Origin: Actinomycetospora sp. NBRC 106375 | GTDB lineage: Bacteria > Actinomycetota > Actinomycetes > Mycobacteriales > Pseudonocardiaceae | Reading direction: 5' to 3' | DNA length: 64,000 bases | Assembly: GCF_030269665.1 (NCBI RefSeq) | Contig: NZ_BSTS01000004.1 | Location: 62,001 to 126,000 of the forward strand | Shown here: positions 1 through 64,000 of the stretch, piece by piece | Numbering within the stretch: the first letter of the stretch is position 1 | How the letters are laid out: each line of letters opens with the position of its first letter | Made by a program: the position numbers and the translations under genes | The notes under the pieces: model-generated | Seen by the model: the letters and a program-made list of their open reading frames with translations, nothing else | The model's database searches: none | What the model was told of the DNA's origin: nothing

Positions 1-75
1 TACCTGCTGCACGAGACGCACAAGCCCCGCGACCGGGCCACCGTCCACGAGCGTTCGGCGACCGCCGGCGACTAG
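1..75 (+). CDS. 3' end of an unidentified CDS
   Basis: An open frame enters from the left edge and stops at TAG 73-75; the visible 24 residues (ending HERSATAGD) are hydrophilic and not diagnostic. The stop overlaps the stop of a leftward open frame in the shared tetranucleotide CTAG, a typical arrangement of convergent genes. No function can be assigned from so short a piece. Confidence 0.5.
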   Translation, partial: YLLHETHKPRDRATVHERSATAGD

Positions 76-172
76 CGCTTCGGCGGCTCGCCGCGCCACG
101 TGAGCGACCGCGCGTCGAGCTCGCGCGGCAGCGGGTCGCCCTCGGCCAGGAGCCGGGCTACCGCGGCGTGGA
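72..172 (-). pseudogene. start-less C-terminal gene fragment
   Basis: Leftward open frame of about 33 codons ending with TAG at 74-72 and reading ...VARLLAEGDPLPRELDARSL..., which looks like genuine protein sequence (charged, actinobacterial codon bias). Going upstream it runs straight into the 43-bp palindrome at 179-221 and then meets a stop, with no ATG, GTG or TTG on the way. It may be the 3' remnant of a gene whose front was lost, possibly where the palindrome now sits. It could also be chance open frame in GC-rich DNA. Confidence 0.3.
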
Positions 173-178
173 CCGGAT

Positions 179-221
179 TACTGGCTGGTGTCCCTCGCCA
201 GGTGAGGGATACCAGCCAGTA
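179..221. repeat. family A palindrome, copy 1
   Basis: 43-bp inverted repeat with arms TACTGGCTGGTgTCCCTC and GAGGGATACCAGCCAGTA and a 7-base centre. One mismatch separates this copy from the other three (588, 1628 and 28269). It lies just beyond the convergent gene ends at 72-75. The stem would fold into a strong RNA hairpin; no T-tract follows, which is usual for actinobacterial terminators. Confidence 0.85.
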
Positions 222-293
222 GCACTTCTACACGAACCCCGGGCGGGGGCACGGTGCACGGGTCGAGCGACGTCGGAACGGGCACGCTCGGAG

Positions 294-581
294 ATGACCG
301 CGACGACGACGGTGCCCGCCCTCCCGCCCACCGAGCCATCGCCGGACCCGGAGCGTGTGCGGCAGAGCGGGCCGGACGGCGTCACGCTGCCGATCCCGTG
401 GCTCGGCACCATCGAGATCTCGAAGCCCGAGCTGGCCTACGTCGGCGGCATCGCCGGCCTCGCCGCGCTCGGCGTCCTCGAGTGGCCCATCGCGCTCGTC
501 ATCGCGGGCGGGCACGTCCTCGCCGCCGACCGCTCCAGCAGGACCGTGCGGGACCTCGGCGACGCGATGACGGCGGCGTGA
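294..581 (+). CDS. small membrane protein, unknown function
   Basis: A 95-residue protein starting at ATG 294. A longer reading from 168 would translate through the palindrome at 179-221 and is unlikely. The N-terminal half is Thr/Pro-rich and polar. Residues about 52-82 form a hydrophobic hairpin-like stretch (LAYVGGIAGLAALGVLEWP then IALVIAGGHVLA), suggesting one or two membrane segments, and the tail is short and charged. I recognise no family. It is flanked on both sides by family A palindromes and converges with the DUF559 gene downstream. Confidence 0.6.
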   Translation: MTATTTVPALPPTEPSPDPERVRQSGPDGVTLPIPWLGTIEISKPELAYVGGIAGLAALGVLEWPIALVIAGGHVLAADRSSRTVRDLGDAMTAA

Positions 582-587
582 CGGGTC

Positions 588-630
588 TACTGGCTGGTAT
601 CCCTCGCCTGGTGAGGGATACCAGCCAGTA
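588..630. terminator. family A palindrome, copy 2
   Basis: Perfect-arm copy (TACTGGCTGGTATCCCTC / GAGGGATACCAGCCAGTA, centre GCCTGGT). It starts 6 bases after the stop of the small membrane protein and lies between two convergent genes, the position expected of a bidirectional terminator. Termination activity is inferred from position and stem strength. Confidence 0.65.
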
Positions 631-656
631 GGCCGGGATCGTCGCCGGTCGCGGGC

Positions 657-1559
657 TCACGCGGCGGTGACGGCGTCGGCGGCGAGCATGCGGCGCACCA
701 CGTCGACCAGGTAGCCGGGCGTCTCCTGGAGGTCGTACCAGGACACGCGGATCACCCGCCAACCCCCGATGACGACCTCGTTCTGGCGCAGCCCGTCGCG
801 CCGGAAGCGGTCGACGTCGCGGTGGAAGGCCCAGCCGTCGATCTCGATCGCGACGCGGTGCTGCGGGAACGCGATGTCGAGGACGACGCGACCGAAGCCC
901 GGGAGGACCACCGGGAGGTTCGCCGTCCACCCGGTGACGCGAGCCCGCGTGAGGCGGCGGGCGGCATCGCGCTCCGCCTCCGACCGTGCCTCACCCTCGG
1001 CGAGCGCGACCAGCCGGCGCGCGAGCACGACGCCGTGTCGCTGCCCCATCTCCTCGAGCGCCTGGCGCAGCGACTCCACCGCCACGCGGTCCTGCTGGAG
1101 GGCCCGGTCGAGCAGACGGGCGCCTTCGACCAGCCCGAGCGACGTCGCCGCCTCGAGCGCGGCGGCGGCGCGGTGCGCGACCCACACGCCGTCGACCCTG
1201 ACCCGGCCGGAGAGACCGATCGCCCGGCGCACCGTGCGGACCCCGGGAGGCGGGCAGTGCCCTCCGGCCGGTCCCACCGCGATCGCGATCGTCTCCACGG
1301 GGCGGTCGGTGAGGTTCCACCAGACGGCTGCTGCGTGGCCGATGAGGGTGGCCGCGTCGCCCGCCCAGAGCGCGGCGGCACGCAGGGTGGCGCGAGGGGT
1401 CAGGACGTGCGTGGCGGCGAGGTAGACGCGGGGACGGACGGCGAGCCACTCCCCGGACGCGACCCGCCGGTCGATGGCGGCGGGTGACATGCCGAGGTCG
1501 CGGGCCTGGTCGTGGCGGATCAAGCCGTCCTGCGTGCGGACGAGATCGAGGAGCTCCAT
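657..1559 (-). CDS. DUF559 endonuclease-domain protein with AbiEi-like N-terminus
   Basis: A 300-residue protein. The N-terminal ~70 residues (LIRHDQARDLGMSPAAIDRR then a VYL motif) resemble the winged-helix N-terminal domain found in AbiEi-type antitoxins and many actinobacterial DUF559 proteins. The C-terminal ~100 residues carry the Vsr-like DUF559 signature: DIAFPQHRVAIEIDG, then HRDVDRFRRDGLRQNEVV and WRVIRVSW. The acidic residues of the IEIDG strand are the presumed nuclease metal ligands. The family is abundant in actinobacteria and its role is unknown. No cognate toxin is adjacent, so a toxin-antitoxin role is not supported. Confidence 0.8.
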   Translation of the reverse strand: MELLDLVRTQDGLIRHDQARDLGMSPAAIDRRVASGEWLAVRPRVYLAATHVLTPRATLRAAALWAGDAATLIGHAAAVWWNLTDRPVETIAIAVGPAGGHCPPPGVRTVRRAIGLSGRVRVDGVWVAHRAAAALEAATSLGLVEGARLLDRALQQDRVAVESLRQALEEMGQRHGVVLARRLVALAEGEARSEAERDAARRLTRARVTGWTANLPVVLPGFGRVVLDIAFPQHRVAIEIDGWAFHRDVDRFRRDGLRQNEVVIGGWRVIRVSWYDLQETPGYLVDVVRRMLAADAVTAA

Positions 1560-1627
1560 ACCGGGTTCGACGCAGCGACCCGGCCGCAGGCTCCATCGGC
1601 AGGGCGGGCCGGGAAACGGTCGGCGGT

Positions 1628-1670
1628 TACTGGCTGGTATCCCTCACTGAGCGAGGGATACCAGCCAGTA
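1628..1670. terminator. family A palindrome, copy 3
   Basis: Copy with arms TTACTGGCTGGTATCCCTC / GAGGGATACCAGCCAGTAA. It lies 33 bases beyond the stop of the leftward MetE-core gene and upstream of the leftward DUF559 gene, so it could terminate the catabolic operon. Confidence 0.65.
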
Positions 1671-1703
1671 ACCGCTCAACGCCAGCCGACGCCTCGCAAG
1701 CCC

Positions 1704-2765
1704 TCACGCCGGCGTCGGGACGCCCTCGCCACCCGAGCGGATCTCGGCCCGCAGGCGCTTCGCCGCGTCCGCGAGGGACCGCATCTTCCCGTACGCCGAC
1801 TCCCGCGGCAGGTACTTCAGGCCGCAGTCGGGCGCGAGGACGAGCTTCTCGGGCGGGATGACGTCGAAGGCCCGCCGCGCCCGGGACGCGACGACGCCCG
1901 GGCTCTCGACGGCCGGATCCGAGAGGTCGAGCACGCCCAGGATGATCGTCTTGTCGGTGAGGTCGCTCAGCACGCCGAGGTCGAGGCCGGACTGCGCGGT
2001 CTCGATGGAGATCTGCTTGACCGGGCTGCCGGCGAGCTCGGGCAGGAACGAGTAGCCCTCGGGCCGCTCGTGGATGATCGCCGCGTAGCCGAAGCAGATG
2101 TGCACCGCGGTGGTGCCCGTGATGCCGTCGAGCGCGGCGTTCAGCGCCTCGAGCCCGTACGCGCGGGCGGCGTCGGGGCGAGCCTGCATGTACGGCTCGT
2201 CGATCTGCACGACGTCGGCGCCGGCGGCGAACAGGTCGCGTACCTCGGCGTTGACCGCCGCGGCGTAGGCCATCGCCGCCGCGCCCGGGTCGCCGTAGTG
2301 GTCGTCCTGGGCCTGCTGGGACATCGTGAACGGCCCCGGCACGGTCATCTTGATCGTGTGGTCGGTCGCCGACCGCAGGAAGTGCAGGTCGTCGAGCTGG
2401 ATCGGCACGGAGCGCTCGATCGGCCCGGTGATCCGCGGGACCGGGTTGGGGTGCCCGCTGCGGTCGAGGGCGGTCCCCGGGTTGTCGACGTCGACGCCGC
2501 CCAGGGCCGTCGCGAAGTGGTTCGAGTAGCTCTCGCGCCGGATCTCGCCGTCGGTGACGATGTCGAGCCCGGCGCGCTCCTGCGCCCGGATCGCGAGCAC
2601 GGTCGCGTCGTCCTGGGCCTGCTCGAGGAACTCCGGCGCCGGGCGCCACAGCTCCTTCGCGCGCACCCGGGGCGGGAACCGGTCGGCGAGCCGGGCCCGG
2701 TCGATGAGCCAGTCGGGCTGGGCGTAGCTGCCGACGAGCGAGGTCGGCAGGAGCGGGGCCGTCAT
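1704..2765 (-). CDS. MetE-core (UROD/MetE fold) methyltransferase-like protein
   Basis: A 353-residue protein resembling the C-terminal half of cobalamin-independent methionine synthase; full MetE is about 750 residues, so this is the stand-alone core form. Zinc-site residues are visible: His and Cys in AVHICFGY and Cys in LAPDCGLKYL. Acidic motifs DIVTDGEIRRESYSNHF and VVQIDEPYMQ are also present. Stand-alone MetE-core proteins can move methyl groups without the folate-binding N-domain; the substrate here is unknown. The start ATG overlaps the dioxygenase stop by 4 bases (ATGA), making it the last gene of a four-gene leftward operon. A demethylation role in aromatic catabolism is inference from context. 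Confidence 0.75.
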   Translation of the reverse strand: MTAPLLPTSLVGSYAQPDWLIDRARLADRFPPRVRAKELWRPAPEFLEQAQDDATVLAIRAQERAGLDIVTDGEIRRESYSNHFATALGGVDVDNPGTALDRSGHPNPVPRITGPIERSVPIQLDDLHFLRSATDHTIKMTVPGPFTMSQQAQDDHYGDPGAAAMAYAAAVNAEVRDLFAAGADVVQIDEPYMQARPDAARAYGLEALNAALDGITGTTAVHICFGYAAIIHERPEGYSFLPELAGSPVKQISIETAQSGLDLGVLSDLTDKTIILGVLDLSDPAVESPGVVASRARRAFDVIPPEKLVLAPDCGLKYLPRESAYGKMRSLADAAKRLRAEIRSGGEGVPTPA

Positions 2766-3637
2766 GCGGGCTGGAGCACGAAGTCGTACCGCGCCTCGCA
2801 CCAGGGCACGTCGCTGCGTCCGCCGTCGGGTGTCGGACCCGGTTCCCGCTCGACGAACGTGACCACCAGCTCGCGCTTGACGCCGAACACGACGTCGCTG
2901 TCGAGGTACTGCGCACCCTCCCGGAACAGGTGGGTGATCAGCGGCTCGTAGCCGGGCACGTTGAGCAGGAAGTGCACGTGCGCGGGCCGGTAGTGGCTGA
3001 TGTCGGTCTGGTGGATGAGGTGCCCGACCGGCCCGTCCATGGGGATCGCGTAGCCGAGCGGCGCGATCGTGCGCACGCAGTACGTGCCGTCCTCGCGCGA
3101 GGTGTACTTGGCCCGCAGGCGCGCCTCGTCGACCGGGAGCTGCGACTCGTACGCGCCGTCGTCGTCGGCCTGCCACACGTCGAGCACCGCGCCGGGCACG
3201 GGCGCGCCGTCGAGCGAGCGCACCGTGCCGTGGACGTAGAGCGGCGTGCCCGAGATGCCCTCGGACATGTCGGCGCCGTACCCCAGCTCCGGCGAGCCCT
3301 CGATGTGGAACGGGCCGAGCACCGTCGCGGGCGTCGCGCCCTCGGCGAAGCGGTGGTTCTGCTGCACGACGAGCATGGAGAGCCCCAGCACGTCGGAGGC
3401 GAGGATGAACTCCTCGCGCTTGTCGTCGCTGATCTGGCCGGTGTCGGTGAGCCAGCGGATGGCCGCCATCCACTCGGCCTCGGTCAGCTGCGTCTCGCGC
3501 GCGAACGCGTGCAGGTGGCGGACGAGCGCGCTCATCAGCTCGGCGACCCGCGGGTCGTGTGCCGTTGACCACCGTTCGGCCGCGACGTCGGTGATCGTGT
3601 CCTCGGTGACGACGGTGGGGGTGACCGGGTGCGCCAT
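2762..3637 (-). CDS. intradiol ring-cleavage dioxygenase, hydroxyquinol 1,2-dioxygenase-like
   Basis: A 291-residue protein, usual for the catechol/hydroxyquinol 1,2-dioxygenase family. An N-terminal helical domain (residues about 20-100) precedes the beta-sandwich core. Iron-ligand motif residues are visible in HYRPAHVHF (Tyr, His, His), with a further Tyr in PLGYAIPMDG. The segment VLGPFHIEGSPELGYGADMS is typical of hydroxyquinol-type enzymes. The family opens benzene-1,2,4-triol to maleylacetate; no maleylacetate reductase is nearby, so the exact substrate is open. It overlaps the MetE-core gene and follows the citryl-CoA lyase gene by 13 bases. Confidence 0.85.
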   Translation of the reverse strand: MAHPVTPTVVTEDTITDVAAERWSTAHDPRVAELMSALVRHLHAFARETQLTEAEWMAAIRWLTDTGQISDDKREEFILASDVLGLSMLVVQQNHRFAEGATPATVLGPFHIEGSPELGYGADMSEGISGTPLYVHGTVRSLDGAPVPGAVLDVWQADDDGAYESQLPVDEARLRAKYTSREDGTYCVRTIAPLGYAIPMDGPVGHLIHQTDISHYRPAHVHFLLNVPGYEPLITHLFREGAQYLDSDVVFGVKRELVVTFVEREPGPTPDGGRSDVPWCEARYDFVLQPA

Positions 3638-3650
3638 CGCGCCCTCCTTG

Positions 3651-4466
3651 TTAGAGGCTGTCCTGGCCGACAGGTGGTGGCTCGTAGGGATCAGGATCGA
3701 CCGGCCGGTTGTTGAGGTCCACCGACAGGAAGATGTCGTTCGCGACGGGGTGGCGCAGCTCCTCGGCGAGCTGGCCGATGAGCCCGGCGGTGCGGGCGAG
3801 CAGGGCGAACGCCCGCAGCAGCTCCAGCGGGAGGCCGAGGTCCGCCAGCGCCGCCCCGCACACCCCGGCGCCGTTGAGCGGCAGCGTCTTCCCGAGCACC
3901 TCCGGGTGAACCCGCCCGATCGCGGCGAAGAGCGCCAGGTGCGGGCCGGTGATCCCCTCCTCGGCGGCGATCGCCATGAGCCGCGGCGTGCGCGGGTCGC
4001 CGTCCTTGTGCACGTGGTGGCCCAGGCCCGGGACGAACTTCTTCGCCTCGCGCTGCCGCCGGACGGTCTCGAGCGCGAGCGCGTCCCAGCCGGCGTCGTC
4101 GGTCGGGAGCGCGCCGGCGTCCTCCAGCACGTCGTGCAGGAACCGCCCGCAGTCCTCGGTGACGCCGAGGAACCGCGACCCGCCCGCGAGCAGGCCCGCG
4201 GCGAGCGCGCCCTGCACCGAGTCGGGCGCGGAGAGGTGGGCCAGGCGGCTGATGATCGCGGTGGGCGTGTAGCCGTGGTCGGCCAGTGCCGCGAGCACCG
4301 CCTCGAACACGCGGGTCTCGCCGGGCGTCGGGCGGCGCTGGGTGGCCAGCCAGAACGCCAGCTCGCCGAAGCCGACCTCGCCCATGACGTCGTTCGCGAG
4401 GTCGTGCCCGAGCAGGGTGATCGCGTCCTTGGACGACGCGCCGAGCGCGGTGGGGTACTCAGGCAT
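3651..4466 (-). CDS. citryl-CoA lyase / short citrate synthase-like protein
   Basis: A 271-residue protein of citrate synthase fold, much shorter than citrate synthase (370-430). The conserved catalytic segment reads KFVPGLGHHVHKDGDPRTPRL, matching the GxGHxxxxxxDPR motif. The short length and partnership with a class III CoA-transferase fit stand-alone citryl-CoA lyase-like enzymes that split or form 3-hydroxyacyl-CoA type substrates. It overlaps the upstream CoA-transferase by 8 bases, so translation is probably coupled. The true substrate in this catabolic operon is unknown. Confidence 0.75.
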   Translation of the reverse strand: MPEYPTALGASSKDAITLLGHDLANDVMGEVGFGELAFWLATQRRPTPGETRVFEAVLAALADHGYTPTAIISRLAHLSAPDSVQGALAAGLLAGGSRFLGVTEDCGRFLHDVLEDAGALPTDDAGWDALALETVRRQREAKKFVPGLGHHVHKDGDPRTPRLMAIAAEEGITGPHLALFAAIGRVHPEVLGKTLPLNGAGVCGAALADLGLPLELLRAFALLARTAGLIGQLAEELRHPVANDIFLSVDLNNRPVDPDPYEPPPVGQDSL

Positions 4467-5613
4467 CGGACCCCAGCCACTTCCGCAGCTCGGCGCCGTG
4501 CTCGTCGCGCTCGGGCGGCGGCAGCTCGTAGGTCACCGGGGTGTCCGAGAAGCGGATCGGGTGGCGCGTCGTCGGCACCGCGCGGTCGCCCTCGCCCACC
4601 TCCACCACCGGCTCGAGCCCGAAGCGCTCGGCGATCGCGAAGCCGCCCGCGACGGAGTTGATCGGCCCGCACGGCACCCCGGCCGCGACGAGGAGGTCGA
4701 ACCACTCCTCGGCGCCCTTGGCCGACAGAGCCTCGACGAGGATCGGCTTGAGCTCCTCGCGGTGCTCGGTGCGGTCGGCGTTGCGCAGGAAGCGCGGGTC
4801 GTCGGCGAGCTCGGGCAGGCCCAGGACGCCGACGAGCTTGCGGAACAGCCCGTCGTTGGCGGCGGCGATGACCATCGGGTTGTCCGCGGTCGGCAGCGGC
4901 TCGTAGGGCACGACGCTGGGGTGGGCGTTGCCCATCCGGGTCGGGACGACGCCTGCCGCGGCGTAGGCCGAGCTCTGGTTGACCATCCCCGACATCGCCG
5001 ACGCGAGCAGGGAGAGCTCGACGTGCTGCCCCCGGCCGGTCGCGTCGCGGTGGCGCAGCGCCGCGAGGATGCCGATCAGCGCGTCCTTGCCCGCCATCAC
5101 GTCGAAGATCGAGATGCCGGCGCGGTACGGCGGGCCGTCGGCGTCGCCGGTGAGGCTCATCAGGCCGGAGACGGCCTGGACCATGAGGTCGTAGCCCGGC
5201 ACGTGCGCGCCCTTGGTCGAGCCGAAGCCGGAGATCGAGGCGTAGACGAGGCCGGGGTTGTCGGCGGCGACCGAGGCGTAGTCGAGGCCGTACTTCGCCA
5301 TCCCGCCCGGACGGAGGTTCTCGATGAGGACGTCGGCACGGCGCGCGAGCTCCTTGGCGACGGCGACGTCGGCCTCGTCGCGCAGGTCGAGCGCGATCGA
5401 GCGCTTCCCGCGGTTGATCCCGAGGTAGTAGGTGGACGTCTCGTCGCGGGTCGGCGGCATCCACGTGCGGGTCTCGTCGCCCTGCGGTGACTCGACCTTC
5501 ACGACCTCGGCGCCCAGGTCCGCCAGCAGCATCGTCGCGTACGGCCCCGCGAGGACCCGCGAGAAGTCGGCGACCAGCAACCCGGTCAGCGGCCCGCCTC
5601 CGGCCTCGGTCAT
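4459..5613 (-). CDS. CaiB/BaiF family class III CoA-transferase
   Basis: A 384-residue protein with the family signatures VADFSRVLAGPYATMLLADLGAEVVKVE, NRGKRSIALDL and ENLRPGGMAKYGLDY, and the Asp-containing VPGYDLMVQAVSG region that carries the catalytic carboxylate. The start MTEAGG is chosen because AGGAGAG lies just upstream; a longer frame begins at 5685 but would cross the operator-like dyad at 5635. It is the first gene of the leftward operon and probably activates an organic acid as its CoA ester for the citryl-CoA lyase-like enzyme. Confidence 0.88.
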   Translation of the reverse strand: MTEAGGGPLTGLLVADFSRVLAGPYATMLLADLGAEVVKVESPQGDETRTWMPPTRDETSTYYLGINRGKRSIALDLRDEADVAVAKELARRADVLIENLRPGGMAKYGLDYASVAADNPGLVYASISGFGSTKGAHVPGYDLMVQAVSGLMSLTGDADGPPYRAGISIFDVMAGKDALIGILAALRHRDATGRGQHVELSLLASAMSGMVNQSSAYAAAGVVPTRMGNAHPSVVPYEPLPTADNPMVIAAANDGLFRKLVGVLGLPELADDPRFLRNADRTEHREELKPILVEALSAKGAEEWFDLLVAAGVPCGPINSVAGGFAIAERFGLEPVVEVGEGDRAVPTTRHPIRFSDTPVTYELPPPERDEHGAELRKWLGSDA

Positions 5614-5634
5614 GCACTCTCCTGTTCCGTCATG

Positions 5635-5648
5635 CGGACGACTGTCCG
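5635..5648. promoter_or_regulatory. putative IclR operator 1 (CGGAC-N4-GTCCG)
   Basis: Perfect dyad CGGACGACTGTCCG, 22 bases upstream of the CoA-transferase start. The same arms and spacer length recur at 6680-6693 upstream of the divergent amidohydrolase, with the IclR gene lying between them. Assignment to that regulator is inference. Confidence 0.55.
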
Positions 5649-5691
5649 TCATCCGATCGAAGCCCTCCGTGGCCGTGGGTGTCAACCCGGG

Positions 5692-6498
5692 TCACGAGGC
5701 GGGCACGGTGACCTTCGGCAGCGTCGCCCGCTGCGCGAAGTCGGCGCTGATGTCCCCCGCCGCCTGGAGCAGCAGGGGCAGATGGTGCTCGAGCAGGTGG
5801 CCGACGGACGTCTCGGCGGCGTGGCAGTTGACGTTCACGCCGGCGATCACCCGGCCCTCGCCGTCGCGCAGCGGCGCGGCGACCGACCGGATGCCCGGCG
5901 CGAGCTGCTCGTCGGTGAGCGCCCACCCGCGGGCGCGGACCTCGCGCAGGGCGGCGTCCCGCTCGTCGCGGGAGGGCTGCCAGCGCGGGGTCAGGCCGGA
6001 GCGCGTCGGTTCCGCGAGGACGCGCTCGAGCTCGTCCGGCGGCAGGGCCGCGAGCTGGACCTTGCCGAGCGAGGTGGGCAGCGCCGGGAACCGCGTCCCG
6101 ATCTGCACGGTCAGCGCGACGATCTTCGGGACGGCCACGCGGGCGACGTAGACGATGTCGGACCCGTCGAGCTGGGCGACCGAGCAGGACTCCCCCGTGC
6201 GCGCCACGAGCCGCTCGAGGTGCGGGCGCGCGACCTCCCACAGCCCGAGCGCGTCGACGTACGCGACGCCGAGCTCGAGCACCCGCGGCGTCAGCGTGAA
6301 GCCCCGCTCGCCGGCGCGGACGTAGCCGAGCTCGGTGAGCGTGAGCAGGATGCGCCGCGCCGTCGGGCGGGCGAGCCCGGTCGCCGCAGCGACCTCGGCG
6401 AGGGTCATCTCGGGGCGGGTGGCGCCGAAGGCCGCGATGACCTCCAGGCCGCGGGCCAGGGACTCGATGAAGTCCGGTCCCGCACCGTCGCGCGGCAT
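5692..6498 (-). CDS. IclR-family transcriptional regulator (PcaR-like)
   Basis: A 268-residue regulator. The N-terminal winged helix-turn-helix reads SLARGLEVIAAF...MTLAEVAAATGLARPTARRIL, followed by an effector-binding domain with the family patterns LERLVARTGESCSVAQLDG and SLGKVQLAALPPDEL. The ATG at 6498 is preceded by AGGAGG; an upstream in-frame GTG at 6534 would add 12 residues. The closest family flavour is the PcaR/PcaU/PobR group that controls aromatic acid catabolism, fitting its neighbours: the leftward CoA-transferase operon and the divergent amidohydrolase. Candidate operators lie on both sides of the gene. Confidence 0.88.
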   Translation of the reverse strand: MPRDGAGPDFIESLARGLEVIAAFGATRPEMTLAEVAAATGLARPTARRILLTLTELGYVRAGERGFTLTPRVLELGVAYVDALGLWEVARPHLERLVARTGESCSVAQLDGSDIVYVARVAVPKIVALTVQIGTRFPALPTSLGKVQLAALPPDELERVLAEPTRSGLTPRWQPSRDERDAALREVRARGWALTDEQLAPGIRSVAAPLRDGEGRVIAGVNVNCHAAETSVGHLLEHHLPLLLQAAGDISADFAQRATLPKVTVPAS

Positions 6499-6679
6499 CC
6501 GCCCACCGCCCTCCTGCACCCGTCGGACGTCCACGGCGTCCGGATCGCCGGGAGCGTAACCGCCGTGACCGCCTGGCGGACAGTTCCGGTCGCACCCGGT
6601 CAGCCTGGAGGTACCGACGGTTTCGTTGACAGCTACACCACCGCTGCACGACAGTGACCGCCATCATGTGACCGTCAGC

Positions 6680-6693
6680 CGGACGGTCGTCCG
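6680..6693. promoter_or_regulatory. putative IclR operator 2 (CGGAC-N4-GTCCG)
   Basis: Perfect dyad CGGACGGTCGTCCG, 30 bases upstream of the amidohydrolase ATG in the divergent iclR-amidohydrolase intergenic region. A partial relative (CGGACAGTTCCGGT) lies at 6577-6590. Identical half-sites at 5635 suggest one shared regulator. Confidence 0.55.
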
Positions 6694-6723
6694 TACTTCT
6701 CTTCGAGGACGAGGAGCGTCTCC

Positions 6724-8151
6724 ATGACCCAGTCCCCGGGCCCCGTCGTCCTGCGCGGCGGCACCGTGCTCACCGTCGACGGCGACCATTCCCTGCTCGA
6801 GGGTCACGACGTCCTGGTCGTCGACGGGCGGATCGCCGCCGTCGGCGTCGGCCTCGAGGTCCCGGAGGGCACCGAGGAGATCGACGCCACGGGCGGCGTC
6901 GTCATGCCCGGCATGATCGACACCCACCGCCACATGTGGCAGACCGCGCTGCGCGGCTACGGCGCCGACTGGACGCTGACCCAGTACTTCGTCTGGAACT
7001 ACCTCGAGCACGGGCGGAAGTTCCGGCCCGAGGACATCCACGCCGGCGACCTGCTCGCGGCCCTCGAGGCGGTCGAGGCGGGCGTGACCACCTGCGTCGA
7101 CTGGTCCCACAACCTGCAGACCCCCGACCACGCGAACGCGGCGATCGACGCCCTCGCCGCCGTGCCCGGCCGCTTCGTGCTGGCCTACGGCAACATCCAG
7201 GACGCGCCCGCCAACTGGACCGCCGACCGGGGGTTCCGCGACGTCCTCGAGCAGCGCCGCGGCGACGTCGACGGCTTCCAGCTCGCGTTCGACGTCACCG
7301 GCGACCCGACGTTCCCGGAGAAGCCGGCCTTCGAGGTCGCCCGCGAGCTCGGCCTGCCCGTGACCACCCACGCCGGCGTGTGGGGCGCGACGAACGACGA
7401 CGGCATCCGCCTCATGCACGAGCACGGGTTCATGGGCCCGGAGACGATCTACGTCCACGCCGCGACGCTGTCGGCCGACTCCTACCACCGGATGGCGGCC
7501 ACCGGCGGCTCGGTGTCGGTGTCGACCGAGAGCGAGCAGAGCGCGGGCCAGGGCTACCCGCCCTCCTGGGTGCTGCGCACGCACGCCATCCCGATGTCGC
7601 TGTCGATGGACACCTCGATGTGGTGGAGCGGCGACCTGTTCTCCGCCATGCGGTCCACGCTGTCCGCCGACCGCTCCCGCGAGCACCTCGAGGCCCACGC
7701 CAAGGGCGAGACCGTCACCCACCACGCCCTGCGCGCCGAGCACGTCGTCGACATGGCCACGATGGGCGGCGCCCGCGCCCTCGGCCGCGAGGCCGACCTC
7801 GGCAGCATCGAGGTGGGCAAGCAGGCCGACCTGGTGCTGATCCGCAACGAGCACTCGCCGGTCGGGTTCCCGGTCCTCAACCCCTACGGCCACGTCGTGT
7901 TCCAGGCCCAGCGCGGCGACGTCGAGGCCGTGCTGGTCGGCGGCCGCGTCGTCAAGCGCGACCACCGCCTCGTCGACGTCGACCTCGCCGCCGCCCGCCG
8001 CGCCGTCGAGCAGACCGTCGAGCACCTGCGCGGCGAGCTCGGCGAGGAGGCGTGGCAGCAGGGCATGAACCCCGACATCCCCGAGACCAAGGTCCTCGAC
8101 AACCCGTACACCTACACCGACTACCGCTCCGCCGCGACGCACGGCGCCTGA
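6724..8151 (+). CDS. metal-dependent amidohydrolase (cytosine deaminase/AtzB-TrzN-like)
   Basis: A 475-residue amidohydrolase-superfamily protein. It has the N-terminal beta-sandwich strand VVLRGGTVLTVDGDHSLLEG and metal motif DTHRHMWQ (His-x-His). Later ligands appear in VTTHAGVWG, YVHAATL and SLSMDTSMWW (Asp). The C-terminal closing strand GSIEVGKQADLVLI is typical of the group that deaminates or dechlorinates N-heterocycles, which includes cytosine/guanine deaminases and triazine hydrolases. An AGGA-like signal precedes the ATG. It is divergent from iclR and probably supplies substrate to the leftward operon; the actual substrate cannot be read from sequence. Confidence 0.85.
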   Translation: MTQSPGPVVLRGGTVLTVDGDHSLLEGHDVLVVDGRIAAVGVGLEVPEGTEEIDATGGVVMPGMIDTHRHMWQTALRGYGADWTLTQYFVWNYLEHGRKFRPEDIHAGDLLAALEAVEAGVTTCVDWSHNLQTPDHANAAIDALAAVPGRFVLAYGNIQDAPANWTADRGFRDVLEQRRGDVDGFQLAFDVTGDPTFPEKPAFEVARELGLPVTTHAGVWGATNDDGIRLMHEHGFMGPETIYVHAATLSADSYHRMAATGGSVSVSTESEQSAGQGYPPSWVLRTHAIPMSLSMDTSMWWSGDLFSAMRSTLSADRSREHLEAHAKGETVTHHALRAEHVVDMATMGGARALGREADLGSIEVGKQADLVLIRNEHSPVGFPVLNPYGHVVFQAQRGDVEAVLVGGRVVKRDHRLVDVDLAAARRAVEQTVEHLRGELGEEAWQQGMNPDIPETKVLDNPYTYTDYRSAATHGA

Positions 8152-8182
8152 TCCCCCCTCGGCGCGCCGGCGGTTACCGCGG

Positions 8183-8313
8183 GGTGGAGCGAGGGTCACC
8201 TTCGCTGCATGGGACGCAGCCAGGGCGTCCCTCGGTCCAGCATTGTCGGGCGCGCCAGGTGGAGCGAAGGGCGCCTTCACTGCGTGGGACGCAGCCAGGG
8301 CGTCCCTCGGTCC
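8183..8313. repeat. two 56-bp direct repeats, each containing two hairpins
   Basis: Copies at 8183-8238 and 8258-8313 (period 75) differ at only 5 of 56 positions. Each contains a small palindrome (GAAGGGCGCCTTC in copy 2) and a hairpin GGGACGC-AGCCAG-GGCGTCCC; the ends GGAGCGAGG/CCTCGGTCC are also nearly complementary. The array fills the gap between two convergent genes. It may be a duplicated terminator or a mobile palindromic unit. Confidence 0.75.
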
Positions 8314-8349
8314 GACGCGCTCCGTTGCTCCGTCGCCACGATGTGCGTC

Positions 8350-9510
8350 TCAGTCGGGGTCGACGCCGGCGTAGGCGTGCGCGAACCAGCGCCGCAGCAG
8401 GGGGTCGCGCCGCAGCGACGACACCCAGCCCTCGCGCAGGCCGAGACCGAAACCGTCGCGCTCGCCGTCGCCGCGCGGGGGTGCGCACATGATGTGCAGG
8501 AACCAGTCCGAGAACGCCTCCGTGCGCCAGATGGCGGGCAGCCGGGTCGCGCTGTAGTCCGCGACCCGGCTCGGGTCGCCCGCGTGCCGCTCGACGAGAC
8601 CGTGGGCGAGCTCGAGCGCGTCGGCGATCGCGAGGTTCATCCCCTTGCCGCCCGCCTGCGTGATGAGGTGCGCCGCGTCGCCGACGAGGAACACGCGCCC
8701 GTGCTGCATCGGCGTCGTGACCCGCACCCGCAGGTCGATGACGTCGACCTCCGGCAGCTCCACGCCGCCGAGCGCGTCGCCGACGCCGAGCCGACGCCCG
8801 ACCTCCCCACGCACCCGGGGTGCCGGCCAGTCGGCGGGCGACTCGTCGCGCGGGATCTCGAGGTAGAGCCGCGTGATCTCCGGCAGCCGGCGCATGTGGG
8901 CCGCGTAGCCGCGGGGGTGGACGGCGTAGATCGTGTGGTCGACCAGGGGCGGCATCGCCGCGCTGATCACCAGCATGCGCATCGGGTGCTGCCGCTCGTG
9001 CCGTGTCACGTGGCCCGCCAGCGATCGCGCGACCGCGCTGCCGGCGCCGTCGCACCCGACGACGACGTCGCCGGTGATCTCCTCCTGGTCGGTGACGACA
9101 CGCGCACCGTCGGCGTCCTGCTCGACCCCGGTCACCCGCCGCTCGAAGAGCACCGTGCCGCCCGCGTCGCGGTACGAGGCGGCCAGGCGCGCCACCAGCT
9201 CGTGCTGGGGAAAGACCCAGTGCGGCCGCCCGCCGGTGATCTCGGCGTAGTCGACGAGCACGGACTCCTCGGCGGTGCGGAACTCGCAGCGCCGGTTGAC
9301 GGCGGAGAACGGGAGCACCTCCGGCGCCAGCCCCTCGGCGGTGAGCAGCTCGACCGTGCGGTGCTCCACGATCCCGGCCTTCGGCAGCTTCCCCAGCTCC
9401 GCCGCCGGTTGCTGCTCGACCACGACCGTGTCGATCCCGGCCCGCTGCAGCAACCAAGCCAGCACCAGCCCCGCCGGCCCGGCACCCACGACGACGATCT
9501 CGGTCCGCAC
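8350..9510 (-). CDS. FAD-dependent aromatic hydroxylase, 4-hydroxybenzoate 3-monooxygenase-like
   Basis: A 386-residue class A flavin monooxygenase. It has the N-terminal Rossmann motif VVVGAGPAGLVLAWLLQRAG, the DG motif GDVVVGCDGAGSAVARS and the FAD-phosphate motif RVFLVGDAAHLITQAGGKGMN. HRTVELL and YAEITGGRPHWVFPQHELV match the PobA subgroup, and length fits PobA (about 390). The GTG start at 9510 lies directly before the dinucleotide-binding strand. It converges with the amidohydrolase, and the upstream gap holds a motif shared with a distant locus (9622-9649). It would convert 4-hydroxybenzoate or a relative to a catechol; substrate identity is inferred. Confidence 0.85.
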   Translation of the reverse strand: MRTEIVVVGAGPAGLVLAWLLQRAGIDTVVVEQQPAAELGKLPKAGIVEHRTVELLTAEGLAPEVLPFSAVNRRCEFRTAEESVLVDYAEITGGRPHWVFPQHELVARLAASYRDAGGTVLFERRVTGVEQDADGARVVTDQEEITGDVVVGCDGAGSAVARSLAGHVTRHERQHPMRMLVISAAMPPLVDHTIYAVHPRGYAAHMRRLPEITRLYLEIPRDESPADWPAPRVRGEVGRRLGVGDALGGVELPEVDVIDLRVRVTTPMQHGRVFLVGDAAHLITQAGGKGMNLAIADALELAHGLVERHAGDPSRVADYSATRLPAIWRTEAFSDWFLHIMCAPPRGDGERDGFGLGLREGWVSSLRRDPLLRRWFAHAYAGVDPD

Positions 9511-9621
9511 GGCCCCAGCTTCACCCGCGGCGAGCCGGGCGCGCAGCGCGGCTCCCGGTCGCCGGGAGACCGGCCGGCAGCGCGGCGCAGCGACCCGAGG
9601 AGTTACACGCGGCAACAACGG

Positions 9622-9649
9622 CGTAGTCCGGAGGCCATCACCCCGCAAC
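9622..9649. promoter_or_regulatory. 28-bp motif shared with 50474-50501
   Basis: The stretch begins CGTAGTCCGGA and ends ACCCCGCAAC. It matches 24 of 28 positions of the site upstream of the amidohydrolase at 50524, with no gap. Here it lies 47 bases upstream of the MSMEG_0569-type flavoprotein start, in a divergent promoter region. Such a non-coding match 41 kb apart suggests a common regulator. Confidence 0.55.
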
Positions 9650-9696
9650 GCACCCCGCCCATCGTGAGATCACAGCCGAGGGAGCGGGGAGCGATC

Positions 9697-10989
9697 ATGG
9701 AGTTGTCGGGCGGGCACTGGCCGGTCGTCGTCGTGGGGGGCGGCCAGGCGGGGCTGTCGATGAGCCGGTGCCTGGGACGGCGCGGCATCGAGCACGTCGT
9801 GCTGGAGCGCTCCGAGGTCGCGCACTCGTGGAAGACCTACCGCTGGGACACGTTCTGCCTGGTCACGCCCAACTGGCAGTGCCAGCTGCCGGACTTCCCC
9901 TACGCCGGCGACGACCCGCACGGGTTCATGGTCCGCGACCAGATCGTCGACTACCTCGAGGCGTACCGGGCGTTCGTCGACCCGCCGATCGTCGAGGGCG
10001 TCGAGGTCACCCGGCTCACGCGCGACGACCGCGGCACCTACCACCTGCAGACGAGCGCCGGTGACCTCACCGCCGACCAGGTCGTCGTCGCGACCGGCGG
10101 ATACCACACCCCGATCACGCCGCCGATGTCCGAGCCGCTGCCGGGCGGGATCACGCAGGTGCAGTCGCAGGACTACACGTCCGGCGCGCAGCTGCCGCCG
10201 GGCGAGGTGCTGGTGGTCGGGTCGGGGCAGTCCGGCGCCCAGATCGCCGAGGACCTGCACCTCGAGGGCCGCCAGGTCCACCTCGTCGTCGGTGACGCTC
10301 CCCGCGTCGCGCGCTTCTACCGTGGTCGGGACGTCACCGACTGGCTCGCCGAGATGGGCTACTACGACATGCCCGTCACCGAGCACCCGCGCCGCGAGGC
10401 CGTGCGGGCCCAGGCCAACCACTACGTGACGGGCCGCGACGGCGGCCGCGACATCGACCTGCGCAAGCACGCCGCGGACGGGATGGCGCTCTACGGCCTC
10501 ATGACGGACCACCGCGACGGCGTGCTGTCGTTCAAGCCGGACCTCACCGAGCGGCTCGACCACGCGGACGAGGTGTCGGAGTCGATCAAGGACACGATCG
10601 ACAAGTACATCGCCCGGGAGCAGGTCGACGCGCCCGTCGAGGAGCGCTACACGCCCGTGTGGACCCCCGGCGAGGAGACCACCGAGCTGCGCCTGGCCGA
10701 CACGGGCATCACCTCGGTGGTCTGGTGCATCGGGTTCCGGCAGGACTTCCGCTGGGTCGAGGTCCCGGTGTTCACCGGGCGCGGCGCCCCGACCCACGCC
10801 CGCGGCGTCACCAGCGCGCCCGGCCTCTACTTCCTCGGCCTTCCGTGGCTGTGGACCTGGGGCTCGGGGCGCTTCTCCGGCGTCGGCCGCGACGCCGAGT
10901 ACCTCGCCGAGCGCATCCGCTCCCAGCGCGGCCTCACCGGGACCGGCCCGCGCGGCGACGTCTGCAACGTGCTGGCGCTGGGCTCGTAG
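9697..10989 (+). CDS. flavin-dependent oxidoreductase, MSMEG_0569-like
   Basis: A 430-residue two-dinucleotide-binding flavoprotein: FAD motif VVVVGGGQAGLSMSRCLGRRG, Baeyer-Villiger/FMO-like segment SWKTYRWDTFCLVTPNWQCQLP, NAD(P) motif VLVVGSGQSGAQIAEDL, and the C-terminal ATG-like VVWCIGFRQDF then GLYFLGLPWLWTWGSGRFSGVG. The overall pattern matches the MSMEG_0569 family, usually found in a conserved nitrilase/acetyltransferase/AIR-synthase-like cluster; those partners are absent here. The ATG is preceded by GGAGCGGGGAG. It probably hydroxylates or oxidises a nitrogenous metabolite, but the reaction is not established. Confidence 0.75.
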   Translation: MELSGGHWPVVVVGGGQAGLSMSRCLGRRGIEHVVLERSEVAHSWKTYRWDTFCLVTPNWQCQLPDFPYAGDDPHGFMVRDQIVDYLEAYRAFVDPPIVEGVEVTRLTRDDRGTYHLQTSAGDLTADQVVVATGGYHTPITPPMSEPLPGGITQVQSQDYTSGAQLPPGEVLVVGSGQSGAQIAEDLHLEGRQVHLVVGDAPRVARFYRGRDVTDWLAEMGYYDMPVTEHPRREAVRAQANHYVTGRDGGRDIDLRKHAADGMALYGLMTDHRDGVLSFKPDLTERLDHADEVSESIKDTIDKYIAREQVDAPVEERYTPVWTPGEETTELRLADTGITSVVWCIGFRQDFRWVEVPVFTGRGAPTHARGVTSAPGLYFLGLPWLWTWGSGRFSGVGRDAEYLAERIRSQRGLTGTGPRGDVCNVLALGS

Positions 10990-10993
10990 GGGC

Positions 10994-11392
10994 TCAGCCC
11001 ATCGCCGACGGGTCCATCCAGACGACCTCCCAGACGTGGCCGTCCGGGTCGGCGAAGCTGCCGCCGTACATGAAGCCGTGGTCCTGGGCCGGCTTCCACT
11101 CCCGACCGCCGTTCGACAGCGCGGTGGACACCATCTGGTCGACCTCCTCGCGGCTGTCGGCCGAGAGCGCCAGCAGCACCTCGGTGGTCTTCTGTGCGTC
11201 CGCGACGTCGCCGACGACGAACTCCGCGAAGTGGTCGGGCGTCGCCAGCAGGACGGAGATGTTGTCGGCGATCGTCACCGCGAGGCTCTGCTCCCCGCTG
11301 AACGCCTCGTTGAACGAGAATCCGAGCTTGCCGAAGAAGTCGCGGGAGACGGCGACGTCGGCGACCTGCAGGTTCACGAACAGACTGCGCAT
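10994..11392 (-). CDS. VOC (glyoxalase/bleomycin resistance) family protein
   Basis: A 132-residue single-chain VOC protein: MRSLFVNLQVADVAVSRDFF...LGFSFNEAF at the first beta-alpha-beta unit and GFMYGGSFADPDGHVWEVVWMDP at the second. It is of the PhnB/lactoylglutathione lyase-like type common in mycobacteria, with unknown substrate. It is transcribed divergently from the TetR gene across a short region containing the dyad TACTGT-N11-ACAGTA, a classical regulator/target pair. It ends 4 bases from the stop of the flavoprotein gene. Confidence 0.85.
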   Translation of the reverse strand: MRSLFVNLQVADVAVSRDFFGKLGFSFNEAFSGEQSLAVTIADNISVLLATPDHFAEFVVGDVADAQKTTEVLLALSADSREEVDQMVSTALSNGGREWKPAQDHGFMYGGSFADPDGHVWEVVWMDPSAMG

Positions 11393-11435
11393 GGTGGGTT
11401 CCCCCTCGGAAGTGGCGCTCTCTGCGTCCGACAGA

Positions 11436-11458
11436 TACTGTTTACATGAGACACAGTA
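11436..11458. promoter_or_regulatory. TetR operator candidate (TACTGT-N11-ACAGTA)
   Basis: Dyad TACTGT(11436-11441)...ACAGTA(11453-11458), AT-rich by local standards, centred between the divergent VOC and TetR genes and 22 bases before the TetR ATG. It is a typical place for autoregulation by the TetR protein. Confidence 0.6.
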
Positions 11459-11480
11459 GAGCGGACAAGAGGGAAGCCCG

Positions 11481-12224
11481 ATGACCCAGGACGGCACCGC
11501 CGGCGTCCTCCTCTGGCACCCGGCCCCGCCCCCGGCGCGCGGCCCGCGGCGCGGCGTCAGCCTCGCCGACATCGCCGGGGCCGCCATGGAGGTCGCCGAC
11601 ACCGAGGGCTTCGACGCGGTGTCGATGCAGAAGGTCGCGGCGCGGCTGCACCTGACCAAGATGGCGCTCTACCGGTACGTGTCCGGCAAGCCCGAGCTCA
11701 CGGCGGTGATGCTCGACGAGGCGGTCGAGGAGCCGCCGGTGCTCACGGGCCCCTGGCGGGCCAGGGCCGAGGAGTTCGCCCGCCGACTGTCGGCCGTGTG
11801 GACCCGCCACCCCTGGATCCCGCAGAACACGGTCGGCGACCGGCTGATGGGCCCGCGCGAGGTCGGTTGGGTCGAGGCGGCCGTCGACATCTTCACCGGC
11901 ACCGGCCTCGAGCCCGCCGAGCGCCTCGACGCGGCGTCGATGCTGTTCGGGCAGATGCGCGTCGTGCACTCCGCCGCCGCGTCCGGCACGCGCCCGTGGA
12001 CGGTCGACGACGAGCACGACCCGCTCATGCGGCGCCTGCTCGGCGAACGGGCCGACCGCTATCCCGCGATGCTCGCCGCGATGGAGGCGACGCCGGACCG
12101 CCCCGCGGGCGACGTGACGACGACCTTCGGCCTGACCTGCCTGCTCGACGGCCTCGAACGCGTCATCGAGGCCCGCGCGGGGCGAGGTCAGCGAAGTGCC
12201 GTCACGGACACTCAGCGACAGTGA
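11481..12224 (+). CDS. TetR/AcrR-family transcriptional regulator
   Basis: A 247-residue regulator. The N-terminal helix-turn-helix reads SLADIAGAAMEVADTEGFDAVSMQKVAARLHLTKMALYRYV, preceded by a Pro-rich leader. The C-terminal ligand domain (residues about 90-230) resembles the TetR_C type associated with multidrug and catabolic regulators. GGAAG precedes the ATG. It probably represses itself and the divergent VOC gene through 11436-11458. Its last six codons and its stop lie inside the hairpin at 12187-12239. Confidence 0.85.
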   Translation: MTQDGTAGVLLWHPAPPPARGPRRGVSLADIAGAAMEVADTEGFDAVSMQKVAARLHLTKMALYRYVSGKPELTAVMLDEAVEEPPVLTGPWRARAEEFARRLSAVWTRHPWIPQNTVGDRLMGPREVGWVEAAVDIFTGTGLEPAERLDAASMLFGQMRVVHSAAASGTRPWTVDDEHDPLMRRLLGERADRYPAMLAAMEATPDRPAGDVTTTFGLTCLLDGLERVIEARAGRGQRSAVTDTQRQ

Positions 12225-12239
12225 CGGCACTTCGCTGAC
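12187..12239. terminator. 19-bp-arm hairpin spanning the tetR stop codon
   Basis: Perfect arms GTCAGCGAAGTGCCGTCAC (12187-12205) and GTGACGGCACTTCGCTGAC (12221-12239) around a 15-base loop. The TetR stop TGA (12222-12224) is inside the right arm, so the last codons are dictated by the palindrome. It stands between convergent genes, and terminator function is inferred. Confidence 0.7.
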
Positions 12240-12253
12240 ACACCGGGGAGCCT

Positions 12254-13489
12254 CTAGGCCGAGGGTGCGCCGGAGGGGTCCGGGTGGCCCGGGGTGTTGG
12301 CCGGCGCCGGCGGGGTCTGGGGGGTCTGCGGCGTCTGGTCACCCGTCGACGGCACCGCGCCGCGGTGGCGCGGGAGCCCGAGCGACTGGCGCTTCTGCGA
12401 CGCCTCGCGCATCTTCTTGGCGGGCAGCGAGAGCCGCCAGATCGAGCGCGTGGCCTGCCAGAACTGCCGCGGGAACGACCCCGTGGTGTAGGGCAGCTCG
12501 TACTTCTCGCACAGCGCCCGGACGCGCTCCTGGATCTCCGGGTACCGGTTCGCCGGCAGGTCCGGGTACAGGTGGTGCTCGATCTGGTAGCCCAGGCTGC
12601 CGGACATCACGTGCATGAGCCGGTTGCCGGTGAAGTTCGCCGAGCCGAGCAGCTGGCGCAGGTACCACTCGCCCTGCGTCTCGTTCTCCAGCTCCTCCTC
12701 GGTGAACACCTCGGCGCCGTCCGGGAAGTGCCCGCAGAAGATGATCGCGTACGACCACACGTTGCGGATGAGGTTCGCGGTGAGGTTCGCGGTGGCCGTC
12801 GGCGCGAAGTTCTTGCCGGTCAGCGCCGGGAAGAGGATGTAGTCCTTCCCGACCTGGCGGGCCTGCTTGACCAGGATCCCCCGGAACTTCCGCTTGAACT
12901 CCTCCGGGTCCTCGAGCTGCCACTTGACGAGGCCGTCGATGTCGAGGTCGTGGAGCGAGACGCCGTACTCGAATGCCAGCATGAGCATGGCGTTCACGAC
13001 CGGCTGGGTCAGGTAGTACGGGTGCCACGGCTGATCGGACCGGACGCGCAGGATCTCGTACCCGACGTCCTTGTCCTTGCCGATCACGTTCGTGTAGGTG
13101 TGGTGCAGGTAGTTGTGGGAGTGCTTCCACTGGTCGGCCGGGCAGACGTTGTCCCACTCCCACGTCGCCGAGTGGACCTCCGGATCGTTCATCCAGTCCC
13201 ACTGGCCGTGCATGACGTTGTGGCCGATCTCCATGTTCTCGAGGATCTTGGCCACGGAGAGCGTCAGGGCACCGGCCCACCACAGCTCGCGCCGGTGGCT
13301 GCCGAACAGCATCGCCCGCGCGGCGACGTTCAGCCGCCGCTGGATGGTGATGAGGCGCCGGATGTAGGCGGCGTCCTCGTCTCCGAGCTTCTCCTCGAAG
13401 TCGGCGCGGATCTGGTCGAACTCGCGTCCGAGGGCCTCCACGTCGGCTTCGCTGAGGTGGGCGAACTCCTTGACGTCCGCGATGGCCAT
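12254..13489 (-). CDS. membrane acyl-lipid/acyl-CoA desaturase, DesA3-like
   Basis: A 411-residue fatty acid desaturase with the three His boxes GHNVMHGQ (HxxxH), HSHNYLHH (HxxNxLHH) and QIEHHLYPDLP (QxxHH), which bind the di-iron centre. Hydrophobic segments lie around WWAGALTLSVAKIL and NLIRNVWSYAIIFCGHF. A Pro-rich tail (residues about 375-411) is unusual and probably cytosolic. It is paired with the ferredoxin reductase gene upstream, as in the mycobacterial Rv3229c/Rv3230c stearoyl-CoA delta-9 desaturase system. Expected role: introducing a double bond into C16-C18 chains. Confidence 0.9.
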   Translation of the reverse strand: MAIADVKEFAHLSEADVEALGREFDQIRADFEEKLGDEDAAYIRRLITIQRRLNVAARAMLFGSHRRELWWAGALTLSVAKILENMEIGHNVMHGQWDWMNDPEVHSATWEWDNVCPADQWKHSHNYLHHTYTNVIGKDKDVGYEILRVRSDQPWHPYYLTQPVVNAMLMLAFEYGVSLHDLDIDGLVKWQLEDPEEFKRKFRGILVKQARQVGKDYILFPALTGKNFAPTATANLTANLIRNVWSYAIIFCGHFPDGAEVFTEEELENETQGEWYLRQLLGSANFTGNRLMHVMSGSLGYQIEHHLYPDLPANRYPEIQERVRALCEKYELPYTTGSFPRQFWQATRSIWRLSLPAKKMREASQKRQSLGLPRHRGAVPSTGDQTPQTPQTPPAPANTPGHPDPSGAPSA

Positions 13490-13534
13490 GGGCGTTCCTC
13501 CGTTGTCGGATCCGGGGGTCGAGCTGGACGTCGG

Positions 13535-14659
13535 CTAGACGTCGAGGACGACGTCGCCGGCGGCGGCGCCGATGCATGTCTGGATCTTGATGGCGTCCCA
13601 GTCGGCGCCACCGCTGCCGTCGGCCTTGTGCTCGGTGCCGTCGCGCAGGTCGCGCACGACGCCTTCGCGCAGCGGGACGACGCAGGTGTGGCAGATGCCC
13701 ATCCGGCAGCCGAACGGGAGCTGCAGGCCGGCCTGCTCGCCGGCCTCGAGCAGCGTGGTCGCGCCGTCGATCTCGACCTCGACGTCGGACTGCGCGAAGC
13801 GGACCGTGCCGCCCTCGGTCTCGCCGCCGGCGAGGTCGACCGAGAAGCGCTCCAGGTGCAGCTGCTCCTCGAGACCCGCGTCGGTCCAGACGCGCTCGGC
13901 CTCGTCGAGCAGGGTGTTCGGCCCGCACACCCAGGCCTGGCGCTCGCGCCAGTCGGGGCAGAGGTCGGTGAGGTTCTCGAGGTCGAGGTGACCGTCGCTG
14001 CGGGTGTACTGCTTGTGCAGCCGCAGGTTCTCGTGCTTCTCCGCGAGCCGGTCGAGCTCCTCGCGGAAGATCAGGCTCTCCTCGTCGGGGGCCGAGTGCG
14101 CGACGAGGACGTCGGGCATCGTGCCGCGGCGGTCGAGCGTGCGCAGCATCGCCATGATCGGCGTGACGCCGCTGCCGCCGGTGAGGAAGAGGATCTTCTT
14201 GGGCGGCGGGTCGGGCAGGACGAACTCGCCGCGGGGCGGCGCCAGCCGGACGATCGTGCCGGGCTCGAGGCCCTCCACGAGGTGCTTCGACAGGAAGCCC
14301 TCGGGCATCGCCTTGACCGTCACCGACAGGTGGCCCTGGTCCTTCCGCGGTGGCGAGGTCAGCGAGTAGGACCGCCAGTGGAAGCGGCCGTCCACCGACA
14401 CCGCGATGCCCACGTACTGCCCGGCCTGGTGGTCGAACGACCAGCCCCAGCCCGGCTTGATGACGAGGGTGACCGCGTCGCCGGTCTCGGGCACGACCTT
14501 GACGACCTTGCCCCGCAGCTCCCGCGCCGACCACAGCGGGTTGATCAGCGACAGGTAGTCGTCGGGCAGCAGGGGTGTGGTGAATCGGGAGGCGACCCTG
14601 CGCAGACGACGCACCCCACGGGGCAGTCGTCCAGGAGTGGTGCCCTCGGCATCGCTCAC
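13535..14659 (-). CDS. ferredoxin reductase (FAD, NAD(P), 2Fe-2S) for the desaturase
   Basis: A 374-residue Rv3230c-like oxidoreductase. The FAD domain has FHWRSYSLTSPP and the NAD(P) domain has FLTGGSGVTPIMAMLRTL. A C-terminal plant-type 2Fe-2S domain has FGCRMGICHTC (C-x4-C-x2-C) and a distal Cys in IQTCIGAAAG. It passes electrons from NAD(P)H to the membrane desaturase encoded 45 bases downstream. The GTG start at 14659 is chosen for GGAGGTG seven bases upstream; a reading from 14950 would extend into the divergent MerR promoter. Confidence 0.9.
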   Translation of the reverse strand: MSDAEGTTPGRLPRGVRRLRRVASRFTTPLLPDDYLSLINPLWSARELRGKVVKVVPETGDAVTLVIKPGWGWSFDHQAGQYVGIAVSVDGRFHWRSYSLTSPPRKDQGHLSVTVKAMPEGFLSKHLVEGLEPGTIVRLAPPRGEFVLPDPPPKKILFLTGGSGVTPIMAMLRTLDRRGTMPDVLVAHSAPDEESLIFREELDRLAEKHENLRLHKQYTRSDGHLDLENLTDLCPDWRERQAWVCGPNTLLDEAERVWTDAGLEEQLHLERFSVDLAGGETEGGTVRFAQSDVEVEIDGATTLLEAGEQAGLQLPFGCRMGICHTCVVPLREGVVRDLRDGTEHKADGSGGADWDAIKIQTCIGAAAGDVVLDV

Positions 14660-14764
14660 GGTGCTCACCTCCACGACACTACACGGAACCGGCAGTACCG
14701 GGAACCGTGAGTAACAGCAACGATACTGTCCGGCTCCGGATTGACCCAACGGGGACATCACGAA

Positions 14765-14778
14765 ACACCGCCAGGTGT
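14765..14778. promoter_or_regulatory. dyad ACACC-N4-GGTGT between desaturase operon and merR
   Basis: Perfect 5-bp arms in the divergent intergenic region. The position suits an operator for the MerR-like protein or a lipid-responsive repressor, but it is a single short site and could be chance. Confidence 0.3.
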
Positions 14779-14846
14779 CATATGTCGCCCGGCGCTGTAA
14801 CGAGCGTCGGACACTACGGTGGCGGTCCGTGGACACCGGGCACGCG

Positions 14847-15605
14847 ATGACCATCGGGGTGCTCGCCCGGCGGGCGGGCATGACCGTGCGCAATGTCCGC
14901 GCGCACGCCGCCCGCGGCCTGCTCCCGCCCCCGCGCCTGCAGGGCCGCACCGGCTACTACGGCCCCGAGCACCTCGCCCGCCTCGACCTGATCACCCAGC
15001 TGCAGGACCAGGGCTTCGCGCTCGCGGCGATCGAGCGGCTGGTCGCCTCGACCCCGCGACAGTCGGCCGAGGAGGCGCTCTCGCAGTACCTGCACATGCT
15101 CGCGCCGTGGGCACCGGAGCCGGCGTTGGAGATGGGCGCCGCCGAGGTGCCCGGGTGGCTCGGCGTGGAGGTCACCGCACCGACGTGGGACGCCCTGTTC
15201 GCGGCGGGCCTGCTCCAGCGGCTCGACACCGATCGCGTGCGCATCCCGAACCCCGGTCTCGTGCGCGCCGGGGCGGAGGCCGTGCGCCTCGGGATGCCCG
15301 TGGAGGCGCTCGTGGTGATGCGCGAGGAGCTGACCACCCACGTCGGTGCGATCACGGCCCGGTTCGTCGACCTGTTCCGCCGCACGGTGTGGGCCGAGTA
15401 CGCCGGCAACGGGTTCCCGGCGGACCGTCACGGTCAGGTCCGCGACGTCGTCGGCGCCCTGCAGCCGGTCGCCGCGCAGGCCCTGCTCGCGACGTTCCGG
15501 GAGTCCATGCCGGCGGCGATCTCGCTGTTCCTCGACGAGGTGTCGGACGCGTTCGAGAAGGAGGGACCCGGCCGGGGCGAGGGTCGGGCAGACTCGGACC
15601 GGTGA
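14847..15605 (+). CDS. MerR-family transcriptional regulator
   Basis: A 252-residue protein. The N-terminal MerR winged helix reads TIGVLARRAGMTVRNVRAHAARGLLPPP...GYYGPEHLARLDLI. The C-terminal ~170 residues are a larger helical domain without a visible Cys metal site, so an organic ligand or protein partner is likelier than a metal. Start choice is uncertain: ATG 14847 or in-frame GTG 14829. Its stop overlaps the sigma-factor GTG (GTGA), so regulator, sigma factor and methyltransferase form one transcription unit. It may also control the divergent desaturase operon. Confidence 0.82.
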   Translation: MTIGVLARRAGMTVRNVRAHAARGLLPPPRLQGRTGYYGPEHLARLDLITQLQDQGFALAAIERLVASTPRQSAEEALSQYLHMLAPWAPEPALEMGAAEVPGWLGVEVTAPTWDALFAAGLLQRLDTDRVRIPNPGLVRAGAEAVRLGMPVEALVVMREELTTHVGAITARFVDLFRRTVWAEYAGNGFPADRHGQVRDVVGALQPVAAQALLATFRESMPAAISLFLDEVSDAFEKEGPGRGEGRADSDR

Positions 15606-16618
15606 GCGAGACCACGGTCGCCCCCGACGTCGCGGACCTCGCGCGGGCCCGCGACGGCGACGACGCGGCGTTCGGCCGCCTCGTCGCGCCGCTGCGCCGG
15701 GAGCTGCACGCCCACTGCTACCGCATGCTCGGCTCGGCCCACGACGCCGACGACGCGCTGCAGGAGACGCTCGTGCGGGCCTGGCGCAAGCTCGCCGGCT
15801 TCGAGGGACGCAGCACGCTGCGCACCTGGCTCTACACGGTGGCCACCCGCATGTGCCTCGACCAGGTCGACGCCCGCGGCCGCCGCGCCCTGCCGATGGA
15901 CCTCGGGCCCGCGAGCGAGCGGCCGGTGACCGGCGACGTCCCGCTCACCGAAGTCGCGTGGCTCGGCCCCTACCCCGACGAGCCCGGCGCCCGGGTCGAG
16001 GAGCGCGAGGCCGTCGAGCTCGCGTTCGTCGCGGCGCTGCAGCACCTGCCCGGCAACCAGCGCGCGGCGCTCGTGCTGTTCGAGGTGCTCGGCTTCTCGG
16101 CGGCCGAGATCGCCACGACCATGGACACCTCGACGGCGTCGGTGAACTCGGCGCTGCAGCGGGCGCGCAAGCTGGTCAGCGAGAAGGTGCCCGACCCCAC
16201 CCAGCAGCGCACGCTGCGCGAGATCGACGACGCGCGGCTGCGCGAGGTCGTCGCCGGCTACTCCGCGGCCCTGGAACGGGGGGACGCCGACGCGCTCGTC
16301 GCCCTGCTGACCGAGGACGTCACCTGGTCCATGCCGCCGATGGGCCACTGGTACGCCGGGATCGAGCGCGTCGCGGCGTTCGCGCGGGCGGTGCCGCTGT
16401 CCGGCGACTGCGGCACGTGGCGCCACCTCGCCGTCACCGCCAACGGCCAGCCCGCCGTCGCCTCCTACCGGCGTCCGCCCGAGGAGCCCGACGACGCCCC
16501 GTGCCGGCCGTGGTCGATCGACGTCCTCACGCTGCGCGGCGAGCGGATCGCGGCCGTCACGTCGTTCATCGGCGCCGAGCACCACGCGGCGTTCGGCCTC
16601 CCGGACTCCCTGCCGTGA
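15602..16618 (+). CDS. ECF sigma factor with C-terminal SnoaL-like domain (SigG-type)
   Basis: A 338-residue protein. Sigma region 2 is ELHAHCYRMLGSAHDADDALQETLVRAWRKLAGF. Region 4 has LPGNQRAALVLFEVLGFSAAEIATTMDTSTASVNSALQRAR. Residues about 210-335 form a SnoaL/NTF2-like fold (AALERGDADALVALLTEDVTWSMPP), the mark of large ECF factors that carry their own regulatory domain in place of an anti-sigma. No separate anti-sigma gene is adjacent. It is translationally coupled to MerR upstream and to the methyltransferase downstream (GTGA overlaps). Confidence 0.88.
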   Translation: MSETTVAPDVADLARARDGDDAAFGRLVAPLRRELHAHCYRMLGSAHDADDALQETLVRAWRKLAGFEGRSTLRTWLYTVATRMCLDQVDARGRRALPMDLGPASERPVTGDVPLTEVAWLGPYPDEPGARVEEREAVELAFVAALQHLPGNQRAALVLFEVLGFSAAEIATTMDTSTASVNSALQRARKLVSEKVPDPTQQRTLREIDDARLREVVAGYSAALERGDADALVALLTEDVTWSMPPMGHWYAGIERVAAFARAVPLSGDCGTWRHLAVTANGQPAVASYRRPPEEPDDAPCRPWSIDVLTLRGERIAAVTSFIGAEHHAAFGLPDSLP

Positions 16619-17436
16619 CCGCGAACGCCGAGCAGCAGGAGGCCTGGAACGGGGCGACCGGCGCGATCTGGACCTCGTGGGCCGACCGCTTCGACGCGGG
16701 CGTCGCCGAGCACCACACCGCCTTCCTGGACGCCGCCGAGATCGCGCCGGCCGAGGCCGTCCTCGACGTCGGCTGCGGGGCCGGGCGCACCTCCCTCGAC
16801 GCGGCCCGTGCCGCGGTCAACGGCCCGGTGACCGGCGTCGACATCGCCACCGGCCTGCTCACCATCGCCCGGCACCGCGCCGTCGAGGCCGGGGTCGGAA
16901 ACGTCGTGTTCCGCGAGGCCGACGCCCAGACCCACCCGTTCCCGCCGGGCGACCTCGACGTCGTCGTGAGCCGCCACGGGAGCATGTTCTTCGCCGATCC
17001 CGTGGCCGCGTTCGCGAACCTCGCCACCGGCCTGCGCCACGGCGGGCGGCTCTGCCTGCTGACCTGGCAGGGCATCGAGCACCAGGAGTGGATGCGCGCG
17101 TTCCTCGCCGCCGCCGGTGTCCGGAACTCCCCGCCGACCGACGCCCCGAGCCCGCTGTCGCTGTCCGACCCCGCCCGCGTGCACCGGGTCCTCGGGGCCG
17201 CGGGCTTCGCCGACGTCACGCTCACGGCCCACCGGGCGCCGATGTGGTACGGCGCCGACACCGACGACGCGTTCGCCTTCGTCGCGGACCTGCAGGCGGG
17301 CCTGCTGGGCGACCTGCGCGCGGAGGACCGCGAGCGCATCCTCGCCGCGCTGCGCGCCGACGTCGCCGCGCACGAGGGCCCCGACGGCGTCACCTACGAC
17401 TCCGCGACCTGGATCGTGCGGGCCCGCCGCCCGTGA
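16615..17436 (+). CDS. class I SAM-dependent methyltransferase (UbiE/Methyltransf_11-like)
   Basis: A 273-residue protein with SAM motif I VLDVGCGAGRTSLDAAR, acidic post-I VTGVDIA and motif V-like LRHGGRLCLLTWQG. The GTG start overlaps the sigma-factor stop. The EWMRAFLAAAGV...SPLSLSDPARVHRVLGAAGF pattern is shared with small-molecule methyltransferases of unknown substrate. Operon linkage to an ECF sigma factor suggests it acts in the response that the factor controls. Confidence 0.82.
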   Translation: MTANAEQQEAWNGATGAIWTSWADRFDAGVAEHHTAFLDAAEIAPAEAVLDVGCGAGRTSLDAARAAVNGPVTGVDIATGLLTIARHRAVEAGVGNVVFREADAQTHPFPPGDLDVVVSRHGSMFFADPVAAFANLATGLRHGGRLCLLTWQGIEHQEWMRAFLAAAGVRNSPPTDAPSPLSLSDPARVHRVLGAAGFADVTLTAHRAPMWYGADTDDAFAFVADLQAGLLGDLRAEDRERILAALRADVAAHEGPDGVTYDSATWIVRARRP

Positions 17437-17540
17437 GCGGCTGTTCGGCCCTCCCGATGACGCCGGACGACGCCTGACGTCTGCTTCGCCCGGCTGTGAG
17501 GCTGGACTGTTCCACCGCCGACACCCCGGGGGACGTCCTG

Positions 17541-18956
17541 ATGAGCTCGCCGACCACCGACCCGACCTTCTACCGCTCGCCCGCCGAGGCCGCGGCCGCG
17601 CCCCCGGAGGAGCTCGCGTACGTCGCCGCGTTCGACCGGGCCGGCGCGCAGCCCGACGCCATGGCCGTGGTCGACGTGAACGCGCGCTCCGAGCGCTACG
17701 GGAGCGTCGTCGGGTGGGCCGAGCTGCCGGCGGGTGCCGAGCTGCACCACTTCGGCTGGAACGCCTGCAGCAGCGCGCTGCAGCACGAGGGTCACGACAT
17801 GAACGGGCTGTCACGGCGCTACCTGCTGGTCCCGGGCCTGCGGTCGTCGGACGTGCACGTCCTCGACACCCACCCCGACCCGCGCTCGCCCACCCTCGTG
17901 AAGACGATCAGCGCGGCCGAGCTTTCCTCGAAGGCCGGCTACTCGCGCCCGCACACCCTGCACTGCGGACCCGACGGCGTGTTCCTGACCTGCGTCGGCG
18001 GCCCGCTCGACGACCCCGACGGCCCCGGGGGGATCGCGCTGCTCGACCACGGCACGTTCGACGTCGTCGGCCCGTGGGAGACCGACCGCGGCCCCCAGCA
18101 CCTCCACTACGACGCCTGGTGGCACCTCAACCAGAACGTGCTCGTCTCCAGCGAGTGGGGCAGCCCGTCGATGATCGAGAACGGGCTGGTCCCGGAGGCC
18201 CTCCTCGGCGGGCGGTACGGGCACTGCCTGCACTTCTGGGACCTCGCGAAGGGCGTCCACCAGCAGAGCGTCGACCTCGGCGCCGAGCAGCAGATGGTGC
18301 TCGAGATCCGCCCGTCGCACGACCCCGAGGCGACCTGGGGCTACGTCGGGGTGGTCATCTCGACGGCCGACCTCTCGGCGTCCGTGTGGCGGTGGCACCG
18401 CGCGGACCCCGCCGGTCCGTGGCAGGTCGACAAGGTCATCACGATCCCCGCCGAGCCCGCGGACGCCTCGCTGCTCCCGCCCGCCCTGCAGCCCTTCGGC
18501 GCGGTCCCGCCGCTGGTCACGGACATCGACCTCTCGGTCGACGACCGCTTCCTCTACGTCTCGTGCTGGGGCACCGGGGAGCTCAAGCAGTTCGACGTCA
18601 GCGACCCGGCGCACCCCCGCGAGGTCGGCTCGGTGCGCCTCGGCGGGATCGTCGCGCGCCGCCCGCACCCGGCCCGGCCGGACGAGCCCCTGGCCGGCGG
18701 CCCGCAGATGGTCGAGGTGAGCCGCGACGGCCGCCGCGTCTTCGTCACGAACTCGCTCTACGGCGCGTGGGACGACCAGTTCTACCCCGACGGCGTGGGC
18801 GCCTGGATGGCGAAGCTCGACGTCGGACCGGACGGCGGCCTCACCCCGGACCCCCGGTTCTTCCCGCACGGCGACGAGTTCCGTGGCCGTCGGGTGCACC
18901 AGGTGCGGCTCCAGGGCGGGGACGCCTCGTCGGACTCGTACTGCTACCGGTCCTGA
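17541..18956 (+). CDS. selenium-binding protein SBP56 / methanethiol oxidase family
   Basis: A 471-residue protein matching the SBP56 family throughout: DPTFYRSPAEAAAAPPEEL at the start, HHFGWNACSSAL, SRPHTLHCGPDGVFLTCVG, HYDAWWHLNQNVLVSSEWG, LVTDIDLSVDDRFLYVSCWG and the C-terminal FVTNSLYGAWDDQFYP. The His-rich motifs are the presumed metal-binding residues of bacterial methanethiol oxidase, which turns methanethiol into formaldehyde, H2S and H2O2. ATG 17541 is preferred over an upstream codon at 17496. It has a separate promoter region; no partner metallochaperone gene is adjacent. Confidence 0.88.
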   Translation: MSSPTTDPTFYRSPAEAAAAPPEELAYVAAFDRAGAQPDAMAVVDVNARSERYGSVVGWAELPAGAELHHFGWNACSSALQHEGHDMNGLSRRYLLVPGLRSSDVHVLDTHPDPRSPTLVKTISAAELSSKAGYSRPHTLHCGPDGVFLTCVGGPLDDPDGPGGIALLDHGTFDVVGPWETDRGPQHLHYDAWWHLNQNVLVSSEWGSPSMIENGLVPEALLGGRYGHCLHFWDLAKGVHQQSVDLGAEQQMVLEIRPSHDPEATWGYVGVVISTADLSASVWRWHRADPAGPWQVDKVITIPAEPADASLLPPALQPFGAVPPLVTDIDLSVDDRFLYVSCWGTGELKQFDVSDPAHPREVGSVRLGGIVARRPHPARPDEPLAGGPQMVEVSRDGRRVFVTNSLYGAWDDQFYPDGVGAWMAKLDVGPDGGLTPDPRFFPHGDEFRGRRVHQVRLQGGDASSDSYCYRS

Positions 18957-19094
18957 CCGTCAGCGCACGGTCGTCTCGGGCCGCGCGAGCCCGGTCGACA
19001 TCGACAGCGTGCCATCGCGTGCATGCCGGCCCGGCGTGCTCGTCGACCCCGCGGATCGTGGGTTCCGGGGGTGTGCCCCGCACCAGTGCGCCGG

Positions 19095-19115
19095 ATGCTT
19101 CGGTTCCCGAAGCAT
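19095..19115. terminator. hairpin ATGCTTCGG-TTC-CCGAAGCAT
   Basis: Perfect 9-bp arms between the rightward selenium-binding protein gene (stop 18956) and the convergent small membrane gene (stop 19126). It is likely a terminator for one or both. The rest of 18957-19125 shows nothing else recognisable. Confidence 0.6.
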
Positions 19116-19125
19116 TCGCCGGAGG

Positions 19126-19398
19126 TCACGGGGTGAGCGAGCCGCCCGCCTGTCGGTAGAGCGTCCAGACCAGCCCGCCCGTCGTGTCGTAGTCGCCCAT
19201 CGCGGGGCTCGACGTCGTGGGGACGGACGGCACGACGGTGGTGACCGTCGAGGTCGGCGCCAGGAGGACGCCGAGGAGCACCAGCGCCCCGCCGACGACG
19301 AGGTAGGTCACCGTCCTGAGCAGCGTGCGCGCTTCGGCGGTCGCGGGCCGCGCGACGGCGGCGGCAGGTGCCTGGTGGGGCTGGGCAAGCAGGGTCAT
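19126..19398 (-). CDS. small membrane-anchored protein, unknown function
   Basis: A 90-residue protein starting at ATG 19398; an upstream ATG at 19473 is less likely because it adds a purely polar leader. One clear membrane segment (TVTYLVVGGALVLLGVLLAP, residues about 29-48) is followed by a Thr/Ser/Val-rich tail (TSTVTTVVPSVPTTSSP) and a conserved-looking end DYDTTGGLVWTLYRQAGG. A single-pass topology is likely. No family recognised and no operon partner. Confidence 0.55.
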   Translation of the reverse strand: MTLLAQPHQAPAAAVARPATAEARTLLRTVTYLVVGGALVLLGVLLAPTSTVTTVVPSVPTTSSPAMGDYDTTGGLVWTLYRQAGGSLTP

Positions 19399-19570
19399 CG
19401 TTCTCGTCTCCCCCGACGTGGTCCGGTGTCGACCGCTCATCGCCGGGAGATCCCTGTCGTTAGCGCTCGTCACCCGTCCGTGTCCAGCACTCCGGGCGAC
19501 TGCTCCGGTCTCCGGTGCATCTCCGGCCCACGATCCCGGGGAACGGCGCGCTCCGGCGCGCCCGGCGAGA

Positions 19571-19642
19571 TCAGCGGAAGCCCGCCGTCACCCCGCCGTC
19601 GATCGAGATGTTCTGGCCGGTGACCCACACCGACTCGTCGGA
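19571..19642 (-). pseudogene. C-terminal remnant of a short-chain dehydrogenase/reductase
   Basis: The last 23 codons before the stop at 19571 read SDESVWVTGQNISIDGGVTA plus GFR, which is the universal C-terminal motif of classical SDR enzymes (ASDESxWVTGQxxxVDGG). Immediately upstream the frame loses any SDR similarity, and the catalytic YxxxK and Rossmann parts are missing. The rest of 19399-19798 holds the operator-like site at 19663 and nothing else I recognise. It is adjacent to the extradiol-cleavage island, where an SDR would fit functionally, so it is probably a deleted member. Confidence 0.7.
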
Positions 19643-19662
19643 GCGTCGGTGCCCATCGCCGG

Positions 19663-19674
19663 AGTGTGCGCACT
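19663..19674. promoter_or_regulatory. AGTG-N4-CACT site 1 (putative GntR operator)
   Basis: AGTGTGCGCACT, followed by TT, 125 bases upstream of the first extradiol dioxygenase gene. The same dyad recurs before the GntR gene (21649) and the dehydrogenase-led operon (25372). Confidence 0.5.
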
Positions 19675-19798
19675 TTGACGCGGGACCGTCAATCATCCGG
19701 TACACGACGTCGCCGGTGAACGGGCCATTGACACCGGGCTGAACTGTATCCACTGTGGGTACGAACCGCAGGGACACCGACGACCCGGGAGCCGCGGC

Positions 19799-20722
19799 GT
19801 GATCGAGCTGACGGACATCGCCTACGTGCGCTCCGGCGCGCGCGACCTGGCCGGCGCGGTGCGCTTCGCCACCGACGTCGTCGGCCTGGAGCTGGTCGAC
19901 GGCGGCGAGCCGGGGGTCGCCCACCTGCGCGCCGACGCGCGGCATCACTGCCTGGCCCTCGTCGAGGGCGCGTCCGGCGTCATCGCGTCGGCGTTCACCG
20001 TCGCCGACCCGGGGGCGCTCGCCCTCGCCGAGACGGAGCTGGAGACGCGGGGCTTCCGGGTGTGGCGCGGGTCCGCGGCCGACGCCCGCTCGCGTCGGGT
20101 GGGCGAGGTCGTCGGGTTCGACGACCCGTTCGGCAACCGCATCGAGCTGGTGTGCGGCCAGCAGGTCCTCGGGCGGCCCGTCACGTACGGGCGGGGCGCG
20201 GGGATCACCGAGTTCGGCCACCTCTGCCTCGACGCCCCCGACGTCGCCGAGGCCCACCGGTTCTGGTCGACGACGTTCAACGCCCGCGCCTCGGACTGGA
20301 TCGGCGACGCGGCGTGCCTCATGCGCATCGACGAGGTCCACCACAAGCTCGCGGTCTTCCGGGGCGACGAGCCGGGCCTGTGCCACATGAACTTCCAGGT
20401 CGCCGAGATCGACGACGTCTTCCGCAACTGGCACTTCCTGCAGGCCCGCGACGTCGTCATCGAGATGGGCCCGGGCCGGCACCCGCAGTCCGGCGCGATC
20501 TTCCTGTACTTCCTCGGCCCCGAGGGCCTGACCTACGAGTACTCGTACGGCGTCCGGCGCATCACCGACGAGGCCGCGTGGCGGCCGCGCTTCTTCGACC
20601 CCGCCGAGCCCGGCTCGATCGACATGTGGCTCGGACCCACGCAGAAGCCGCTGACACAACCTCAGCGCCCCCAGACCCAGGCACCCCAGCCCCAGCTGCT
20701 CCCGGAGGGCATCCGCCCATGA
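19799..20722 (+). CDS. extradiol dioxygenase-like VOC protein (type I meta-cleavage)
   Basis: A 307-residue two-domain VOC protein, the usual size for type I extradiol dioxygenases. Iron-ligand candidates are His in EFGHLCLDAPD, His in LCHMNFQV and Glu in LTYEYSYG. A Pro/Gln-rich tail (QPQRPQTQAPQPQ) ends the protein. GTG 19799 follows GGGAG. Its stop overlaps the next ATG (ATGA). It opens the rightward half of a catabolic island that ends with its GntR regulator; the ring substrate is unknown. Confidence 0.8.
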   Translation: MIELTDIAYVRSGARDLAGAVRFATDVVGLELVDGGEPGVAHLRADARHHCLALVEGASGVIASAFTVADPGALALAETELETRGFRVWRGSAADARSRRVGEVVGFDDPFGNRIELVCGQQVLGRPVTYGRGAGITEFGHLCLDAPDVAEAHRFWSTTFNARASDWIGDAACLMRIDEVHHKLAVFRGDEPGLCHMNFQVAEIDDVFRNWHFLQARDVVIEMGPGRHPQSGAIFLYFLGPEGLTYEYSYGVRRITDEAAWRPRFFDPAEPGSIDMWLGPTQKPLTQPQRPQTQAPQPQLLPEGIRP

Positions 20723-21183
20723 TCTTCGTGACGCACGCGCTGCCCGTGAACTCCCCGGGCGAGCCGCTGATCACCCGCGACGCCCTGTGGGGTGGGCTCG
20801 TACGCAAGGCCGAGAACGCGCTGCCGTTCGTCCCCGCGATCACCGACTGCACCGTGACCGAGCGGTACGGCGACACGGTCTTCGACCGCGACATCGTGCT
20901 CCAGGGCGAGCGGTTCACCGAACGGATCACCCTCGAGCACCCGCACCGGGTCGTGTTCACCCGCCTCGCCGGGCCGGTGCTCGGCACGATCGCCAACGAG
21001 ATCGAGGGCGACACCCCGGACACACTCACCCTGCGCTTCAGCTTCGCGCTGGTCGTCGCCGGCGAGGCCGGCGGGTCGGCCGGCGAGCAGGCCCACGCCG
21101 ACCGGATGACCGGCATGTACCGCGCCGCGGTCGCGGCCACGCTCGACGCCGTGCGCAAGATCGCCGCCGGCGCTTCCGTCTGA
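20719..21183 (+). CDS. SRPBCC-fold protein, DUF1857/AtaL-like
   Basis: A 154-residue protein. The opening MIFVTHALPVNSPGEPLITRDALWGGLVRKAENALPFVP is characteristic of the DUF1857 group of the SRPBCC (START/Bet v1) superfamily, small hydrophobic-ligand binders. No catalytic motif can be named. ATGA overlap with the dioxygenase gene implies coupled translation and a role with the same aromatic substrate. Confidence 0.7.
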   Translation: MIFVTHALPVNSPGEPLITRDALWGGLVRKAENALPFVPAITDCTVTERYGDTVFDRDIVLQGERFTERITLEHPHRVVFTRLAGPVLGTIANEIEGDTPDTLTLRFSFALVVAGEAGGSAGEQAHADRMTGMYRAAVAATLDAVRKIAAGASV

Positions 21184-21201
21184 CCGATCAGAGGAGCCCC
21201 T

Positions 21202-21615
21202 GTGTCCGACTGGATCACCGACTACTACGCCGACGTCGACGCCCTGCGTCTGGAGCCGTTCGTCGCCCGCCACGCCGAGGACGCGGAAGTGATCTTCGGG
21301 AACCAGCCGCCGACCCGGGGCCTCGCCGCCATCCACGACGCCTTCGAGGGCTTCTTCGGGATGATCGGCGGGATGCGCCACGAGGTGCACCACCGGTGGG
21401 ACGAGAACGAGGGCAACACCGTCATCCTCGAGGTGACGACGCACTACACCACGAAGGGCGGCGCCCACGTGCCGCTGCCGTGCGTGTCCATCCTCGACCG
21501 CGACGCCGAGGGCAAGGTGACCTCGCTGCGCATCCACATCGACCTCGCGCCGCTGTTCGCGGCCATGGCGAGCGAGGCACCGGCCGCCTCCGCCGGGGAG
21601 CCCGTCACCACGTGA
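21202..21615 (+). CDS. SnoaL/NTF2-like protein
   Basis: A 137-residue protein of NTF2-like fold: WITDYYADVDALRLEPFVARHAEDAEVIFGNQPPTRGLAAIHDAFEGFF is the classic cone-fold opening. GAGGAG precedes the GTG start. Such proteins act as isomerases, cyclases or hydroxylating dehydratases; the catalytic residue is not identifiable here. It lies 18 bases after the SRPBCC gene in the same operon. Confidence 0.75.
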   Translation: MSDWITDYYADVDALRLEPFVARHAEDAEVIFGNQPPTRGLAAIHDAFEGFFGMIGGMRHEVHHRWDENEGNTVILEVTTHYTTKGGAHVPLPCVSILDRDAEGKVTSLRIHIDLAPLFAAMASEAPAASAGEPVTT

Positions 21616-21648
21616 CACGGGCCCTCGCCGAGTGCGCAGCGTGACCGG

Positions 21649-21660
21649 CGTGCATACACT
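21649..21660. promoter_or_regulatory. AGTG-N4-CACT-like site 2 (gntR promoter)
   Basis: CGTGCATACACT, followed by TT; one half-site mismatch to the other two copies. It ends 7 bases before the GTG start of the GntR gene, where a bound protein would block initiation, suggesting autorepression. Confidence 0.5.
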
Positions 21661-21667
21661 TCCCGGC

Positions 21668-22405
21668 GTGTCGATCGGCGAGATCCTCGGTGGCCGCGAG
21701 GGGCTGCGCATCGCCGACCCCCGCCAGACCAGCGTCAGCGTCCACGCCTACCTGCGGGACCTGATCATCTCGGGCGACCTCCCGCCCGACACGCAGCTCA
21801 AGCAGGCCGAGCTCGCCCGCGTGCTGGCGGTCTCCCGCACGCCGCTGCGCGAGGCGTTCCGGATGCTCCAGGAGGAGGGGCTCATCTCGGCCGAGCCCAA
21901 CCAGCGCAGCCGCGTGCTCGGGCTCGACGCCGAGGCCCTCGACTCGCTCTACGCCGCGCGCGTCACGCTCGAGTCGCTCGGGGCGCGGATCACCGCCGGC
22001 GGGCTGAGTCGCGACGAGATGCGCAGCGCGACCGCCGCGTTCCGCGAGATGGAGCGCACCTACCGGGCGGGCGACATGGCGAGCTGGACGGTCGCGCACC
22101 GCGGCTTCCACCGATTGATGGTGGGCCACTGCGGCGCGACGGTCCTGCGCACGATCAACTCCTACGCCGAGCAGAGCGAGCGCTACGTGCGCATCGACCA
22201 GGCGCAGCACCGCCACGACTTCGCCGCCCGCCAGCGCGAGCACCAGGCGATCTTCGACGCCGTGCGCGACGGCGACGCGCGGGCCGCCGTCACCGAGATG
22301 TCCGCCCACCTCGCGGGCACCGCCCGACGCGTGGTCGAGGGCCACGCCCCCGGCCACGGGACGCCGTGCGTCGACGCGGCCCTCGCCCTGCTCGACGGCG
22401 CGTAG
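21668..22405 (+). CDS. GntR-family regulator, FadR/FCD subfamily
   Basis: A 245-residue regulator. The winged helix has SVSVHAYLRDLIISGDLPPDTQLKQAELARVLAVSRTPLREAFRMLQEEGLI. It is followed by an all-helical FCD domain with candidate metal/ligand residues in HRGFHRLMVGHCG, HRHDFAARQREHQAIFDAVRDGD and MSAHLAGTARR. GTG 21668 is chosen; in-frame starts at 21650 and 21632 exist. It closes the rightward operon and faces the leftward extradiol operon tail to tail. It is the likely regulator of the three AGTG-N4-CACT sites. Confidence 0.88.
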   Translation: MSIGEILGGREGLRIADPRQTSVSVHAYLRDLIISGDLPPDTQLKQAELARVLAVSRTPLREAFRMLQEEGLISAEPNQRSRVLGLDAEALDSLYAARVTLESLGARITAGGLSRDEMRSATAAFREMERTYRAGDMASWTVAHRGFHRLMVGHCGATVLRTINSYAEQSERYVRIDQAQHRHDFAARQREHQAIFDAVRDGDARAAVTEMSAHLAGTARRVVEGHAPGHGTPCVDAALALLDGA

Positions 22406-22408
22406 CGA

Positions 22409-23299
22409 TCAGTGGTCCAGTGACGGCGGGTCGATCGGGCCCCACTGGTTCACGGTCGCCATGTCGACCTCCCAGGTCCGCGGGCCCATCGGGAACTCCT
22501 CGTGCCACGGGCGCGGCTCCCAGAAGCCCTTCGCCTCGTCGTGCACGACGTCGATCTGCGTGAACAGCTCGATGACGTTGCCGTCCGGGTCGCGGTGGTA
22601 GGTGAACAGGTTGTGCCCCGGCCCGTGACGCCCCGGGCCCCAGTGCAGCCGGTAGTCGTGCTGGGCGAGGTGGTCGAGCATCGAGATCAGGTGGTTCGGG
22701 TCGCGCATCTCGTAGGCGATGTGGTGCATTCCCGAGTACTTCTGGCTGGCCATGAAGTTGGCGGCGTGGTGGTCGGCGTTGCAGCGCAGGAACACGAAGA
22801 AGTCGCCGACGGTGTCCGACCACTTGAAGCCGAGCAGGTCCTGGTAGAAGGACTGCATCGGGGCCAGCTCCGGGGTGTAGGCCGCGACGTGGCCCAGCTT
22901 GGTCGGGCGCAGCGGGGTGAACCCCGCGACGCCGCTGGGGTCCTGGGCCGTGATCAGGTGCAGCGGCACGCCGGTGCCCGGCTCCTCGAGCACGAGCACG
23001 TCCGGCGTGCCCGGCCCGATGTCGCTGCGCCGCTGCGTGACGTACCCGGACTCCTTGAGGAGCTCCGCCGCGGTGTCCAGGTCGTCGGAGATCTCGTACC
23101 CCACGACCTGCCGGGCCCGCGTCCCGCCCTTCGTCACGACGACGCAGTGGTGGTCGACCCCGGTGGTGAGGAACGCGCCGCGGTCGTCGCCCTCGACGAG
23201 CACGAAGTCCAGCACCCGGGTGTAGTACTCCACGAGGCGCTCGACGTCGGGGGTCTCGAAGCCGACGTAGCCGAGCTTCGAGACGTTCACCGCACTCAT
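22409..23299 (-). CDS. extradiol (catechol 2,3-) dioxygenase, VOC family
   Basis: A 296-residue two-domain VOC protein. Probable iron ligands are His in KLGHVAAYTPE, His in MHHIAYEMRD and Glu in NVIELFTQ. GFETPDVERLVEYYTRVLDFVLVE marks the N-domain. It overlaps the next gene upstream (FAH-type hydrolase) by 4 bases. This is the second extradiol-type enzyme of the island, suggesting either two ring substrates or a paralogous pair. It ends 3 bases from the convergent GntR gene. Confidence 0.85.
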   Translation of the reverse strand: MSAVNVSKLGYVGFETPDVERLVEYYTRVLDFVLVEGDDRGAFLTTGVDHHCVVVTKGGTRARQVVGYEISDDLDTAAELLKESGYVTQRRSDIGPGTPDVLVLEEPGTGVPLHLITAQDPSGVAGFTPLRPTKLGHVAAYTPELAPMQSFYQDLLGFKWSDTVGDFFVFLRCNADHHAANFMASQKYSGMHHIAYEMRDPNHLISMLDHLAQHDYRLHWGPGRHGPGHNLFTYHRDPDGNVIELFTQIDVVHDEAKGFWEPRPWHEEFPMGPRTWEVDMATVNQWGPIDPPSLDH

Positions 23300-24204
23300 G
23301 ACCGGTCCTCTCGTTCGGTGACGGGGTTGCGCAGGGCGCCGACCCCCTCGATCTCGGCGACGACCTCGTCGCCCGGGGCCAGGAAGTCGCCGCGCGGGAA
23401 GCCGACCCCCGCGGGCGTGCCGGTGGCGATGACGTCACCGGGTTCGAGAGTGACCGCGCGGCTCGCCCCGGCGATCAGCTCGGCGATCGGGGTGACCATG
23501 TCCGCTGCGGTCGAGTCCTGCTTGACGACGCCGTTGACGGTCAGCCGCAGGGCCACCGCCTGCGGGTCGTCGACCAGCCACGAGGGCACGATCCCCGGGC
23601 CCAGCGGGCAGAAGGTGTCGCCCGCCTTGGCGCCCACCCAGTCGTGCCCGAACGGCGGCGCGACCGGGTCGGCGCGGTCGAGCAGGTCGCGGGCGGACAC
23701 GTCGTTGACCACGGTCCACCCGGCGACGACGTCGAGCGCGCGCTCGACCGGGACGTCGACGCACCGGCGCCCGATCACCGCGCCCAGCTCGACCTCCCAG
23801 TCGATCTTCCGGCCGGCCCGCCGGGGCAGCACGATCGCCTCGTCCGGCCCGATCACCGAGGTCGTCGGCGGCTTGAAGAAGAAGTACGGCGCCACCGGCC
23901 CGGACGGCCGCGGGACCCCCATCTCCGCGAGGTGCGCGTAGTAGTTCGCGCCCGCGCAGAGCACCTTCGGCGGGTACCGCAACGGGGCCAGCACGACGGC
24001 CCCCTCGACGGGCGCCAGCCCGCCGGGGTCGAGTCCGCGCAGCAGCGGCGCGAGCGTCCCCCACTCCCCCAGCACCTCGAGCATCGAGCGCCCGGCCAGC
24101 TCGTCGGGTGCTCGCCGGACCACGCCGCCGGCGAGTACCCCGACCTCCGCCTTCGCCACGTCACCCTGGTGATGGGTGACCAGCGCCCACTCCGCCTCGC
24201 GCAC
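23296..24204 (-). CDS. fumarylacetoacetate hydrolase (FAH) family protein
   Basis: A 302-residue FAH-superfamily protein with metal-site motif IDWEVELGAVIGRRC, VVNDVSARDLL and the terminal LEPGDVIATGTPAGVGF. The family hydrolyses, hydrates or decarboxylates 2-oxo-acid ring-cleavage products such as acylpyruvates and 2-hydroxydienoates. A GTG start at 24204 is preceded by GGGACGGGG. Position just before an extradiol dioxygenase in one operon fits processing of the meta-cleavage product. A leading segment of about 80 residues before YPPKVLCAGANYYAH is usual for this subgroup. Confidence 0.85.
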   Translation of the reverse strand: MREAEWALVTHHQGDVAKAEVGVLAGGVVRRAPDELAGRSMLEVLGEWGTLAPLLRGLDPGGLAPVEGAVVLAPLRYPPKVLCAGANYYAHLAEMGVPRPSGPVAPYFFFKPPTTSVIGPDEAIVLPRRAGRKIDWEVELGAVIGRRCVDVPVERALDVVAGWTVVNDVSARDLLDRADPVAPPFGHDWVGAKAGDTFCPLGPGIVPSWLVDDPQAVALRLTVNGVVKQDSTAADMVTPIAELIAGASRAVTLEPGDVIATGTPAGVGFPRGDFLAPGDEVVAEIEGVGALRNPVTEREDRS

Positions 24205-24220
24205 GCGTCCCCGTCCCGTC

Positions 24221-25321
24221 TCAGTCGGTGGGGAGGGTGAGCACGACCCGCCCCATGTTCTCGTCGGCCTCGAGGAACCGGTGGGCCGCGGCCGCCTCGG
24301 CCAGCGGGAAGGACCGGTCGACCACCGGCCGGAACCCCCGCCCGACCTCCTCCCACAGCGCGCGGGCGCTGGCCGCATTGCCCGTGCGGACGCCCAGGAC
24401 GCGCTGGTTGAGTGTGTACAGCCGTGCGAGGTCCAGCGGCACCCGTCCGCCCAGGAAGGCACCCGAGGAGACGAGCGCGCCGCACGGCGCGAGGACGTCG
24501 GTGGTGCGGGCGAAGATGTCCGGCTCGCCGAGGTCGTCGACGGCCACCGCGATCCCCGCACCGCCGGTCAGCGTGCGCACCTCGTCGACGAAGCCCGGGT
24601 CGGTCGGGTCCAGGACCGCGTCGAGGCCCCGTTCGGTCAGGCGCTCGCGCTTCCAGGCCGCACGGGACGTGCCGATGACGCGGGCGCCGAGGTGGCGCGC
24701 GAGCTCCGCGGTCGTGGCGCCGAGCGCCGAGGCCGCGCCCTGCACCAGCACCCAGTCGCCCGGGCGCAGGCCGGCCTGGCGCAGCTGGTTCATCGCGACC
24801 GGTCCCGCGAGGGCCACGCCGGCGGCGGTCGCGGGGTCGAGGTCGCTGCCCGCCGGGATCGGCCAGACCGCGGCCGTGGGCACGACGGTGTACTCGGCGT
24901 AGGCGCCGTGGGCGTGCACGCCGGCGATCCGCAGCCGCGCGCAGGCCTCCGACCGACCGACGCCGCAGTGCTCGCACTCCCCGCAGCCGAGCACGGGCCA
25001 GACCGCGACGTGCTGGCCGACCTCGATCGCGCTCACGCCCTCGCCGACGGCCGCCACGGTCCCGGCGTGCTCGACGCCGGGGACGTGGGGCAGCGCGGGC
25101 TTGACCGGGTGGCGCCCGGCGCGCAGCGCGACGTCGAGGAAGCGCCCGACGCACACCGCGGCGACCCGCACGAGCACCTCACCCGCGCCCGGAACCGGAG
25201 TGTCGACGGGCGCCGGGTGCAGCACCTCGGGCGGACCGAACTCGTCGAACACGACCGCGGTCATCGTCCGGGGTGGCGCCGCCGGCACGTCCGGCCACGC
25301 GAGAGGGGTGAGGGTCCGCAT
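24221..25321 (-). CDS. zinc-binding medium-chain alcohol dehydrogenase
   Basis: A 366-residue MDR-family enzyme: GROES-like domain with VPGVEHAGTVAAVGEGV, structural zinc loop GCGECEHCGVGRSEACARL (four Cys), and Rossmann motif VQGAASALGATTAELARHLGA. It has a GxxxxG variant typical of the quinone-oxidoreductase side of the family. First gene of the leftward operon (dehydrogenase, FAH hydrolase, extradiol dioxygenase), with an AGTG-N4-CACT site 50 bases upstream. Likely oxidises an alcohol or reduces an enone in the pathway. Confidence 0.85.
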   Translation of the reverse strand: MRTLTPLAWPDVPAAPPRTMTAVVFDEFGPPEVLHPAPVDTPVPGAGEVLVRVAAVCVGRFLDVALRAGRHPVKPALPHVPGVEHAGTVAAVGEGVSAIEVGQHVAVWPVLGCGECEHCGVGRSEACARLRIAGVHAHGAYAEYTVVPTAAVWPIPAGSDLDPATAAGVALAGPVAMNQLRQAGLRPGDWVLVQGAASALGATTAELARHLGARVIGTSRAAWKRERLTERGLDAVLDPTDPGFVDEVRTLTGGAGIAVAVDDLGEPDIFARTTDVLAPCGALVSSGAFLGGRVPLDLARLYTLNQRVLGVRTGNAASARALWEEVGRGFRPVVDRSFPLAEAAAAHRFLEADENMGRVVLTLPTD

Positions 25322-25371
25322 CGGCGCGCTCCTTCGCAGGTGCCCGGATCAGCGTGAGCACTGGCCCGCAT

Positions 25372-25383
25372 AGTGCACACACT
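25372..25383. promoter_or_regulatory. AGTG-N4-CACT site 3 (dehydrogenase operon promoter)
   Basis: AGTGCACACACT, followed by TT, 50 bases upstream of the dehydrogenase start. Third copy of the dyad within the island; no copy was noticed outside it in this window. Confidence 0.5.
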
Positions 25384-25406
25384 TTGGGGCGCGACGCAAT
25401 GCGCGC

Positions 25407-25997
25407 TCAGCGCCGGACGCGGTACCGGAAGTGCGTGACGCGCCGGCCGGGCACGACGAGGTACGGGTCCTCCAGCACGGTCTCCGCGGCGTCCTCGCCG
25501 AAGAAGCGCTTGCCGCGCCCGAGCACCACCGGGGCGAGATCGATCTCGACCTCGTCGATCAAACCGGCGGCCAGGGCCTGCCCCCCGATGTCGCCCGCGG
25601 TCACGGTGACGTCGCCGTCCCCGGCGAGGTCCTGCGCCGCCGCGACCGCCCGCTCGATGCCCTCGGTGACGAACGTGAAGGGCGCGGTGCCGTAGTGCGC
25701 CCAGTCGGTGGGCACGGTGTGGGTCAGGACGACGACGTGGTCCCCGGCCGGCGGGCGGCCCTCCCAGCCGTTCGTGTGGTCGAAGAGGTGGCGCCCGATG
25801 ACGCCGGACCGGACGCGCCCCCAGTGCTCGCGCATCCAGTCCGCGCTCTCCTTCCCCGTGCGGAAGGGGCGCTGCTCGTCGCCCGCGTGCACGTCGACCT
25901 CGCCGGCCGAGAACCAGTCGAAGATCGGTCCCACCGAGTCGTCGGGGCGGGCGATGAAGCCGTCGAGCGACATCGTCGCCACCAGGATCACTGTCAT
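25407..25997 (-). CDS. dihydrofolate reductase-fold (RibD C-terminal-like) protein
   Basis: A 196-residue protein of the RibD-C/DHFR-like family: MTVILVATMSLDGFIARPDDSVG at the N-terminus, VVLTHTVP in the middle, and VTAGDIGGQALAAGLIDEVEIDLAPVVLGRGKRFF as the signature C-half. These are NADPH-dependent reductases of uncertain substrate, not classical FolA. Its start is 31 bases from a strong inverted repeat (26029-26046), suggesting repressor control. Not obviously part of the island to its left, since the operator of the latter lies between them. Confidence 0.85.
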   Translation of the reverse strand: MTVILVATMSLDGFIARPDDSVGPIFDWFSAGEVDVHAGDEQRPFRTGKESADWMREHWGRVRSGVIGRHLFDHTNGWEGRPPAGDHVVVLTHTVPTDWAHYGTAPFTFVTEGIERAVAAAQDLAGDGDVTVTAGDIGGQALAAGLIDEVEIDLAPVVLGRGKRFFGEDAAETVLEDPYLVVPGRRVTHFRYRVRR

Positions 25998-26028
25998 GAA
26001 GTGGACGGTATCGCTCTAGGACTCAATA

Positions 26029-26046
26029 TTCAACCGGATAGTTGAA
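26029..26046. promoter_or_regulatory. operator-like dyad TTCAAC-N6-GTTGAA
   Basis: Perfect 6-bp arms in an AT-rich patch (CAATATTCAACCGGATAGTTG) that stands out in 74%-GC-like surroundings, just upstream of the DHFR-like gene. CAACCGG also repeats directly at 26031 and 26047. The style resembles ArsR-family operators; no ArsR gene is visible in the window. Confidence 0.5.
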
Positions 26047-26140
26047 CAACCGGAGGGACCGGTCACACGTCCTCGTTTGGTAGACCGGGACACGGCACGG
26101 TGTCGTGTCAGGGCTCAGGGACGAGCGTGTGTGAGAGGTA

Positions 26141-27358
26141 GTGCCAGTGGAGTTCCGGCAGTCGAACAAGCTCCGCGACGTCTGTTACGAGATCCGCGGT
26201 CCGGTGGTCGAGCAGGCGAACCTGTTGGAGGAGGCAGGACACAGCGTCCTGCGGCTCAACACCGGCAACCCCGCGCTCTTCGACTTCGAGGCGCCCGAGG
26301 AGATCGTCCAGGACATGATCCGGATGCTTCCCCAGGCGCACGGCTACACCGACTCGCGGGGCGTGCTGCCCGCGCGCCGAGCCGTCGCGCAGCGCTACCA
26401 GGCGCGGGGGCTCGAGGTCGACGTCGACGACGTCTTCCTCGGCAACGGGGTCTCCGAGCTGATCTCGATGGCCGTGCAGGCGCTGGTCGAGGACGGCGAC
26501 GAGGTCCTCGTCCCGGCGCCGGACTACCCGCTCTGGACCGCCGTCGCGACGCTCGCCGGCGGGCGCGCCGTGCACTACCGCTGCGACGAGTCGGCCGACT
26601 GGTTCCCCGACCTCGACGACGTCGCCGCGAAGATCACCGACCGCACCAAGGCGCTCGTCATCATCAACCCCAACAACCCGACCGGGGCGGTGTACTCGGA
26701 GGAGGTCCTCACCGGCCTGCTCGACCTCGCCCGCCGCCACGGGCTGATGGTGATGGCCGACGAGATCTACGACCAGGTCCTCTACGACGACGCCGTGCAC
26801 CACGACATCGCGTCGCTGGCGCCGGACCTCGTCGTCCTGACCTTCTCGGGGCTCTCGAAGACCCACCGCGTCGCCGGCTTCCGCTCCGGCTGGCTCGTGG
26901 TCACCGGCCCGCGCCAGCACGCGCGCGACTACCTCGAGGGCCTCGCGATGCTGGCCTCGATGCGCCTGTGCGCGAACACCCCGGCGCAGTACGCGATCCA
27001 GGCCGCGCTCGGCGGGCGCCAGACGATCGGCGACCTCACCGCCCCCGGCGGGCGGCTCTACGAGCAGCGCGACCGCGCCTGGAAGGGGCTCAACGCGATT
27101 CCCGGCGTGTCGTGCGTGAAGCCGCGCGGCGCGCTCTACGCCTTCCCGCGCCTCGACCCGGACGTCTACCCGATCAAGGACGACGAGCAGTTCGTGCTCG
27201 ACCTCCTGCGCGAGGAGAAGATCCAGGTCGTGCAGGGCACCGGCTTCAACTGGCCGACCCCCGACCACTTCCGCATCCTCACCCTCCCCCACGCCGACAC
27301 CCTCGACGACGCCATCACCCGCATCGGCACCTTCCTCGAGACCTACCGCCAGGGCTGA
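26141..27358 (+). CDS. alanine-type aminotransferase (AlaA/AspC-like, class I/II)
   Basis: A 405-residue PLP aminotransferase: substrate-binding LNTGNPALFDF, YTDSRGVLPARRAVAQRY, NPNNPTGAVYSEE, MVMADEIYDQVLY and the PLP-lysine segment FSGLSKTHRVAGFRSGW. The pattern matches the E. coli AlaA / actinobacterial AspC group that makes alanine from pyruvate with glutamate. The GTG start (codons read MPVEFRQSNKL) is supported by GAGAGGTA upstream. It appears monocistronic and is likely a housekeeping gene. Confidence 0.9.
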   Translation: MPVEFRQSNKLRDVCYEIRGPVVEQANLLEEAGHSVLRLNTGNPALFDFEAPEEIVQDMIRMLPQAHGYTDSRGVLPARRAVAQRYQARGLEVDVDDVFLGNGVSELISMAVQALVEDGDEVLVPAPDYPLWTAVATLAGGRAVHYRCDESADWFPDLDDVAAKITDRTKALVIINPNNPTGAVYSEEVLTGLLDLARRHGLMVMADEIYDQVLYDDAVHHDIASLAPDLVVLTFSGLSKTHRVAGFRSGWLVVTGPRQHARDYLEGLAMLASMRLCANTPAQYAIQAALGGRQTIGDLTAPGGRLYEQRDRAWKGLNAIPGVSCVKPRGALYAFPRLDPDVYPIKDDEQFVLDLLREEKIQVVQGTGFNWPTPDHFRILTLPHADTLDDAITRIGTFLETYRQG

Positions 27359-27384
27359 GGCTCGCCGGGTGTTCGAGCAATGCG

Positions 27385-27486
27385 GCTTTCCTGGCGTCTG
27401 AGGCCAGGATCGCCACATGCTCGCCAGGACGACACGCCGCGGGGTGTCAGCGTGGCGGCCACGCCGGCGTCAGACATCAGGAAAGC
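27385..27486. repeat. 102-bp element with 17-bp imperfect terminal inverted repeats
   Basis: Ends GCTTTCCTGGCGTCTGA (27385-27401) and TCAGACATCAGGAAAGC (27470-27486) pair with two mismatches. The interior has further nested hairpins (TCCTGGC..GCCAGGA, GACAC..GTGTC, GGCGTGGC..GCCACGCC). It fills the gap between the aminotransferase and GNAT genes. This could be a MITE-like unit or a structured leader of the GNAT gene. Confidence 0.55.
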
Positions 27487-27496
27487 AACCACGATC

Positions 27497-28036
27497 ATGG
27501 GCGACGAGCTGCCGACCCTCCTCGGGCTGCGGACGCGGCTGCGACCGTGGCGCGCCGAGGACGCGCCGGCGATCGAGGCGGCATGCCAGGACCCCGAGAT
27601 CCAGCGCTGGACGACGGTCCCGTCGCCCTACGGGCCCGCCGACGCCGAGGAGTTCCTCGCCCACCGCGTCCCGGACGCCCGGGCCCGGGGCGGGGCGGCG
27701 TTCGCCGTCGACGACCTCACCACCGGCGAGCTCGCGGGCAGCACGACCCTGCTGCACGTCGAGCGCGGCGTCGGCGAGGTCGGCTACTGGGTCGCCCCGT
27801 GGGCCCGGCGGCGCGGCCTCGGCGCCGACGCGCTCGACACCCTCGCGAGCTGGGCGTTCTCCCAGCAGCTCGCCCACCGCCTCGAGCTCCAGATCGAGCC
27901 CGACAACGTCGGCAGCCGCGCCCTCGCCGTGCGCGCCGACTTCCTCCCGGAGGGTCTCCTGCGCGGTCGCCTGCTGATCGACGGCGAGCCTCGCGACGCG
28001 ATGATGCACGCGCGCCTCGCGCCGCCGGGGGTCTGA
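27497..28036 (+). CDS. GNAT-family N-acetyltransferase (RimJ/RimL-like)
   Basis: A 179-residue acetyltransferase: LRTRLRPWRAEDAPAIEAACQDPEIQRWTTVPSPY is the RimJ/RimL-type opening, VGEVGYWVAPWARRRGLGADALDTLASW holds the acetyl-CoA pyrophosphate loop (R-R-x-G-L-G), and HRLELQIEPDNVGSRALAVR is motif B. The N-terminal acetylation or antibiotic substrate is unknown. The C-terminal cores LRGRLLIDGEPRDAMMHARL fit the family. It is preceded by the structured element 27385-27486. Confidence 0.82.
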   Translation: MGDELPTLLGLRTRLRPWRAEDAPAIEAACQDPEIQRWTTVPSPYGPADAEEFLAHRVPDARARGGAAFAVDDLTTGELAGSTTLLHVERGVGEVGYWVAPWARRRGLGADALDTLASWAFSQQLAHRLELQIEPDNVGSRALAVRADFLPEGLLRGRLLIDGEPRDAMMHARLAPPGV

Positions 28037-28164
28037 TCGTCCCCGGAAGTCGTGTGGAGGGACCGAGCCCGGACCGGGTGGTCGCGACCGTCACCGGCGG
28101 GTCGCCGGGAGCGCGCGCATGGAGATCACGAGCGCGCTGTGCACCTCCGCGCTTCGACGCGGGT

Positions 28165-28239
28165 GCACAGCGCTCCCGTGATCACGCGACAGGCGCCCCG
28201 CGCGCCGCTCCACGCACAGCGCTCCCGTGATCACGCGAC
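28165..28239. repeat. 26-bp direct repeat pair with an upstream inverted copy
   Basis: GCACAGCGCTCCCGTGATCA plus CGCGAC occurs at 28165-28190 and 28214-28239 without mismatch. Upstream, GATCACGAGCGCGCTGTGCACC (from about 28124) is an imperfect inverted copy, giving a hairpin around 28124-28186. The gene-free stretch 28037-28369 otherwise contains only the family A palindrome at 28269. It lies between convergent genes, so it is probably another 3'-end element. Confidence 0.7.
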
Positions 28240-28268
28240 GGATGACCGCGCGTCGCTCGAGGTGCCGT

Positions 28269-28311
28269 TACTGGCTGGTATCCCTCGCCTGGCGAGGGAT
28301 ACCAGCCAGTA
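28269..28311. terminator. family A palindrome, copy 4
   Basis: Arms TTACTGGCTGGTATCCCTC / GAGGGATACCAGCCAGTAA, 27 kb from the other three copies and again between convergent gene ends (GNAT and FetB-like). The sequence conservation at this distance shows a dispersed family and is not a local duplication. Confidence 0.7.
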
Positions 28312-28369
28312 ACCGCGGGGACAGGGGTCTGCGCGCAGTCGCCCGCCGCTCAGGCCCGCTGAACCCCGC

Positions 28370-29143
28370 TCAACCCCCCGACCGCGTCGGTACGACCAGC
28401 CGGTGGTCCGGGGTGAAGAGCCGCCGCACGACGCCGAGGGAGACGACGGTCGTCGTGGTCGCGGCCGCCGCCAGGACGAGGAACATCACGACCGCCTGGA
28501 CCAGGACCGCCGAGACGGGGTCGACGCCGGCGAGGATCAGCCCGGTCATGGCGCCGGGGAGGAACACGAGCCCCGTGGCCTTCGTCGTCTCGATCTGCGG
28601 GGTCAGCGCCGAGCGCAGGGCCGCCCGCAGGTACGGCCGCGAGGCCTCCGACGACGGCTGGCCCAGCGCGAGCCGCGCCTCGACCTCGTCGCGCTTGTCC
28701 TGCAGCTCCCCGACGAGGCGCCGCCCCACGAGGACGGTCGCGGTCATCGCGTTCCCGATGATCAGCCCCGCGATCGGGACGAGCGTGCGCGCCGAGAGCT
28801 CGAGCACCCCGAGTCCGAAGATCACCGCCATCGTGACCGCGCTCGCGGCGAGGAAGGAGACCGCCGCGACGGGCAGCAGACGGGGCACCTCGGGGGCGCG
28901 CTGCCGGGCCGTCCAGCCCGCGTAGGCGATCATCGCCGCCACCCACAGCCACGACCACCACAGCGACCGGCCCGGCGCCAGGAGCAGCACGAGGACCCCG
29001 CCGACGAGCAGGAGCTGGACGAGCGCGCGCAGCGCGGCCCAGAGGATCGAGAGCTCGAGACCCAGCCGCCAGGCCAGGGAGACGCCCGCCGCAACGCCGA
29101 CGAGCAGCAGGGAGACGGCGAGGCCGGGCAGGCTGACGGTCAC
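28370..29143 (-). CDS. fetB: FetB-like ABC transporter permease (UPF0014)
   Basis: A 257-residue polytopic membrane protein with about six or seven hydrophobic segments. The UPF0014 signature is visible: ELSARTLVPIAGLIIGNAMTATVLVGRRL followed by ATGLVFLPGAMTGLILAGVDPVSAV. Known relatives (E. coli FetB/YbbM) form an iron exporter with an ATPase FetA that protects against peroxide stress. It overlaps the ATPase gene by 4 bases. Symbol by family resemblance; the transported ion has not been shown for actinobacterial members. Confidence 0.82.
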   Translation of the reverse strand: MTVSLPGLAVSLLLVGVAAGVSLAWRLGLELSILWAALRALVQLLLVGGVLVLLLAPGRSLWWSWLWVAAMIAYAGWTARQRAPEVPRLLPVAAVSFLAASAVTMAVIFGLGVLELSARTLVPIAGLIIGNAMTATVLVGRRLVGELQDKRDEVEARLALGQPSSEASRPYLRAALRSALTPQIETTKATGLVFLPGAMTGLILAGVDPVSAVLVQAVVMFLVLAAAATTTTVVSLGVVRRLFTPDHRLVVPTRSGG

Positions 29144-29829
29144 CGCCGATCACCACCCGGGACCGTCCCCGGCGTCACGGCTCCGCCGGAGACGTCCAGC
29201 ACGCGGTCGGCGACGCGGCCCACCTGCGCCTCGTCGTGCCCCACCCACACCACGGTGATGCCATCGCGGGCGAGGTCGGTGACCGAGCGCTCGAACACCC
29301 GCCGCGGCTCCTCGTCGAGCGCCGAGGTCGGCTCGTCGAGCAGCAGCGCCTCGGGTTCGACGATCAAGGTGCGCGCCAGGCACATCCGCTGCAGCTCGCC
29401 GCCGGAGAGCGTCTCGGCGTCGCGGTCGAGCAGGTCGGCGTCGAGGGACACGCGCGCGAGCACCGCCCGGACGGCGTCGTCCCCGGCGTCCGGGGCGGCC
29501 ACCGCGAGGTTGTCGCGCACGGTGCCGGCGAACGGCGTCGCGCGCTGGAAGACCATGCCGACGCGGCGACGCAGGCGCAGCGGGTCGAGGTCGTCGAGCG
29601 GGGTCCCGCCGTAGGAGACGGTGCCCTCGTCGGGGACGTCCAGGCGGTTGAGCAGGCGCAGCAGGGTCGTCTTGCCGGCCCCGGACGGCCCCCACAGCGC
29701 CGTGACGCCGTCGGGCGGGATCTCGACGTCCACGCCGTCGAGCACCGCGCGCCCGCCGCGGCGGACGACGACCCCGCGCAGGGTGAAGCTCCGGTCGGTC
29801 ACGACGGGTCGGGTGCCCAGGCGGCCCAC
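29140..29829 (-). CDS. fetA: FetA-like ABC transporter ATP-binding protein
   Basis: A 229-residue ATPase with Walker A GPSGAGKTTLLRLLNRL, Q-loop VFQRATPFAG, signature LSGGELQRMCLARTL and Walker B ALLLDEPTSALDEEP, then the switch His in VWVGHDEAQVGR. The unusual short form and partnership with a UPF0014 permease identify the FetA/YbbL group. GTG 29829 or in-frame GTG 29802 could start it. Upstream it diverges from the DUF6325 gene. Confidence 0.85.
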   Translation of the reverse strand: MGRLGTRPVVTDRSFTLRGVVVRRGGRAVLDGVDVEIPPDGVTALWGPSGAGKTTLLRLLNRLDVPDEGTVSYGGTPLDDLDPLRLRRRVGMVFQRATPFAGTVRDNLAVAAPDAGDDAVRAVLARVSLDADLLDRDAETLSGGELQRMCLARTLIVEPEALLLDEPTSALDEEPRRVFERSVTDLARDGITVVWVGHDEAQVGRVADRVLDVSGGAVTPGTVPGGDRR

Positions 29830-29919
29830 CGCTCACCCTCGCCGGGCGAGGCCGCCGGGGTGCTTCCGAGGAAACGATGCCCAGCGCGCCACCCCACGAC
29901 GGCGCGGAAGGCGGCCGAC

Positions 29920-30363
29920 ATGAGCGAGCCAGGACCCGACACGGGGCCGATCGACTACCTGATCATCGAGTTCCCGCCCGGCACGGCGACGGGCGAGGGG
30001 ATGCCCCTGCTGATCGACCTGGTGGACCGCGGCCTGATCCGCATCCTCGACCTGGTCTTCGTCGGCAAGGGCGAGGACGGCTCGGTGTCGGGCCTCGAGC
30101 TGGCCGACCTCGACGGCGACGGCGCCCTCGACCTCACCGTCTTCCACGGCGCCTCCTCGGGCCTCCTGGGCGACGAGGACGTCGCCGAGGCCGGCACCGT
30201 GATCGAGCCGGGCACGACCGCCGCGGTCCTGGTCTACGAGAACGTGTGGGCCGCTCCCCTCGCCGGCGCCCTGCGCCGCAGCGGCGCGCAGCTCGTCGCG
30301 GGCGGGCGCATCCCCGTCGACGACGTGGTGGCCTCGCTCGAGAACACGGTCCAGCACACCTGA
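29920..30363 (+). CDS. DUF6325-like small acidic protein
   Basis: A 147-residue protein matching the actinobacterial DUF6325 pattern: GPIDYLIIEFPPGTATGEGMPLLIDLVDRGLIRILDLVFV, an Asp-rich centre (ELADLDGDGALDLTVFHGASSGLLGDEDV) and AAVLVYENVWAAPLAGALRRSGAQLVAGGRIP. Commonly followed by a SHOCT-domain gene, as here (12 bases downstream). Function unknown; it may be a membrane-stress or stress-sigma-associated protein. Confidence 0.75.
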   Translation: MSEPGPDTGPIDYLIIEFPPGTATGEGMPLLIDLVDRGLIRILDLVFVGKGEDGSVSGLELADLDGDGALDLTVFHGASSGLLGDEDVAEAGTVIEPGTTAAVLVYENVWAAPLAGALRRSGAQLVAGGRIPVDDVVASLENTVQHT

Positions 30364-30375
30364 CGGAGGAGTGAC

Positions 30376-30687
30376 ATGCCCGGACTGCTGCGAGGCCTCG
30401 CCCGCACCGCCCTCGTGGCTGGCACGGCGACCGCCGTGTCGAACCGCGTCTCCCGCCGGCAGGCGGGCCGCTGGGCGGCGGAGGAGGCGCAGTACGCCCC
30501 GCCACCGCAGTACGCGCCACCCCCGGAACCCCAGTACGCACCGCCGCCCCAGTACGCGGCCCCACCCCAGGCCCCGCCGCCGGACGACATGATCGACCAG
30601 CTCCGGCAGCTCGGCGAGCTCAAGAGCCAGGGCGTCCTGACCCAGGAGGAGTTCGACGAGCAGAAGCGGCGCATCCTCGGCAGCTGA
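30376..30687 (+). CDS. SHOCT-domain protein with Pro/Tyr-rich linker
   Basis: A 103-residue protein. An N-terminal basic/hydrophobic segment (LLRGLARTALVAGTATAVSNRVSRR) precedes a low-complexity linker of QYAPPP-type repeats (residues about 38-68). The C-terminal SHOCT motif reads MIDQLRQLGELKSQGVLTQEEFDEQKRRIL. SHOCT domains are short oligomerisation modules. GGAGGAG precedes the ATG; it is in an operon with the DUF6325 gene. Confidence 0.82.
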   Translation: MPGLLRGLARTALVAGTATAVSNRVSRRQAGRWAAEEAQYAPPPQYAPPPEPQYAPPPQYAAPPQAPPPDDMIDQLRQLGELKSQGVLTQEEFDEQKRRILGS

Positions 30688-30707
30688 CCGCCCCTTCCCG
30701 AGGTATC

Positions 30708-30724
30708 AGGTACGGTCGGTACCT
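30708..30724. promoter_or_regulatory. dyad AGGTAC-N5-GTACCT upstream of a 57-codon gene
   Basis: Perfect 6-bp arms, part of a GGTAC-rich patch between the SHOCT gene stop and the next small gene, 22 bases before its ATG. It may be an operator. Confidence 0.4.
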
Positions 30725-30746
30725 AGTACATCGGAGGAGGTACCCC

Positions 30747-30920
30747 ATGCTCGGCGACATCGCCGGCACCGCGCCCCTGCGCGAGGCCCTGGAGACCACC
30801 AACACCCTGCTCGAGCAGGTGCTCGACGAACTGCGGCGTGTGAACGCCGACGGCCTCGTGACGGTCGCGCAAGAGCTGCGCACGATCCAGCAGGCCCTGC
30901 CCGCTCCCGAGACGGCCTGA
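30747..30920 (+). CDS. 57-residue amphipathic protein, unknown function
   Basis: Short gene with an excellent ribosome-binding site (GGAGGAGG, 8 bases before ATG). The protein reads MLGDIAGTAPLREALETTNT... through LLEQVLDELRRVNADGLVTV..., largely a predicted helix with heptad-like Leu spacing ending QQALPAPETA. The acidic/Leu-rich composition suggests a small helical protein or partner subunit. It lies between the SHOCT gene and the next rightward gene. Confidence 0.6.
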   Translation: MLGDIAGTAPLREALETTNTLLEQVLDELRRVNADGLVTVAQELRTIQQALPAPETA

Positions 30921-30939
30921 CGGGCCCCACCATGGGCCG

Positions 30940-31590
30940 GTGCCCGCCACGGAGACCGCGCCGCAGCCCGGCGCCGTCGCGCCGGAGCTGCTCGCCGAGT
31001 ACGGCGACCTCGGCCTCTGGTGGGTGTGCGTCGACGTCGCCCGGCGGTCCGCGGACGCCGGCCGTGACCGGCTGCGACGGCTCTCGGACGACTACCGGCC
31101 CCGCGAGGCCCTGACCCCGGGCGGGCGCCCCGCCACGCACGACGCGGCCCGGGCGTTCGCCCGCCAGGTCGGGCTCGACCCGGACGCCACGCTGCTGCGG
31201 CCCGACGCCGCGGCACGGGCGGCCGCCATGGCCGGGCGCCTCGTCCCGGCCGGGGCCGTGGCGGACGCGCTGCTCGCCGTGGCCGTGACGAGCGGTGTGA
31301 CCGTGACCGCGGTGGACGCGGCCCGCGTCGACGGGCCGCCCGTGCTGCGGACCGCCGCGGACGGCGAGCTCCTCGGCCGCGGGCGGCGGGCGCGCGCCGT
31401 GAGCCCGGGCACCGTCGTCGTCGCCGATCACCAGCGCGTCCTCGCGCCCCTGTTCGCCGACCCGCCCCGCGCTCTCGACCCGCACCGCGCCCGGCGCGTG
31501 CTGGTCTGGGCCGTCGAGGTCCCCGGCGCGCCGCCGCTCGAGACCGAGGAGGCGGTGTGGCACGCGGGGCGGTTCCTCTCGGGCCGGTGA
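30940..31590 (+). CDS. hypothetical protein, weakly B3/B4-domain-like
   Basis: A 216-residue protein from GTG 30940. The segments PAGAVADALLAVAVTSGVTVTAVDAARVDGPPVLRTAADGE and SPGTVVVADHQRVLAPLFADPPRALDPHRARRVLVWAVEVPG faintly recall the B3/B4 fold of phenylalanyl-tRNA synthetase beta-chain relatives (a nested strand core followed by a VxPG-like exit). The resemblance is not strong enough to name a function. It is soluble and lacks membrane segments or a signal peptide. Confidence 0.6.
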   Translation: MPATETAPQPGAVAPELLAEYGDLGLWWVCVDVARRSADAGRDRLRRLSDDYRPREALTPGGRPATHDAARAFARQVGLDPDATLLRPDAAARAAAMAGRLVPAGAVADALLAVAVTSGVTVTAVDAARVDGPPVLRTAADGELLGRGRRARAVSPGTVVVADHQRVLAPLFADPPRALDPHRARRVLVWAVEVPGAPPLETEEAVWHAGRFLSGR

Positions 31591-31622
31591 GCTTCTACCG
31601 TCGCGGGTCGGGAGGTGCCGCC

Positions 31623-32066
31623 ATGACGATCGCCCACGAACGCCCCGTCACCTCGCCGCGCCCGGTCGCGGCGCCCGACGAGCACGCCGCGCGCGCCCAG
31701 CTGCGCGCCCAGATCGCCCGTCTCGAGCACCGCCTGGCCGCCGCCGGGCCCTCGTCGGGCGGGCCGGCGCCCGTGCCCGGGCCCCGCGTCCTCGACCTCG
31801 GCGAGCTCGAGCGCGTCCGCGATGACCTCGTCGAGCGCGTCGGCGTCGTCGAGCGGGCCGCCGCCGACCGCACCCGGGCGATCGCCGCCGCGCACGCTCG
31901 CCTCGCCGGGATGCTGGCCGACCCGGCCGCCCACCGCGGGGCGGTCGTCACCTCCGCGGATCTCGGCGAGCCGGGCTGCGTCCGATGGGCCGTCCGCCCG
32001 GTGCTCGGTCCCGTCGGGCGGCTCGCGGGCTGGTGGCGGGTGCGGATGTCGTCCGGGTGCCCTTGA
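31623..32066 (+). CDS. hypothetical Arg/Glu-rich coiled-coil protein
   Basis: A 147-residue protein with helical, charged segments (AARAQLRAQIARLEHRLAAAG and LGELERVRDDLVERVGVVERAAADRTRAIAAAHARLAGML) consistent with coiled coils. ATG 31623 follows GGGAGGTG. The tail (VRPVLGPVGRLAGWWRVRMSSGC) is basic/aromatic. No family recognised. It precedes the mycosporine-type set but is separated from it by 105 bases. Confidence 0.5.
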   Translation: MTIAHERPVTSPRPVAAPDEHAARAQLRAQIARLEHRLAAAGPSSGGPAPVPGPRVLDLGELERVRDDLVERVGVVERAAADRTRAIAAAHARLAGMLADPAAHRGAVVTSADLGEPGCVRWAVRPVLGPVGRLAGWWRVRMSSGCP

Positions 32067-32171
32067 CCGTTCCACGTCACAGCCGAGCAGGAGAGCGTTT
32101 CGGGCGTCCGCCCGCGGGGACCCGCTTCCCGGCGCGGCACCTCGCGCCCCGAGACGAAGGGACTCTCCCTG

Positions 32172-32834
32172 GTGACCGCACTCCTGTTCGGCTCGATCAG
32201 CAGCGTCGCTGACACGTCCGAGATCCAGCGCGAGGCCTTCAACACCGCCTTCGCCGAGCACGGGCTGGACTGGCACTGGGACCGCGACGACTACCGGTCC
32301 CGCCTGGACAGCGCAGGCGGCGAGGCGCGCATCGCCGAGGAGGCCCGCCGCCGCGGCGAGGACGTCGACGCCGCCGCGGTGCACGCCACGAAGTCGCAGC
32401 GCTTCCGCGAGAAGCTGCGCTCGGGCGGGGTGGCGCCCCGTCCCGGCTTCCTGGACACCCTGCAGACCGCCAAGACGAACGGCTGGAAGATGGGCTTCGT
32501 GACCACGACGTCGCGCGACAACGTGCTCGCGGTGATCGACGCCCTCGGTCCGGCCGTCAGCGCCGACGACTTCGACGTCGTCGTGGCCGTCGACCAGGTC
32601 GAGACGCCCAAGCCCGACCCCGCCGCCTACACCTTCGCCCTGCAGGCCCTCGGCGAGGATCCCGCGAAGGCCGTCGCCGTCGAGGACAACCGCGACGGGG
32701 TCCGCGCAGCCGCCGCCGCGGGCGTCACCGTCCTGGCCTTCCCGAACGAGAACACCACCGGCTCCGAGTTTCCCGGCGCCGCCCGCCGCGTCGACGAGCT
32801 GACCGCCGACGAGGTCTCCGCCCTGGCCGCCTGA
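32172..32834 (+). CDS. HAD-IA superfamily protein lacking the nucleophilic Asp
   Basis: A 220-residue HAD-fold protein (phosphoglycolate phosphatase/CbbY-like): motif II Thr in GFVTTTSRDNV, motif III Lys in ETPKPDPAAY, motif IV acidic AVAVEDNRDGVRAA. Motif I, normally DxDxT/V, reads LLFGSISSVADTSE, so the nucleophile Asp and the general-acid Asp are replaced by Gly-Ser-Ile. It therefore may not be a phosphatase of the usual mechanism. It starts with GTG, lies 131 bases before the cyclase gene and is co-directional with it, so a role in the same pathway is plausible. Confidence 0.75.
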   Translation: MTALLFGSISSVADTSEIQREAFNTAFAEHGLDWHWDRDDYRSRLDSAGGEARIAEEARRRGEDVDAAAVHATKSQRFREKLRSGGVAPRPGFLDTLQTAKTNGWKMGFVTTTSRDNVLAVIDALGPAVSADDFDVVVAVDQVETPKPDPAAYTFALQALGEDPAKAVAVEDNRDGVRAAAAAGVTVLAFPNENTTGSEFPGAARRVDELTADEVSALAA

Positions 32835-32965
32835 CCAGGCCGCCCCCCGCCCCTACCTTCACCAGCCGTCCGGGACACGGCGGCCGGATCCCGCACGCCC
32901 GTTCGCGGCGCGTGCTGCTCGCACGCGCCCGGGATTCGGGCGACCAGCCCTGAGACGGGAGACCC

Positions 32966-34165
32966 ATGACCGCCGAGCCGACCCTCACGACGACCGACCA
33001 CGCGTTCCACGTCGAGGGCTACCAGAAGATCGACTACTCGCTCGTCGTCACCGCCGGGGTGTTCTCCCCCGCGAACACGGGGCTGGCCGACGCCTACCGC
33101 CCGTACGGGCGGTGCCTCGCGGTGGTCGACGCGACCGTCGCCGAGCTCCACGGCGACGCGATGCGGGCGTACTTCGACCACCACGGGATCGACCTCACGG
33201 TCTTCCCGATCGCGATCGACGAGGCCGACAAGACCATGCGCACCGCGGAGCGCATCATCGACGCCTTCGGTGACTTCGGGCTGGTCCGCACCGAGCCCGT
33301 GCTCGTCGTCGGCGGCGGCCTGACCACCGACGTCGCCGGCTTCGCCTGCTCGATCTTCCGGCGCGCGACCAACTACATCCGCATCCCGACCACGCTGATC
33401 GGGCTCGTCGACGCGAGCGTCGCGATCAAGGTGGCGGTCAACCACGGGAAGGCGAAGAACCGCCTCGGCGCTTTCCACGCCTCGCAGCAGGTGTTCCTCG
33501 ACTTCTCCTTCCTCGCGACGCTGCCGATCGAGCAGGTCCGCAACGGGATGGCAGAGCTGATCAAGATCGCGGTCGTCGGCAACGAGGGCATCTTCGAGCT
33601 GCTCGAGAAGTACGGCGAGGACCTGCTGGAGACGCGGTTCGGCCACCTCGAGGGCTCCCCGGAGCTGCGCGAGGTCACCGACCGGCTCACGTGGGACGCG
33701 ATCGAGACGATGCTGCGTCTCGAGGTGCCCAACCTCCAGGAGCTCGACCTCGACCGCGTCATCGCCTTCGGCCACACGTGGAGCCCGACGCTCGAGCTCT
33801 CCGGCGACGAGCCGTTCTTCCACGGCCACGCGATCAGCGTCGACATGGCGCTGTCGACCACGCTCGCGCAGCGCCGCGGCTACATCACCGAGGGCGCCCG
33901 GGACCGCGTCCTCGGGCTGATGAACCGGCTCGGCCTCTCGCTCGACAGCCCGCTGCTCACCCCCGAACTGCTGGCGAAGGCGACCGACTCGATCCTGCAG
34001 ACCCGCGACGGGAAGCTCCGCGCCGCGGTCCCCCGGCCGATCGGGACGACCCACTTCGTCAACGACCTCGACGCCGGCGAGCTCGCCGAGACGCTCGACG
34101 CCCACCGCGAGCTGTGCCGCGGCTTCACCCGCGAGGGCGCCGGCGTGGACACGTTCCGGCGATGA
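32966..34165 (+). CDS. sedoheptulose-7-phosphate cyclase (desmethyl-4-deoxygadusol synthase-like)
   Basis: A 399-residue member of the dehydroquinate synthase superfamily: NAD motif [49 protein letters not shown], metal ligands Glu in [11 protein letters not shown], His in [11 protein letters not shown] and His in [10 protein letters not shown]. It is longer than dehydroquinate synthase (about 360) and has the cyclase hallmarks. The three following genes match MysB, MysC and MysD types, so desmethyl-4-deoxygadusol synthase is the likely product; a 2-epi-5-epi-valiolone synthase cannot be excluded without diagnostic active-site alignment. Stop overlaps the next ATG. Confidence 0.85.
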
Positions 34166-34983
34166 ACGCGCCGCCCCGCCAGACCCCCCGCCCGGTCACC
34201 CCCGTCGGCCTCATCGCCCAGGCCCTGGACCGGGTCGCCGACGGGCTCGACGGCGTCGCCGGTGTCCCCGACGGCGTGCGCGACGAGCTGCGCCGGGCCC
34301 GCGAGCTCGCGGGCGGGCTCGACCCGTACCTCGAGGACGTCACGACACCCGAGTCCGCCGCGCTGGCCGCGCTCGCCGCGGACACCCGCGCCCACGACTG
34401 GTCCGCCCGCGACCCGGACGCCGTGTTCCTCGAGCAGGAGATGCTCTCCGGGCACGTCGAGGGCCAGGCGCTGAAGATGCTGGTGGGAGCCACCGGGGCC
34501 CGCCGGGTGCTCGAGATCGGGCTGTTCACCGGCTACTCGGCGCTGGCCATGGCCGAGGCGCTGCCCGCCGACGGTCGGCTCGTCGCCTGCGAGCTCGACC
34601 GCGAGGTCGCCGAGCGCGCCCTGCGGTCGTTCGCCGCCTCGCCCGCGGGCGGGCGCATCACCGTCGAGGTCGGCCCGGCCCAGCGCTCCCTCGCCGCGCT
34701 CGCCGCGGCCGGGGAGACGTTCGACCTCGTCTTCGTCGACGCCGACAAGGCCGGCTACGCGGGCTACGTCGCGACCCTGCTCGAGGACGGCCTCCTCGCC
34801 CCGGGCGGCCTGATCTGCGTCGACAACACCCTGATGCAGGGCGAGCCGTGGCGCACCGACGAGCCGGGGGCGAACGGACGGGCCATCGCGGACTTCAACG
34901 CGACGGTGGCCGCCGACCCGCGCGTCGAGCAGGTGGTCGTCCCGCTGCGCGACGGCCTGACCCTGATCCGCCGTGCTGCGTGA
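34162..34983 (+). CDS. O-methyltransferase of the MysB/CCoAOMT-like type
   Basis: A 273-residue class I O-methyltransferase: [36 protein letters not shown] (SAM motif I), [16 protein letters not shown] (divalent-metal Asp of the CCoAOMT group) and [13 protein letters not shown]. It would methylate desmethyl-4-deoxygadusol to 4-deoxygadusol. ATGA overlap with the cyclase and an 11-base overlap with the next gene indicate tight coupling. Confidence 0.85.
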
Positions 34984-36310
34984 CCGCCTGCGGCGCGTGG
35001 CCGTCCACGCCCCGAAGACCCTGGGAGCGCTGGCGCTGCTCACCGTCCCGCTGCCGGTGACGGCGGCGGTGACGGCGGCGGCACTGGCCCGCTCGGCCGT
35101 GGCGCCGCCGCCGCGTGCGCACGCCGCCGAGCCCCGGACCGTCCTGCTCACCGGCGGGAAGATGACCAAGGCGCTCGCGCTGGCGCGGGCGTTCCACGCC
35201 GCCGGGCACCGCGTGGTGATGGTGGAGTCCGCGAAGTACCGGTTCACCGGCCACCGGTTCTCCCGCGCCGTCGACGCGTTCCACGTCGTCCCCGAGCCGG
35301 GCGCGCCGGGCTACGTCACCGCGCTGCGCGACGTCGTCGTCGCGGAGGGGGTCGACGTCTGGGTGCCGGTGTGCAGCCCCGCCGCCAGCTGGCACGACGC
35401 GCAGGCCAAGCCGGTGCTCGCCGAGTTCTGCGAGGTGCTGCACCCCGACCCCCAGGTGCTGCGCATCCTCGACGACAAGGACCGGTTCGCCGAGGCCGCC
35501 GACACCCTCGGGCTGCCCGTGCCCGAGACCCACCGGGTCACCGAGCCCACCCAGGTCGAGGACTTCGACTTCGACGCCCACCCCGGCCCGTGGATCCTCA
35601 AGAGCGTCCCGTACGACCCGGTCGCGCGCCTCGACCTCACGACGCTGCCGCGCCCCACGGCCACGGCGACCGCCGAGGTCGCCCGGGCGAAGCCGATGTC
35701 GGACGACGCGCCGTGGATCCTCCAGGAGCTCGTGCCGGGCCGGGAGTACTGCACGCACGCGACAGTGCGCGAGGGCCGGGTCCAGGTGTGGGCGTGCTGC
35801 GAGTCGTCGGCGTTCCAGCTCAACTACGCGATGGTCGACAAGCCGGAGATCGAGGAGTGGGTGCGCCGGTTCGTCGCCGCGCTGCGCGTCACGGGGCAGG
35901 TGTCGTTCGACTTCATCGAGACCGCCGACGGGCGCCTGGTCGCGCTCGAGTGCAACCCGCGGACCCACTCCGCGATCACGATGTTCCACCGCGACGCCGA
36001 GGCGCTCGCCCGGGCCTACCTGTCCGACGTCGAGGGACCGCCGCTGACGCCGCACCCCGACAGCCGCCCCACGTACTGGCTCTACCACGAGCTGTGGCGG
36101 ATGCTGTCCCGTCCCTCGACGGCGCGCGAGCGGCTGCGCGTGATCCGCGCGGGCACCGACGCCGTCTTCGACCGCGACGACCCGCTGCCGTTCCTCCTGC
36201 TGCACCACCTGCAGATCCCGTCGCTGCTGCTGCGCAACCTCGTCACCGGGCGGCCGTGGATCCGGGTCGACGTCAACATCGGCAAGCTCGTCGAGCCGGC
36301 GGGGGACTGA
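34973..36310 (+). CDS. ATP-grasp ligase, MysC-like, with N-terminal membrane segment
   Basis: A 445-residue ATP-grasp protein. Residues about 14-42 form a hydrophobic segment (TLGALALLTVPLPVTAAVTAAALARSAV) as in MysC enzymes. Then come VLLTGGKMTKALALARAFHAAGHRVVMVES (N-domain), ILDDKDRFAEAADTLGLPVPET, the ATP-binding VPGREYCTHATVREG and metal-binding FDFIETADGRLVALECNPRTHSAITMF. MysC joins glycine to 4-deoxygadusol to make mycosporine-glycine. GTG start overlaps the methyltransferase end by 11 bases. Confidence 0.85.
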   Translation: MLRDRLRRVAVHAPKTLGALALLTVPLPVTAAVTAAALARSAVAPPPRAHAAEPRTVLLTGGKMTKALALARAFHAAGHRVVMVESAKYRFTGHRFSRAVDAFHVVPEPGAPGYVTALRDVVVAEGVDVWVPVCSPAASWHDAQAKPVLAEFCEVLHPDPQVLRILDDKDRFAEAADTLGLPVPETHRVTEPTQVEDFDFDAHPGPWILKSVPYDPVARLDLTTLPRPTATATAEVARAKPMSDDAPWILQELVPGREYCTHATVREGRVQVWACCESSAFQLNYAMVDKPEIEEWVRRFVAALRVTGQVSFDFIETADGRLVALECNPRTHSAITMFHRDAEALARAYLSDVEGPPLTPHPDSRPTYWLYHELWRMLSRPSTARERLRVIRAGTDAVFDRDDPLPFLLLHHLQIPSLLLRNLVTGRPWIRVDVNIGKLVEPAGD

Positions 36311-36311
36311 C

Positions 36312-37340
36312 GTGGCGCTCCGCCTGCTGCACCTCGCCGGGTCCGCGGTGAGCGACTTCCACGCCGACCTCTCGCTGACCTACGCCCGCGGCTGCCTGGC
36401 CGCGCACACCGACCCCGCGCGGTACGAGCACCACCCCGCCTACGTCTCTCCCGACGGGTGCTGGCGCTTCCCGGCGTCGTTCGCGCCCGACGCGATCGCC
36501 GCCGCCGTCGCGGTCGAGCCCGCCGACGCGCTGGCGTACCTCGGCCGGCTCGGCCTCGACGCCGTGCTCCCGCAGATGTTCTGCCTGCCCGGGATGACGT
36601 CCTACCGCGCGTTGTTCGACGTGCTCGGCGTGCGCGTGGTCGGGAACCCCGCGGAGGTCATGGCGATCGGGGCGCGCAAGGCGGCGGCGAAGGCCATGGT
36701 CGCGGCGGCCGGCGTCGACGTGCCCGCCGGCGAGGTCCTGCACCCCGGGCAACGTCCGACGGTCGCGCCGCCCGCGGTGGTCAAGCCCGAGGACGCCGAC
36801 AACTCGCTCGGCGTGACGCTCGTGCGCTCGGCCGACGAGTTCGACGCGGCCCTCGACGCGGCGTTCGCCCACGCCGACCGGGTGCTCGTCGAGGAGTTCG
36901 TCCCGCTCGGGCGCGAGGTCCGCTGCGGGATCCTGGACCGGGACGGCGAGCTCGTCGGGCTGCCCCTGGAGGAGTACCTCCTCTCCGGGGAACGTCCCGT
37001 GCGCGGGTACGCCGACAAGCTGGCGCCGTCCTCCGACGGCGGGCTGCGCCTGGTCGCCAAGGACAACCCCGACGTCGTGGTGGTCGACCCGGACGACCCG
37101 GTGACCGCCACGGTCTGGGACGTGGCGAAACGCGCGCACGTCGCGCTGGGCTGCCGGGACTACTCGCTGTTCGACCTGCGCATCGACCCCACCGGGCGTC
37201 CGGTGTTCCTCGAGGCCAGCCTCTACTGCTCGTTCTCGCCGGCCAGCGTCCTCGCGGTGATGGCGAAGGCCGGCGGGATCGAGCTGGACGAGCTGCTGGC
37301 CGGTGCGCTCCGCGCACGTGAGCAGTTCGGACCGCCATAA
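36312..37340 (+). CDS. D-Ala-D-Ala ligase-like ATP-grasp enzyme, MysD-like
   Basis: A 342-residue protein with D-alanine ligase features: AYLGRLGLDAVLPQMFCLPGMTSYRALFDVLGV, KAMVAAAGVDVPAGEV, PAVVKPEDADNSLGV (ATP site), VEEFVPLGREVRCGIL and the late FDLRIDPTGRPVFLEASLYCSFSPASV. MysD adds a second amino acid (Ser, Thr, Ala) to mycosporine-glycine to give disubstituted mycosporine-like amino acids. It starts 1 base after the MysC stop. The C-terminal nine codons and the TAA lie inside the hairpin 37302-37373, so the end of the protein is shaped by that element. Confidence 0.85.
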   Translation: MALRLLHLAGSAVSDFHADLSLTYARGCLAAHTDPARYEHHPAYVSPDGCWRFPASFAPDAIAAAVAVEPADALAYLGRLGLDAVLPQMFCLPGMTSYRALFDVLGVRVVGNPAEVMAIGARKAAAKAMVAAAGVDVPAGEVLHPGQRPTVAPPAVVKPEDADNSLGVTLVRSADEFDAALDAAFAHADRVLVEEFVPLGREVRCGILDRDGELVGLPLEEYLLSGERPVRGYADKLAPSSDGGLRLVAKDNPDVVVVDPDDPVTATVWDVAKRAHVALGCRDYSLFDLRIDPTGRPVFLEASLYCSFSPASVLAVMAKAGGIELDELLAGALRAREQFGPP

Positions 37341-37373
37341 CAGCCCGAACTGCTCACGTGCGCGCAGCGCACC
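37302..37373. terminator. long hairpin of the GTGAGCAGTT family spanning the mysD-like stop
   Basis: Inner arms GCGCACGTGAGCAGTTCGG (37312-37330) and CCGAACTGCTCACGTGCGC (37345-37363) are perfect. Outer arms GGTGCGCT (37302-37309) and AGCGCACC (37366-37373) extend the stem. The 14-base loop holds the gene's TAA (37338-37340). The core GTGAGCAGTT recurs in the hairpins at 46799 and 62650. Confidence 0.75.
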
Positions 37374-37390
37374 GATAGGATCAGTCGCCC

Positions 37391-37724
37391 GTGAGCTCCC
37401 CGTCCGCCCGCTTCGACGACGTGCACGCCGGGACGGCGCTGGCGTTCCCGCCGCCGTCCGAGGTGCTGGTGGAGACCACCGTCGCCTCCCTGGCCGTGCG
37501 CCTGACGGCGTGTGGTGCACCCCGCCCCTGCCGGCCGGCGCGCTGCCGGGCATCGAGCGGGCGGTGCGGCTCGAGCGCGGCGAGCTCACCGCGCGGACCC
37601 TGCACCCCGCCGACCTCCACCGCGCCGAGGGCATCGCCGTCCTCAGCTCGCTGCGCGGGTGGCGTCCCGCGACACTCGTCGGCGACGTCCCGACCAGCGA
37701 GCCGGCAGCCGACGAGGCGGCACC
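37391..37724 (+). pseudogene. collapsed pabB-pabC fusion (aminodeoxychorismate synthase/lyase) remnant
   Basis: From GTG 37391 the frame gives SSARFDD-type text (SSPSARFDDVHAGTALAFPPP), the N-terminus of actinobacterial PabB-PabC fusions. After SEVL it jumps to ETTVASLAVRL, a class IV aminotransferase motif close to the C-terminus, so several hundred codons of the PabB body are missing. Near 37504 one base is lost (CTGACGGCGTG where CTGGACGGCGTG restores frame). The sequence then continues one frame over as VWCTPPLPAGALPGIERAVRLERGEL and HRAEGIAVLSSLRGWRPATLV. No stop occurs before the convergent sigma gene. A non-functional remnant is the best reading. Confidence 0.8.
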
Positions 37725-38381
37725 TCAGCCGTGCGCCTCCGGGACCACGAGCGACGCCGGCCCGTCCGCCGCCGGCCCGTCCGCCGCCGGCCCGTGGAGA
37801 GCGGCGACGAGGTCGGCCCGCGCCCGGGCCACCCGGGAGCGGACCGTCCCGATCGGGCAGTCGAGCACCCGGGCGGTCTCGCGGTAGTCCAGCCCGAGGA
37901 TCTGGGTGAGGACGAACGCCTCGCGGCGGTCGTGGCCGAGCGTGTCGAGGAGGCGCTGCAGCACGACCCGCTCCGCGTGGTCGCCCGCCTCCGTCACCGT
38001 CGCGTCGTCGGCCCGGTCGGGGTCGTCGATCGGGGCGGCGGCGAGCACCGGGCGGCGCCGCGCGCGCCGCAGGTGGTCGGCGGCGACGCGCCGCGCGATG
38101 GCCAGCAGCCAGGTCCGCGCCGAGGCCTCGCCGCGGTAGGCCGGGAGCGCCGTGAACGCGCGCTCGTAGGTCTCCTGGGTCAGGTCGTCGGCGGCCGACC
38201 GGTCGGACAGGTTGGCGAGGAACCGCCACACCGCCGGCTGGGTCGCGGCGACGAAGGCCCGCGCGGCGTCTCGGTCGCCGGCCCGCGCGTTCAGGGCGTT
38301 CCGCGTCAGCTCGTCGGCGTTCTCCGCTGGGCCGGATGCCGGAGGCGGCCCGGCACCGTGGCAGTCGGAGGACACGGTCAC
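37725..38381 (-). CDS. ECF sigma factor (SigC-like)
   Basis: A 218-residue ECF sigma: region 2 FVAATQPAVWRFLANLSDRSAADDLTQETYERAFTALPAYRGEASARTWLLAIARRVAADHLRR and region 4 LDTLGHDRREAFVLTQILGLDYRETARVLDCPIGTVRSRVARAR. A Ala/Pro/Gly tail with repeated PAADG triplets ends it. GTG 38381 lies inside the palindrome GTCACGA-N6-TCGTGAC (38377-38396). The divergent DUF5134-PepSY-anti-sigma operon is the likely target and carries the probable anti-sigma. It resembles SigC-type factors whose neighbours handle copper. Confidence 0.88.
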   Translation of the reverse strand: MTVSSDCHGAGPPPASGPAENADELTRNALNARAGDRDAARAFVAATQPAVWRFLANLSDRSAADDLTQETYERAFTALPAYRGEASARTWLLAIARRVAADHLRRARRRPVLAAAPIDDPDRADDATVTEAGDHAERVVLQRLLDTLGHDRREAFVLTQILGLDYRETARVLDCPIGTVRSRVARARADLVAALHGPAADGPAADGPASLVVPEAHG

Positions 38382-38540
38382 GACATGCTTCGTGACCCGG
38401 CGCGCCCGGTCAAGGCCGGGATCCCGTCGCCGTGGTCACCCGCCACCGGCCCGACGGAATCGAGGGTCGCGGGAACCAGACCGGGATCGACGGCGACTAC
38501 CCCCACCGCGCCGACCCCGACGGCGCACCGAGGAGGTCCC

Positions 38541-39353
38541 GTGTTCCCCGTCGGACTGTCGATCGCGTTCACCATCGTGTTCCTCGCCACCGGCGCCTAC
38601 TCGCTCGTACGCTTCGCGCGGACGGTCGCCGTCCCCGGCGCCGCGGCCGGCGTCCGGGCGGTCGAGCTGCTGCACCTGCTGATGAGCATGGCCATGATCG
38701 CGATGGCGTGGGGGTGGACGGGCGGCCCGGCCACCGGCAGCGGCACCGTGCAGCTCGTCGTGTTCGGCGCGTTCACGCTCGTGCTGGGGACGCAGCTCGC
38801 GCGGGACCGGGCCCCCCGGGCGGCCTGCGCGTTCCACACCGTCATGGCGGCCGCCATGGTGTGGATGGTCGCGACCATGCCGCTGCTGATGGGGATGGGC
38901 GGTGGCGGCGGCACCGAGGCCGCGGACCATGCCGGCCACAGCGGTCACACCGCCGCCTCCGACGCGACGGCGGGGATGGCGGGGATGGCGGGGATGGCCG
39001 GGATGGCGCCCGGGACGGCCATGGCCCCACCCGCCGCGCCGGGCTGGGCGGTCGCCGGGACGTGGGTCGCGGTGGCCCTGCTGGTCCTGACCGCCGCGCC
39101 GGCCGCCGTCACCGCGGTCCGGACCGCCCGCGCTCGCCGGAACGCCCCGGCCGCCGGTCCGACCACACCGGTCGCGCCCGATGGTCCGGCCGCCGACGCT
39201 CCGGTCGCCGACGGGGCGGGCGCGGTCGCCGTGCTCGCCCGCCCCGCGCCGGCGCCGGACCTCGAGACCGACGCCGACGGCGGGCTCTACCCGGCCGCGT
39301 GCCACGCCCTCATGGGCGCCGGCATGGTCGTGATGCTGCTGGCGATGCTCTGA
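38541..39353 (+). CDS. DUF5134 membrane protein with His/Met-rich loop
   Basis: A 270-residue polytopic protein with five to six membrane segments (VGLSIAFTIVFLATGAYSLV, LHLLMSMAMIAMAWGW, LVVFGAFTLVLGTQL, MAAAMVWMVATMPLLMGM, WVAVALLVLTAAPAAV, and CHALMGAGMVVMLLAML at the end). A loop reads DHAGHSGHTAASDATAGMAG followed by MAG repeats (GGGATGGCG-type tandem units at about 38971-39010), giving His and Met typical of copper ligands. GTG 38541 follows AGGAGG. First gene of the operon divergent from the ECF sigma gene. Confidence 0.82.
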   Translation: MFPVGLSIAFTIVFLATGAYSLVRFARTVAVPGAAAGVRAVELLHLLMSMAMIAMAWGWTGGPATGSGTVQLVVFGAFTLVLGTQLARDRAPRAACAFHTVMAAAMVWMVATMPLLMGMGGGGGTEAADHAGHSGHTAASDATAGMAGMAGMAGMAPGTAMAPPAAPGWAVAGTWVAVALLVLTAAPAAVTAVRTARARRNAPAAGPTTPVAPDGPAADAPVADGAGAVAVLARPAPAPDLETDADGGLYPAACHALMGAGMVVMLLAML

Positions 39354-39387
39354 GCCGCTCCGCCCGGTCGCATCGAGAGGAGGACGG

Positions 39388-40833
39388 ATGTCCCAGGTCC
39401 TGACCGGCCCGCCGTCCGGCGACGCCGCGCCCGATTCCGAGCTGTCCCGCTCCGAGCCCGCCCGCCCGGGCGGTGCCGACTGGTGGTGGCGAGGCCTGCG
39501 CCCGCTGGTGCGCCGGCTGCACTTCTACGTCGGCCTGTTCGTCGGGCCGGTCCTGCTCGTGGCCGCGTTCACCGGGCTGCTGTACACGCTCACGCCGCAG
39601 CTCGACCAGATCGTCTACCGCGACGCGTTGCACGTCGCGCAGGTCACCGGGACCCCGCAGAGCCTGCAGACGCAGGTCGCGGCCGCGACGGCGGCCGTCC
39701 CGGGCGGCACCGTGACCGAGATCCGGCCGCCGGGCGAGCCCGACGGCACGACCCGCGTGTCGTTCGACGCGCCCGGCGTCCGCGAGGACTTCAGCAGGAC
39801 CGCGTTCGTCGACCCGTACACCGGGCGGGTCACCGCGGTGCTCGACACCTTCGGCGAGTGGCTGCCGCTGCGGGCGTGGTTCGACGAGCTCCACCGCACG
39901 CTGCTCCTCGGCGACGTGGGCCGGGTCTACACCGAGTTCGCGGCCAGCTGGCTCTGGGTGCTGGCGCTGTCAGGGCTGTCGCTGTGGGTCGTGCGCCGCC
40001 GCCGCAAGGCTCGCGTGCGCCGCACGCTGCTGCCCGAGACCTCCGCCGCAACCGGCAACCGGCTGCGCTCGTGGCACGGCGCGGTCGGGCTCTGGGCCGC
40101 GGTCGGGATGCTGTTCCTCTCGGCCACCGGCCTGACCTGGTCGCAGTTCGCGGGCGACAACGTCTCGTCCCTGCGCGAGAACCTCGACTGGACGACCCCC
40201 GAGGTCACCCAGACCCTGCCCCCGGGTCCCACGGCGGCACCGTCCGCTCCGGCCACCGACGTCGGCGCCACCTCCGACCGCGTCCTCGCGGCCACCCGCG
40301 CCGCCGGGCTCTCCGACCCGGTCGCGATCACCCCCGGCGACGCGGGCCAGGCGTGGACCGTCGCGCAGGTCCAGCGGTCCTGGCCGGAGAAGCGGGACGC
40401 GATGGCCGTCGACCCCGGGACCGGTCAGGTCGTCGACACCGTCCGCTTCGCCGACTGGCCGCTGGCCGCCAAGCTCGCGCGCTGGGGCGTCGACGCGCAC
40501 ATGGGGCTGCTGTTCGGCTGGGTCAGCCAGGTCTTCCTCGCCGCGCTCGCCCTCGGCGTGATGTGCATGGTCGTCTGGGGCTACCGGATGTGGTGGAAGC
40601 GCCGCCCCACCCGCGGTGGGCCTGCCGGTCCGCCCGGCGGGAGTCAGCGCCCCGGTGCCGGCGCGGTGATCGTCGTGGGGGTGGTCGCCGTCGTCGTCGG
40701 AGTGTTCCTGCCCCTGCTCGGGGTGTCGCTGCTCGCGTTCCTCCTCGTCGACGTCCTGCGCGGCGCGGTTCGCCGCCCGGAGGCGCCGTCCGATGGCCGG
40801 GACACGTCCCGATCGGGGAGCATGGCGCCGTGA
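39388..40833 (+). CDS. PepSY-associated transmembrane protein
   Basis: A 481-residue PepSY-TM family protein with membrane segments at residues about 48-70, 190-210, 228-250, 380-400 and 430-460. An extracytoplasmic part has the PepSY-like [41 protein letters not shown]. Conserved His residues occur at membrane edges ([52 protein letters not shown]), as in iron/copper-reductase-like PepSY-TM proteins. Operon with the DUF5134 gene; GTGA overlap with the next gene. Confidence 0.85.
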
Positions 40834-41129
40834 ACTGCCTGCGCTGCCGCCGCCTGACCTCGGCCGAGCTCGACGCCGAGGCCACGACCGACGAGCTGGC
40901 CGAGGCCCGTGCCCACCTCGCGGACTGCGCCGCGTGCCGGGAGCACCGCGAGCGCTCCGCGGCGGTGAGCCGGCTCGCCCGCGCGGCGGCGACCGAACCC
41001 GCCCCCGACCTCGTCGACGCGATCCTCGACCGGGTGCTGCCCGTACGGGCGGGCTGCGGGTGCCCCTCGACCTGCGGGTGCGGGTGCCAGGCCGGGCGGC
41101 CGTGCCAGTGCAGCCCGCAGGTGGCCTGA
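40830..41129 (+). CDS. ZAS-type anti-sigma-like protein with metallothionein-like Cys tail
   Basis: A 99-residue protein. The N-terminal part has [17 protein letters not shown]...[15 protein letters not shown], containing the HxxxCxxC zinc anti-sigma motif. The C-terminal 20 residues are Cys-rich ([19 protein letters not shown], seven Cys), a pattern of small metallothioneins. No membrane segment, so a cytosolic sensor is likely. GTG 40830 overlaps the PepSY stop. It is the probable partner of the ECF sigma factor at 37725, with the Cys tail suggesting direct metal (copper) sensing. Confidence 0.78.
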
Positions 41130-41131
41130 CC

Positions 41132-41506
41132 CGGAGGGCGATCAGGTCGCCCGCGCGGTCCCAGGGCCTCGACGCAGGCGGTCGCGGAGCGCGAGTGGAC
41201 CGCGCAGTGCGGGTGGTGGTCGGCGTGGGCGCCGCAGGCCTGGGCGCTCTCACGGCAGGCCGTCGTCGCCGCGTCGAGCGCCGCGGAGACGGCGGGGTCG
41301 TCGAGGGCTCCGTGCCGGGCCAGGACGCGCTCGGCCGCGCCGCAGAGGTCGGCGCAGTCGAGGGCGTGCCGGACCTCCTCCGCCATGCCCCCGATGTCGA
41401 TCATCGATCCCGCGCAGGCGGTGCTCACGCGCCCGCACTCGGCGAGCGCCGCCAGTGCCGTGTCCATAGCGGTGGAGACCTGGGTGCGGTCGGTCGTGTC
41501 GGCCAT
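41132..41506 (-). CDS. four-helix-bundle copper-binding (Csp/DUF326-like) protein, 3' end unresolved
   Basis: From ATG 41506 the frame reads [20 protein letters not shown] then [37 protein letters not shown] and [20 protein letters not shown], the Cys/His-studded helices of Csp copper-storage proteins. The usual final CxxC-containing helix is not recognisable; the frame passes the hairpin at 41136 with no stop and continues to 40523, across the convergent gene. A stop at 41142 (TGA) is one frame away. Either a frameshift in the last helix or a sequence error has removed the natural end. Confidence 0.65.
41136..41152. terminator. hairpin GGGCGA-TCAGG-TCGCCC between convergent genes
   Basis: Perfect 6-bp arms directly behind the anti-sigma-like gene stop (41127-41129). 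On the minus strand its loop contains the out-of-frame TGA at 41142 that would suit the end of the Csp-like gene. Confidence 0.5.
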
Positions 41507-41532
41507 GGTTCGTCGACCCCTTCGTCGGGACG

Positions 41533-41552
41533 CGTCCACGGGCCCGTGGACG
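41533..41552. promoter_or_regulatory. 20-bp perfect palindrome upstream of the Csp-like gene
   Basis: CGTCCACGGGCCCGTGGACG, a perfect palindrome 27 bases upstream of the Csp-like ATG and 108 bases before sodA. The position suits a repressor site for the Csp-like gene. An AAGTTGCAAGTT double repeat lies further along at 41577-41588. Confidence 0.5.
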
Positions 41553-41659
41553 ACGAGGAGTGTCCCGCGAGTGTCAAAGTTGCAAGTTCTGGGCAACAAC
41601 ATCACGCTGGCCCTTCAGCGTTGTCTGCACCTGCCGACCCTCGGACGGGAGAACACCCG

Positions 41660-42274
41660 ATGGCGGAGTACACGCTCCCCGACCTGCCCTACGACTACGG
41701 CGCTCTCGAGCCGCACATCTCGGGCAAGATCATGGAGCTGCACCACGACAAGCACCACAACACCTACGTCACCGGGCTGAACACGGCCGTCGACGCCCTC
41801 GCGGAGGCCCGCGAGCAGGACACGATCGGCACGACGGCCCTGCTGTGGGAGAAGAACCTCGCCTTCAACTACGGCGGGCACATCAACCACTCGATCTTCT
41901 GGGTCAACCTCAGCCCGGACGGCGGCGACAAGCCGACCGGCGAGCTGGCGTCGGCGATCGACCGTGACTTCGGCTCGTTCGACCTCTTCGGAAAGCACTT
42001 CACCGCGGTCGCCACGACCATCCAGGGCTCGGGCTGGGCGATCCTCGGCGTCGACACCCTCACCGGCAAGCTGCGCATCTTCCAGCTCTACGACCAGCAG
42101 GCCAACGTGCCGCTGGGGATCGTCCCCGTGGTCATGCTCGACATGTGGGAGCACGCCTTCTACCTGGACTACCAGAACGTCAAGCCGGACTACGTCAAGG
42201 CCTGGTGGAACGTCGTGAACTGGGCCGACGCCGCCCAGCGCTTCGACCACGCGCAGGGGCTCCGCATCGCCTGA
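41660..42274 (+). CDS. sodA: superoxide dismutase, Fe/Mn family
   Basis: A 204-residue Fe/Mn superoxide dismutase. Metal ligands are visible: His in [13 protein letters not shown] (about residue 28), His in [13 protein letters not shown], and Asp/His in [29 protein letters not shown] is the C-terminal family motif. Converts superoxide to peroxide and oxygen. GGACGGGAGA precedes the ATG. It lies beside the copper locus and before the iron-uptake genes, so redox metal stress is a common theme; Fe versus Mn use cannot be told from sequence alone. Confidence 0.95.
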
Positions 42275-42333
42275 GCCCACCCCCGATCTCGCGCGGTGAT
42301 CGTTCCGACAAGCGTCCGCCGCGCGGCGCACGG

Positions 42334-42365
42334 CGACCCCTCGACCCTCCTCGGTCGGGGGGTCG
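42334..42365. terminator. hairpin between sodA and the acyl-CoA dehydrogenase-like gene
   Basis: Arms CGACCCCTCGACC and GGTCGGGGGGTCG pair over 13 positions with one G-T wobble around a 6-base loop, between two convergent stops (42274 and 42375). A strong bidirectional terminator candidate. Confidence 0.75.
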
Positions 42366-42374
42366 TCGTGTGTC

Positions 42375-43397
42375 TCAGCCCGGGAGGAGCCCCAGCAGCT
42401 TCGCGCGGATCTCGGGGCGGCCGGCGGCGACGAGGGTGAATGCCGCCTCGCGGGCCAGCCGCCGGGCCGGGTGCCGGCCGACGATGGCACGGCTCCCGAC
42501 GGCCACGGTGAGCGAGGCGGCCGCCCGCACGGCCAGCGCGGACGCGGCGGCGCGGGCGGCGGGCATCGCCGTGGCGTCGGCGAGGCCGGCGTCGAGGTCC
42601 TTGCGGGCGGCGTCGAGGGCCTCGGTCAGCGCCGCGGCCGCCGCCGGCTCCCCGGCGTCGGACACGAGCGCGGCGCACCGCCCGACCACCCCGAGGGCCA
42701 GGCAGCCGTTGACGCGCGCGCTGACGTGCTGCCCGGCCAGGAACGCGGCGCGGGAGCGCAGCGAGACGACCGCGTCGTCGGGCACCATCCAGCCGTCGAC
42801 GTCGAGACGCACCGTCCGGCTGCCGTTCGCGGCCGCGAGGTCGAGCGGGTGCACGGTGACGCCGGTCGCCGCGTGCGCGGGCACCAGCAGGGCCACCACC
42901 TGCGCCTCCTCGTCGCCGGCGTCGACGGTCGCGGCGTCGCGGGCCGAGATCTGCAGCAGGTCGACGATGCCCCAGCCGGTGACCAGCGGGGCGACACCGT
43001 CGAGGCGCCAGCCCCCGTCGACGCGGGTGGCCAGGAGCTTCGGCGGCTGCGGGATCGCGCCGGCGAACGCGACACCGCAGCGGGTCTCGCCGCGCACCGC
43101 GGCGGCGAGGTGGCGTTCCCGCAGGTCGGCGCGGTCGGTCGACGCCAGCGCGCGGGCGACGCCATGGTGCTGCATCCACGTGAACGTGGTGGTCAGGCAG
43201 GCACCGGCCAGGGTCTCGACGGCGCCCAGGAAGTCGTCGAAGGGCACGTCGTCAACGACGGCGAGGCCGTAGAAGCCCGCGTCGGCGAGCGCCCGGAAGT
43301 GGCCCTCGGGGATCGTCGCGGTGGCGTCCACCTCGTCCGCGGCCGGCGCGAGCACGTCGGCGGCCAGCTCGCGCGCCCGGTCCAGCACGTCACCCAT
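42375..43397 (-). CDS. acyl-CoA dehydrogenase-like flavoprotein
   Basis: A 340-residue protein with the acyl-CoA dehydrogenase layout: N-terminal helices (LAADVLAPAADEVDATATIPEGHFRALADAGFYGLAVVDD), middle beta-domain (AFAGAIPQPPKLLATRVDGGWRLDGVAPLVTGWGIVDLLQISAR) and a C-terminal helical domain with ARVNGCLALGVVGR. It is shorter than canonical enzymes (about 380), and I cannot place the usual catalytic Glu. The divergent region to the DtxR gene holds an iron-box-like dyad. It may be an oxidoreductase or monooxygenase of this fold. Confidence 0.75.
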   Translation of the reverse strand: MGDVLDRARELAADVLAPAADEVDATATIPEGHFRALADAGFYGLAVVDDVPFDDFLGAVETLAGACLTTTFTWMQHHGVARALASTDRADLRERHLAAAVRGETRCGVAFAGAIPQPPKLLATRVDGGWRLDGVAPLVTGWGIVDLLQISARDAATVDAGDEEAQVVALLVPAHAATGVTVHPLDLAAANGSRTVRLDVDGWMVPDDAVVSLRSRAAFLAGQHVSARVNGCLALGVVGRCAALVSDAGEPAAAAALTEALDAARKDLDAGLADATAMPAARAAASALAVRAAASLTVAVGSRAIVGRHPARRLAREAAFTLVAAGRPEIRAKLLGLLPG

Positions 43398-43427
43398 GGC
43401 ACCGGAGGATAGCTTCCGGCGACCTCG

Positions 43428-43447
43428 GAGTAAGGCTGTCCTAACTC
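43428..43447. promoter_or_regulatory. iron-box-like dyad upstream of dtxR-like gene
   Basis: GAGTAAGGCTGTCCTAACTC: arms GAGTAAGG and CCTAACTC pair with one mismatch around 4 bases, similar to DtxR/IdeR boxes (TNAGGNNAGNCTNNCCTNA-type). It lies 30 bases before the leftward acyl-CoA dehydrogenase-like start and 80 bases before the DtxR-like gene. Confidence 0.55.
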
Positions 43448-43527
43448 ATGCGTCGGCGTCCCGGATGTTCACAGGGCCATGTCGCCGCGTCACCGGCCGG
43501 TCTCCGCGCGCCGCTACCCTCAGGGTC

Positions 43528-44247
43528 ATGGCCGGGTCCGACGCGCAGCGCACGGCGGCCGTCGACGACTACATCAAGGCGATCTACGCGGTCGACGAGC
43601 GCGGCGAGGGCCCGGCGTCGACGACGGCGCTGGCCAAGCGGCTGGGCATCGGCGCGTCGTCGGTGTCGGGGATGCTGCGCAAGCTCGCCGACCAGGGCCT
43701 CGTCGAGCACCGGCCCTACGGCGGTGTCCGCCTCACCGACGCCGGCACGCGCGCGGCGCTCGACGTGGTGCGCCGTCACCGGCTGCTCGAGACCTACCTC
43801 GTCCACGAGCTCGGCTACGGCTGGGACGAGGTGCACGTCGAGGCCGAGGTGCTGGAGCACGCGGTGTCCCCGACGCTGCTGGACCGGATGGACACCCGGC
43901 TCGGCCACCCCCGGTTCGACCCGCACGGCGACCCCATCCCGGCCGCCGACGGCACGGTCGCGCCGTTCGCGGGCCGGCGGCTGGCCACGCTCGAACCCGG
44001 CGACCGGGGTCGTCTCGTCCGGGTGGACGACGGGGACCCCGAGATGCTCGCCTGGCTGCGCGACCAGGAGATCGAGCTCGGTGTGTCGATCGGACTGGTG
44101 ACCCGGCGGCCGTTCGGCGGCCCGTTCCTCGTGCAGCTCACGACGCCGGACGCGCCGCGCGAGATCGACCTCGGCCCGGAGCTCGCCGACGCCCTCTGGC
44201 TCGGCGATGTGGTCGAAGGGGTGTTCCGTCGGGGCTCCGCATCGTAG
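43528..44247 (+). CDS. DtxR-family metal-dependent repressor
   Basis: A 239-residue regulator with all three DtxR domains: DNA-binding winged helix (VDDYIKAIYAVDERGEGPASTTALAKRLGIGASSVSGMLRKLADQGLV), dimerisation/metal domain (HRLLETYLVHELGYGWDEVHVEAEVLEHAVSPTLLDRM, rich in His/Glu ligands) and a C-terminal FeoA-like SH3 domain (ATLEPGDRGRLVRVDDGDPEML). It senses Fe2+ or Mn2+. It is followed by feoA and the split feoB, with one dyad before it and another overlapping its stop. Confidence 0.9.
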   Translation: MAGSDAQRTAAVDDYIKAIYAVDERGEGPASTTALAKRLGIGASSVSGMLRKLADQGLVEHRPYGGVRLTDAGTRAALDVVRRHRLLETYLVHELGYGWDEVHVEAEVLEHAVSPTLLDRMDTRLGHPRFDPHGDPIPAADGTVAPFAGRRLATLEPGDRGRLVRVDDGDPEMLAWLRDQEIELGVSIGLVTRRPFGGPFLVQLTTPDAPREIDLGPELADALWLGDVVEGVFRRGSAS

Positions 44248-44265
44248 AGTTCGGCCAGCCGAACT
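44248..44265. promoter_or_regulatory. feo operator candidate AGTTCGG-N4-CCGAACT
   Basis: Perfect 7-bp arms directly after the dtxR-like stop (44245-44247) and 47 bases before the feoA ATG. TTCGG-N4-CCGAA sites upstream of feoAB fit DtxR-type recognition, so iron repression of feoAB is likely. Confidence 0.6.
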
Positions 44266-44312
44266 TTCGTGCACCGGTGCGACGAACACGGGTGCGGAGC
44301 CAGGGGTGGCCC

Positions 44313-44543
44313 ATGACGCTCGACGAGATGCCCCGGGACCGGCGCGGTGTCGTCACCGCGCTGGACACCCGGGGTGCCGAACGCCGCCGCCTGATGGACC
44401 TGGGCCTGCTGCCCGGCGCCGCGATCGCGCCCGAGCTCACCAGCCCGCTCGGCGACCCCGTCGCCTACGAGGTCCGCGGCACGCTCGTGGTCCTGCGCGC
44501 GCAGCAGGCGCGCACCGTCCACGTCGAGCTCGAGGAGCACTGA
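44313..44543 (+). CDS. feoA: FeoA, ferrous iron transport accessory protein
   Basis: A 76-residue SH3-like FeoA: MTLDEMPRDRRGVVTALDTRGAERRRLMDLGLLPGAAIAPELTSP and DPVAYEVRGTLVVLRAQQARTVHVE match the family from end to end (RRLxxLGxxPG motif). It is cytosolic and supports FeoB-mediated Fe2+ uptake. It is 3 bases from the GTPase gene. Confidence 0.9.
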   Translation: MTLDEMPRDRRGVVTALDTRGAERRRLMDLGLLPGAAIAPELTSPLGDPVAYEVRGTLVVLRAQQARTVHVELEEH

Positions 44544-44546
44544 GCC

Positions 44547-45398
44547 GTGGCGGCCCCGCTGCCCTCACCGGGGGTCGGGCCGCCGGACGACGCGCCGCCG
44601 GCGGCGGGGCCCTGCGGCTCGTGCGCGCAGGCGAGTCCCGGCCGTCTCCAGCGGCTCGGCCTCGCTCCCGGCCGGCACGACCACGTCGTCGCCCTGGCCG
44701 GCAACCCGAACACCGGTAAGAGCACCGTCTTCAACGCCCTGACCGGCCTGCGCCAGCACGTCGGCAACTGGTCGGGCAAGACCGTCTCCCGCGCCGAGGG
44801 CGGCTTCACCTACGGCGGGGCGAAATACCGGATCGTCGACCTGCCCGGGACGTACTCGCTGCTCTCGACCAGCACCGACGAGGACGTCGCCCGTGACGCG
44901 CTGCTGTTCGGGCGGCCGGACGTCACCGTGGTCGTCGTCGACGCGACGCGCCTCGAGCGCAACCTCCCGCTCGTGCTGCAGGTCCGCCAGATCACCGGCC
45001 GCGTCGTCGTCGCCCTCAACCTCGTCGACGAGGCCCGCCGCCACGGCATCACCGTCGACACGCGCCACCTGAGCCGCGAGCTCGGGGTGCCGGTGGTCGC
45101 GACGGCCGCGCGGCGCGGCGACGGCCTGCCCGAGCTGCTCGCCGCGATCGCCGGGACGGCGACCACCGACGACCCGCCGGAGCCCCTGGCGCTCGTGCAC
45201 CACGACCCCCAGCTCGAGGAGGCCGTGGCCGCGCTCGCGGCGCGCGTCGAGGCCCGCTTCCCGGGCGTCCCGAACGCCCGCTGGGTCGCGCTGCGCCTGC
45301 TCGAGGGCGACCCGGGGATCGAGGAGGCGGTGCGGGCCGGGACGCTCGGCGAGCTCGCCGGGGCACCGCCGCTGGAGGCCGCGGGAGGCGCAGCATGA
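44547..45398 (+). CDS. feoB: FeoB GTPase domain encoded as a separate protein
   Basis: A 283-residue protein consisting of the FeoB N-terminal part only: a leader with CGSCAQAS, G1 GNPNTGKST (residues 52-60), G2 region NWSGKTVSRAEGGF, G3 VDLPGTYSL, G4 NLVDE, then the helical GDI-like tail. It ends with EAAGGAA and overlaps the membrane gene by 4 bases (ATGA), so FeoB is naturally split here at the GTPase/membrane junction. GTG start follows the feoA stop. The N-terminal CxxC may be a metal or redox site. Confidence 0.88.
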   Translation: MAAPLPSPGVGPPDDAPPAAGPCGSCAQASPGRLQRLGLAPGRHDHVVALAGNPNTGKSTVFNALTGLRQHVGNWSGKTVSRAEGGFTYGGAKYRIVDLPGTYSLLSTSTDEDVARDALLFGRPDVTVVVVDATRLERNLPLVLQVRQITGRVVVALNLVDEARRHGITVDTRHLSRELGVPVVATAARRGDGLPELLAAIAGTATTDDPPEPLALVHHDPQLEEAVAALAARVEARFPGVPNARWVALRLLEGDPGIEEAVRAGTLGELAGAPPLEAAGGAA

Positions 45399-46804
45399 CC
45401 TCCGACCTCCTCGACGACGCCACGCGGCTGCGCGACGGCCTGCCCGAGGACTTCCGCGACCGCGTGGTCGAGTCCCTCTACACCGACGCCGCGCGCATGG
45501 CTGCCACCAGCGTCGACCGCGACGGGGTGCGGGCCCGCCTGACCGTCGACCGCGCGCTCGACCGCGTGCTGACCCACCATGTGTGGGGCTTCCTGGCGAT
45601 GGGCGTGCTGTTCTTCGGGGTCTTCTGGTTCACGATCGCCGGCGCGGCCGTGCCGTCCGAACTGCTCTACGACCTGCTGGTCGACGACGTCCACGGGTGG
45701 CTGCTCGAGGTCTTCGCGGCCGTCGGCGCGCCGTGGTGGGTCACCGGGCTGCTCGTCGACGGCGTCTACCTCGCGACGGCCTGGGTCATCGCGGTGATGC
45801 TGCCGCCGATGGCGATCTTCTTCCCGCTGTTCACGCTGCTCGAGGACTTCGGCTACCTGCCGCGCGTGGCGTTCAACCTCGACCGGCTCTTCGCCCGCTC
45901 CGGCGCCCACGGCAAGCAGGCGCTGACGATGATGATGGGCTACGGCTGCAACGCCGCCGGCGTCACGGCCACGCGGATCATCGACAGCCGCCGCGAGCGC
46001 CTGATCGCGATCATCACCAACAACTTCAGCATCTGCAACGGCCGCTGGCCGACGCTGATCCTCATGGGGACGATCTTCGTCGGCGCCGTGGTGCCGCCCT
46101 GGCTCGCCGGGTTCGTCGCCGCGGGCAGCGTGATCGCCGTCGTGCTGGTCGGGATCGGCGTCACGCTCGCGGTGTCGTGGCTGCTCTCGCGGACCGTGCT
46201 GCGCGGCGAGAGCTCCGTCTACTCCCTCGAGCTGCCGCCCTACCGGCCGCCGCAGGTCTGGCGCACGCTCTACACCAGCATCATCGACCGCACGCTCAAG
46301 GTGCTGCGCCGCGCGGTCGTCATGGCCGCCCCGGCCGGCGCCGTGATCTGGCTGATCGGCAACGTCCACCTCGGCGACGCCAGCGTGGCCGCGCACCTCG
46401 TGACGGCCCTCGACCCGATCGGCTGGGTGATCGGGCTCAACGGCGTCATCCTGCTCGCCTACCTCGTGGCGGTGCCGGCGAACGAGATCATCATCCCGAC
46501 CATCGTCATGCTGACCCTGACCCTCGGCGCGAACACCCTGGGCGCCGCCCCGGGGGTGATGCTCGAGCTCGGTGACGACCAGCAGATCGGCTCGGTGCTG
46601 GTCACCGCGGGCGGGTGGACGCTGCTCACCGCCGTGAACCTGATGCTGTTCACGCTGCTGCACAACCCGTGCTCGACCACGGTGCTGACGATCTGGAACG
46701 AGACCCGCAGCGTGCGCTGGACGGCCGTGGCGACGCTGCTCCCGCTCGGGCTGGGCTTCATCGTCTGCGCCATCACCGCCCTGGTGGCCCGTCTCGTGAT
46801 GTGA
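45395..46804 (+). CDS. feoB: FeoB membrane permease domain encoded as a separate protein
   Basis: A 469-residue membrane protein corresponding to the FeoB C-terminal part: a soluble start (FRDRVVESLYTDAARMA) then about eight to nine transmembrane segments with the Gate motifs IFFPLFTLLEDFGYLPRVAFNLDRLFARSGAHGKQALTMMMGYGCNAAGV (Cys in GYGCN) and ANEIIIPTIVML. It would transport Fe2+ with the separately encoded GTPase. The stop codon lies in the first arm of hairpin 46799-46842. Confidence 0.9.
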   Translation: MTSDLLDDATRLRDGLPEDFRDRVVESLYTDAARMAATSVDRDGVRARLTVDRALDRVLTHHVWGFLAMGVLFFGVFWFTIAGAAVPSELLYDLLVDDVHGWLLEVFAAVGAPWWVTGLLVDGVYLATAWVIAVMLPPMAIFFPLFTLLEDFGYLPRVAFNLDRLFARSGAHGKQALTMMMGYGCNAAGVTATRIIDSRRERLIAIITNNFSICNGRWPTLILMGTIFVGAVVPPWLAGFVAAGSVIAVVLVGIGVTLAVSWLLSRTVLRGESSVYSLELPPYRPPQVWRTLYTSIIDRTLKVLRRAVVMAAPAGAVIWLIGNVHLGDASVAAHLVTALDPIGWVIGLNGVILLAYLVAVPANEIIIPTIVMLTLTLGANTLGAAPGVMLELGDDQQIGSVLVTAGGWTLLTAVNLMLFTLLHNPCSTTVLTIWNETRSVRWTAVATLLPLGLGFIVCAITALVARLVM

Positions 46805-46842
46805 GCAGTTGGCGCCCCTACCGGGGCGCCAACTGCTCACAT
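46799..46842. terminator. GTGAGCAGTT-family hairpin spanning the feoB stop
   Basis: Perfect 20-bp arms ATGTGAGCAGTTGGCGCCCC (46799-46818) and GGGGCGCCAACTGCTCACAT (46823-46842) with a 4-base loop. The feoB TGA (46802-46804) lies within the left arm, and a convergent gene ends 4 bases beyond the right arm. Nearly the same arms recur within kdpB at 62650. Confidence 0.8.
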
Positions 46843-46845
46843 GGG

Positions 46846-47703
46846 TCAGGCGGCGGTGACCTCGGGGGTGCGGTCGGAGGACTCGCCGCGGGCGAGACGG
46901 CGCTCGACCAGGCCCCCGAACACGAGGCCCAGCACCCCCCACAGCAGCAGCTGGGCGGTGAACGACGCGAGGCGGAAGTCGTAGAGCACGTCCGCGTCGA
47001 ACCCCGGGTAGATGATCGTGCCGGCCGCGTCGCGCAGCGGCAGCGGCGTCTCGCTGGCCCGCGGGCCGTTCTCGACGACGTTGATCGTCAGCTCGCCGAG
47101 CCCCGGCAGCACCGTCATGAGGATCGCCGACAGGGCAACGTAGACGACGCCGCCGACCAGCACCGCGTTCCAGAGCCCGAGACGCTCCCGGACCAGCCGG
47201 GTGACCGCGACCGCCGCCGCGAGGAACACCAGCGAGCCCACGACCATCACCAGGTAGAGCGCGGTGCGGTCGCTGATGGTCTCGTCGGAGCCCACCGCGG
47301 GCGGGCTGGCGGGGTACTTCACGAACGGCGTGGCGTAGATCGTGAGGAACCCGGCCCCGGCCACGACGAGCGCGAGGACCCGGGGGCGCAGGGCGACCCG
47401 GCCGTGCAGGAGCGTGTAGGCGACGGCGAACAGCAGGCCCAACGCGACGCCGATGCCCACCATGCCGACCCCGATGCCGAGGGTGGCCTGCACGCCGCGG
47501 CTGACGATCTCCTCCTCGGCGCCGCCCGCCGGCGGCGAGCCGGCCGCCGTCGCCAGGGTGGCCTCGGCCTCGCCGCGGCCCTCCTCGTACGCGATCGCTG
47601 CGTCGATCTGCGGCTCGGCGAAGACGAGCGAGAACAGCCAGGCGACGAGGCCGGCGACCGCGCCGGCGAGCACCCCGCGCAGGACGAAGGAGCGGGCTTC
47701 CAT
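46846..47703 (-). CDS. cbtA: CbtA-family membrane protein (predicted cobalt transporter subunit)
   Basis: A 285-residue CbtA-type protein: MEARSFVLRGVLAGAVAGLVAWLFSLVFAEPQIDAAIAYEE is the family opening. The Glu/Gly-rich linker leads to about six further membrane segments (ATLGIGVGMVGIGVALGLLFAVAYTLL and others). Known CbtAB genes are predicted cobalt importers, usually under cobalamin control. The cbtB stop and cbtA start overlap by 1 base (TGATG). Confidence 0.82.
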   Translation of the reverse strand: MEARSFVLRGVLAGAVAGLVAWLFSLVFAEPQIDAAIAYEEGRGEAEATLATAAGSPPAGGAEEEIVSRGVQATLGIGVGMVGIGVALGLLFAVAYTLLHGRVALRPRVLALVVAGAGFLTIYATPFVKYPASPPAVGSDETISDRTALYLVMVVGSLVFLAAAVAVTRLVRERLGLWNAVLVGGVVYVALSAILMTVLPGLGELTINVVENGPRASETPLPLRDAAGTIIYPGFDADVLYDFRLASFTAQLLLWGVLGLVFGGLVERRLARGESSDRTPEVTAA

Positions 47704-47915
47704 CAGTGGCAGGGGAAGCCGAGGAAGTGGCGGGCGTCGTGCACGAACTCGTGGATGTAGCTCGTGTCGCCGAACACCGAGACCGCACCCTCGTCGATGC
47801 CGATGAAGTAGTACAGCACCAGCCCGACGAACAGGGCGCTGATCAGCCACGGCAGGGTCTGCGAGGCAGGGATGGCAGTGGCCCTGGCGCGGGCGACGGC
47901 ACCGGCTGTGGTCAC
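47703..47915 (-). CDS. cbtB: CbtB-like single-pass protein with C-terminal His motif
   Basis: A 70-residue protein from GTG 47915 (AGGAGA eight bases upstream). One membrane segment (LPWLISALFVGLVLYYFIG) and a C-terminal metal-binding tail SYIHEFVHDARHFLGFPCH with four His are the CbtB hallmarks. It precedes CbtA and probably delivers cobalt. The dyad TCAGN3CTGA at 48012 lies 97 bases upstream. Confidence 0.85.
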   Translation of the reverse strand: MTTAGAVARARATAIPASQTLPWLISALFVGLVLYYFIGIDEGAVSVFGDTSYIHEFVHDARHFLGFPCH

Positions 47916-48011
47916 GAGGTGTCTCCTGTCCGGAAGGCGCGACGACGTCACCGTCCACGACGGGCGGCGACCGAGGAGAGACGCTAGGTCCGCACCGAGG
48001 TGACGTCAACG

Positions 48012-48034
48012 TCTCAGCACCTGATGAGGTGTCG
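48012..48034. promoter_or_regulatory. TCAG-N3-CTGA motif, copy 1
   Basis: TCTCAGCACCTGATGAGGTG plus TCG matches the reverse complement of 52838-52860 at 21 of 23 positions, and the differences fall within the 3-base spacer of TCAG-N3-CTGA. It lies between divergent cbtB and the phosphatase-like gene (54 bases before the latter). Confidence 0.55.
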
Positions 48035-48087
48035 GGTGTGAGGTGGGCGATCCCGCCCGCCCCGCCGTCGGAGAGGAAGATCGTCCC

Positions 48088-48660
48088 GTGCGCCTGCACC
48101 TGCTCGCCCACGCCGGCACCGACGCCGCGCGTGCCGCGCGGTTCCCGGACGACGAGCCGCTCGACGCGGGCGGGCGGCGCACCGCCGCCGCCCTGGCGGG
48201 ACGGCTGCCCGACCCCGATCGCCTGTGGTGCGCACCGTCGACCCGCTGCCGGGAGACCCTCGCCCTCGTCCTGCCGGACCGGACCGCCGACGCGGAGGCG
48301 CCGTCTGGGCCGGCGTCCGGTGCGTGGGCGGGGCGATCGCCCGCCGACCTCGCCGCCGAGGACCCGGCCGCGCTCCGGGCGTGGATGACCGACCCCGGCG
48401 CCGCGCCGCCCGGCGGCGAGTCGGTGAGCGCGTTGCTGACACGCGTCGCCGCGTGGATGGACGGGCTCGACGCCGGGGAGCGCGAGGTGGGCCTGGCCGT
48501 CGTCGACCCGCCCGTCGTGCGCGCCGCCGTCGCCCACGTGCTCGGCGCCGGCCCGGCGGGCGCCTGGCGCGTCGACGTCGCCCCCCTGGACCTGTGCACG
48601 CTGACCGGCCGGGGCGGCCGCTGGAACCTCCGCGCCCTGGGCCCTCAGCCCGCGCCGTAG
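48088..48660 (+). CDS. histidine phosphatase-superfamily protein with altered RHG motif
   Basis: A 190-residue protein with phosphoglycerate-mutase-like layout: LDAGGRRTAAALAGRLPDPDRLWCAPSTRCRETLAL, PGGESVSALLTRVAAWMDGL and a late VGLAVVDPPVVRAAVAHVLG. The usual RHG reads LLAHAGTDA, retaining His but replacing the Arg. The family is often next to CbtAB/cobalamin genes and is thought related to CobC-like phosphatases; activity here is doubtful. GTG start 48088; its end overlaps the convergent TetR gene by 16 bases. Confidence 0.75.
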   Translation: MRLHLLAHAGTDAARAARFPDDEPLDAGGRRTAAALAGRLPDPDRLWCAPSTRCRETLALVLPDRTADAEAPSGPASGAWAGRSPADLAAEDPAALRAWMTDPGAAPPGGESVSALLTRVAAWMDGLDAGEREVGLAVVDPPVVRAAVAHVLGAGPAGAWRVDVAPLDLCTLTGRGGRWNLRALGPQPAP

Positions 48661-49220
48661 CGCAGGCCGTCGACGAGCAGCCCGGTCATCCGCCGCGCGT
48701 GGTCCGGGCCGACGTCGTGGGCCGGCCCGCTCAGGTTCGCGACGGCGCGCAGGAGGTCGCCGGACGCGATGTCGCCGCGCACCTCGCCGGCCTCCACCGC
48801 GGCGGCGAGCAGCCCGTCGAGGGCGGGCCCGAAGCGCTCGTCGAAGTAGGCGGGCAGCGCGTCGAAGGCGGGGTCACCGGAGTGCAGGGCCGCGGCGAGA
48901 CCGCGCTTGGTGCCGATGAAGTCGGTGTAGCGCACCAGCCAGCGCTCGAGCGCCTCGCCCGGCGGGTGCGCGGCGGCCAGCGCCGGGGCCTCGTCGGCGC
49001 ACGCGTCGACGGCGTGCTTGAACACGGCCGCGACGAGGTCGGAGCGCTTCGGGAAGTGCCGGTACACCGTGCCGACGCCGACCCCGGCCTTCGCCGCGAT
49101 CTCGCGGACCGGGGCGTCGACGCCGGCCGTCGCGAACACCGCGGCGGCCGCCTCGAGCAGGGCGTCGGAGTTGCGGCGCGCGTCGGCGCGGACCCGGCGC
49201 GTCGGCACGCTCTCGCTCAT
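48645..49220 (-). CDS. TetR-family transcriptional regulator
   Basis: A 191-residue regulator: RADARRNSDALLEAAAAVFATAGVDAPVREIAAKAGVGVGTVYRHFPKRSDLVAAVF is a textbook TetR_N, and the C-terminal domain carries LHSGDPAFDALPAYFDERFGPALDGLLAAAVEAGEVRGDIASGDLLRAVANLSGP, resembling SbtR/YxaF-like C-domains. ATG 49220. It converges with the phosphatase-like gene and is followed (leftward upstream) by the SnoaL-like gene; no operator was recognised. Confidence 0.85.
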   Translation of the reverse strand: MSESVPTRRVRADARRNSDALLEAAAAVFATAGVDAPVREIAAKAGVGVGTVYRHFPKRSDLVAAVFKHAVDACADEAPALAAAHPPGEALERWLVRYTDFIGTKRGLAAALHSGDPAFDALPAYFDERFGPALDGLLAAAVEAGEVRGDIASGDLLRAVANLSGPAHDVGPDHARRMTGLLVDGLRYGAG

Positions 49221-49273
49221 CGGGGCCACTCTTCCGGACAGATGTTCCGCTTCGCTGACGGTAGCACCCCGGA

Positions 49274-49657
49274 TCACCCGGCGAGCTGACGACGGACCGC
49301 GTCGGTGTCGATCAGCGACCACACCTGGGCGATCCGCCCGTCGGCGAAGCGGTAGAAGACGTGCTCGGCGAAGGAGACCCGCCGACCGTCGACCGGGAGG
49401 CCCCGGAACTCGCCGCGCGGCGTGCAGTCGAAGGCCAGCCGGCAGGCGACGTGGTCGCCGCGGACGACGAGCAGGTCGACGACGAACGCGAGGTCGGGGA
49501 TCGCGGCGACGTCGCCGACGAGGAGGTCGCGGTAGTCGTCACGCGTCATCGGGGCGTCGTTGTAGCGCAGGCTGTCGTGCACGAACCCGTCGAGTGCCTC
49601 GAACCGCCGCTCGTTGAGGCACGCCAGATAGGCGCGGTAGGTCTCCTCGAGATCCAC
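49274..49657 (-). CDS. SnoaL-like ester cyclase-type protein
   Basis: A 127-residue NTF2-like protein: LEETYRAYLACLNERRFEALDGFVHDSLRYNDAPMTRDDYRDLL...IPDLAFVVDLLVVRGDHVACRLAFDCTPRGEFRGLPVDGRRVSFAEHVFYRFADGRIAQVWSLIDTDAVRRQL is the ester-cyclase/SnoaL_2 pattern. GTG start at 49657 shares one base with the stop of cobF. Substrate unknown; context with CobF is probably operonic only. Confidence 0.75.
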   Translation of the reverse strand: MDLEETYRAYLACLNERRFEALDGFVHDSLRYNDAPMTRDDYRDLLVGDVAAIPDLAFVVDLLVVRGDHVACRLAFDCTPRGEFRGLPVDGRRVSFAEHVFYRFADGRIAQVWSLIDTDAVRRQLAG

Positions 49658-50412
49658 TAGTGGCGCCGCACGAGGTAGGTGTCCATGATCCAGCCCTTGC
49701 GCTCCCGGTGCTCGGCGCGCGCCGCGAGGATCTCCTCGCGGACATCGGCCACCCGTCCGGCGAGGAGCACCTCGTCCGGCGTGCCGACGTAGGCGCCCCA
49801 GTAGACGGTGGCGTCGTCGGGCAGGTGCTCCAGGCCGTGGTGCCTCGATCCGTCGAGCATGACGCAGAGGTCGGCCTCGCCGGAGTCGACGCTGTCGTCG
49901 AGCACCCGGCGGGCCGGGGTGATCGTCGCGGCGCGGGCGGTGCGGGTCAGCGTCGTGCGGTGCGCGGCGGCCAGCACCGACGGCGCGCCGAGGCCGGGCA
50001 CCACCCGCCAGTCGAGGGCGACGCGGCCGCGGGCGTCGAGGCGGTGGAGCATCTCGACGGTGCCGTCGTAGATCGCCGGGTCGCCCCACACGAGCAGCGC
50101 GCAGGAGCCGCCGTCGGGGACCTCGTCGAGCAGGGTCTGCTCGTAGAGCGTCGCCCGCTCGTCGCGCCAGCGCTCGGTCGCGCCCTCGTAGTCGGGGGAC
50201 GTCCGGTCGCGAACGGCGTCGTCGCGCTCGACCACCCGGGCCCGCGGGGCGAAGCGTTCGACGATCTTCGCCCGGATCGCGGTCAGCTCGTCGGCCGGAC
50301 CCGGCTTGTGCAGCAGCACCACCACGTCCACCCCGCCGAGCGCCTCGACCGCGTCGAGCGTCAGCTGCCCGGGGTCACCCAGACCGATCCCCACCACCTG
50401 CACCGTGCGCAC
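49657..50412 (-). CDS. cobF: precorrin-6A synthase (deacetylating), CobF
   Basis: A 251-residue tetrapyrrole methyltransferase: TVQVVGIGLGDPGQLTLDAVEAL (SAM GxGxGD motif), VVVLLHKPGPADELTAIRAKIVERF, ALLVWGDPAIYDGTVEMLHRL and GLGAPSVLAAAHRTTLTRTARAATITPAR. CobF methylates C-1 of precorrin-5 with loss of acetate in aerobic B12 synthesis. GTG 50412 chosen; GTG 50403 is possible. Its cobalt-related neighbours (CbtAB) fit, but the rest of the cob genes are not in the window. Confidence 0.88.
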   Translation of the reverse strand: MRTVQVVGIGLGDPGQLTLDAVEALGGVDVVVLLHKPGPADELTAIRAKIVERFAPRARVVERDDAVRDRTSPDYEGATERWRDERATLYEQTLLDEVPDGGSCALLVWGDPAIYDGTVEMLHRLDARGRVALDWRVVPGLGAPSVLAAAHRTTLTRTARAATITPARRVLDDSVDSGEADLCVMLDGSRHHGLEHLPDDATVYWGAYVGTPDEVLLAGRVADVREEILAARAEHRERKGWIMDTYLVRRH

Positions 50413-50473
50413 GGGGAGGCACGCTCTCACGACCCACGCCCGACACCGGCAGACCGCAGGCCACGTCACACGC

Positions 50474-50501
50474 CGTAGTCCGGACGCAACGACCCCGCAA
50501 C
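50474..50501. promoter_or_regulatory. 28-bp motif shared with 9622-9649
   Basis: Begins CGTAGTCCGGA and ends ACCCCGCAAC; 24 of 28 positions match the site before the MSMEG_0569-type gene. It lies 22 bases before the amidohydrolase start, also in a divergent promoter region. CGCAAC occurs twice within it (11-base period). Confidence 0.55.
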
Positions 50502-50523
50502 AGGTCGTCGCTGTACTCGATCC

Positions 50524-51357
50524 ATGGCCCTCGCCGTCCCCGCCGTCCACGACGCCCACCGCCACCTCGGGGTGCTTCCCGCGTACCCGTTCTACGGGGG
50601 CCCGCCGGTGAACCCGGACATCACGGCCCGGGCGACGATCGACGAGCTGCGCGCCGATCTCGACGCCGAGGGCACCGAACTGGCCGTCGCGATCCCGAAC
50701 TACGGCGTCCCGGACGCGAGCGCCTCGTTCGCCCTCAACGAGCTCTGCCTCGAGGCCGCCCAGAAGGACGCCCGCATCCGCGCCGGCATCTGGGCCTCGC
50801 CGCGACCCCAGGACGCCGAGATGACGGCGACGGCCGTGGCCCTCGCCGCCGAGCCGGAGGTCCGCGTCATCAAGATCAGCTTCCTGCTGGGCGGCCGCGC
50901 GAGCGATCCCGACTGCCGCCCCCAGCTCGACGCGATCTTCGACGCCGCCCGCGAGCACGGGCGCGTCGTCCACGTGCACACCTCGCCGGGCGCGGCGTCG
51001 GACATCGACGAGGTCGGCGAGCTCGTCGAGCGCTACGCCGACGACGTTAAGCTGCACCTCGTGCACCTCGGCGGCGGCATGAGCGGGCACATCAAGCTCA
51101 TCGGCAGCCGGTTCTTCGACTGGATCGCGGCCGGCAAGCAGGTCTACACCGACACCAGCTGGGCGATCGGCTTCGCGCCGCGCTGGCTCGCCGCCGAGAT
51201 CGAGCGCCGCGGCGTGGGCCACGACCGCGTGCTGTTCGCCAGCGACGAGCCGTGGGGCGACCGCACCGGCGAGCTCGCGCGCATGGCCGAGGCGATGGGC
51301 GACGGCGAGCTGGGGCGGCTCACCCTCGCCGGCAACGCCGAGGCGCTGTACGCCTGA
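50524..51357 (+). CDS. amidohydrolase-2-like TIM-barrel metal hydrolase
   Basis: A 277-residue amidohydrolase-related protein: metal motif VHDAHRHLGVL (H-x-H-like), VVHVHTSPGAASDIDEV (His ligands), HLVHLGGGMSGH and the late FASDEPWGDRTGEL (Asp). The short length and pattern fit the amidohydrolase_2 group, which contains decarboxylases and lactonases. It shares the 28-bp upstream motif with the distant flavoprotein gene 9697. It is divergent from cobF. Confidence 0.8.
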   Translation: MALAVPAVHDAHRHLGVLPAYPFYGGPPVNPDITARATIDELRADLDAEGTELAVAIPNYGVPDASASFALNELCLEAAQKDARIRAGIWASPRPQDAEMTATAVALAAEPEVRVIKISFLLGGRASDPDCRPQLDAIFDAAREHGRVVHVHTSPGAASDIDEVGELVERYADDVKLHLVHLGGGMSGHIKLIGSRFFDWIAAGKQVYTDTSWAIGFAPRWLAAEIERRGVGHDRVLFASDEPWGDRTGELARMAEAMGDGELGRLTLAGNAEALYA

Positions 51358-51360
51358 CGG

Positions 51361-52812
51361 TCAGGGGCTCGGCGTCTCCGGGGCCACGTCGAGCGTCACC
51401 GGCACGGTGACGACCTGCCAGTCGCGCTGCACCTGCACCCACACCTCGTGGCGACCCGCGCGGGCGAAGGTGTGCTCGAAGGCGACCTCGGGACCGTAGG
51501 TGCCGGCGGGTCCGGCGGGGCTCATGTCGTGGACGTGTCCGAACGCCGAGGCCGGGTCGCCCGGGTCGGGGACGCCCGCGGCACCGGGGCCGAGCAGCAC
51601 GAGGTGGCCCGCCATCCCGAGCCAGCCCTGCAGGTCGGTGACGGGCGCGCCGTTCTCGGTGAAGGTCACGCCGACACGGGTGGGGCGCCCGGCGACCGCC
51701 TCGGATGCCGTGACCCCCGCGCGCATCCCGGCCACGTCCCGCCCGCCCGGCCCCGGTGCCGCGACGGCCGTGGACGCGGGACCGGCGACGTCGACGGCCG
51801 TGCGCGCCACCTGGTGGCCCCCGTCGCCGGCGCGCTCCATCTCGGCGAACACGCCGTACCGGCCCCCGACCGACGGCGCGAGGCGGACCTCGTAGCGGCC
51901 GGGAGCCGTACGGATCGGGTGCACGTGCGCCAGACCGCCGTCCGGGCCGATCACCGCGAGGTGGACCAGGGCGTCGTCGTGGATCGCGAGGTCGTCGACG
52001 ACCGCGCCGGTCGAGGAGTCGGTGAGGTCCAGCGCGAGATCGAGCGGTACGCCCGCCGTGGCCGGGCCCGCCGTCCGTGCGGTCACGGTGACGGCGCCGG
52101 CCGCAGGCATGGTCATGGGCATCGCCGGGAGCATCGGATCGGCCGGGGGCATCGCCATGCCGGCATGTCCGGCGTGTCCACCCGACGCCGCGGGCGGCAT
52201 CGGAGCGGCGGGTGCGGCGGACGTCGCCGACGTCGCCGGCGGCGCGACCACCGCCGCCGTCACCGCGACCGTCACCCCGACGGCGGCGACCGCGCCGAGC
52301 GACACCGCGACACGGGGCCGGTGCCGCAGCGCCAGCGCCGCGATCAGGGCCACGATCCCGAGCACCGCGCCGACCCGCACGGCCCACACCCAGCCGGGCG
52401 TCGGAGCCGGGGCGGCGACCGTGACCGGGATGCGGGCAACCTGCGTCCCGTCGGCGACGACCACGTCCCAGACCCCCGGCGTCCCGGCGTCCAGCGCGAC
52501 CTGGTGCGGCTGCCCCGCCGGCGCGACGGGCACGGTGACGGGGCTCGTCGGGGTCCCGCCCGCGGGCACCGCCGCGAGGGTGACGGCGCCCGGCGGCGCG
52601 TCGCCGCGCGGCAGCACGACGACCGGCATCCGGCCGCCACCCTCCGGCGGCGCGGTGATCGTCAGGACGAGCTCGCGCGCGCCGAGCGAGATCTCGATCC
52701 GCTGCACCCCGACCGGGGTCGACTCGTGCGCGATCGCCGCCGGGGCCAGGAGCGCCCCGAGGGCGGCGAGCAGCACGACCACCCCGACCCGTCGCCGTCG
52801 CCTCTCGGTCAC
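51361..52812 (-). CDS. secreted/membrane-anchored copper-handling protein (CopC/FixH-like domains)
   Basis: A 483-residue protein with an N-terminal signal (RRRRRVGVVVLLAALGALLAPAAIAHES) and beta-rich extracytoplasmic domain. A membrane region (about residues 140-195) follows, then a His/Met-rich segment GHAGHAGMAMPPADPMLPAMPM and two further beta-domains (DDALVHLAVIGPDGGLAHVHP and HLVLLGPGAAGVPDPGDPASAFGHVHDMSP). Such MHxH-type repeats suggest copper binding outside the cell. GTG 52812 or 52818 can start it. The TCAG-N3-CTGA motif sits 26 bases upstream. Confidence 0.75.
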   Translation of the reverse strand: MTERRRRRVGVVVLLAALGALLAPAAIAHESTPVGVQRIEISLGARELVLTITAPPEGGGRMPVVVLPRGDAPPGAVTLAAVPAGGTPTSPVTVPVAPAGQPHQVALDAGTPGVWDVVVADGTQVARIPVTVAAPAPTPGWVWAVRVGAVLGIVALIAALALRHRPRVAVSLGAVAAVGVTVAVTAAVVAPPATSATSAAPAAPMPPAASGGHAGHAGMAMPPADPMLPAMPMTMPAAGAVTVTARTAGPATAGVPLDLALDLTDSSTGAVVDDLAIHDDALVHLAVIGPDGGLAHVHPIRTAPGRYEVRLAPSVGGRYGVFAEMERAGDGGHQVARTAVDVAGPASTAVAAPGPGGRDVAGMRAGVTASEAVAGRPTRVGVTFTENGAPVTDLQGWLGMAGHLVLLGPGAAGVPDPGDPASAFGHVHDMSPAGPAGTYGPEVAFEHTFARAGRHEVWVQVQRDWQVVTVPVTLDVAPETPSP

Positions 52813-52837
52813 GGGCACACCGTAGGGGCTGCTTCCA

Positions 52838-52860
52838 CGACACCTCATCAGTCGCTGAGA
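52838..52860. promoter_or_regulatory. TCAG-N3-CTGA motif, copy 2
   Basis: CGACACCTCATCAGTCGCTG plus AGA: 21 of 23 matches (in inverted orientation) to 48012-48034. It is between the leftward copper-handling gene (26 bases from its start) and the rightward gene at 52936. Conserved half-sites with a variable spacer suggest a protein-binding site. Confidence 0.55.
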
Positions 52861-52935
52861 TATGTGTGCTCCGTAACGCTCAGCGCGTTCGGCCGATCCT
52901 CTCCAGGACATCGAGTGGAGAGGTCGGGGGCCATC

Positions 52936-53607
52936 GTGACGATCCGGGACGCGGACACCGCGGCACCGCGGGTGGAGGACCCTGCCGGGGTGAGCACCGG
53001 CGAGGAGCCCGCGCAGGACGTCCCGGCGGACGACGTCCCGGCGGACGACGCTCCGCCCGAGCCGGTCCCGGCCGCGGACGCGCCCGCCGACGACGCCCCC
53101 TCGTACCGCCCGTGGCAGCGCTTCGGGATCTCGGTGCTGATCGTGGCGATCCTGCTGTCGGTGCTGGCGAGCGTCACTCCGGACTCGGCGATCAAGAGCG
53201 GTCTCGTCGGCCTGACCCGCCCGTTCATCCTCGTCACGGCGCTCGACCAGCGGTGGGGCGTGTTCGCCCCGAACCCGCGGCTCGAGACGAGCAACGTGGT
53301 CGCCCGCGTCGAGCGGACCGACGGCACGGTCGGCGAGTACCCGCTCGAGTCGGCCGCCGGGATCTCGGAGTACTGGAACTACCGCTGGCGCAAGTACGGC
53401 GAGCAGCTCTGGACCGACAAGACCGCCGAGGCGGAGCGCACCACCTTCTCCCGCTGGGTCGCCGACCAGGACCGGGCGGCGGGACACCAGCCGATGCGGG
53501 TGACGCTGCTGCGTCAGACCCGTCCGAACCTGGCGCCGGGGCCGGGACCGGACGAGGGGCCGTGGACCGAAGTCCCGTTCTCGACGATGCAGGTGAGCGG
53601 GCGATGA
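52936..53607 (+). CDS. membrane-anchored DUF5819-like protein, partner of HTTM protein
   Basis: A 223-residue protein: acidic Ala/Pro/Asp-rich N-terminus with repeated PADDVPADDAP blocks (residues about 25-55), a membrane segment (GISVLIVAILLSVLASVTP), then an outside domain with RWGVFAPNPRLETSNVVARVERTDG and ISEYWNYRWRKYGEQLW. The pattern W-G-x-F-x-P-x-P is typical of proteins paired with HTTM proteins in actinobacteria. GTG 52936. ATGA-type overlap with the next gene. Function unknown. Confidence 0.7.
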   Translation: MTIRDADTAAPRVEDPAGVSTGEEPAQDVPADDVPADDAPPEPVPAADAPADDAPSYRPWQRFGISVLIVAILLSVLASVTPDSAIKSGLVGLTRPFILVTALDQRWGVFAPNPRLETSNVVARVERTDGTVGEYPLESAAGISEYWNYRWRKYGEQLWTDKTAEAERTTFSRWVADQDRAAGHQPMRVTLLRQTRPNLAPGPGPDEGPWTEVPFSTMQVSGR

Positions 53608-54533
53608 CCGCCCCCTGGACCCGCCTGCGGACGGGCTGGGAGCGCTTCTGGTTCACGCCGCAGTCGACGGCGCCGGTCGAGGTGATCCGGATCGTGTTCG
53701 GGGTCGTCGCGACGGCCTGGATGCTCTCGCTCGCCCCCGTGCTCACCCCGTTCTTCGGCCCCGACGCCGCGATCCCGGACCGCCCGCGGCCCGCGCTCGC
53801 CTGGACCCTGATGACGCTGGTCGGCGGCACCCCGCTGATCTGGGTCCTGTGGCTGCTCGGCGTCCTCGGCGCCGCGGCGCTGACCGTCGGGTTCCGCACG
53901 CGGCTGGCGGCGCTGCTCGTCTTCGTCGTCATGGTGTCGGTGAACCGCCAGGCGCCGCTCGCGTTCAACGCCGGCGACGGGCTGATGCGCGTCATCTCCT
54001 TCTACGTCCTGCTGATGCCGGCCGGCTCGGCGGTCTCGGTCGACCGGTGGCTGGCCGACCGCCGGGGCGTCTGGAGCTTCCCCCGCCGCGCGCCGTGGGC
54101 GCTGCGGCTCGCGCAGATCCAGCTCAGCGTCATCTACCTCTCCACGGTGTGGGAGAAGTCCGGCGGCACCCTGTGGCGCAACGGCACGGCGGTGTCGTAC
54201 GCGATGCGCATCGGCGACCTCGAACGCCTCCCGGTGCCGTCCTTCGTCACCGACTCGATCCTGCTCACGCAGCTGGCGACGCTCGGGACGATCGCCGCGG
54301 AGCTCGCGATCGGCGTCCTCGTCTGGAACCGGGCCGCCCGGCCCTGGGTGCTCGCCCTCGGCGTGCTGCTGCACTTCTCGATCGAGGTGTCCCTGGCCGT
54401 CGGGTTCTTCGGCCTCGGGATGATGACGCTCTACCTCGCCTTCCTCCCGCCCGAGCGCGCCGAACAGGTCCTGCGCTGGGCGCGCGACCACCGTCCCCGC
54501 CGGCGCCGCCCGGTCGAGGCACCGGTGGCATGA
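53604..54533 (+). CDS. HTTM (vitamin K-dependent carboxylase-like) membrane protein
   Basis: A 309-residue HTTM-family protein: RFWFTPQSTAPVEVIRIVFGVVATAWMLSLAPVL, a conserved SVNRQAPLAFNAGDGLMRVISFYVLLMPAGSAVSVDRWL and AQIQLSVIYLSTVWEKSGGTLWRNGTAVSYAM, with six or so membrane helices. HTTM proteins are homologous to the membrane part of gamma-glutamyl carboxylase; bacterial roles are unknown. Operon with its upstream DUF5819-like and downstream glycosyltransferase-like genes (overlapping ends). Confidence 0.85.
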   Translation: MTAPWTRLRTGWERFWFTPQSTAPVEVIRIVFGVVATAWMLSLAPVLTPFFGPDAAIPDRPRPALAWTLMTLVGGTPLIWVLWLLGVLGAAALTVGFRTRLAALLVFVVMVSVNRQAPLAFNAGDGLMRVISFYVLLMPAGSAVSVDRWLADRRGVWSFPRRAPWALRLAQIQLSVIYLSTVWEKSGGTLWRNGTAVSYAMRIGDLERLPVPSFVTDSILLTQLATLGTIAAELAIGVLVWNRAARPWVLALGVLLHFSIEVSLAVGFFGLGMMTLYLAFLPPERAEQVLRWARDHRPRRRRPVEAPVA

Positions 54534-56254
54534 GCACCGTCGAGCTGGTCGGCGAGCAGACCCCCGCCGCCGAGACACCGACCGAGGACCGGCGCGGCGC
54601 GCCCCGGGACCGCGGCTTCGCCGCCGCGGTCGGCATCCCGACCCTCGTGCTCGCGGTGCACAGCGCCTCCTACGGGCCGTGGATCGAGGACGACGCCGGC
54701 ATCACGTTCGCCTACGCCCGGTCGATCGCGACGGGCGCCGGCCCCGTGCTGCAGCCCGGTGCGGAGGCGGTCGAGGGGTTCTCGAACCCGCTCTGGCTCG
54801 CGGTCCTCGTCGTCGGCCACTGGCTGGGGCTGTTCGACCACGGCGCCTGGTTCGGGCTCCCGGACCTCGTGCTCTTCCCGAAGCTCGTCGCCCTGGCCTG
54901 CGCCGCCGCGATGTTCGCGGTCCTGTACGGCCTGGCTCGCACCGTCTCCGCCCGTCCGGTCGCGCTCACCGTCGTCGCCGGCACGGTGACGGCGCTCGTG
55001 CCGTCGTTCGCGATCTGGACGACGAGCGGTCTCGAGAACGGGCTGTACGCGCTGCTGGTCGTGGCGCTCGGCGCGACCGTCGCGCGGGCCGCGGTCGAGG
55101 GCAGGCTCCTGGCCTCGCGCGTCGCGGTGGCGGCCGGGGCGCTGGCCGGCCTCGCGGCCCTGACCCGCCCCGACGGGCTGATCTACCTCGCCGTGTACCC
55201 GGTCGTCGCCGTGCTCCTCGCCGGGAGCGGGTGGCGCCGGGTCGTGACGCCGGGCCTCCGGTCCGTCAGCACGGCGCTCGTCCCGGTCGGGCTCTACCTC
55301 GTCTGGCGCCTGGTCACCTTCGGCGACTGGCTGCCGACGACCGCCCGAGCCAAGCGCCAGGAGCTCCCGGGGCCCGGCGACCTCGCGCGGCCCGGGGAGC
55401 TGGTCAGCTACGCCGGCTGGCTCGCCGTCGTGCTCGCGGTCGCCGCGGTCGCCCTGGCCCTGACGCAGCGCTCCCGGGTGCGGACCGCAGTGGGTGTCCT
55501 GCTCGTGCCGCTGACCCTGACGCTGGTCGTGTACGCGGTGCTGGCTGCTGACTGGATGGCGCAGTTCCGGTTCGCGACGCCGCTGTGGCCTCTCGGCGCG
55601 TTCGTCGGGGTCCTCGCGTTCGGAGACGTCATGGGCCGGTGCACCTCGCGGCGCGCCAGGGTCCTCGCCCTGCTGGCCGTCGCGCTCGCGGTCCTCGCCT
55701 CCGGCTCCGTGTGGCTGGACAACGCCGTCGGCTTCCGTCGCAATCCGACCGCGCCGATGTGTTTCGTCGCCACGAGCGTCGGCGAGCGGATCAACGCCTA
55801 CGCCGACATCCTGGGAGTTCGCGATGGCACGCTCGCTGCGGTCGACGGCGGCGGCACCGCCCTCACGAGCCGGCTGCGCTTCGTCGATCTCTCCGGGCTG
55901 GCCGATGCGCGCTTCGCCGAGTTGTGGCAGCGCAACGACACCCGCGGGGTCCGCGACCTCCTGTTCGACACCGTCCGTCCGACCTTCTTCAAGCTCGACA
56001 ACGGATGGTCTGGTACCGCGAGTTCTGGGCTGCTCAACGATCCGCGCCTGACTCGTGACTACGTCGTCCTCATCTCCACGCAGGCCGGCAGTGGAACCTG
56101 GGTCCGTCGTGACGTCGTGCCCGACGCGGGACACCTCGCTCTGGCGCGGGGGCACGCGACCGCGGGCTTCGCCGACGTCGACGCACCCTTCTTGCGCGGA
56201 CACCGCAACGCCTGGACGTGCGGCCCGACCCTGCGTACAGGTGAGGTCTCCTGA
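54530..56254 (+). CDS. GT39/ArnT-like polytopic membrane glycosyltransferase-like protein
   Basis: A 574-residue membrane protein with some nine to ten hydrophobic segments and a C-terminal soluble domain (residues about 430-574). The first loop IEDDAGITFAYARSIATGAGPVLQPGAEAVEGFSNPLW carries the Asp-Asp of GT-C glycosyltransferases (family with EGFSNPLW), and LTRPDGLIYLAVYP is another family motif. It probably uses a polyprenyl-linked sugar to glycosylate an exported substrate. It overlaps the HTTM gene by 4 bases. GC and codon use relax somewhat at the 3' end. Confidence 0.78.
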   Translation: MSTVELVGEQTPAAETPTEDRRGAPRDRGFAAAVGIPTLVLAVHSASYGPWIEDDAGITFAYARSIATGAGPVLQPGAEAVEGFSNPLWLAVLVVGHWLGLFDHGAWFGLPDLVLFPKLVALACAAAMFAVLYGLARTVSARPVALTVVAGTVTALVPSFAIWTTSGLENGLYALLVVALGATVARAAVEGRLLASRVAVAAGALAGLAALTRPDGLIYLAVYPVVAVLLAGSGWRRVVTPGLRSVSTALVPVGLYLVWRLVTFGDWLPTTARAKRQELPGPGDLARPGELVSYAGWLAVVLAVAAVALALTQRSRVRTAVGVLLVPLTLTLVVYAVLAADWMAQFRFATPLWPLGAFVGVLAFGDVMGRCTSRRARVLALLAVALAVLASGSVWLDNAVGFRRNPTAPMCFVATSVGERINAYADILGVRDGTLAAVDGGGTALTSRLRFVDLSGLADARFAELWQRNDTRGVRDLLFDTVRPTFFKLDNGWSGTASSGLLNDPRLTRDYVVLISTQAGSGTWVRRDVVPDAGHLALARGHATAGFADVDAPFLRGHRNAWTCGPTLRTGEVS

Positions 56255-56440
56255 CGACGCTCCGTACTCGCCCGGGCGAGGGGCTCTCGCATTCGACCGT
56301 CGGTCGAAGCAGCTGCGGCGGCCTGGAGTAACGCTTTCGTCACGAAGACGAGACCGGGTAACGCCAGACGGGTGAGTCGCGACACGTGATCGTCGGCGGG
56401 GCGGCGACCAGGTCCACACAGGGTGGGACGGAGAGAGGGC

Positions 56441-57154
56441 ATGACGGGACAGACCTTGGCGCAGCGGGCACTCGTGCTCGGCGCGGGAGTGGTACTCATG
56501 GGATCGCTCGGCGTCGGTAGCGCCTCGGCGTGGTCCTACACGGGCGACACATGCGTGACGGTCGCCAGCACCGGCAACAGCTCGACCTACCTCGGCACCA
56601 CTAGCAGCACCGACTCCTCGAGCACCCTCACCACCGGGATCACGACCCTCCCGTCCACCGGGATCACCACGCTCCCCTCCACGGGGATCACCACGCTCCC
56701 CTCCACGGGGATCACCACGCTCCCCTCCACGGGGATCACCACGCTCCCCTCCACCGGGATCACCACGCTCCCCGCTTCTCTCGACCCGAGTGCCGGGGTG
56801 CCGAGCGACCCGGCGTCCGGCGGAGCGGGCGGATCAGCCGTCGAGACGCCCGCCGACAGCGGCGCGAGCGCGATAACGCCCTCGGGCGAGTCGGAGTCGC
56901 AGGGACTCCGTGCGGCGGCGGACACGACCACCGGGTCCTCGGACACCACTGGCACGACCACGAGCACGACCAGTTCGACGACCGGCCAGTCGACCACCAG
57001 CGTCACGACCGGCACGACGCCGCCGACGTACTCGACGGTCTGCTACTACCACCCGTCGACGGGTCACTACTACTACGACTCCCGGCCGGTCGGCACGATC
57101 TACGCGACGCAGGTCCGCCACGTGCCCTCCGGCGGCGTGGACACGGGTAACTGA
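56441..57154 (+). CDS. secreted Thr/Ser-rich protein with five tandem LPSTG motifs
   Basis: A 237-residue exported protein: signal peptide MTGQTLAQRALVLGAGVVLM...GVGSASA (cut near residue 30). Then come six 8-residue units GITTLPST (residues 66-113, last unit GITTLPAS) and a Ser/Thr/Gly-rich region. A C-terminal domain follows with Tyr-rich VCYYHPSTGHYYYDSRPVG. Each full unit creates an LPSTG sortase pentapeptide (residues 70-74, 78-82, 86-90, 94-98, 102-106), while the usual C-terminal hydrophobic tail is absent. The next gene, 2 bases away, encodes a class F sortase, so it is probably its substrate. GGAGAGAGG precedes the ATG. Confidence 0.85.
   Translation: MTGQTLAQRALVLGAGVVLMGSLGVGSASAWSYTGDTCVTVASTGNSSTYLGTTSSTDSSSTLTTGITTLPSTGITTLPSTGITTLPSTGITTLPSTGITTLPSTGITTLPASLDPSAGVPSDPASGGAGGSAVETPADSGASAITPSGESESQGLRAAADTTTGSSDTTGTTTSTTSSTTGQSTTSVTTGTTPPTYSTVCYYHPSTGHYYYDSRPVGTIYATQVRHVPSGGVDTGN
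56636..56779 (+). repeat. six 24-bp tandem units encoding GITTLPST
   Basis: Units start at 56636, 56660, 56684, 56708, 56732 and 56756. Units 3 to 5 are nearly identical (GGGATCACCACGCTCCCCTC with CACC or CACG), while the first and last diverge, the expected pattern of recent internal expansion by slippage. Confidence 0.9.
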
Positions 57155-57156
57155 GC

Positions 57157-57789
57157 ATGACGATCACCGAGGAGAAGAACCGCGAGGAGAAGACCTCCTC
57201 CGGTCCGTCGATGACCAACATCTCGATCGCCCTCGTGGTGATCCTGGTGGGGCTGGCCGTGATCGTCGGGATGAACTCGTCGTCCGGGTCCTCGTCGTCG
57301 AGCGTGAACTCGCCGGCACCGCTGGCCGCCGCGACGCCGACGCACGTGTCGGTGCCGTCGATCTCGGCGGACTCGAACCTGGTGGCGACCGGGCTGCAGT
57401 CCGACGGCAGCCTCGAGGTGCCGCCGGTGTCCCAGCCGATGCAGGCGGCCTGGTTCAACGGGAGCCCGACGCCGGGCGAGGTCGGGCCGGCCGTGATCCT
57501 CGGGCATGTCAACGGCGGCGGTCAGCCGGGCATCTTCGCGAAGCTGAACGAGGTCGTCGCCGGGGCCCAGATCCTCGTCGACCGCGCCGACGGCCAGCGC
57601 GCCGTGTTCCAGGTGTCGCGGGTCGACACGATCCCGAAGGCGTCGTTCCCGACCGACCAGGTCTACAACGACACGCCCAACTCCCAGCTGCGGCTCATCA
57701 CCTGCGGCGGGGACTACGACCGCGCCAACCGCAACTACCTGTCGAACGTGATCGTCTACGCCGACCTGGTCGACGTCCAGAGGATCTGA
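57157..57789 (+). CDS. class F sortase
   Basis: A 210-residue sortase: short cytosolic lead, membrane segment (ISIALVVILVGLAVIVGM, residues 22-39), Ser-rich linker, then the sortase barrel with SVPSISADSNLVATGL, catalytic His117 in ILGHVNG, catalytic Cys183 in RLITCGGDY and Arg at 189/192. The TC-G-G motif and GHVNG fit class F enzymes of actinobacteria, some of which accept LPXTG. It is directly downstream of the LPSTG-repeat protein (stop and start 2 bases apart), so the two form an operon on the cell surface. Confidence 0.88.
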   Translation: MTITEEKNREEKTSSGPSMTNISIALVVILVGLAVIVGMNSSSGSSSSSVNSPAPLAAATPTHVSVPSISADSNLVATGLQSDGSLEVPPVSQPMQAAWFNGSPTPGEVGPAVILGHVNGGGQPGIFAKLNEVVAGAQILVDRADGQRAVFQVSRVDTIPKASFPTDQVYNDTPNSQLRLITCGGDYDRANRNYLSNVIVYADLVDVQRI

Positions 57790-57790
57790 T

Positions 57791-57836
57791 CGGTCCGGCG
57801 CCGGCGGACCTGAGTAGTTCCGCCGGTGCCGGACCG
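57791..57836. terminator. hairpin after the sortase gene
   Basis: Arms GGTCCGGCGCCGGCGGA and TCCGCCGGTGCCGGACC pair with one mismatch around an 11-base loop, 2 bases after the sortase stop. A strong intrinsic terminator candidate for the two-gene operon. Confidence 0.75.
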
Positions 57837-57863
57837 CGGGTGCGGTCACGACCCTCGACGGTC

Positions 57864-58220
57864 ATGTCCGACACCGACGTCACCGCCGCGGACGATCCGT
57901 GGCTGTCCCTGGTCCGCGCCCACGCCGCGGTCGTGGCGGTCCTGGTCGCCGTCTGGGCCGTGCTCTTCGCGCTCGGCCCGCCGGGCAGCGGCGGGGGCGT
58001 GAACTTCGGCGCCGCCTTCGCCTCGATGCCCATCGAGGCCGTCGGCCAGCCGTGGTCCCTCCTCGGCCGTGCGGCCTTCGACCGGTGGGGGCCGACGCGG
58101 TCGTTCGCCCACGACCCGGTCGCCGTCACCTTCTACGAGCTGTCGTTCCTCGGCGGGGCGCCCCTCAACCTCGGCCTGCACGCCCTGCTGTTCCGGTGGC
58201 GGCGAGGTCGGTGGCCGTGA
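57864..58220 (+). CDS. small membrane protein, unknown function
   Basis: A 118-residue protein. After a short acidic lead (DTDVTAADDPWLSLVRAH) comes a clear membrane segment (VVAVLVAVWAVLFALGPPG), a Gly/Phe-rich loop, and a second hydrophobic stretch (ELSFLGGAPLNLGLHALLFRW) ending in a basic tail. No family recognised. It lies between two hairpins and so is probably monocistronic. Confidence 0.6.
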   Translation: MSDTDVTAADDPWLSLVRAHAAVVAVLVAVWAVLFALGPPGSGGGVNFGAAFASMPIEAVGQPWSLLGRAAFDRWGPTRSFAHDPVAVTFYELSFLGGAPLNLGLHALLFRWRRGRWP

Positions 58221-58224
58221 TCCG

Positions 58225-58274
58225 TCCCGGTGCTCCTCCCACCCCACGACATCGGGGCGAGAGGAGCACCGGGA
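58225..58274. terminator. 14-bp-arm hairpin after the small membrane gene
   Basis: Perfect arms TCCCGGTGCTCCTC (58225-58238) and GAGGAGCACCGGGA (58261-58274) around a 22-base loop, 4 bases after the stop at 58220. The remaining bases to 58402 show no further feature. Confidence 0.65.
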
Positions 58275-58402
58275 GCGATCTTGCTCTACCGCGCGTCGCG
58301 TGCCGCCTCGACCATCACCCGTGGGGTCGGCTCGACCTCCCCGTCGCGGCGTCGCCGGGTGTCCGCGTGGTCGTGTGCGCGCGGTCACGTCAGGATCGAC
58401 GC

Positions 58403-58828
58403 ATGCCCGGCGACACCGACCCGACCCGGCTCGTGGCCGCCATGGACCCCGTGCTGCACGCCGAGCGCCACGTCTTCGTCAGCGTCGCGGCGCTCCCGGA
58501 CGGGCTCGTGCCGGTCGCGACGATCCGTGAGGCCGAGGGCGTCTCGGCGGTGGTGACCTGCACCGACGCCGACGCGCACGGCCTCACCGGGGAGTTCCTC
58601 TGCGCCCGGATCACCCTGCGGGTGCCCTCGGCGCTCGAGGCCGTCGGCTTCCTCGCCGTGATCACCCGGGCCCTCGCCGACGCGGGGATCGGGACGAATC
58701 CCGTCGCGGGCTTCCACCACGACCACCTGTTCGTGCCGTGGGACCGCCGGGACGACGCGATGGCGGTGCTGCGGGAGCTGGCTCAGACCGGCGGTTCGGG
58801 GTCGTACTGGATGCCCCGGCGGACCTGA
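58403..58828 (+). CDS. ACT-domain protein (ACT_3/DUF-type)
   Basis: A 141-residue protein: LVAAMDPVLHAERHVFVSVAALPDG, VPVATIREAEGVSAVVTCTDADAHGLTGEFLCARITLRVPSALEAVGFLAVITRALADAGIGTNPVAGFHHDHLFVPWDRRDDAMAVLREL is the two-ACT pattern of a widely conserved small family, thought to bind amino acids. Its 3' end overlaps the convergent DJ-1 gene by 46 bases, as is usual for convergent neighbours in compact genomes. Confidence 0.82.
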   Translation: MPGDTDPTRLVAAMDPVLHAERHVFVSVAALPDGLVPVATIREAEGVSAVVTCTDADAHGLTGEFLCARITLRVPSALEAVGFLAVITRALADAGIGTNPVAGFHHDHLFVPWDRRDDAMAVLRELAQTGGSGSYWMPRRT

Positions 58829-59385
58829 CGGGCGCGCTCGACCCCGACGAGGCGCACGATGAGGTGGAACGCCATGTCGATGCCGGCCGAGACGCCGGCG
58901 CTCGAGATGACGTCGCCGGCGTCGACGAAGCGGTCGTCGCGCCGGACCTCGATCGTCGGGTCGAGCTCGGCGAGGGTGTCGAGCTCGTTCCGGTAGCTGG
59001 TCGCGGGCTTCCCCGCGAGCAGTCCGGCCGCGGCGTAGACGAGCGAGCCGGTGCAGACGCTGGTCATCAGCGGGACGTCGCGTCGCCACTGCCGGACCCG
59101 CTCCAGGTGCTCGGGGTCCACCATCTGCGGGCGCGTCCCCCGGCCGCCCGGGTGCAGGAGCACCTCGAGCGGGCCCACGTCGGCGGCCGAGTGGTCGGGG
59201 ACGATCGTCATGCCCTTCGCGCAGCGCACCGGGGCGCCGTCGAGCGAGAACGTCGTCGCCGCGTACCCGTCCTCGGGGAAGTTCGCCGTCCACCAGGACA
59301 GGACCTCCCACGGGCCCACGGCGTCGAGCTCCTCCACGCCCTCGAACAGCAGGATCCCCAGCCGCTTCGCCTCGGGTGCGCTCAC
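58783..59385 (-). CDS. DJ-1/PfpI family protein
   Basis: A 200-residue protein: RLGILLFEGVEELDAVGPWEVLSWW, the elbow nucleophile Cys in LMTSVCTGSLVYAAAGLLAGKPATSY and a late GVSAGIDMAFHLIVRLVG. The family contains proteases, amidases, isonitrile hydratases and GATase1-like transcription factors; an isolated domain without the AraC part makes an enzyme likely. GTG 59385 chosen; an upstream ATG at 59406 would add 7 residues. Confidence 0.82.
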   Translation of the reverse strand: MSAPEAKRLGILLFEGVEELDAVGPWEVLSWWTANFPEDGYAATTFSLDGAPVRCAKGMTIVPDHSAADVGPLEVLLHPGGRGTRPQMVDPEHLERVRQWRRDVPLMTSVCTGSLVYAAAGLLAGKPATSYRNELDTLAELDPTIEVRRDDRFVDAGDVISSAGVSAGIDMAFHLIVRLVGVERARQVRRGIQYDPEPPV

Positions 59386-59443
59386 GCCTCCAGCATGCCG
59401 CGTCACATCCGGCTGCGGAGCCGTGAAAAACCGCGCGCCACGG

Positions 59444-59462
59444 CGTCAACGACCCGTCAACG
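59444..59462. promoter_or_regulatory. direct repeat CGTCAACG-N3-CGTCAACG before kdp
   Basis: Two identical octamers 11 bases apart (one helical turn), about 83 bases before the first kdp-associated start. Direct repeats with one-turn spacing fit OmpR/KdpE-class response regulators. No kdpDE gene is in the window (the operon continues off the right edge). Confidence 0.45.
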
Positions 59463-59544
59463 CGGGCCTCGGCGGGGCCTCTCGAGCGGAGTCTCGCGGT
59501 CGGCGCGCCGCCGTGGGGGCGGTGCCTCGACCGAAGGGGATCCG

Positions 59545-59628
59545 GTGCTCGACCTCCTCTCCGCGGGCGTGGTGATCGCGGGCTTCGCGGTCCTCCTGCT
59601 CGCCGTGCGCGGGCTGGACCGGCTGTGA
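59545..59628 (+). CDS. 27-residue membrane peptide upstream of kdpF
   Basis: GTG 59545 preceded by GAAGGGGAT; peptide VLDLLSAGVVIAGFAVLLLA plus VRGLDRL. Entirely one membrane helix with a basic end. Its stop overlaps the kdpF start (GTGA). Small hydrophobic frames at this position are seen in other actinobacterial kdp operons; function unknown. Confidence 0.6.
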   Translation: MLDLLSAGVVIAGFAVLLLAVRGLDRL

Positions 59629-59711
59629 TCGCGAACGTCGCCGGAGCCGTCATCGCGCTGGGCCTGCTGATCTACCTCGTCGTCGCCCTGTTCCGTCCGG
59701 AGAAGTTCTGA
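59625..59711 (+). CDS. kdpF: KdpF, small subunit of the potassium-transporting ATPase
   Basis: A 28-residue membrane peptide, GTG start, reading [20 protein letters not shown] then ALFRPEKF; the terminal YLxxALxRPExF motif is the KdpF signature. It stabilises the KdpABC complex in the membrane. Its stop shares a base with the kdpA ATG (TGATG). Confidence 0.88.
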
Positions 59712-61348
59712 TGGCCGGCGTCCTGCAGGTCCTCGTCCTGCTCGTCCTCCTGGCGGCCGCCTGGCGCCCGCTCGGGGACTGGATGGCACGCGTCTACACC
59801 GAGGAGCGCGACTGGCGCCTCGAGCGCGGCCTCTACCGGCTGGTGCGCGTCGATCCACGCTCCGAGCAGCGGGCGAGCACCTACGCCGTCGCGATCCTCA
59901 TGTTCTCGTTCGCGGGGATCGTGCTGCTCTACCTGCTCCAGCGGCTGCAGTCGTTCCTGCCGTTCGCCTTCGAGCGGGGTGCGGTCGACCCCGGGATCGC
60001 GTTCAACACCGCGATCTCGTTCGTGACCAACACGAACTGGCAGTCGTACGTCCCCGAGACCACCATGGGCCACGCCGTCCAGATGGTCGGTCTGACCGTG
60101 CAGAACTTCGCCTCGGCGGCCGTCGGCATGGCGGTCGCGGTGGCGCTGGTGCGCGGGTTCGTCCGCGCGCGCACCGACCGGCTCGGCAACGCGTGGGTCG
60201 ACATCGTCCGCGGGTGCACCCGCGTCCTGCTGCCGATCGCCGCCGTCGCCGCGGTCGCGCTCGTCGCCACCGGTGTCGTGATGAGCCTGCGGTCGGGCGT
60301 GGACGTGATCGGCGCCGACGGACGTCCGTCGACGATCGCCCTCGCCCCGGCGGCGTCCCAGGAGTCGATCAAGGAGCTGGGCACCAACGGCGGGGGCATC
60401 GTCAACGCCAACTCGGCGCACCCGTTCGAGAACCCGAACCCCGTCTCGGACATCCTCGAGATCTTCCTGCTGCTCGTGATCCCGGTGTCGCTGACGCGGA
60501 CGTTCGGGCGTCTCGTGGGGTCGACGCGGCAGGGGGTCTCGCTGCTGGCCGTCATGGCCGGGCTGTGGGGCGCGATGCTCGCGGTGACCTGGACGGCCGA
60601 GGCCCGCAGCGCTGCGTTCGCCGGGGCGAACCTCGAGGGCAAGGAGGTCCGCTTCGGCATCCCGGCGTCGGCGCTCTTCGCGACCTCGACCACGGGGACC
60701 TCGACCGGCGCGGTGAACTCGCTGCACGACAGCTTCTCGGCGTTCGGTGGCGGCGGGGCGATGCTCACCATGCTGTTCTCGGAGATGACCCCCGGCGGAG
60801 TCGGCACCGGCCTCTACTCGATCCTGATCATCGCGGTCGTCGCGGTGTTCCTCGCCGGGCTGATGGTCGGGCGGACCCCCGAGTACCTCGGCAAGCGTCT
60901 CGGGCGCCGCGAGGTGACCTGTGCGGTGGTCGTGGTGCTGACGATGCCGGCGCTCGTGCTGCTCGGGACCGGGCTCGCGATCGCGCTGCCGTCGACCGCG
61001 GAGGCGATGACCAACTCCGGGCCACACGGTCTGAGCGAGGTGCTGTACGCCTACGCCTCGGCGGCCAACAACAACGGCTCGGCCTTCGGCGGGCTGACGG
61101 TCACGAGCAACTTCTTCCAGACCACGCTGGGCGTCGCGATGCTGCTCGGCCGCTTCCTGCCGATCGTCGCCGTCCTCGCCCTGGCCGGGCTGCTCGCGCG
61201 GCAGCCACGGGTGTCGCCGGGGCCCGGAACGCTCTCGACCGGCACGCCCCTGTTCTCAGTGCTCGTCGCCGGCACGATCGTGCTGGTCGCGGCGATCACC
61301 TTCCTCCCCGCCCTCGCCCTGAGCCCCCTCGCGGAGGGACTCGCATGA
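59711..61348 (+). CDS. kdpA: KdpA, potassium-channel-like subunit
   Basis: A 545-residue polytopic protein with the KdpA selectivity-filter segments [47 protein letters not shown] and [11 protein letters not shown], the four pore loops related to K+ channels. About ten membrane helices. It selects K+ and passes it to KdpB. ATGA overlap with kdpB. Confidence 0.95.
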
Positions 61349-63435
61349 CCGCCGTCCTCGACCGCCCCCGGACCACCACGCGTCCCATCGGCGCCGGCGC
61401 GTTCCGGCCCGCGCAGCTGCTCGAGTCGCTGCCGACCGCGCTGCGCAAGCTCGACCCGCGCCACCAGGTCCGCAACCCGGTCATGTTCGTGGTGTGGGTC
61501 GGGTCGCTCGTCGTCACCGTGGCGGCGATCGTCGACCCGAGCGTGTTCGCCTGGCTCATCGCGGTCTGGCTGTGGTTCACCGTCGTCTTCTCGAACCTCG
61601 CCGAGGCCGTCGCCGAGGGCCGTGGCCGCGCTCAGGCCGACGCGCTGCGGGCGACGCGGACGGACACGGTGGCCCGCCGCGAGGACGGGTCGAGCGTCCC
61701 GGCCACCGACCTGGCGATCGACGACCGCGTCGTCGTCGAGGCCGGGCAGGTCATCCCCGGCGACGGCGAGATCGTCGAGGGCATCGCGACCGTCGACGAG
61801 TCGGCGATCACCGGGGAGTCGGCGCCGGTGGTGCGCGAGTCGGGCGGGGACCTGTCCTCGGTCACCGGCGGCACGACGGTGCTCTCCGACCGGATCGTCG
61901 TGCGCATCACCGCGAGGCCCGGGGAGTCGTTCGTCGACCGGATGATCGCGCTGGTCGAGGGTGCGCAGCGGCAGAAGACACCGAACGAGATCGCGCTGAC
62001 GATCCTGCTCTCGGCGCTGACGATCGTGTTCCTGCTGGCCGTGGTGTCGCTGCAGCCGATGGCGGCCTACTCGGGCGGGCCGCAGTCGCTCGTCGTGCTG
62101 GTCGCCCTGCTCGTGTGCCTCATCCCGACCACGATCGGCGCGCTGCTCTCGGCGATCGGGATCGCCGGCATGGACCGGCTGGTGCAGCGCAATGTGCTCG
62201 CCACGTCCGGTCGCGCGGTCGAGGCGGCGGGTGACGTGGCGACGCTGCTGCTCGACAAGACCGGGACGATCACCTACGGCAACCGGCGCGCGACGGCGTT
62301 GCATGCGCTCGACGGGGTGGACGGCGCCGAGCTCGCGGCGGCCGCCCGGCTCTCGAGCCTCGCCGACACGACCCCCGAGGGGCGCTCGATCGTCTCGCTG
62401 TGTGCCGAGGAGCACGGGCTGGCGGTCGAGGCGAGCGCACGCGAGGCGGCCGCCGAGTTCGTGCCGTTCAGTGCGACCACCCGCATGTCGGGGGTCGACC
62501 TCGACGGCCGGGAGCTGCGCAAGGGCGCGACGTCGGCGGTGCTGGCCTGGCTGGGCCCCGACGTCCCCGACACCGACCGCGCCCGCCTCGAGGAGATCAG
62601 CACCGAGATCGCCGAGCGAGGCGCCACCCCGCTGGTGGTCGCCTCCCATGTGAGCAGTTGGCGCCCCGATAAGGGCGCCAACTGCTCACGTACGGGTGCG
62701 CTGGGGGTCGTCGAGCTCTCGGACGTCGTGAAGCCGGGGATCGCGGAGCGGTTCGGGGAGCTGCGGGCGATGGGCATCCGGACCGTCATGATCACCGGCG
62801 ACAACCCCGTGACCGCGCGGGCGATCGCCGCGGAGTCCGGCGTCGACGACGTCCTCGCCGAGGCGACGCCGGAGGACAAGCTCGCGCTCATCCGCCGCGA
62901 GCAGGCCGGCGGGCGGATGGTCGCCATGACCGGCGACGGCACCAACGACGCGCCCGCGCTCGCGCAGGCCGACGTCGGCGTCGCCATGAACTCGGGGACC
63001 GCGGCGGCCAAGGAGGCCGGCAACATGGTCGACCTCGACTCCGACCCCACCAAGCTCATCGGGGTCGTCGAGGTCGGCAAGCAGATGTTGATCACGCGCG
63101 GGGCGCTGACCACGTTCTCGCTGGCCAACGACCTCGCGAAGTACTTCGCGATCCTGCCGGCGATGTTCCTGGCGATCTTCCCGCAGCTCGGCGCGCTCAA
63201 CGTCATGGCGCTGGCGACGCCGCGGTCCGCGATCCTCTCGGCGGTCGTCTTCAACGCGCTCGTGATCGTCGCGCTGATCCCGCTGGCGCTGCGCGGCGTG
63301 CGGTTCCGCCCGTCCTCGGCCGACCGGCTGCTGCGCCGCAACCTGCTCGTCTACGGGCTCGGCGGCATCGCCGTGCCCTTCGTCGGCATCGCCGCCATCG
63401 ACCTCCTCGTCCGGCTCATCCCGGGGATCGGCTGA
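61345..63435 (+). CDS. kdpB: KdpB, P-type ATPase subunit carrying an in-frame palindrome insert
   Basis: A 696-residue P-type ATPase: actuator TGES (156-159), phosphorylation DKTGT with Asp304, [12 protein letters not shown] and [19 protein letters not shown] hinge motifs, seven membrane segments. At residues about 436-449, in the region between GATPLVVA and [14 protein letters not shown], an extra [16 protein letters not shown] stretch appears where other KdpB proteins have only a few residues. It is encoded exactly by the palindrome 62650-62689. The frame is kept, so the protein may still work if the loop is exposed, but RNA folding could affect elongation. Confidence 0.92.
62650..62689. 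repeat. GTGAGCAGTT-family hairpin inside kdpB
   Basis: Perfect arms GTGAGCAGTTGGCGCCC (62650-62666) and GGGCGCCAACTGCTCAC (62673-62689), loop CGATAA. Same arms as 46799-46842 and, in core, as 37312-37363. Unlike those it lies within a gene, with length giving an in-frame insertion in the nucleotide-binding domain. Confidence 0.9.
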
Positions 63436-63438
63436 ACC

Positions 63439-64000
63439 ATGTCCACCGTCATCGACTCCGAGCCGACCGCCACCCGCGAGTCGCCCGTCACCACGGGCCA
63501 GCTGCGCCGCCAGCTCGCCGCCGCGGTCCGGGTGCTGCTGGTGCTGACCCTGCTGCTCGGCGTCGTCTACCCCGCCGTCGTCTGGGGCGTGTCCCGCCTC
63601 CCGGGCCTGCACGCGAACGCCGAGGGCTCGGTGATGCCGGGGATCGGGGGCTCGAGCCTCATCGGCATCGACCCCGTCCCCGCGAACCCGGCCGCCGACC
63701 CCTGGTTCCACCCGCGGCCGACGGCCTCGGCCCCCGACGACGCGGTCGCCGGCCTCGGGCCGGCCGACGCGACGACTTCCGGCGGCTCGAACCTGGGCCC
63801 GTCCTCGGAGGACCTCGCGACCGCTGTCGCGGACCGTCGCGCCGCGATCGCCGCGCGCGAGGGCGTCGACCCGGCCGTGATCCCGCCCGACGCCCTCACG
63901 GCGTCGGCGTCCGGGCTCGACCCGCAGATCAGCCCGGCCTACGCGGCCCTGCAGGTGCCGCGGGTCGCCCGCGTCACGGGTCTCGGCGAGGACCGGGTCC
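63439..64000 (+). CDS. kdpC: KdpC, partial (runs off the right edge)
   Basis: The first 187 codons of KdpC: polar lead, single membrane segment (AAAVRVLLVLTLLLGVVYPAVVWGVSRLPGL), then the extracytoplasmic chaperone domain with SSLIGIDPVPANPAADPWFHPRPTASA, GGSNLGPSSEDL and PDALTASASGLDPQISPAYAALQVPRVA, all standard KdpC motifs. It starts 3 bases after kdpB. The stop is outside the window. Confidence 0.93.
   Translation, partial: MSTVIDSEPTATRESPVTTGQLRRQLAAAVRVLLVLTLLLGVVYPAVVWGVSRLPGLHANAEGSVMPGIGGSSLIGIDPVPANPAADPWFHPRPTASAPDDAVAGLGPADATTSGGSNLGPSSEDLATAVADRRAAIAAREGVDPAVIPPDALTASASGLDPQISPAYAALQVPRVARVTGLGEDRV

Follow-up and report, generated by a model that had tools for sequence, protein, structure and literature searches.

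A secreted Actinomycetospora protein with an LPSTG repeat array as a probable tailless substrate of its neighboring class F sortase

The P0001/P0002 locus and its repeat array

The window analyzed here, a stretch of 64,000 nucleotides from Actinomycetospora sp. NBRC 106375, contains a pair of genes encoding a secreted protein, P0001, and a class F sortase, P0002, with the sortase gene starting 2 nt past the P0001 stop (Table 1). Upstream of the pair are a gene for an HTTM-domain protein (PF05090; 53604-54530) and a gene for a protein of about 570 amino acids that matched no Pfam family (region scanned, 54533-56251). As judged by eye, several relatives in the genus show similar upstream genes, the HTTM gene included.

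Table 1 Features of the P0001/P0002 locus, with positions counted from the first nucleotide of the window
Feature	Position	Strand	Basis
Secreted protein P0001 (237 aa), candidate tailless substrate of a class F sortase	56441..57154	+	ORF, orthologs, motif
N-terminal signal peptide of P0001, residues 1-30	56441..56530	+	Sequence; cleavage site by eye
Tandem array, six 24-bp units GITTLPS(T/A), five LPSTG	56631..56773	+	Repeat finding, translation
Predicted beta hairpin preceding the motif, P0001 residues 196-217	57026..57091	+	AF2 model
C-terminal PSGGVDTGN: candidate recognition motif for the sortase, one further residue, stop	57125..57151	+	Motif conservation, sortase association
Class F sortase P0002, 210 aa, N-terminal hydrophobic segment, His117 and Cys183	57157..57789	+	Profile, alignment, model

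A sequence-only reading of the window had described six near-identical 24-bp repeats forming five exact LPSTG pentapeptides, and both translation, which places the pentapeptides at residues 70-106 and ends the sixth unit in LPAS, and Tandem Repeats Finder (period 24, 6.0 copies, 95% matches, 0 indels) confirmed this description, the array being the top-scoring one in the window (244, with the next at 82). The same reading was right that P0001 is secreted and lacks a C-terminal membrane tail: the protein begins with a signal peptide of the Sec type (cleavage placed by eye between ASA and W31), continues after the array with a Thr/Ser-rich stretch, ends in HVPSGGVDTGN, and has no hydrophobic segment 3' of the repeats. 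P0001 does not qualify as an LPXTG cell-wall anchor, which would need LPXTG at the C-terminus together with a membrane segment and a basic tail, and the Pfam and NCBIfam scans assigned it to 0 families. Shuffling of the linker yielded a mean of 0.03 LPxTG versus the 5 observed, and a random 8-residue unit of linker composition contains LPxTG with p of 0.0013-0.0016; all five LPSTG derive from one amplified unit. The array is real and beyond trivial expectation, yet it represents a single event in a single lineage. Most of the AF2 model of P0001 has low confidence (whole-model pLDDT 45.5), and the predicted hairpin, with pLDDT of 54, 75, and 64 for the ten-residue blocks from residue 191, is its sole structured part at low to moderate confidence. 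The varied repeats suggest that the body of the protein is a surface spacer.

The further claim that the adjacent gene encodes a class F sortase was borne out by the match of P0002 to the NCBIfam class F model NF033748 (192 bits; cut-off 166). His117 and Cys183 are invariant across an alignment of 39 sequences, in which neither candidate for the catalytic Arg (R189, R192) is invariant. At 57721-57732, after TCGG, the residue able to supply the catalytic Arg is Arg, Lys, or His among the genus orthologs. The AF2 model of P0002 has pLDDT >=90 for 130 of 210 residues, and all 50 Foldseek matches listed for this model were sortases; phmmer returned 0 matches for P0002 among PDB sequences. The profile search gave 11 class F sortase matches in the window genome. 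The secreted, tailless P0001 and the class F enzyme P0002 are very likely substrate and enzyme.

Conserved ends, variable linker, and the C-terminal motif in Actinomycetospora

The gene pair is present in 15 of 18 genus genomes; the three without it (G004, G008, and G013) are each <90% complete, and G008 contains a partial sortase with 76% identity to P0002. A family search with an alignment of the C-terminus recovered the protein in 15 of 249 genomes, all Actinomycetospora (1 of 46 genera, E <=0.001). Among the eight nearest orthologs, P0001 included, mean identity is 80% in the signal region (32 residues), 34.5% in the middle, and 85.5% over the C-terminal 38 residues. Columns invariant across the 15 orthologs are two Tyr, Gln-Val, and P-x-G-G-V-x-T-G, after which the proteins end within 1-6 residues (TG-N in eight, TG-DGSFQ in six, and TG-DGSYGP in one). 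The spacing from the substrate stop to the sortase start ranges from -4 to +19 nt in the 15 genomes, and the sortase frame relative to that of the substrate is +2 in 11, +1 in 4, and 0 in none. The linker units differ among orthologs (14 LPTTD, IPGLTE, TLPTLP, DPAADTPLDD, TSGS, and GTDG), and LPxTG is present in a single ortholog, with the sortase kept by the other 14. As judged from these alignments, the LPSTG array is part of a hypervariable Thr/Pro-rich repeat linker between conserved ends.

These counts bear on the proposal, made in the sequence-only reading, that the LPSTG pentapeptides are serial cleavage sites, and that orthologs lacking both the sortase and the repeats would speak against it. 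The proposal is not supported, given that 14 of 15 orthologs keep the sortase without LPxTG; of the anticipated double loss, the disappearance of LPxTG was found and that of the sortase was not. That reading made no mention of the C-terminal GGVDTG, the candidate site that is conserved.

In the window genome, the PxGGVxTG pattern has 8 matches at the DNA level, and the 5 that are in frame in ORFs >=50 aa all lie just upstream of class F sortases. Across the 18 genus genomes there are 140 matches, compared with 35 for the reversed pattern. Using 150 of the 153 class F matches reported, 63 of these 140 were located 153-825 bp 5' of a same-strand class F domain, with 0.39 expected (a formal p value overstates this excess, since the orthologous loci are not independent); on the 3' side, no match fell within 2 kb. 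Each of the 63 is read in frame and sits at the C-terminus of its protein: in 48, the motif is followed by 33-57 residues that include a hydrophobic stretch and basic positions (tailed), and in 15, every one from the P0001 locus, by 1-6 residues (tailless). C-terminal LPxTG occurs in 0 of these 63 proteins and internal LPxTG in 2, both in the window genome (4 of the 63 frames are incomplete at a sequence edge). The other 77 matches are not near a class F sortase, and most seem to be chance occurrences; 8 of them, however, are the ends of tailless proteins, so the pairing of motif and sortase is not strict.

Several additional proteins in the genus are worth recording. A tailed class F partner in the window genome with a weak Excalibur match (L021:624-1307) has an internal LPDTG, and LPxTG can therefore arise in such linkers. 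A second tailless family (L293-L303), found in 11 genus genomes, consists of small proteins that have a membrane segment at the N-terminus and variants of PxGG(V/I)ETGDGSTP at the C-terminus; they are not near the listed class F places. Two proteins (L223, L242) resemble the second group of the P0001 locus and end in PKGGV(D/N)TGDGSFR, with no adjoining sortase in the stretch examined.

Tailed and tailless partners of class F sortases beyond the genus

Outside Actinomycetospora, 53 of 67 class F loci have an adjacent same-strand C-terminal-membrane protein bearing the motif (23 in strict and 30 in loose form), 12 have no such membrane protein, and 2 have another one; neither LPxTG nor LAxTG appears in any of these adjacent tails. 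In the same loci, the strict motif is found in 24 of 69 upstream C-terminal-membrane ORFs versus 1 of 138 elsewhere, and the looser motif, with weaker contrast, in 33 of 69 versus 24 of 138 background ORFs.

Partner ends were then classified at 90 class F loci of other Pseudonocardiaceae genera (30 plus the next 60 among the matches listed outside Actinomycetospora), a sample that leans to high scores because it was drawn from among the matches listed. The upstream partner is tailless in 39 and tailed in 47, and the other 4 comprise 1 substrate-sortase ORF, 2 loci with a tailless protein downstream only, and 1 with no partner seen. A script classed 75 loci (43 tailed, 32 tailless), and 15 were read by hand, giving 7 tailless and 3 tailed upstream partners, plus L352 (tailed), L343 (fused), L330 and L376 (tailless protein downstream only), and L393 (none seen). 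Tail length is 4-15 or 33-45 residues in the script-classed loci, tails of 23-32 residues without a membrane segment falling outside the script classes. In the script-classed set, a Gln-(Val/Ile/Met/Thr) pair lies a short way ahead of the motif in 32 of 32 tailless versus 27 of 43 tailed partners. At the 90 loci, ORFs with the motif <=22 residues from the end account for 33 of 180 upstream versus 6 of 1043 other ORFs; of these 6, 5 lie 3' of the sortase on its strand. Chance occurrence of the motif is rejected by the genus expectation together with the 67-locus and ORF-end controls. Domain scans of 7 tailless partners from the family identified Excalibur repeats in 1, choice-of-anchor P in 1, and no named domain above cut-off in 5.

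On a tree of 148 sortases (63 from the genus and 85 of the 90 from the family, with L330, L343, L352, L376, and L393 left out), tail state requires 15 changes, compared with a mean of 44.2 and a minimum of 37 in 300 shuffles. One all-tailless group of 17 joins the 15 Actinomycetospora sortases with L323 and L325 from one other genus. On this phylogeny, tail state follows the sortase tree, which indicates linkage and not the number of origins because the tree is quick and the genomes are related.

In many of the class F sortases examined (L323-L412), the N-terminal hydrophobic segment ends in a lipobox-like LxGC. By a simple pattern, with a few matches outside the segment, LxGC was detected in 25 of 32 sortases beside tailless partners, 27 of 43 beside tailed partners, and 11 of 15 at script-unclassed loci; the sortases bearing it may be lipoproteins. 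The window sortase P0002 has no LxGC Cys. At L343, a reverse-strand frame of 358 residues contains an Excalibur-like region, PEGAVDTGDGS, a hydrophobic segment ending in LGGC, and a sortase domain, an apparent substrate-sortase fusion in which an internal GTG start is possible.

Proposed mode of attachment and relation to known systems

We favor, with a probability of roughly 0.7, the interpretation that P0001 is a tailless class F substrate attached via its C-terminal GVDTG, with LPSTG being incidental to the linker; the attachment signal is probably the last nine residues and not the LPSTG row. The observations comprise gene order, motif, conservation, tail state, and class F association, and such conservation and adjacency argue for partnership, not for anchoring as such. 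Recognition, cleavage, acceptor, timing, and the inertness of LPSTG are what we infer for this pair. P0001 and P0002 would form a dedicated sortase-substrate operon, from which P0001 would be exported by Sec and lose its signal peptide. The adjacent sortase would then recognize the C-terminal PSGGVDTGN, form a thioester at the Thr of GVDTG with release of Gly-Asn, and transfer P0001 to a wall acceptor. Since no membrane tail holds the precursor, capture would take place during or just after export, beside the sortase, and part of P0001 would probably be released into the medium. The repeats would constitute a fast-evolving Thr/Pro/Ser-rich spacer in which LPSTG would have arisen by accident in this species.

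There is precedent for a short tail. AbpA, which ends in LPKTS-AVK beside SrtB, loses function upon deletions of its end, GFP reaches the wall in end-swap constructs, and AbpA itself, despite its 3-residue tail, was found in the wall and also in the medium (PMC4974636, excerpt). A membrane tail is not chemically required, because SrtA builds a synthetic LPETG substrate into the wall of Staphylococcus aureus (PMC3929722, abstract). As counterpoints, the excerpted part of a review states that sortases recognize LPXTG and that the Cutibacterium acnes class F enzyme behaves much like SrtA (PMC7913060), and quadruple class F deletion in Actinoplanes missouriensis had no phenotype in the assays used (PMC13251363, excerpt). 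In view of the former, P0002 may conceivably cut LPSTG in addition.

It is very unlikely that the LPSTG array provides working serial sortase sites, yielding fragments, release of the C-terminal domain, or chains. Five exact LPSTG do adjoin a sortase, a unit of eight residues with LPxTG has a chance probability of only ~0.0015, the likeness of the C. acnes enzyme to SrtA (PMC7913060, excerpt) would fit such sites, and the close ortholog with 14 LPTTD keeps LPxT. Nevertheless, LPxTG is missing from the C-termini of all 63 genus partners and from the adjacent membrane tails at the 67 outside loci (12 without such a protein), Gram_pos_anchor (PF00746) has 0 matches in the window genome at E 0.001, and the lack of LPxTG in 14 of the 15 orthologs led to the rejection of serial processing as the main reading. 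The absence of a tail could also mean that P0001 binds the sortase via GVDTG without becoming anchored, as a trimmed exoprotein, a competitor, or a sortase regulator, and both the unexplained retention of a protein without a membrane tail and the keeping of tails by 48 genus partners are in line with this. We judge it unlikely, although less so than serial cleavage: tailless and tailed proteins share the upstream slot and the motif, the domain variety in the 7 tailless partners is more cargo-like than would suit one regulator, and AbpA reaches the wall with its 3-residue tail (PMC4974636, excerpt).

Finally, an assembly error, a truncation, or a frameshift into the sortase gene could create a falsely tailless P0001, and the short distance between stop and sortase start in the 15 genomes, the hydrophobic first segment of P0002, and the single ORF at L343 would all agree with such an artefact. 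Tailless ends recur, however, in each of 15 genomes of the genus and at 39 of 90 other-genus loci, and tail lengths in the 75 script-classed loci form two separate ranges (23-32 without membrane segment being unclassed), making an artefact extremely improbable; a tail supplied by frameshift was rejected on the frame relation, which differs between genomes and is never 0.

Attachment of tailless P0001 through GVDTG would have a wider bearing. The main finding here is a proposed tailless C-terminal signal that recurs with dedicated class F sortases; the tailed form is already known to curators, as NCBIfam has a GVDTG sorting domain model. At somewhat better than even odds, Pseudonocardiaceae, and perhaps other actinobacteria, have a second anchoring mode in which dedicated class F sortases, many of which appear to be lipoproteins, capture tailless soluble proteins that carry P-x-G-[GA]-[VAP]-x-T-G followed by a few last residues, with no membrane-held precursor. 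If true, this could explain overlooked substrates of many class F sortases, which the usual rules detect poorly, and tailless proteins would be missed by membrane-tail screens; a C-terminal membrane anchor would not be a general requirement for sortase substrates. Short C-terminal tags serve sortase ligation, and the tailless pairs would be their natural counterparts. The proteins encoded next to two class F genes in A. missouriensis were disregarded for want of a known pentapeptide (PMC13251363, excerpt). A search by motif letters found no paper on the GVDTG motif among the matches listed (preprints and most subscription journals not covered), the one in PMC4049620 being, in the excerpt, a pilin's N-terminal peptide; the titles and opening lines of abstracts among the matches listed included AbpA but no tailless class F substrate.

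P0001 resembles LPXTG wall proteins (PF00746, TIGR01167) in its signal peptide and the sortase beside it, and differs from them in that LPSTG is internal and repeated, the protein is tailless, and a different C-terminal motif is conserved. P0002 is by name of the same sortase class as SrtF of C. acnes, but SrtF is the sole sortase of that species (PMC7913060, excerpt), whereas the window genome has its 11 class F matches and partners with GVxTG. Like AbpA/SrtB of oral streptococci, the pair is a two-gene locus of a secreted protein, with a motif and a very short tail, and its own sortase; unlike that system, with its sortase B and LPKTS, P0001 ends in GGVDTGN beside a class F enzyme (PMC4974636, excerpt). 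Anchoring of AbpA is experimentally supported (PMC4974636, excerpt), whereas that of P0001 is proposed from sequence. The closest curated relative is the "GVDTG sorting domain" of NF058571 (GVDTG_CTERM; 44 positions, cut-off 29 bits), matched above cut-off in 16 of 18 genus genomes and, among 9 tailed neighbors, by 2 above and 5 below cut-off, with 2 unmatched. In contrast to the tailed end of that family, P0001 has one residue after the motif, no membrane segment or basic tail, and 0 matches to the model, and two other tailless proteins match only its positions 1 to 13-15, below cut-off; P0001 is not filed as a member because it has no membrane tail and no family match. Still, P0001 shares the G-V-x-T-G core after P-x-G near the C-terminus and an adjoining class F sortase, and may work like a GVDTG sorting domain protein.
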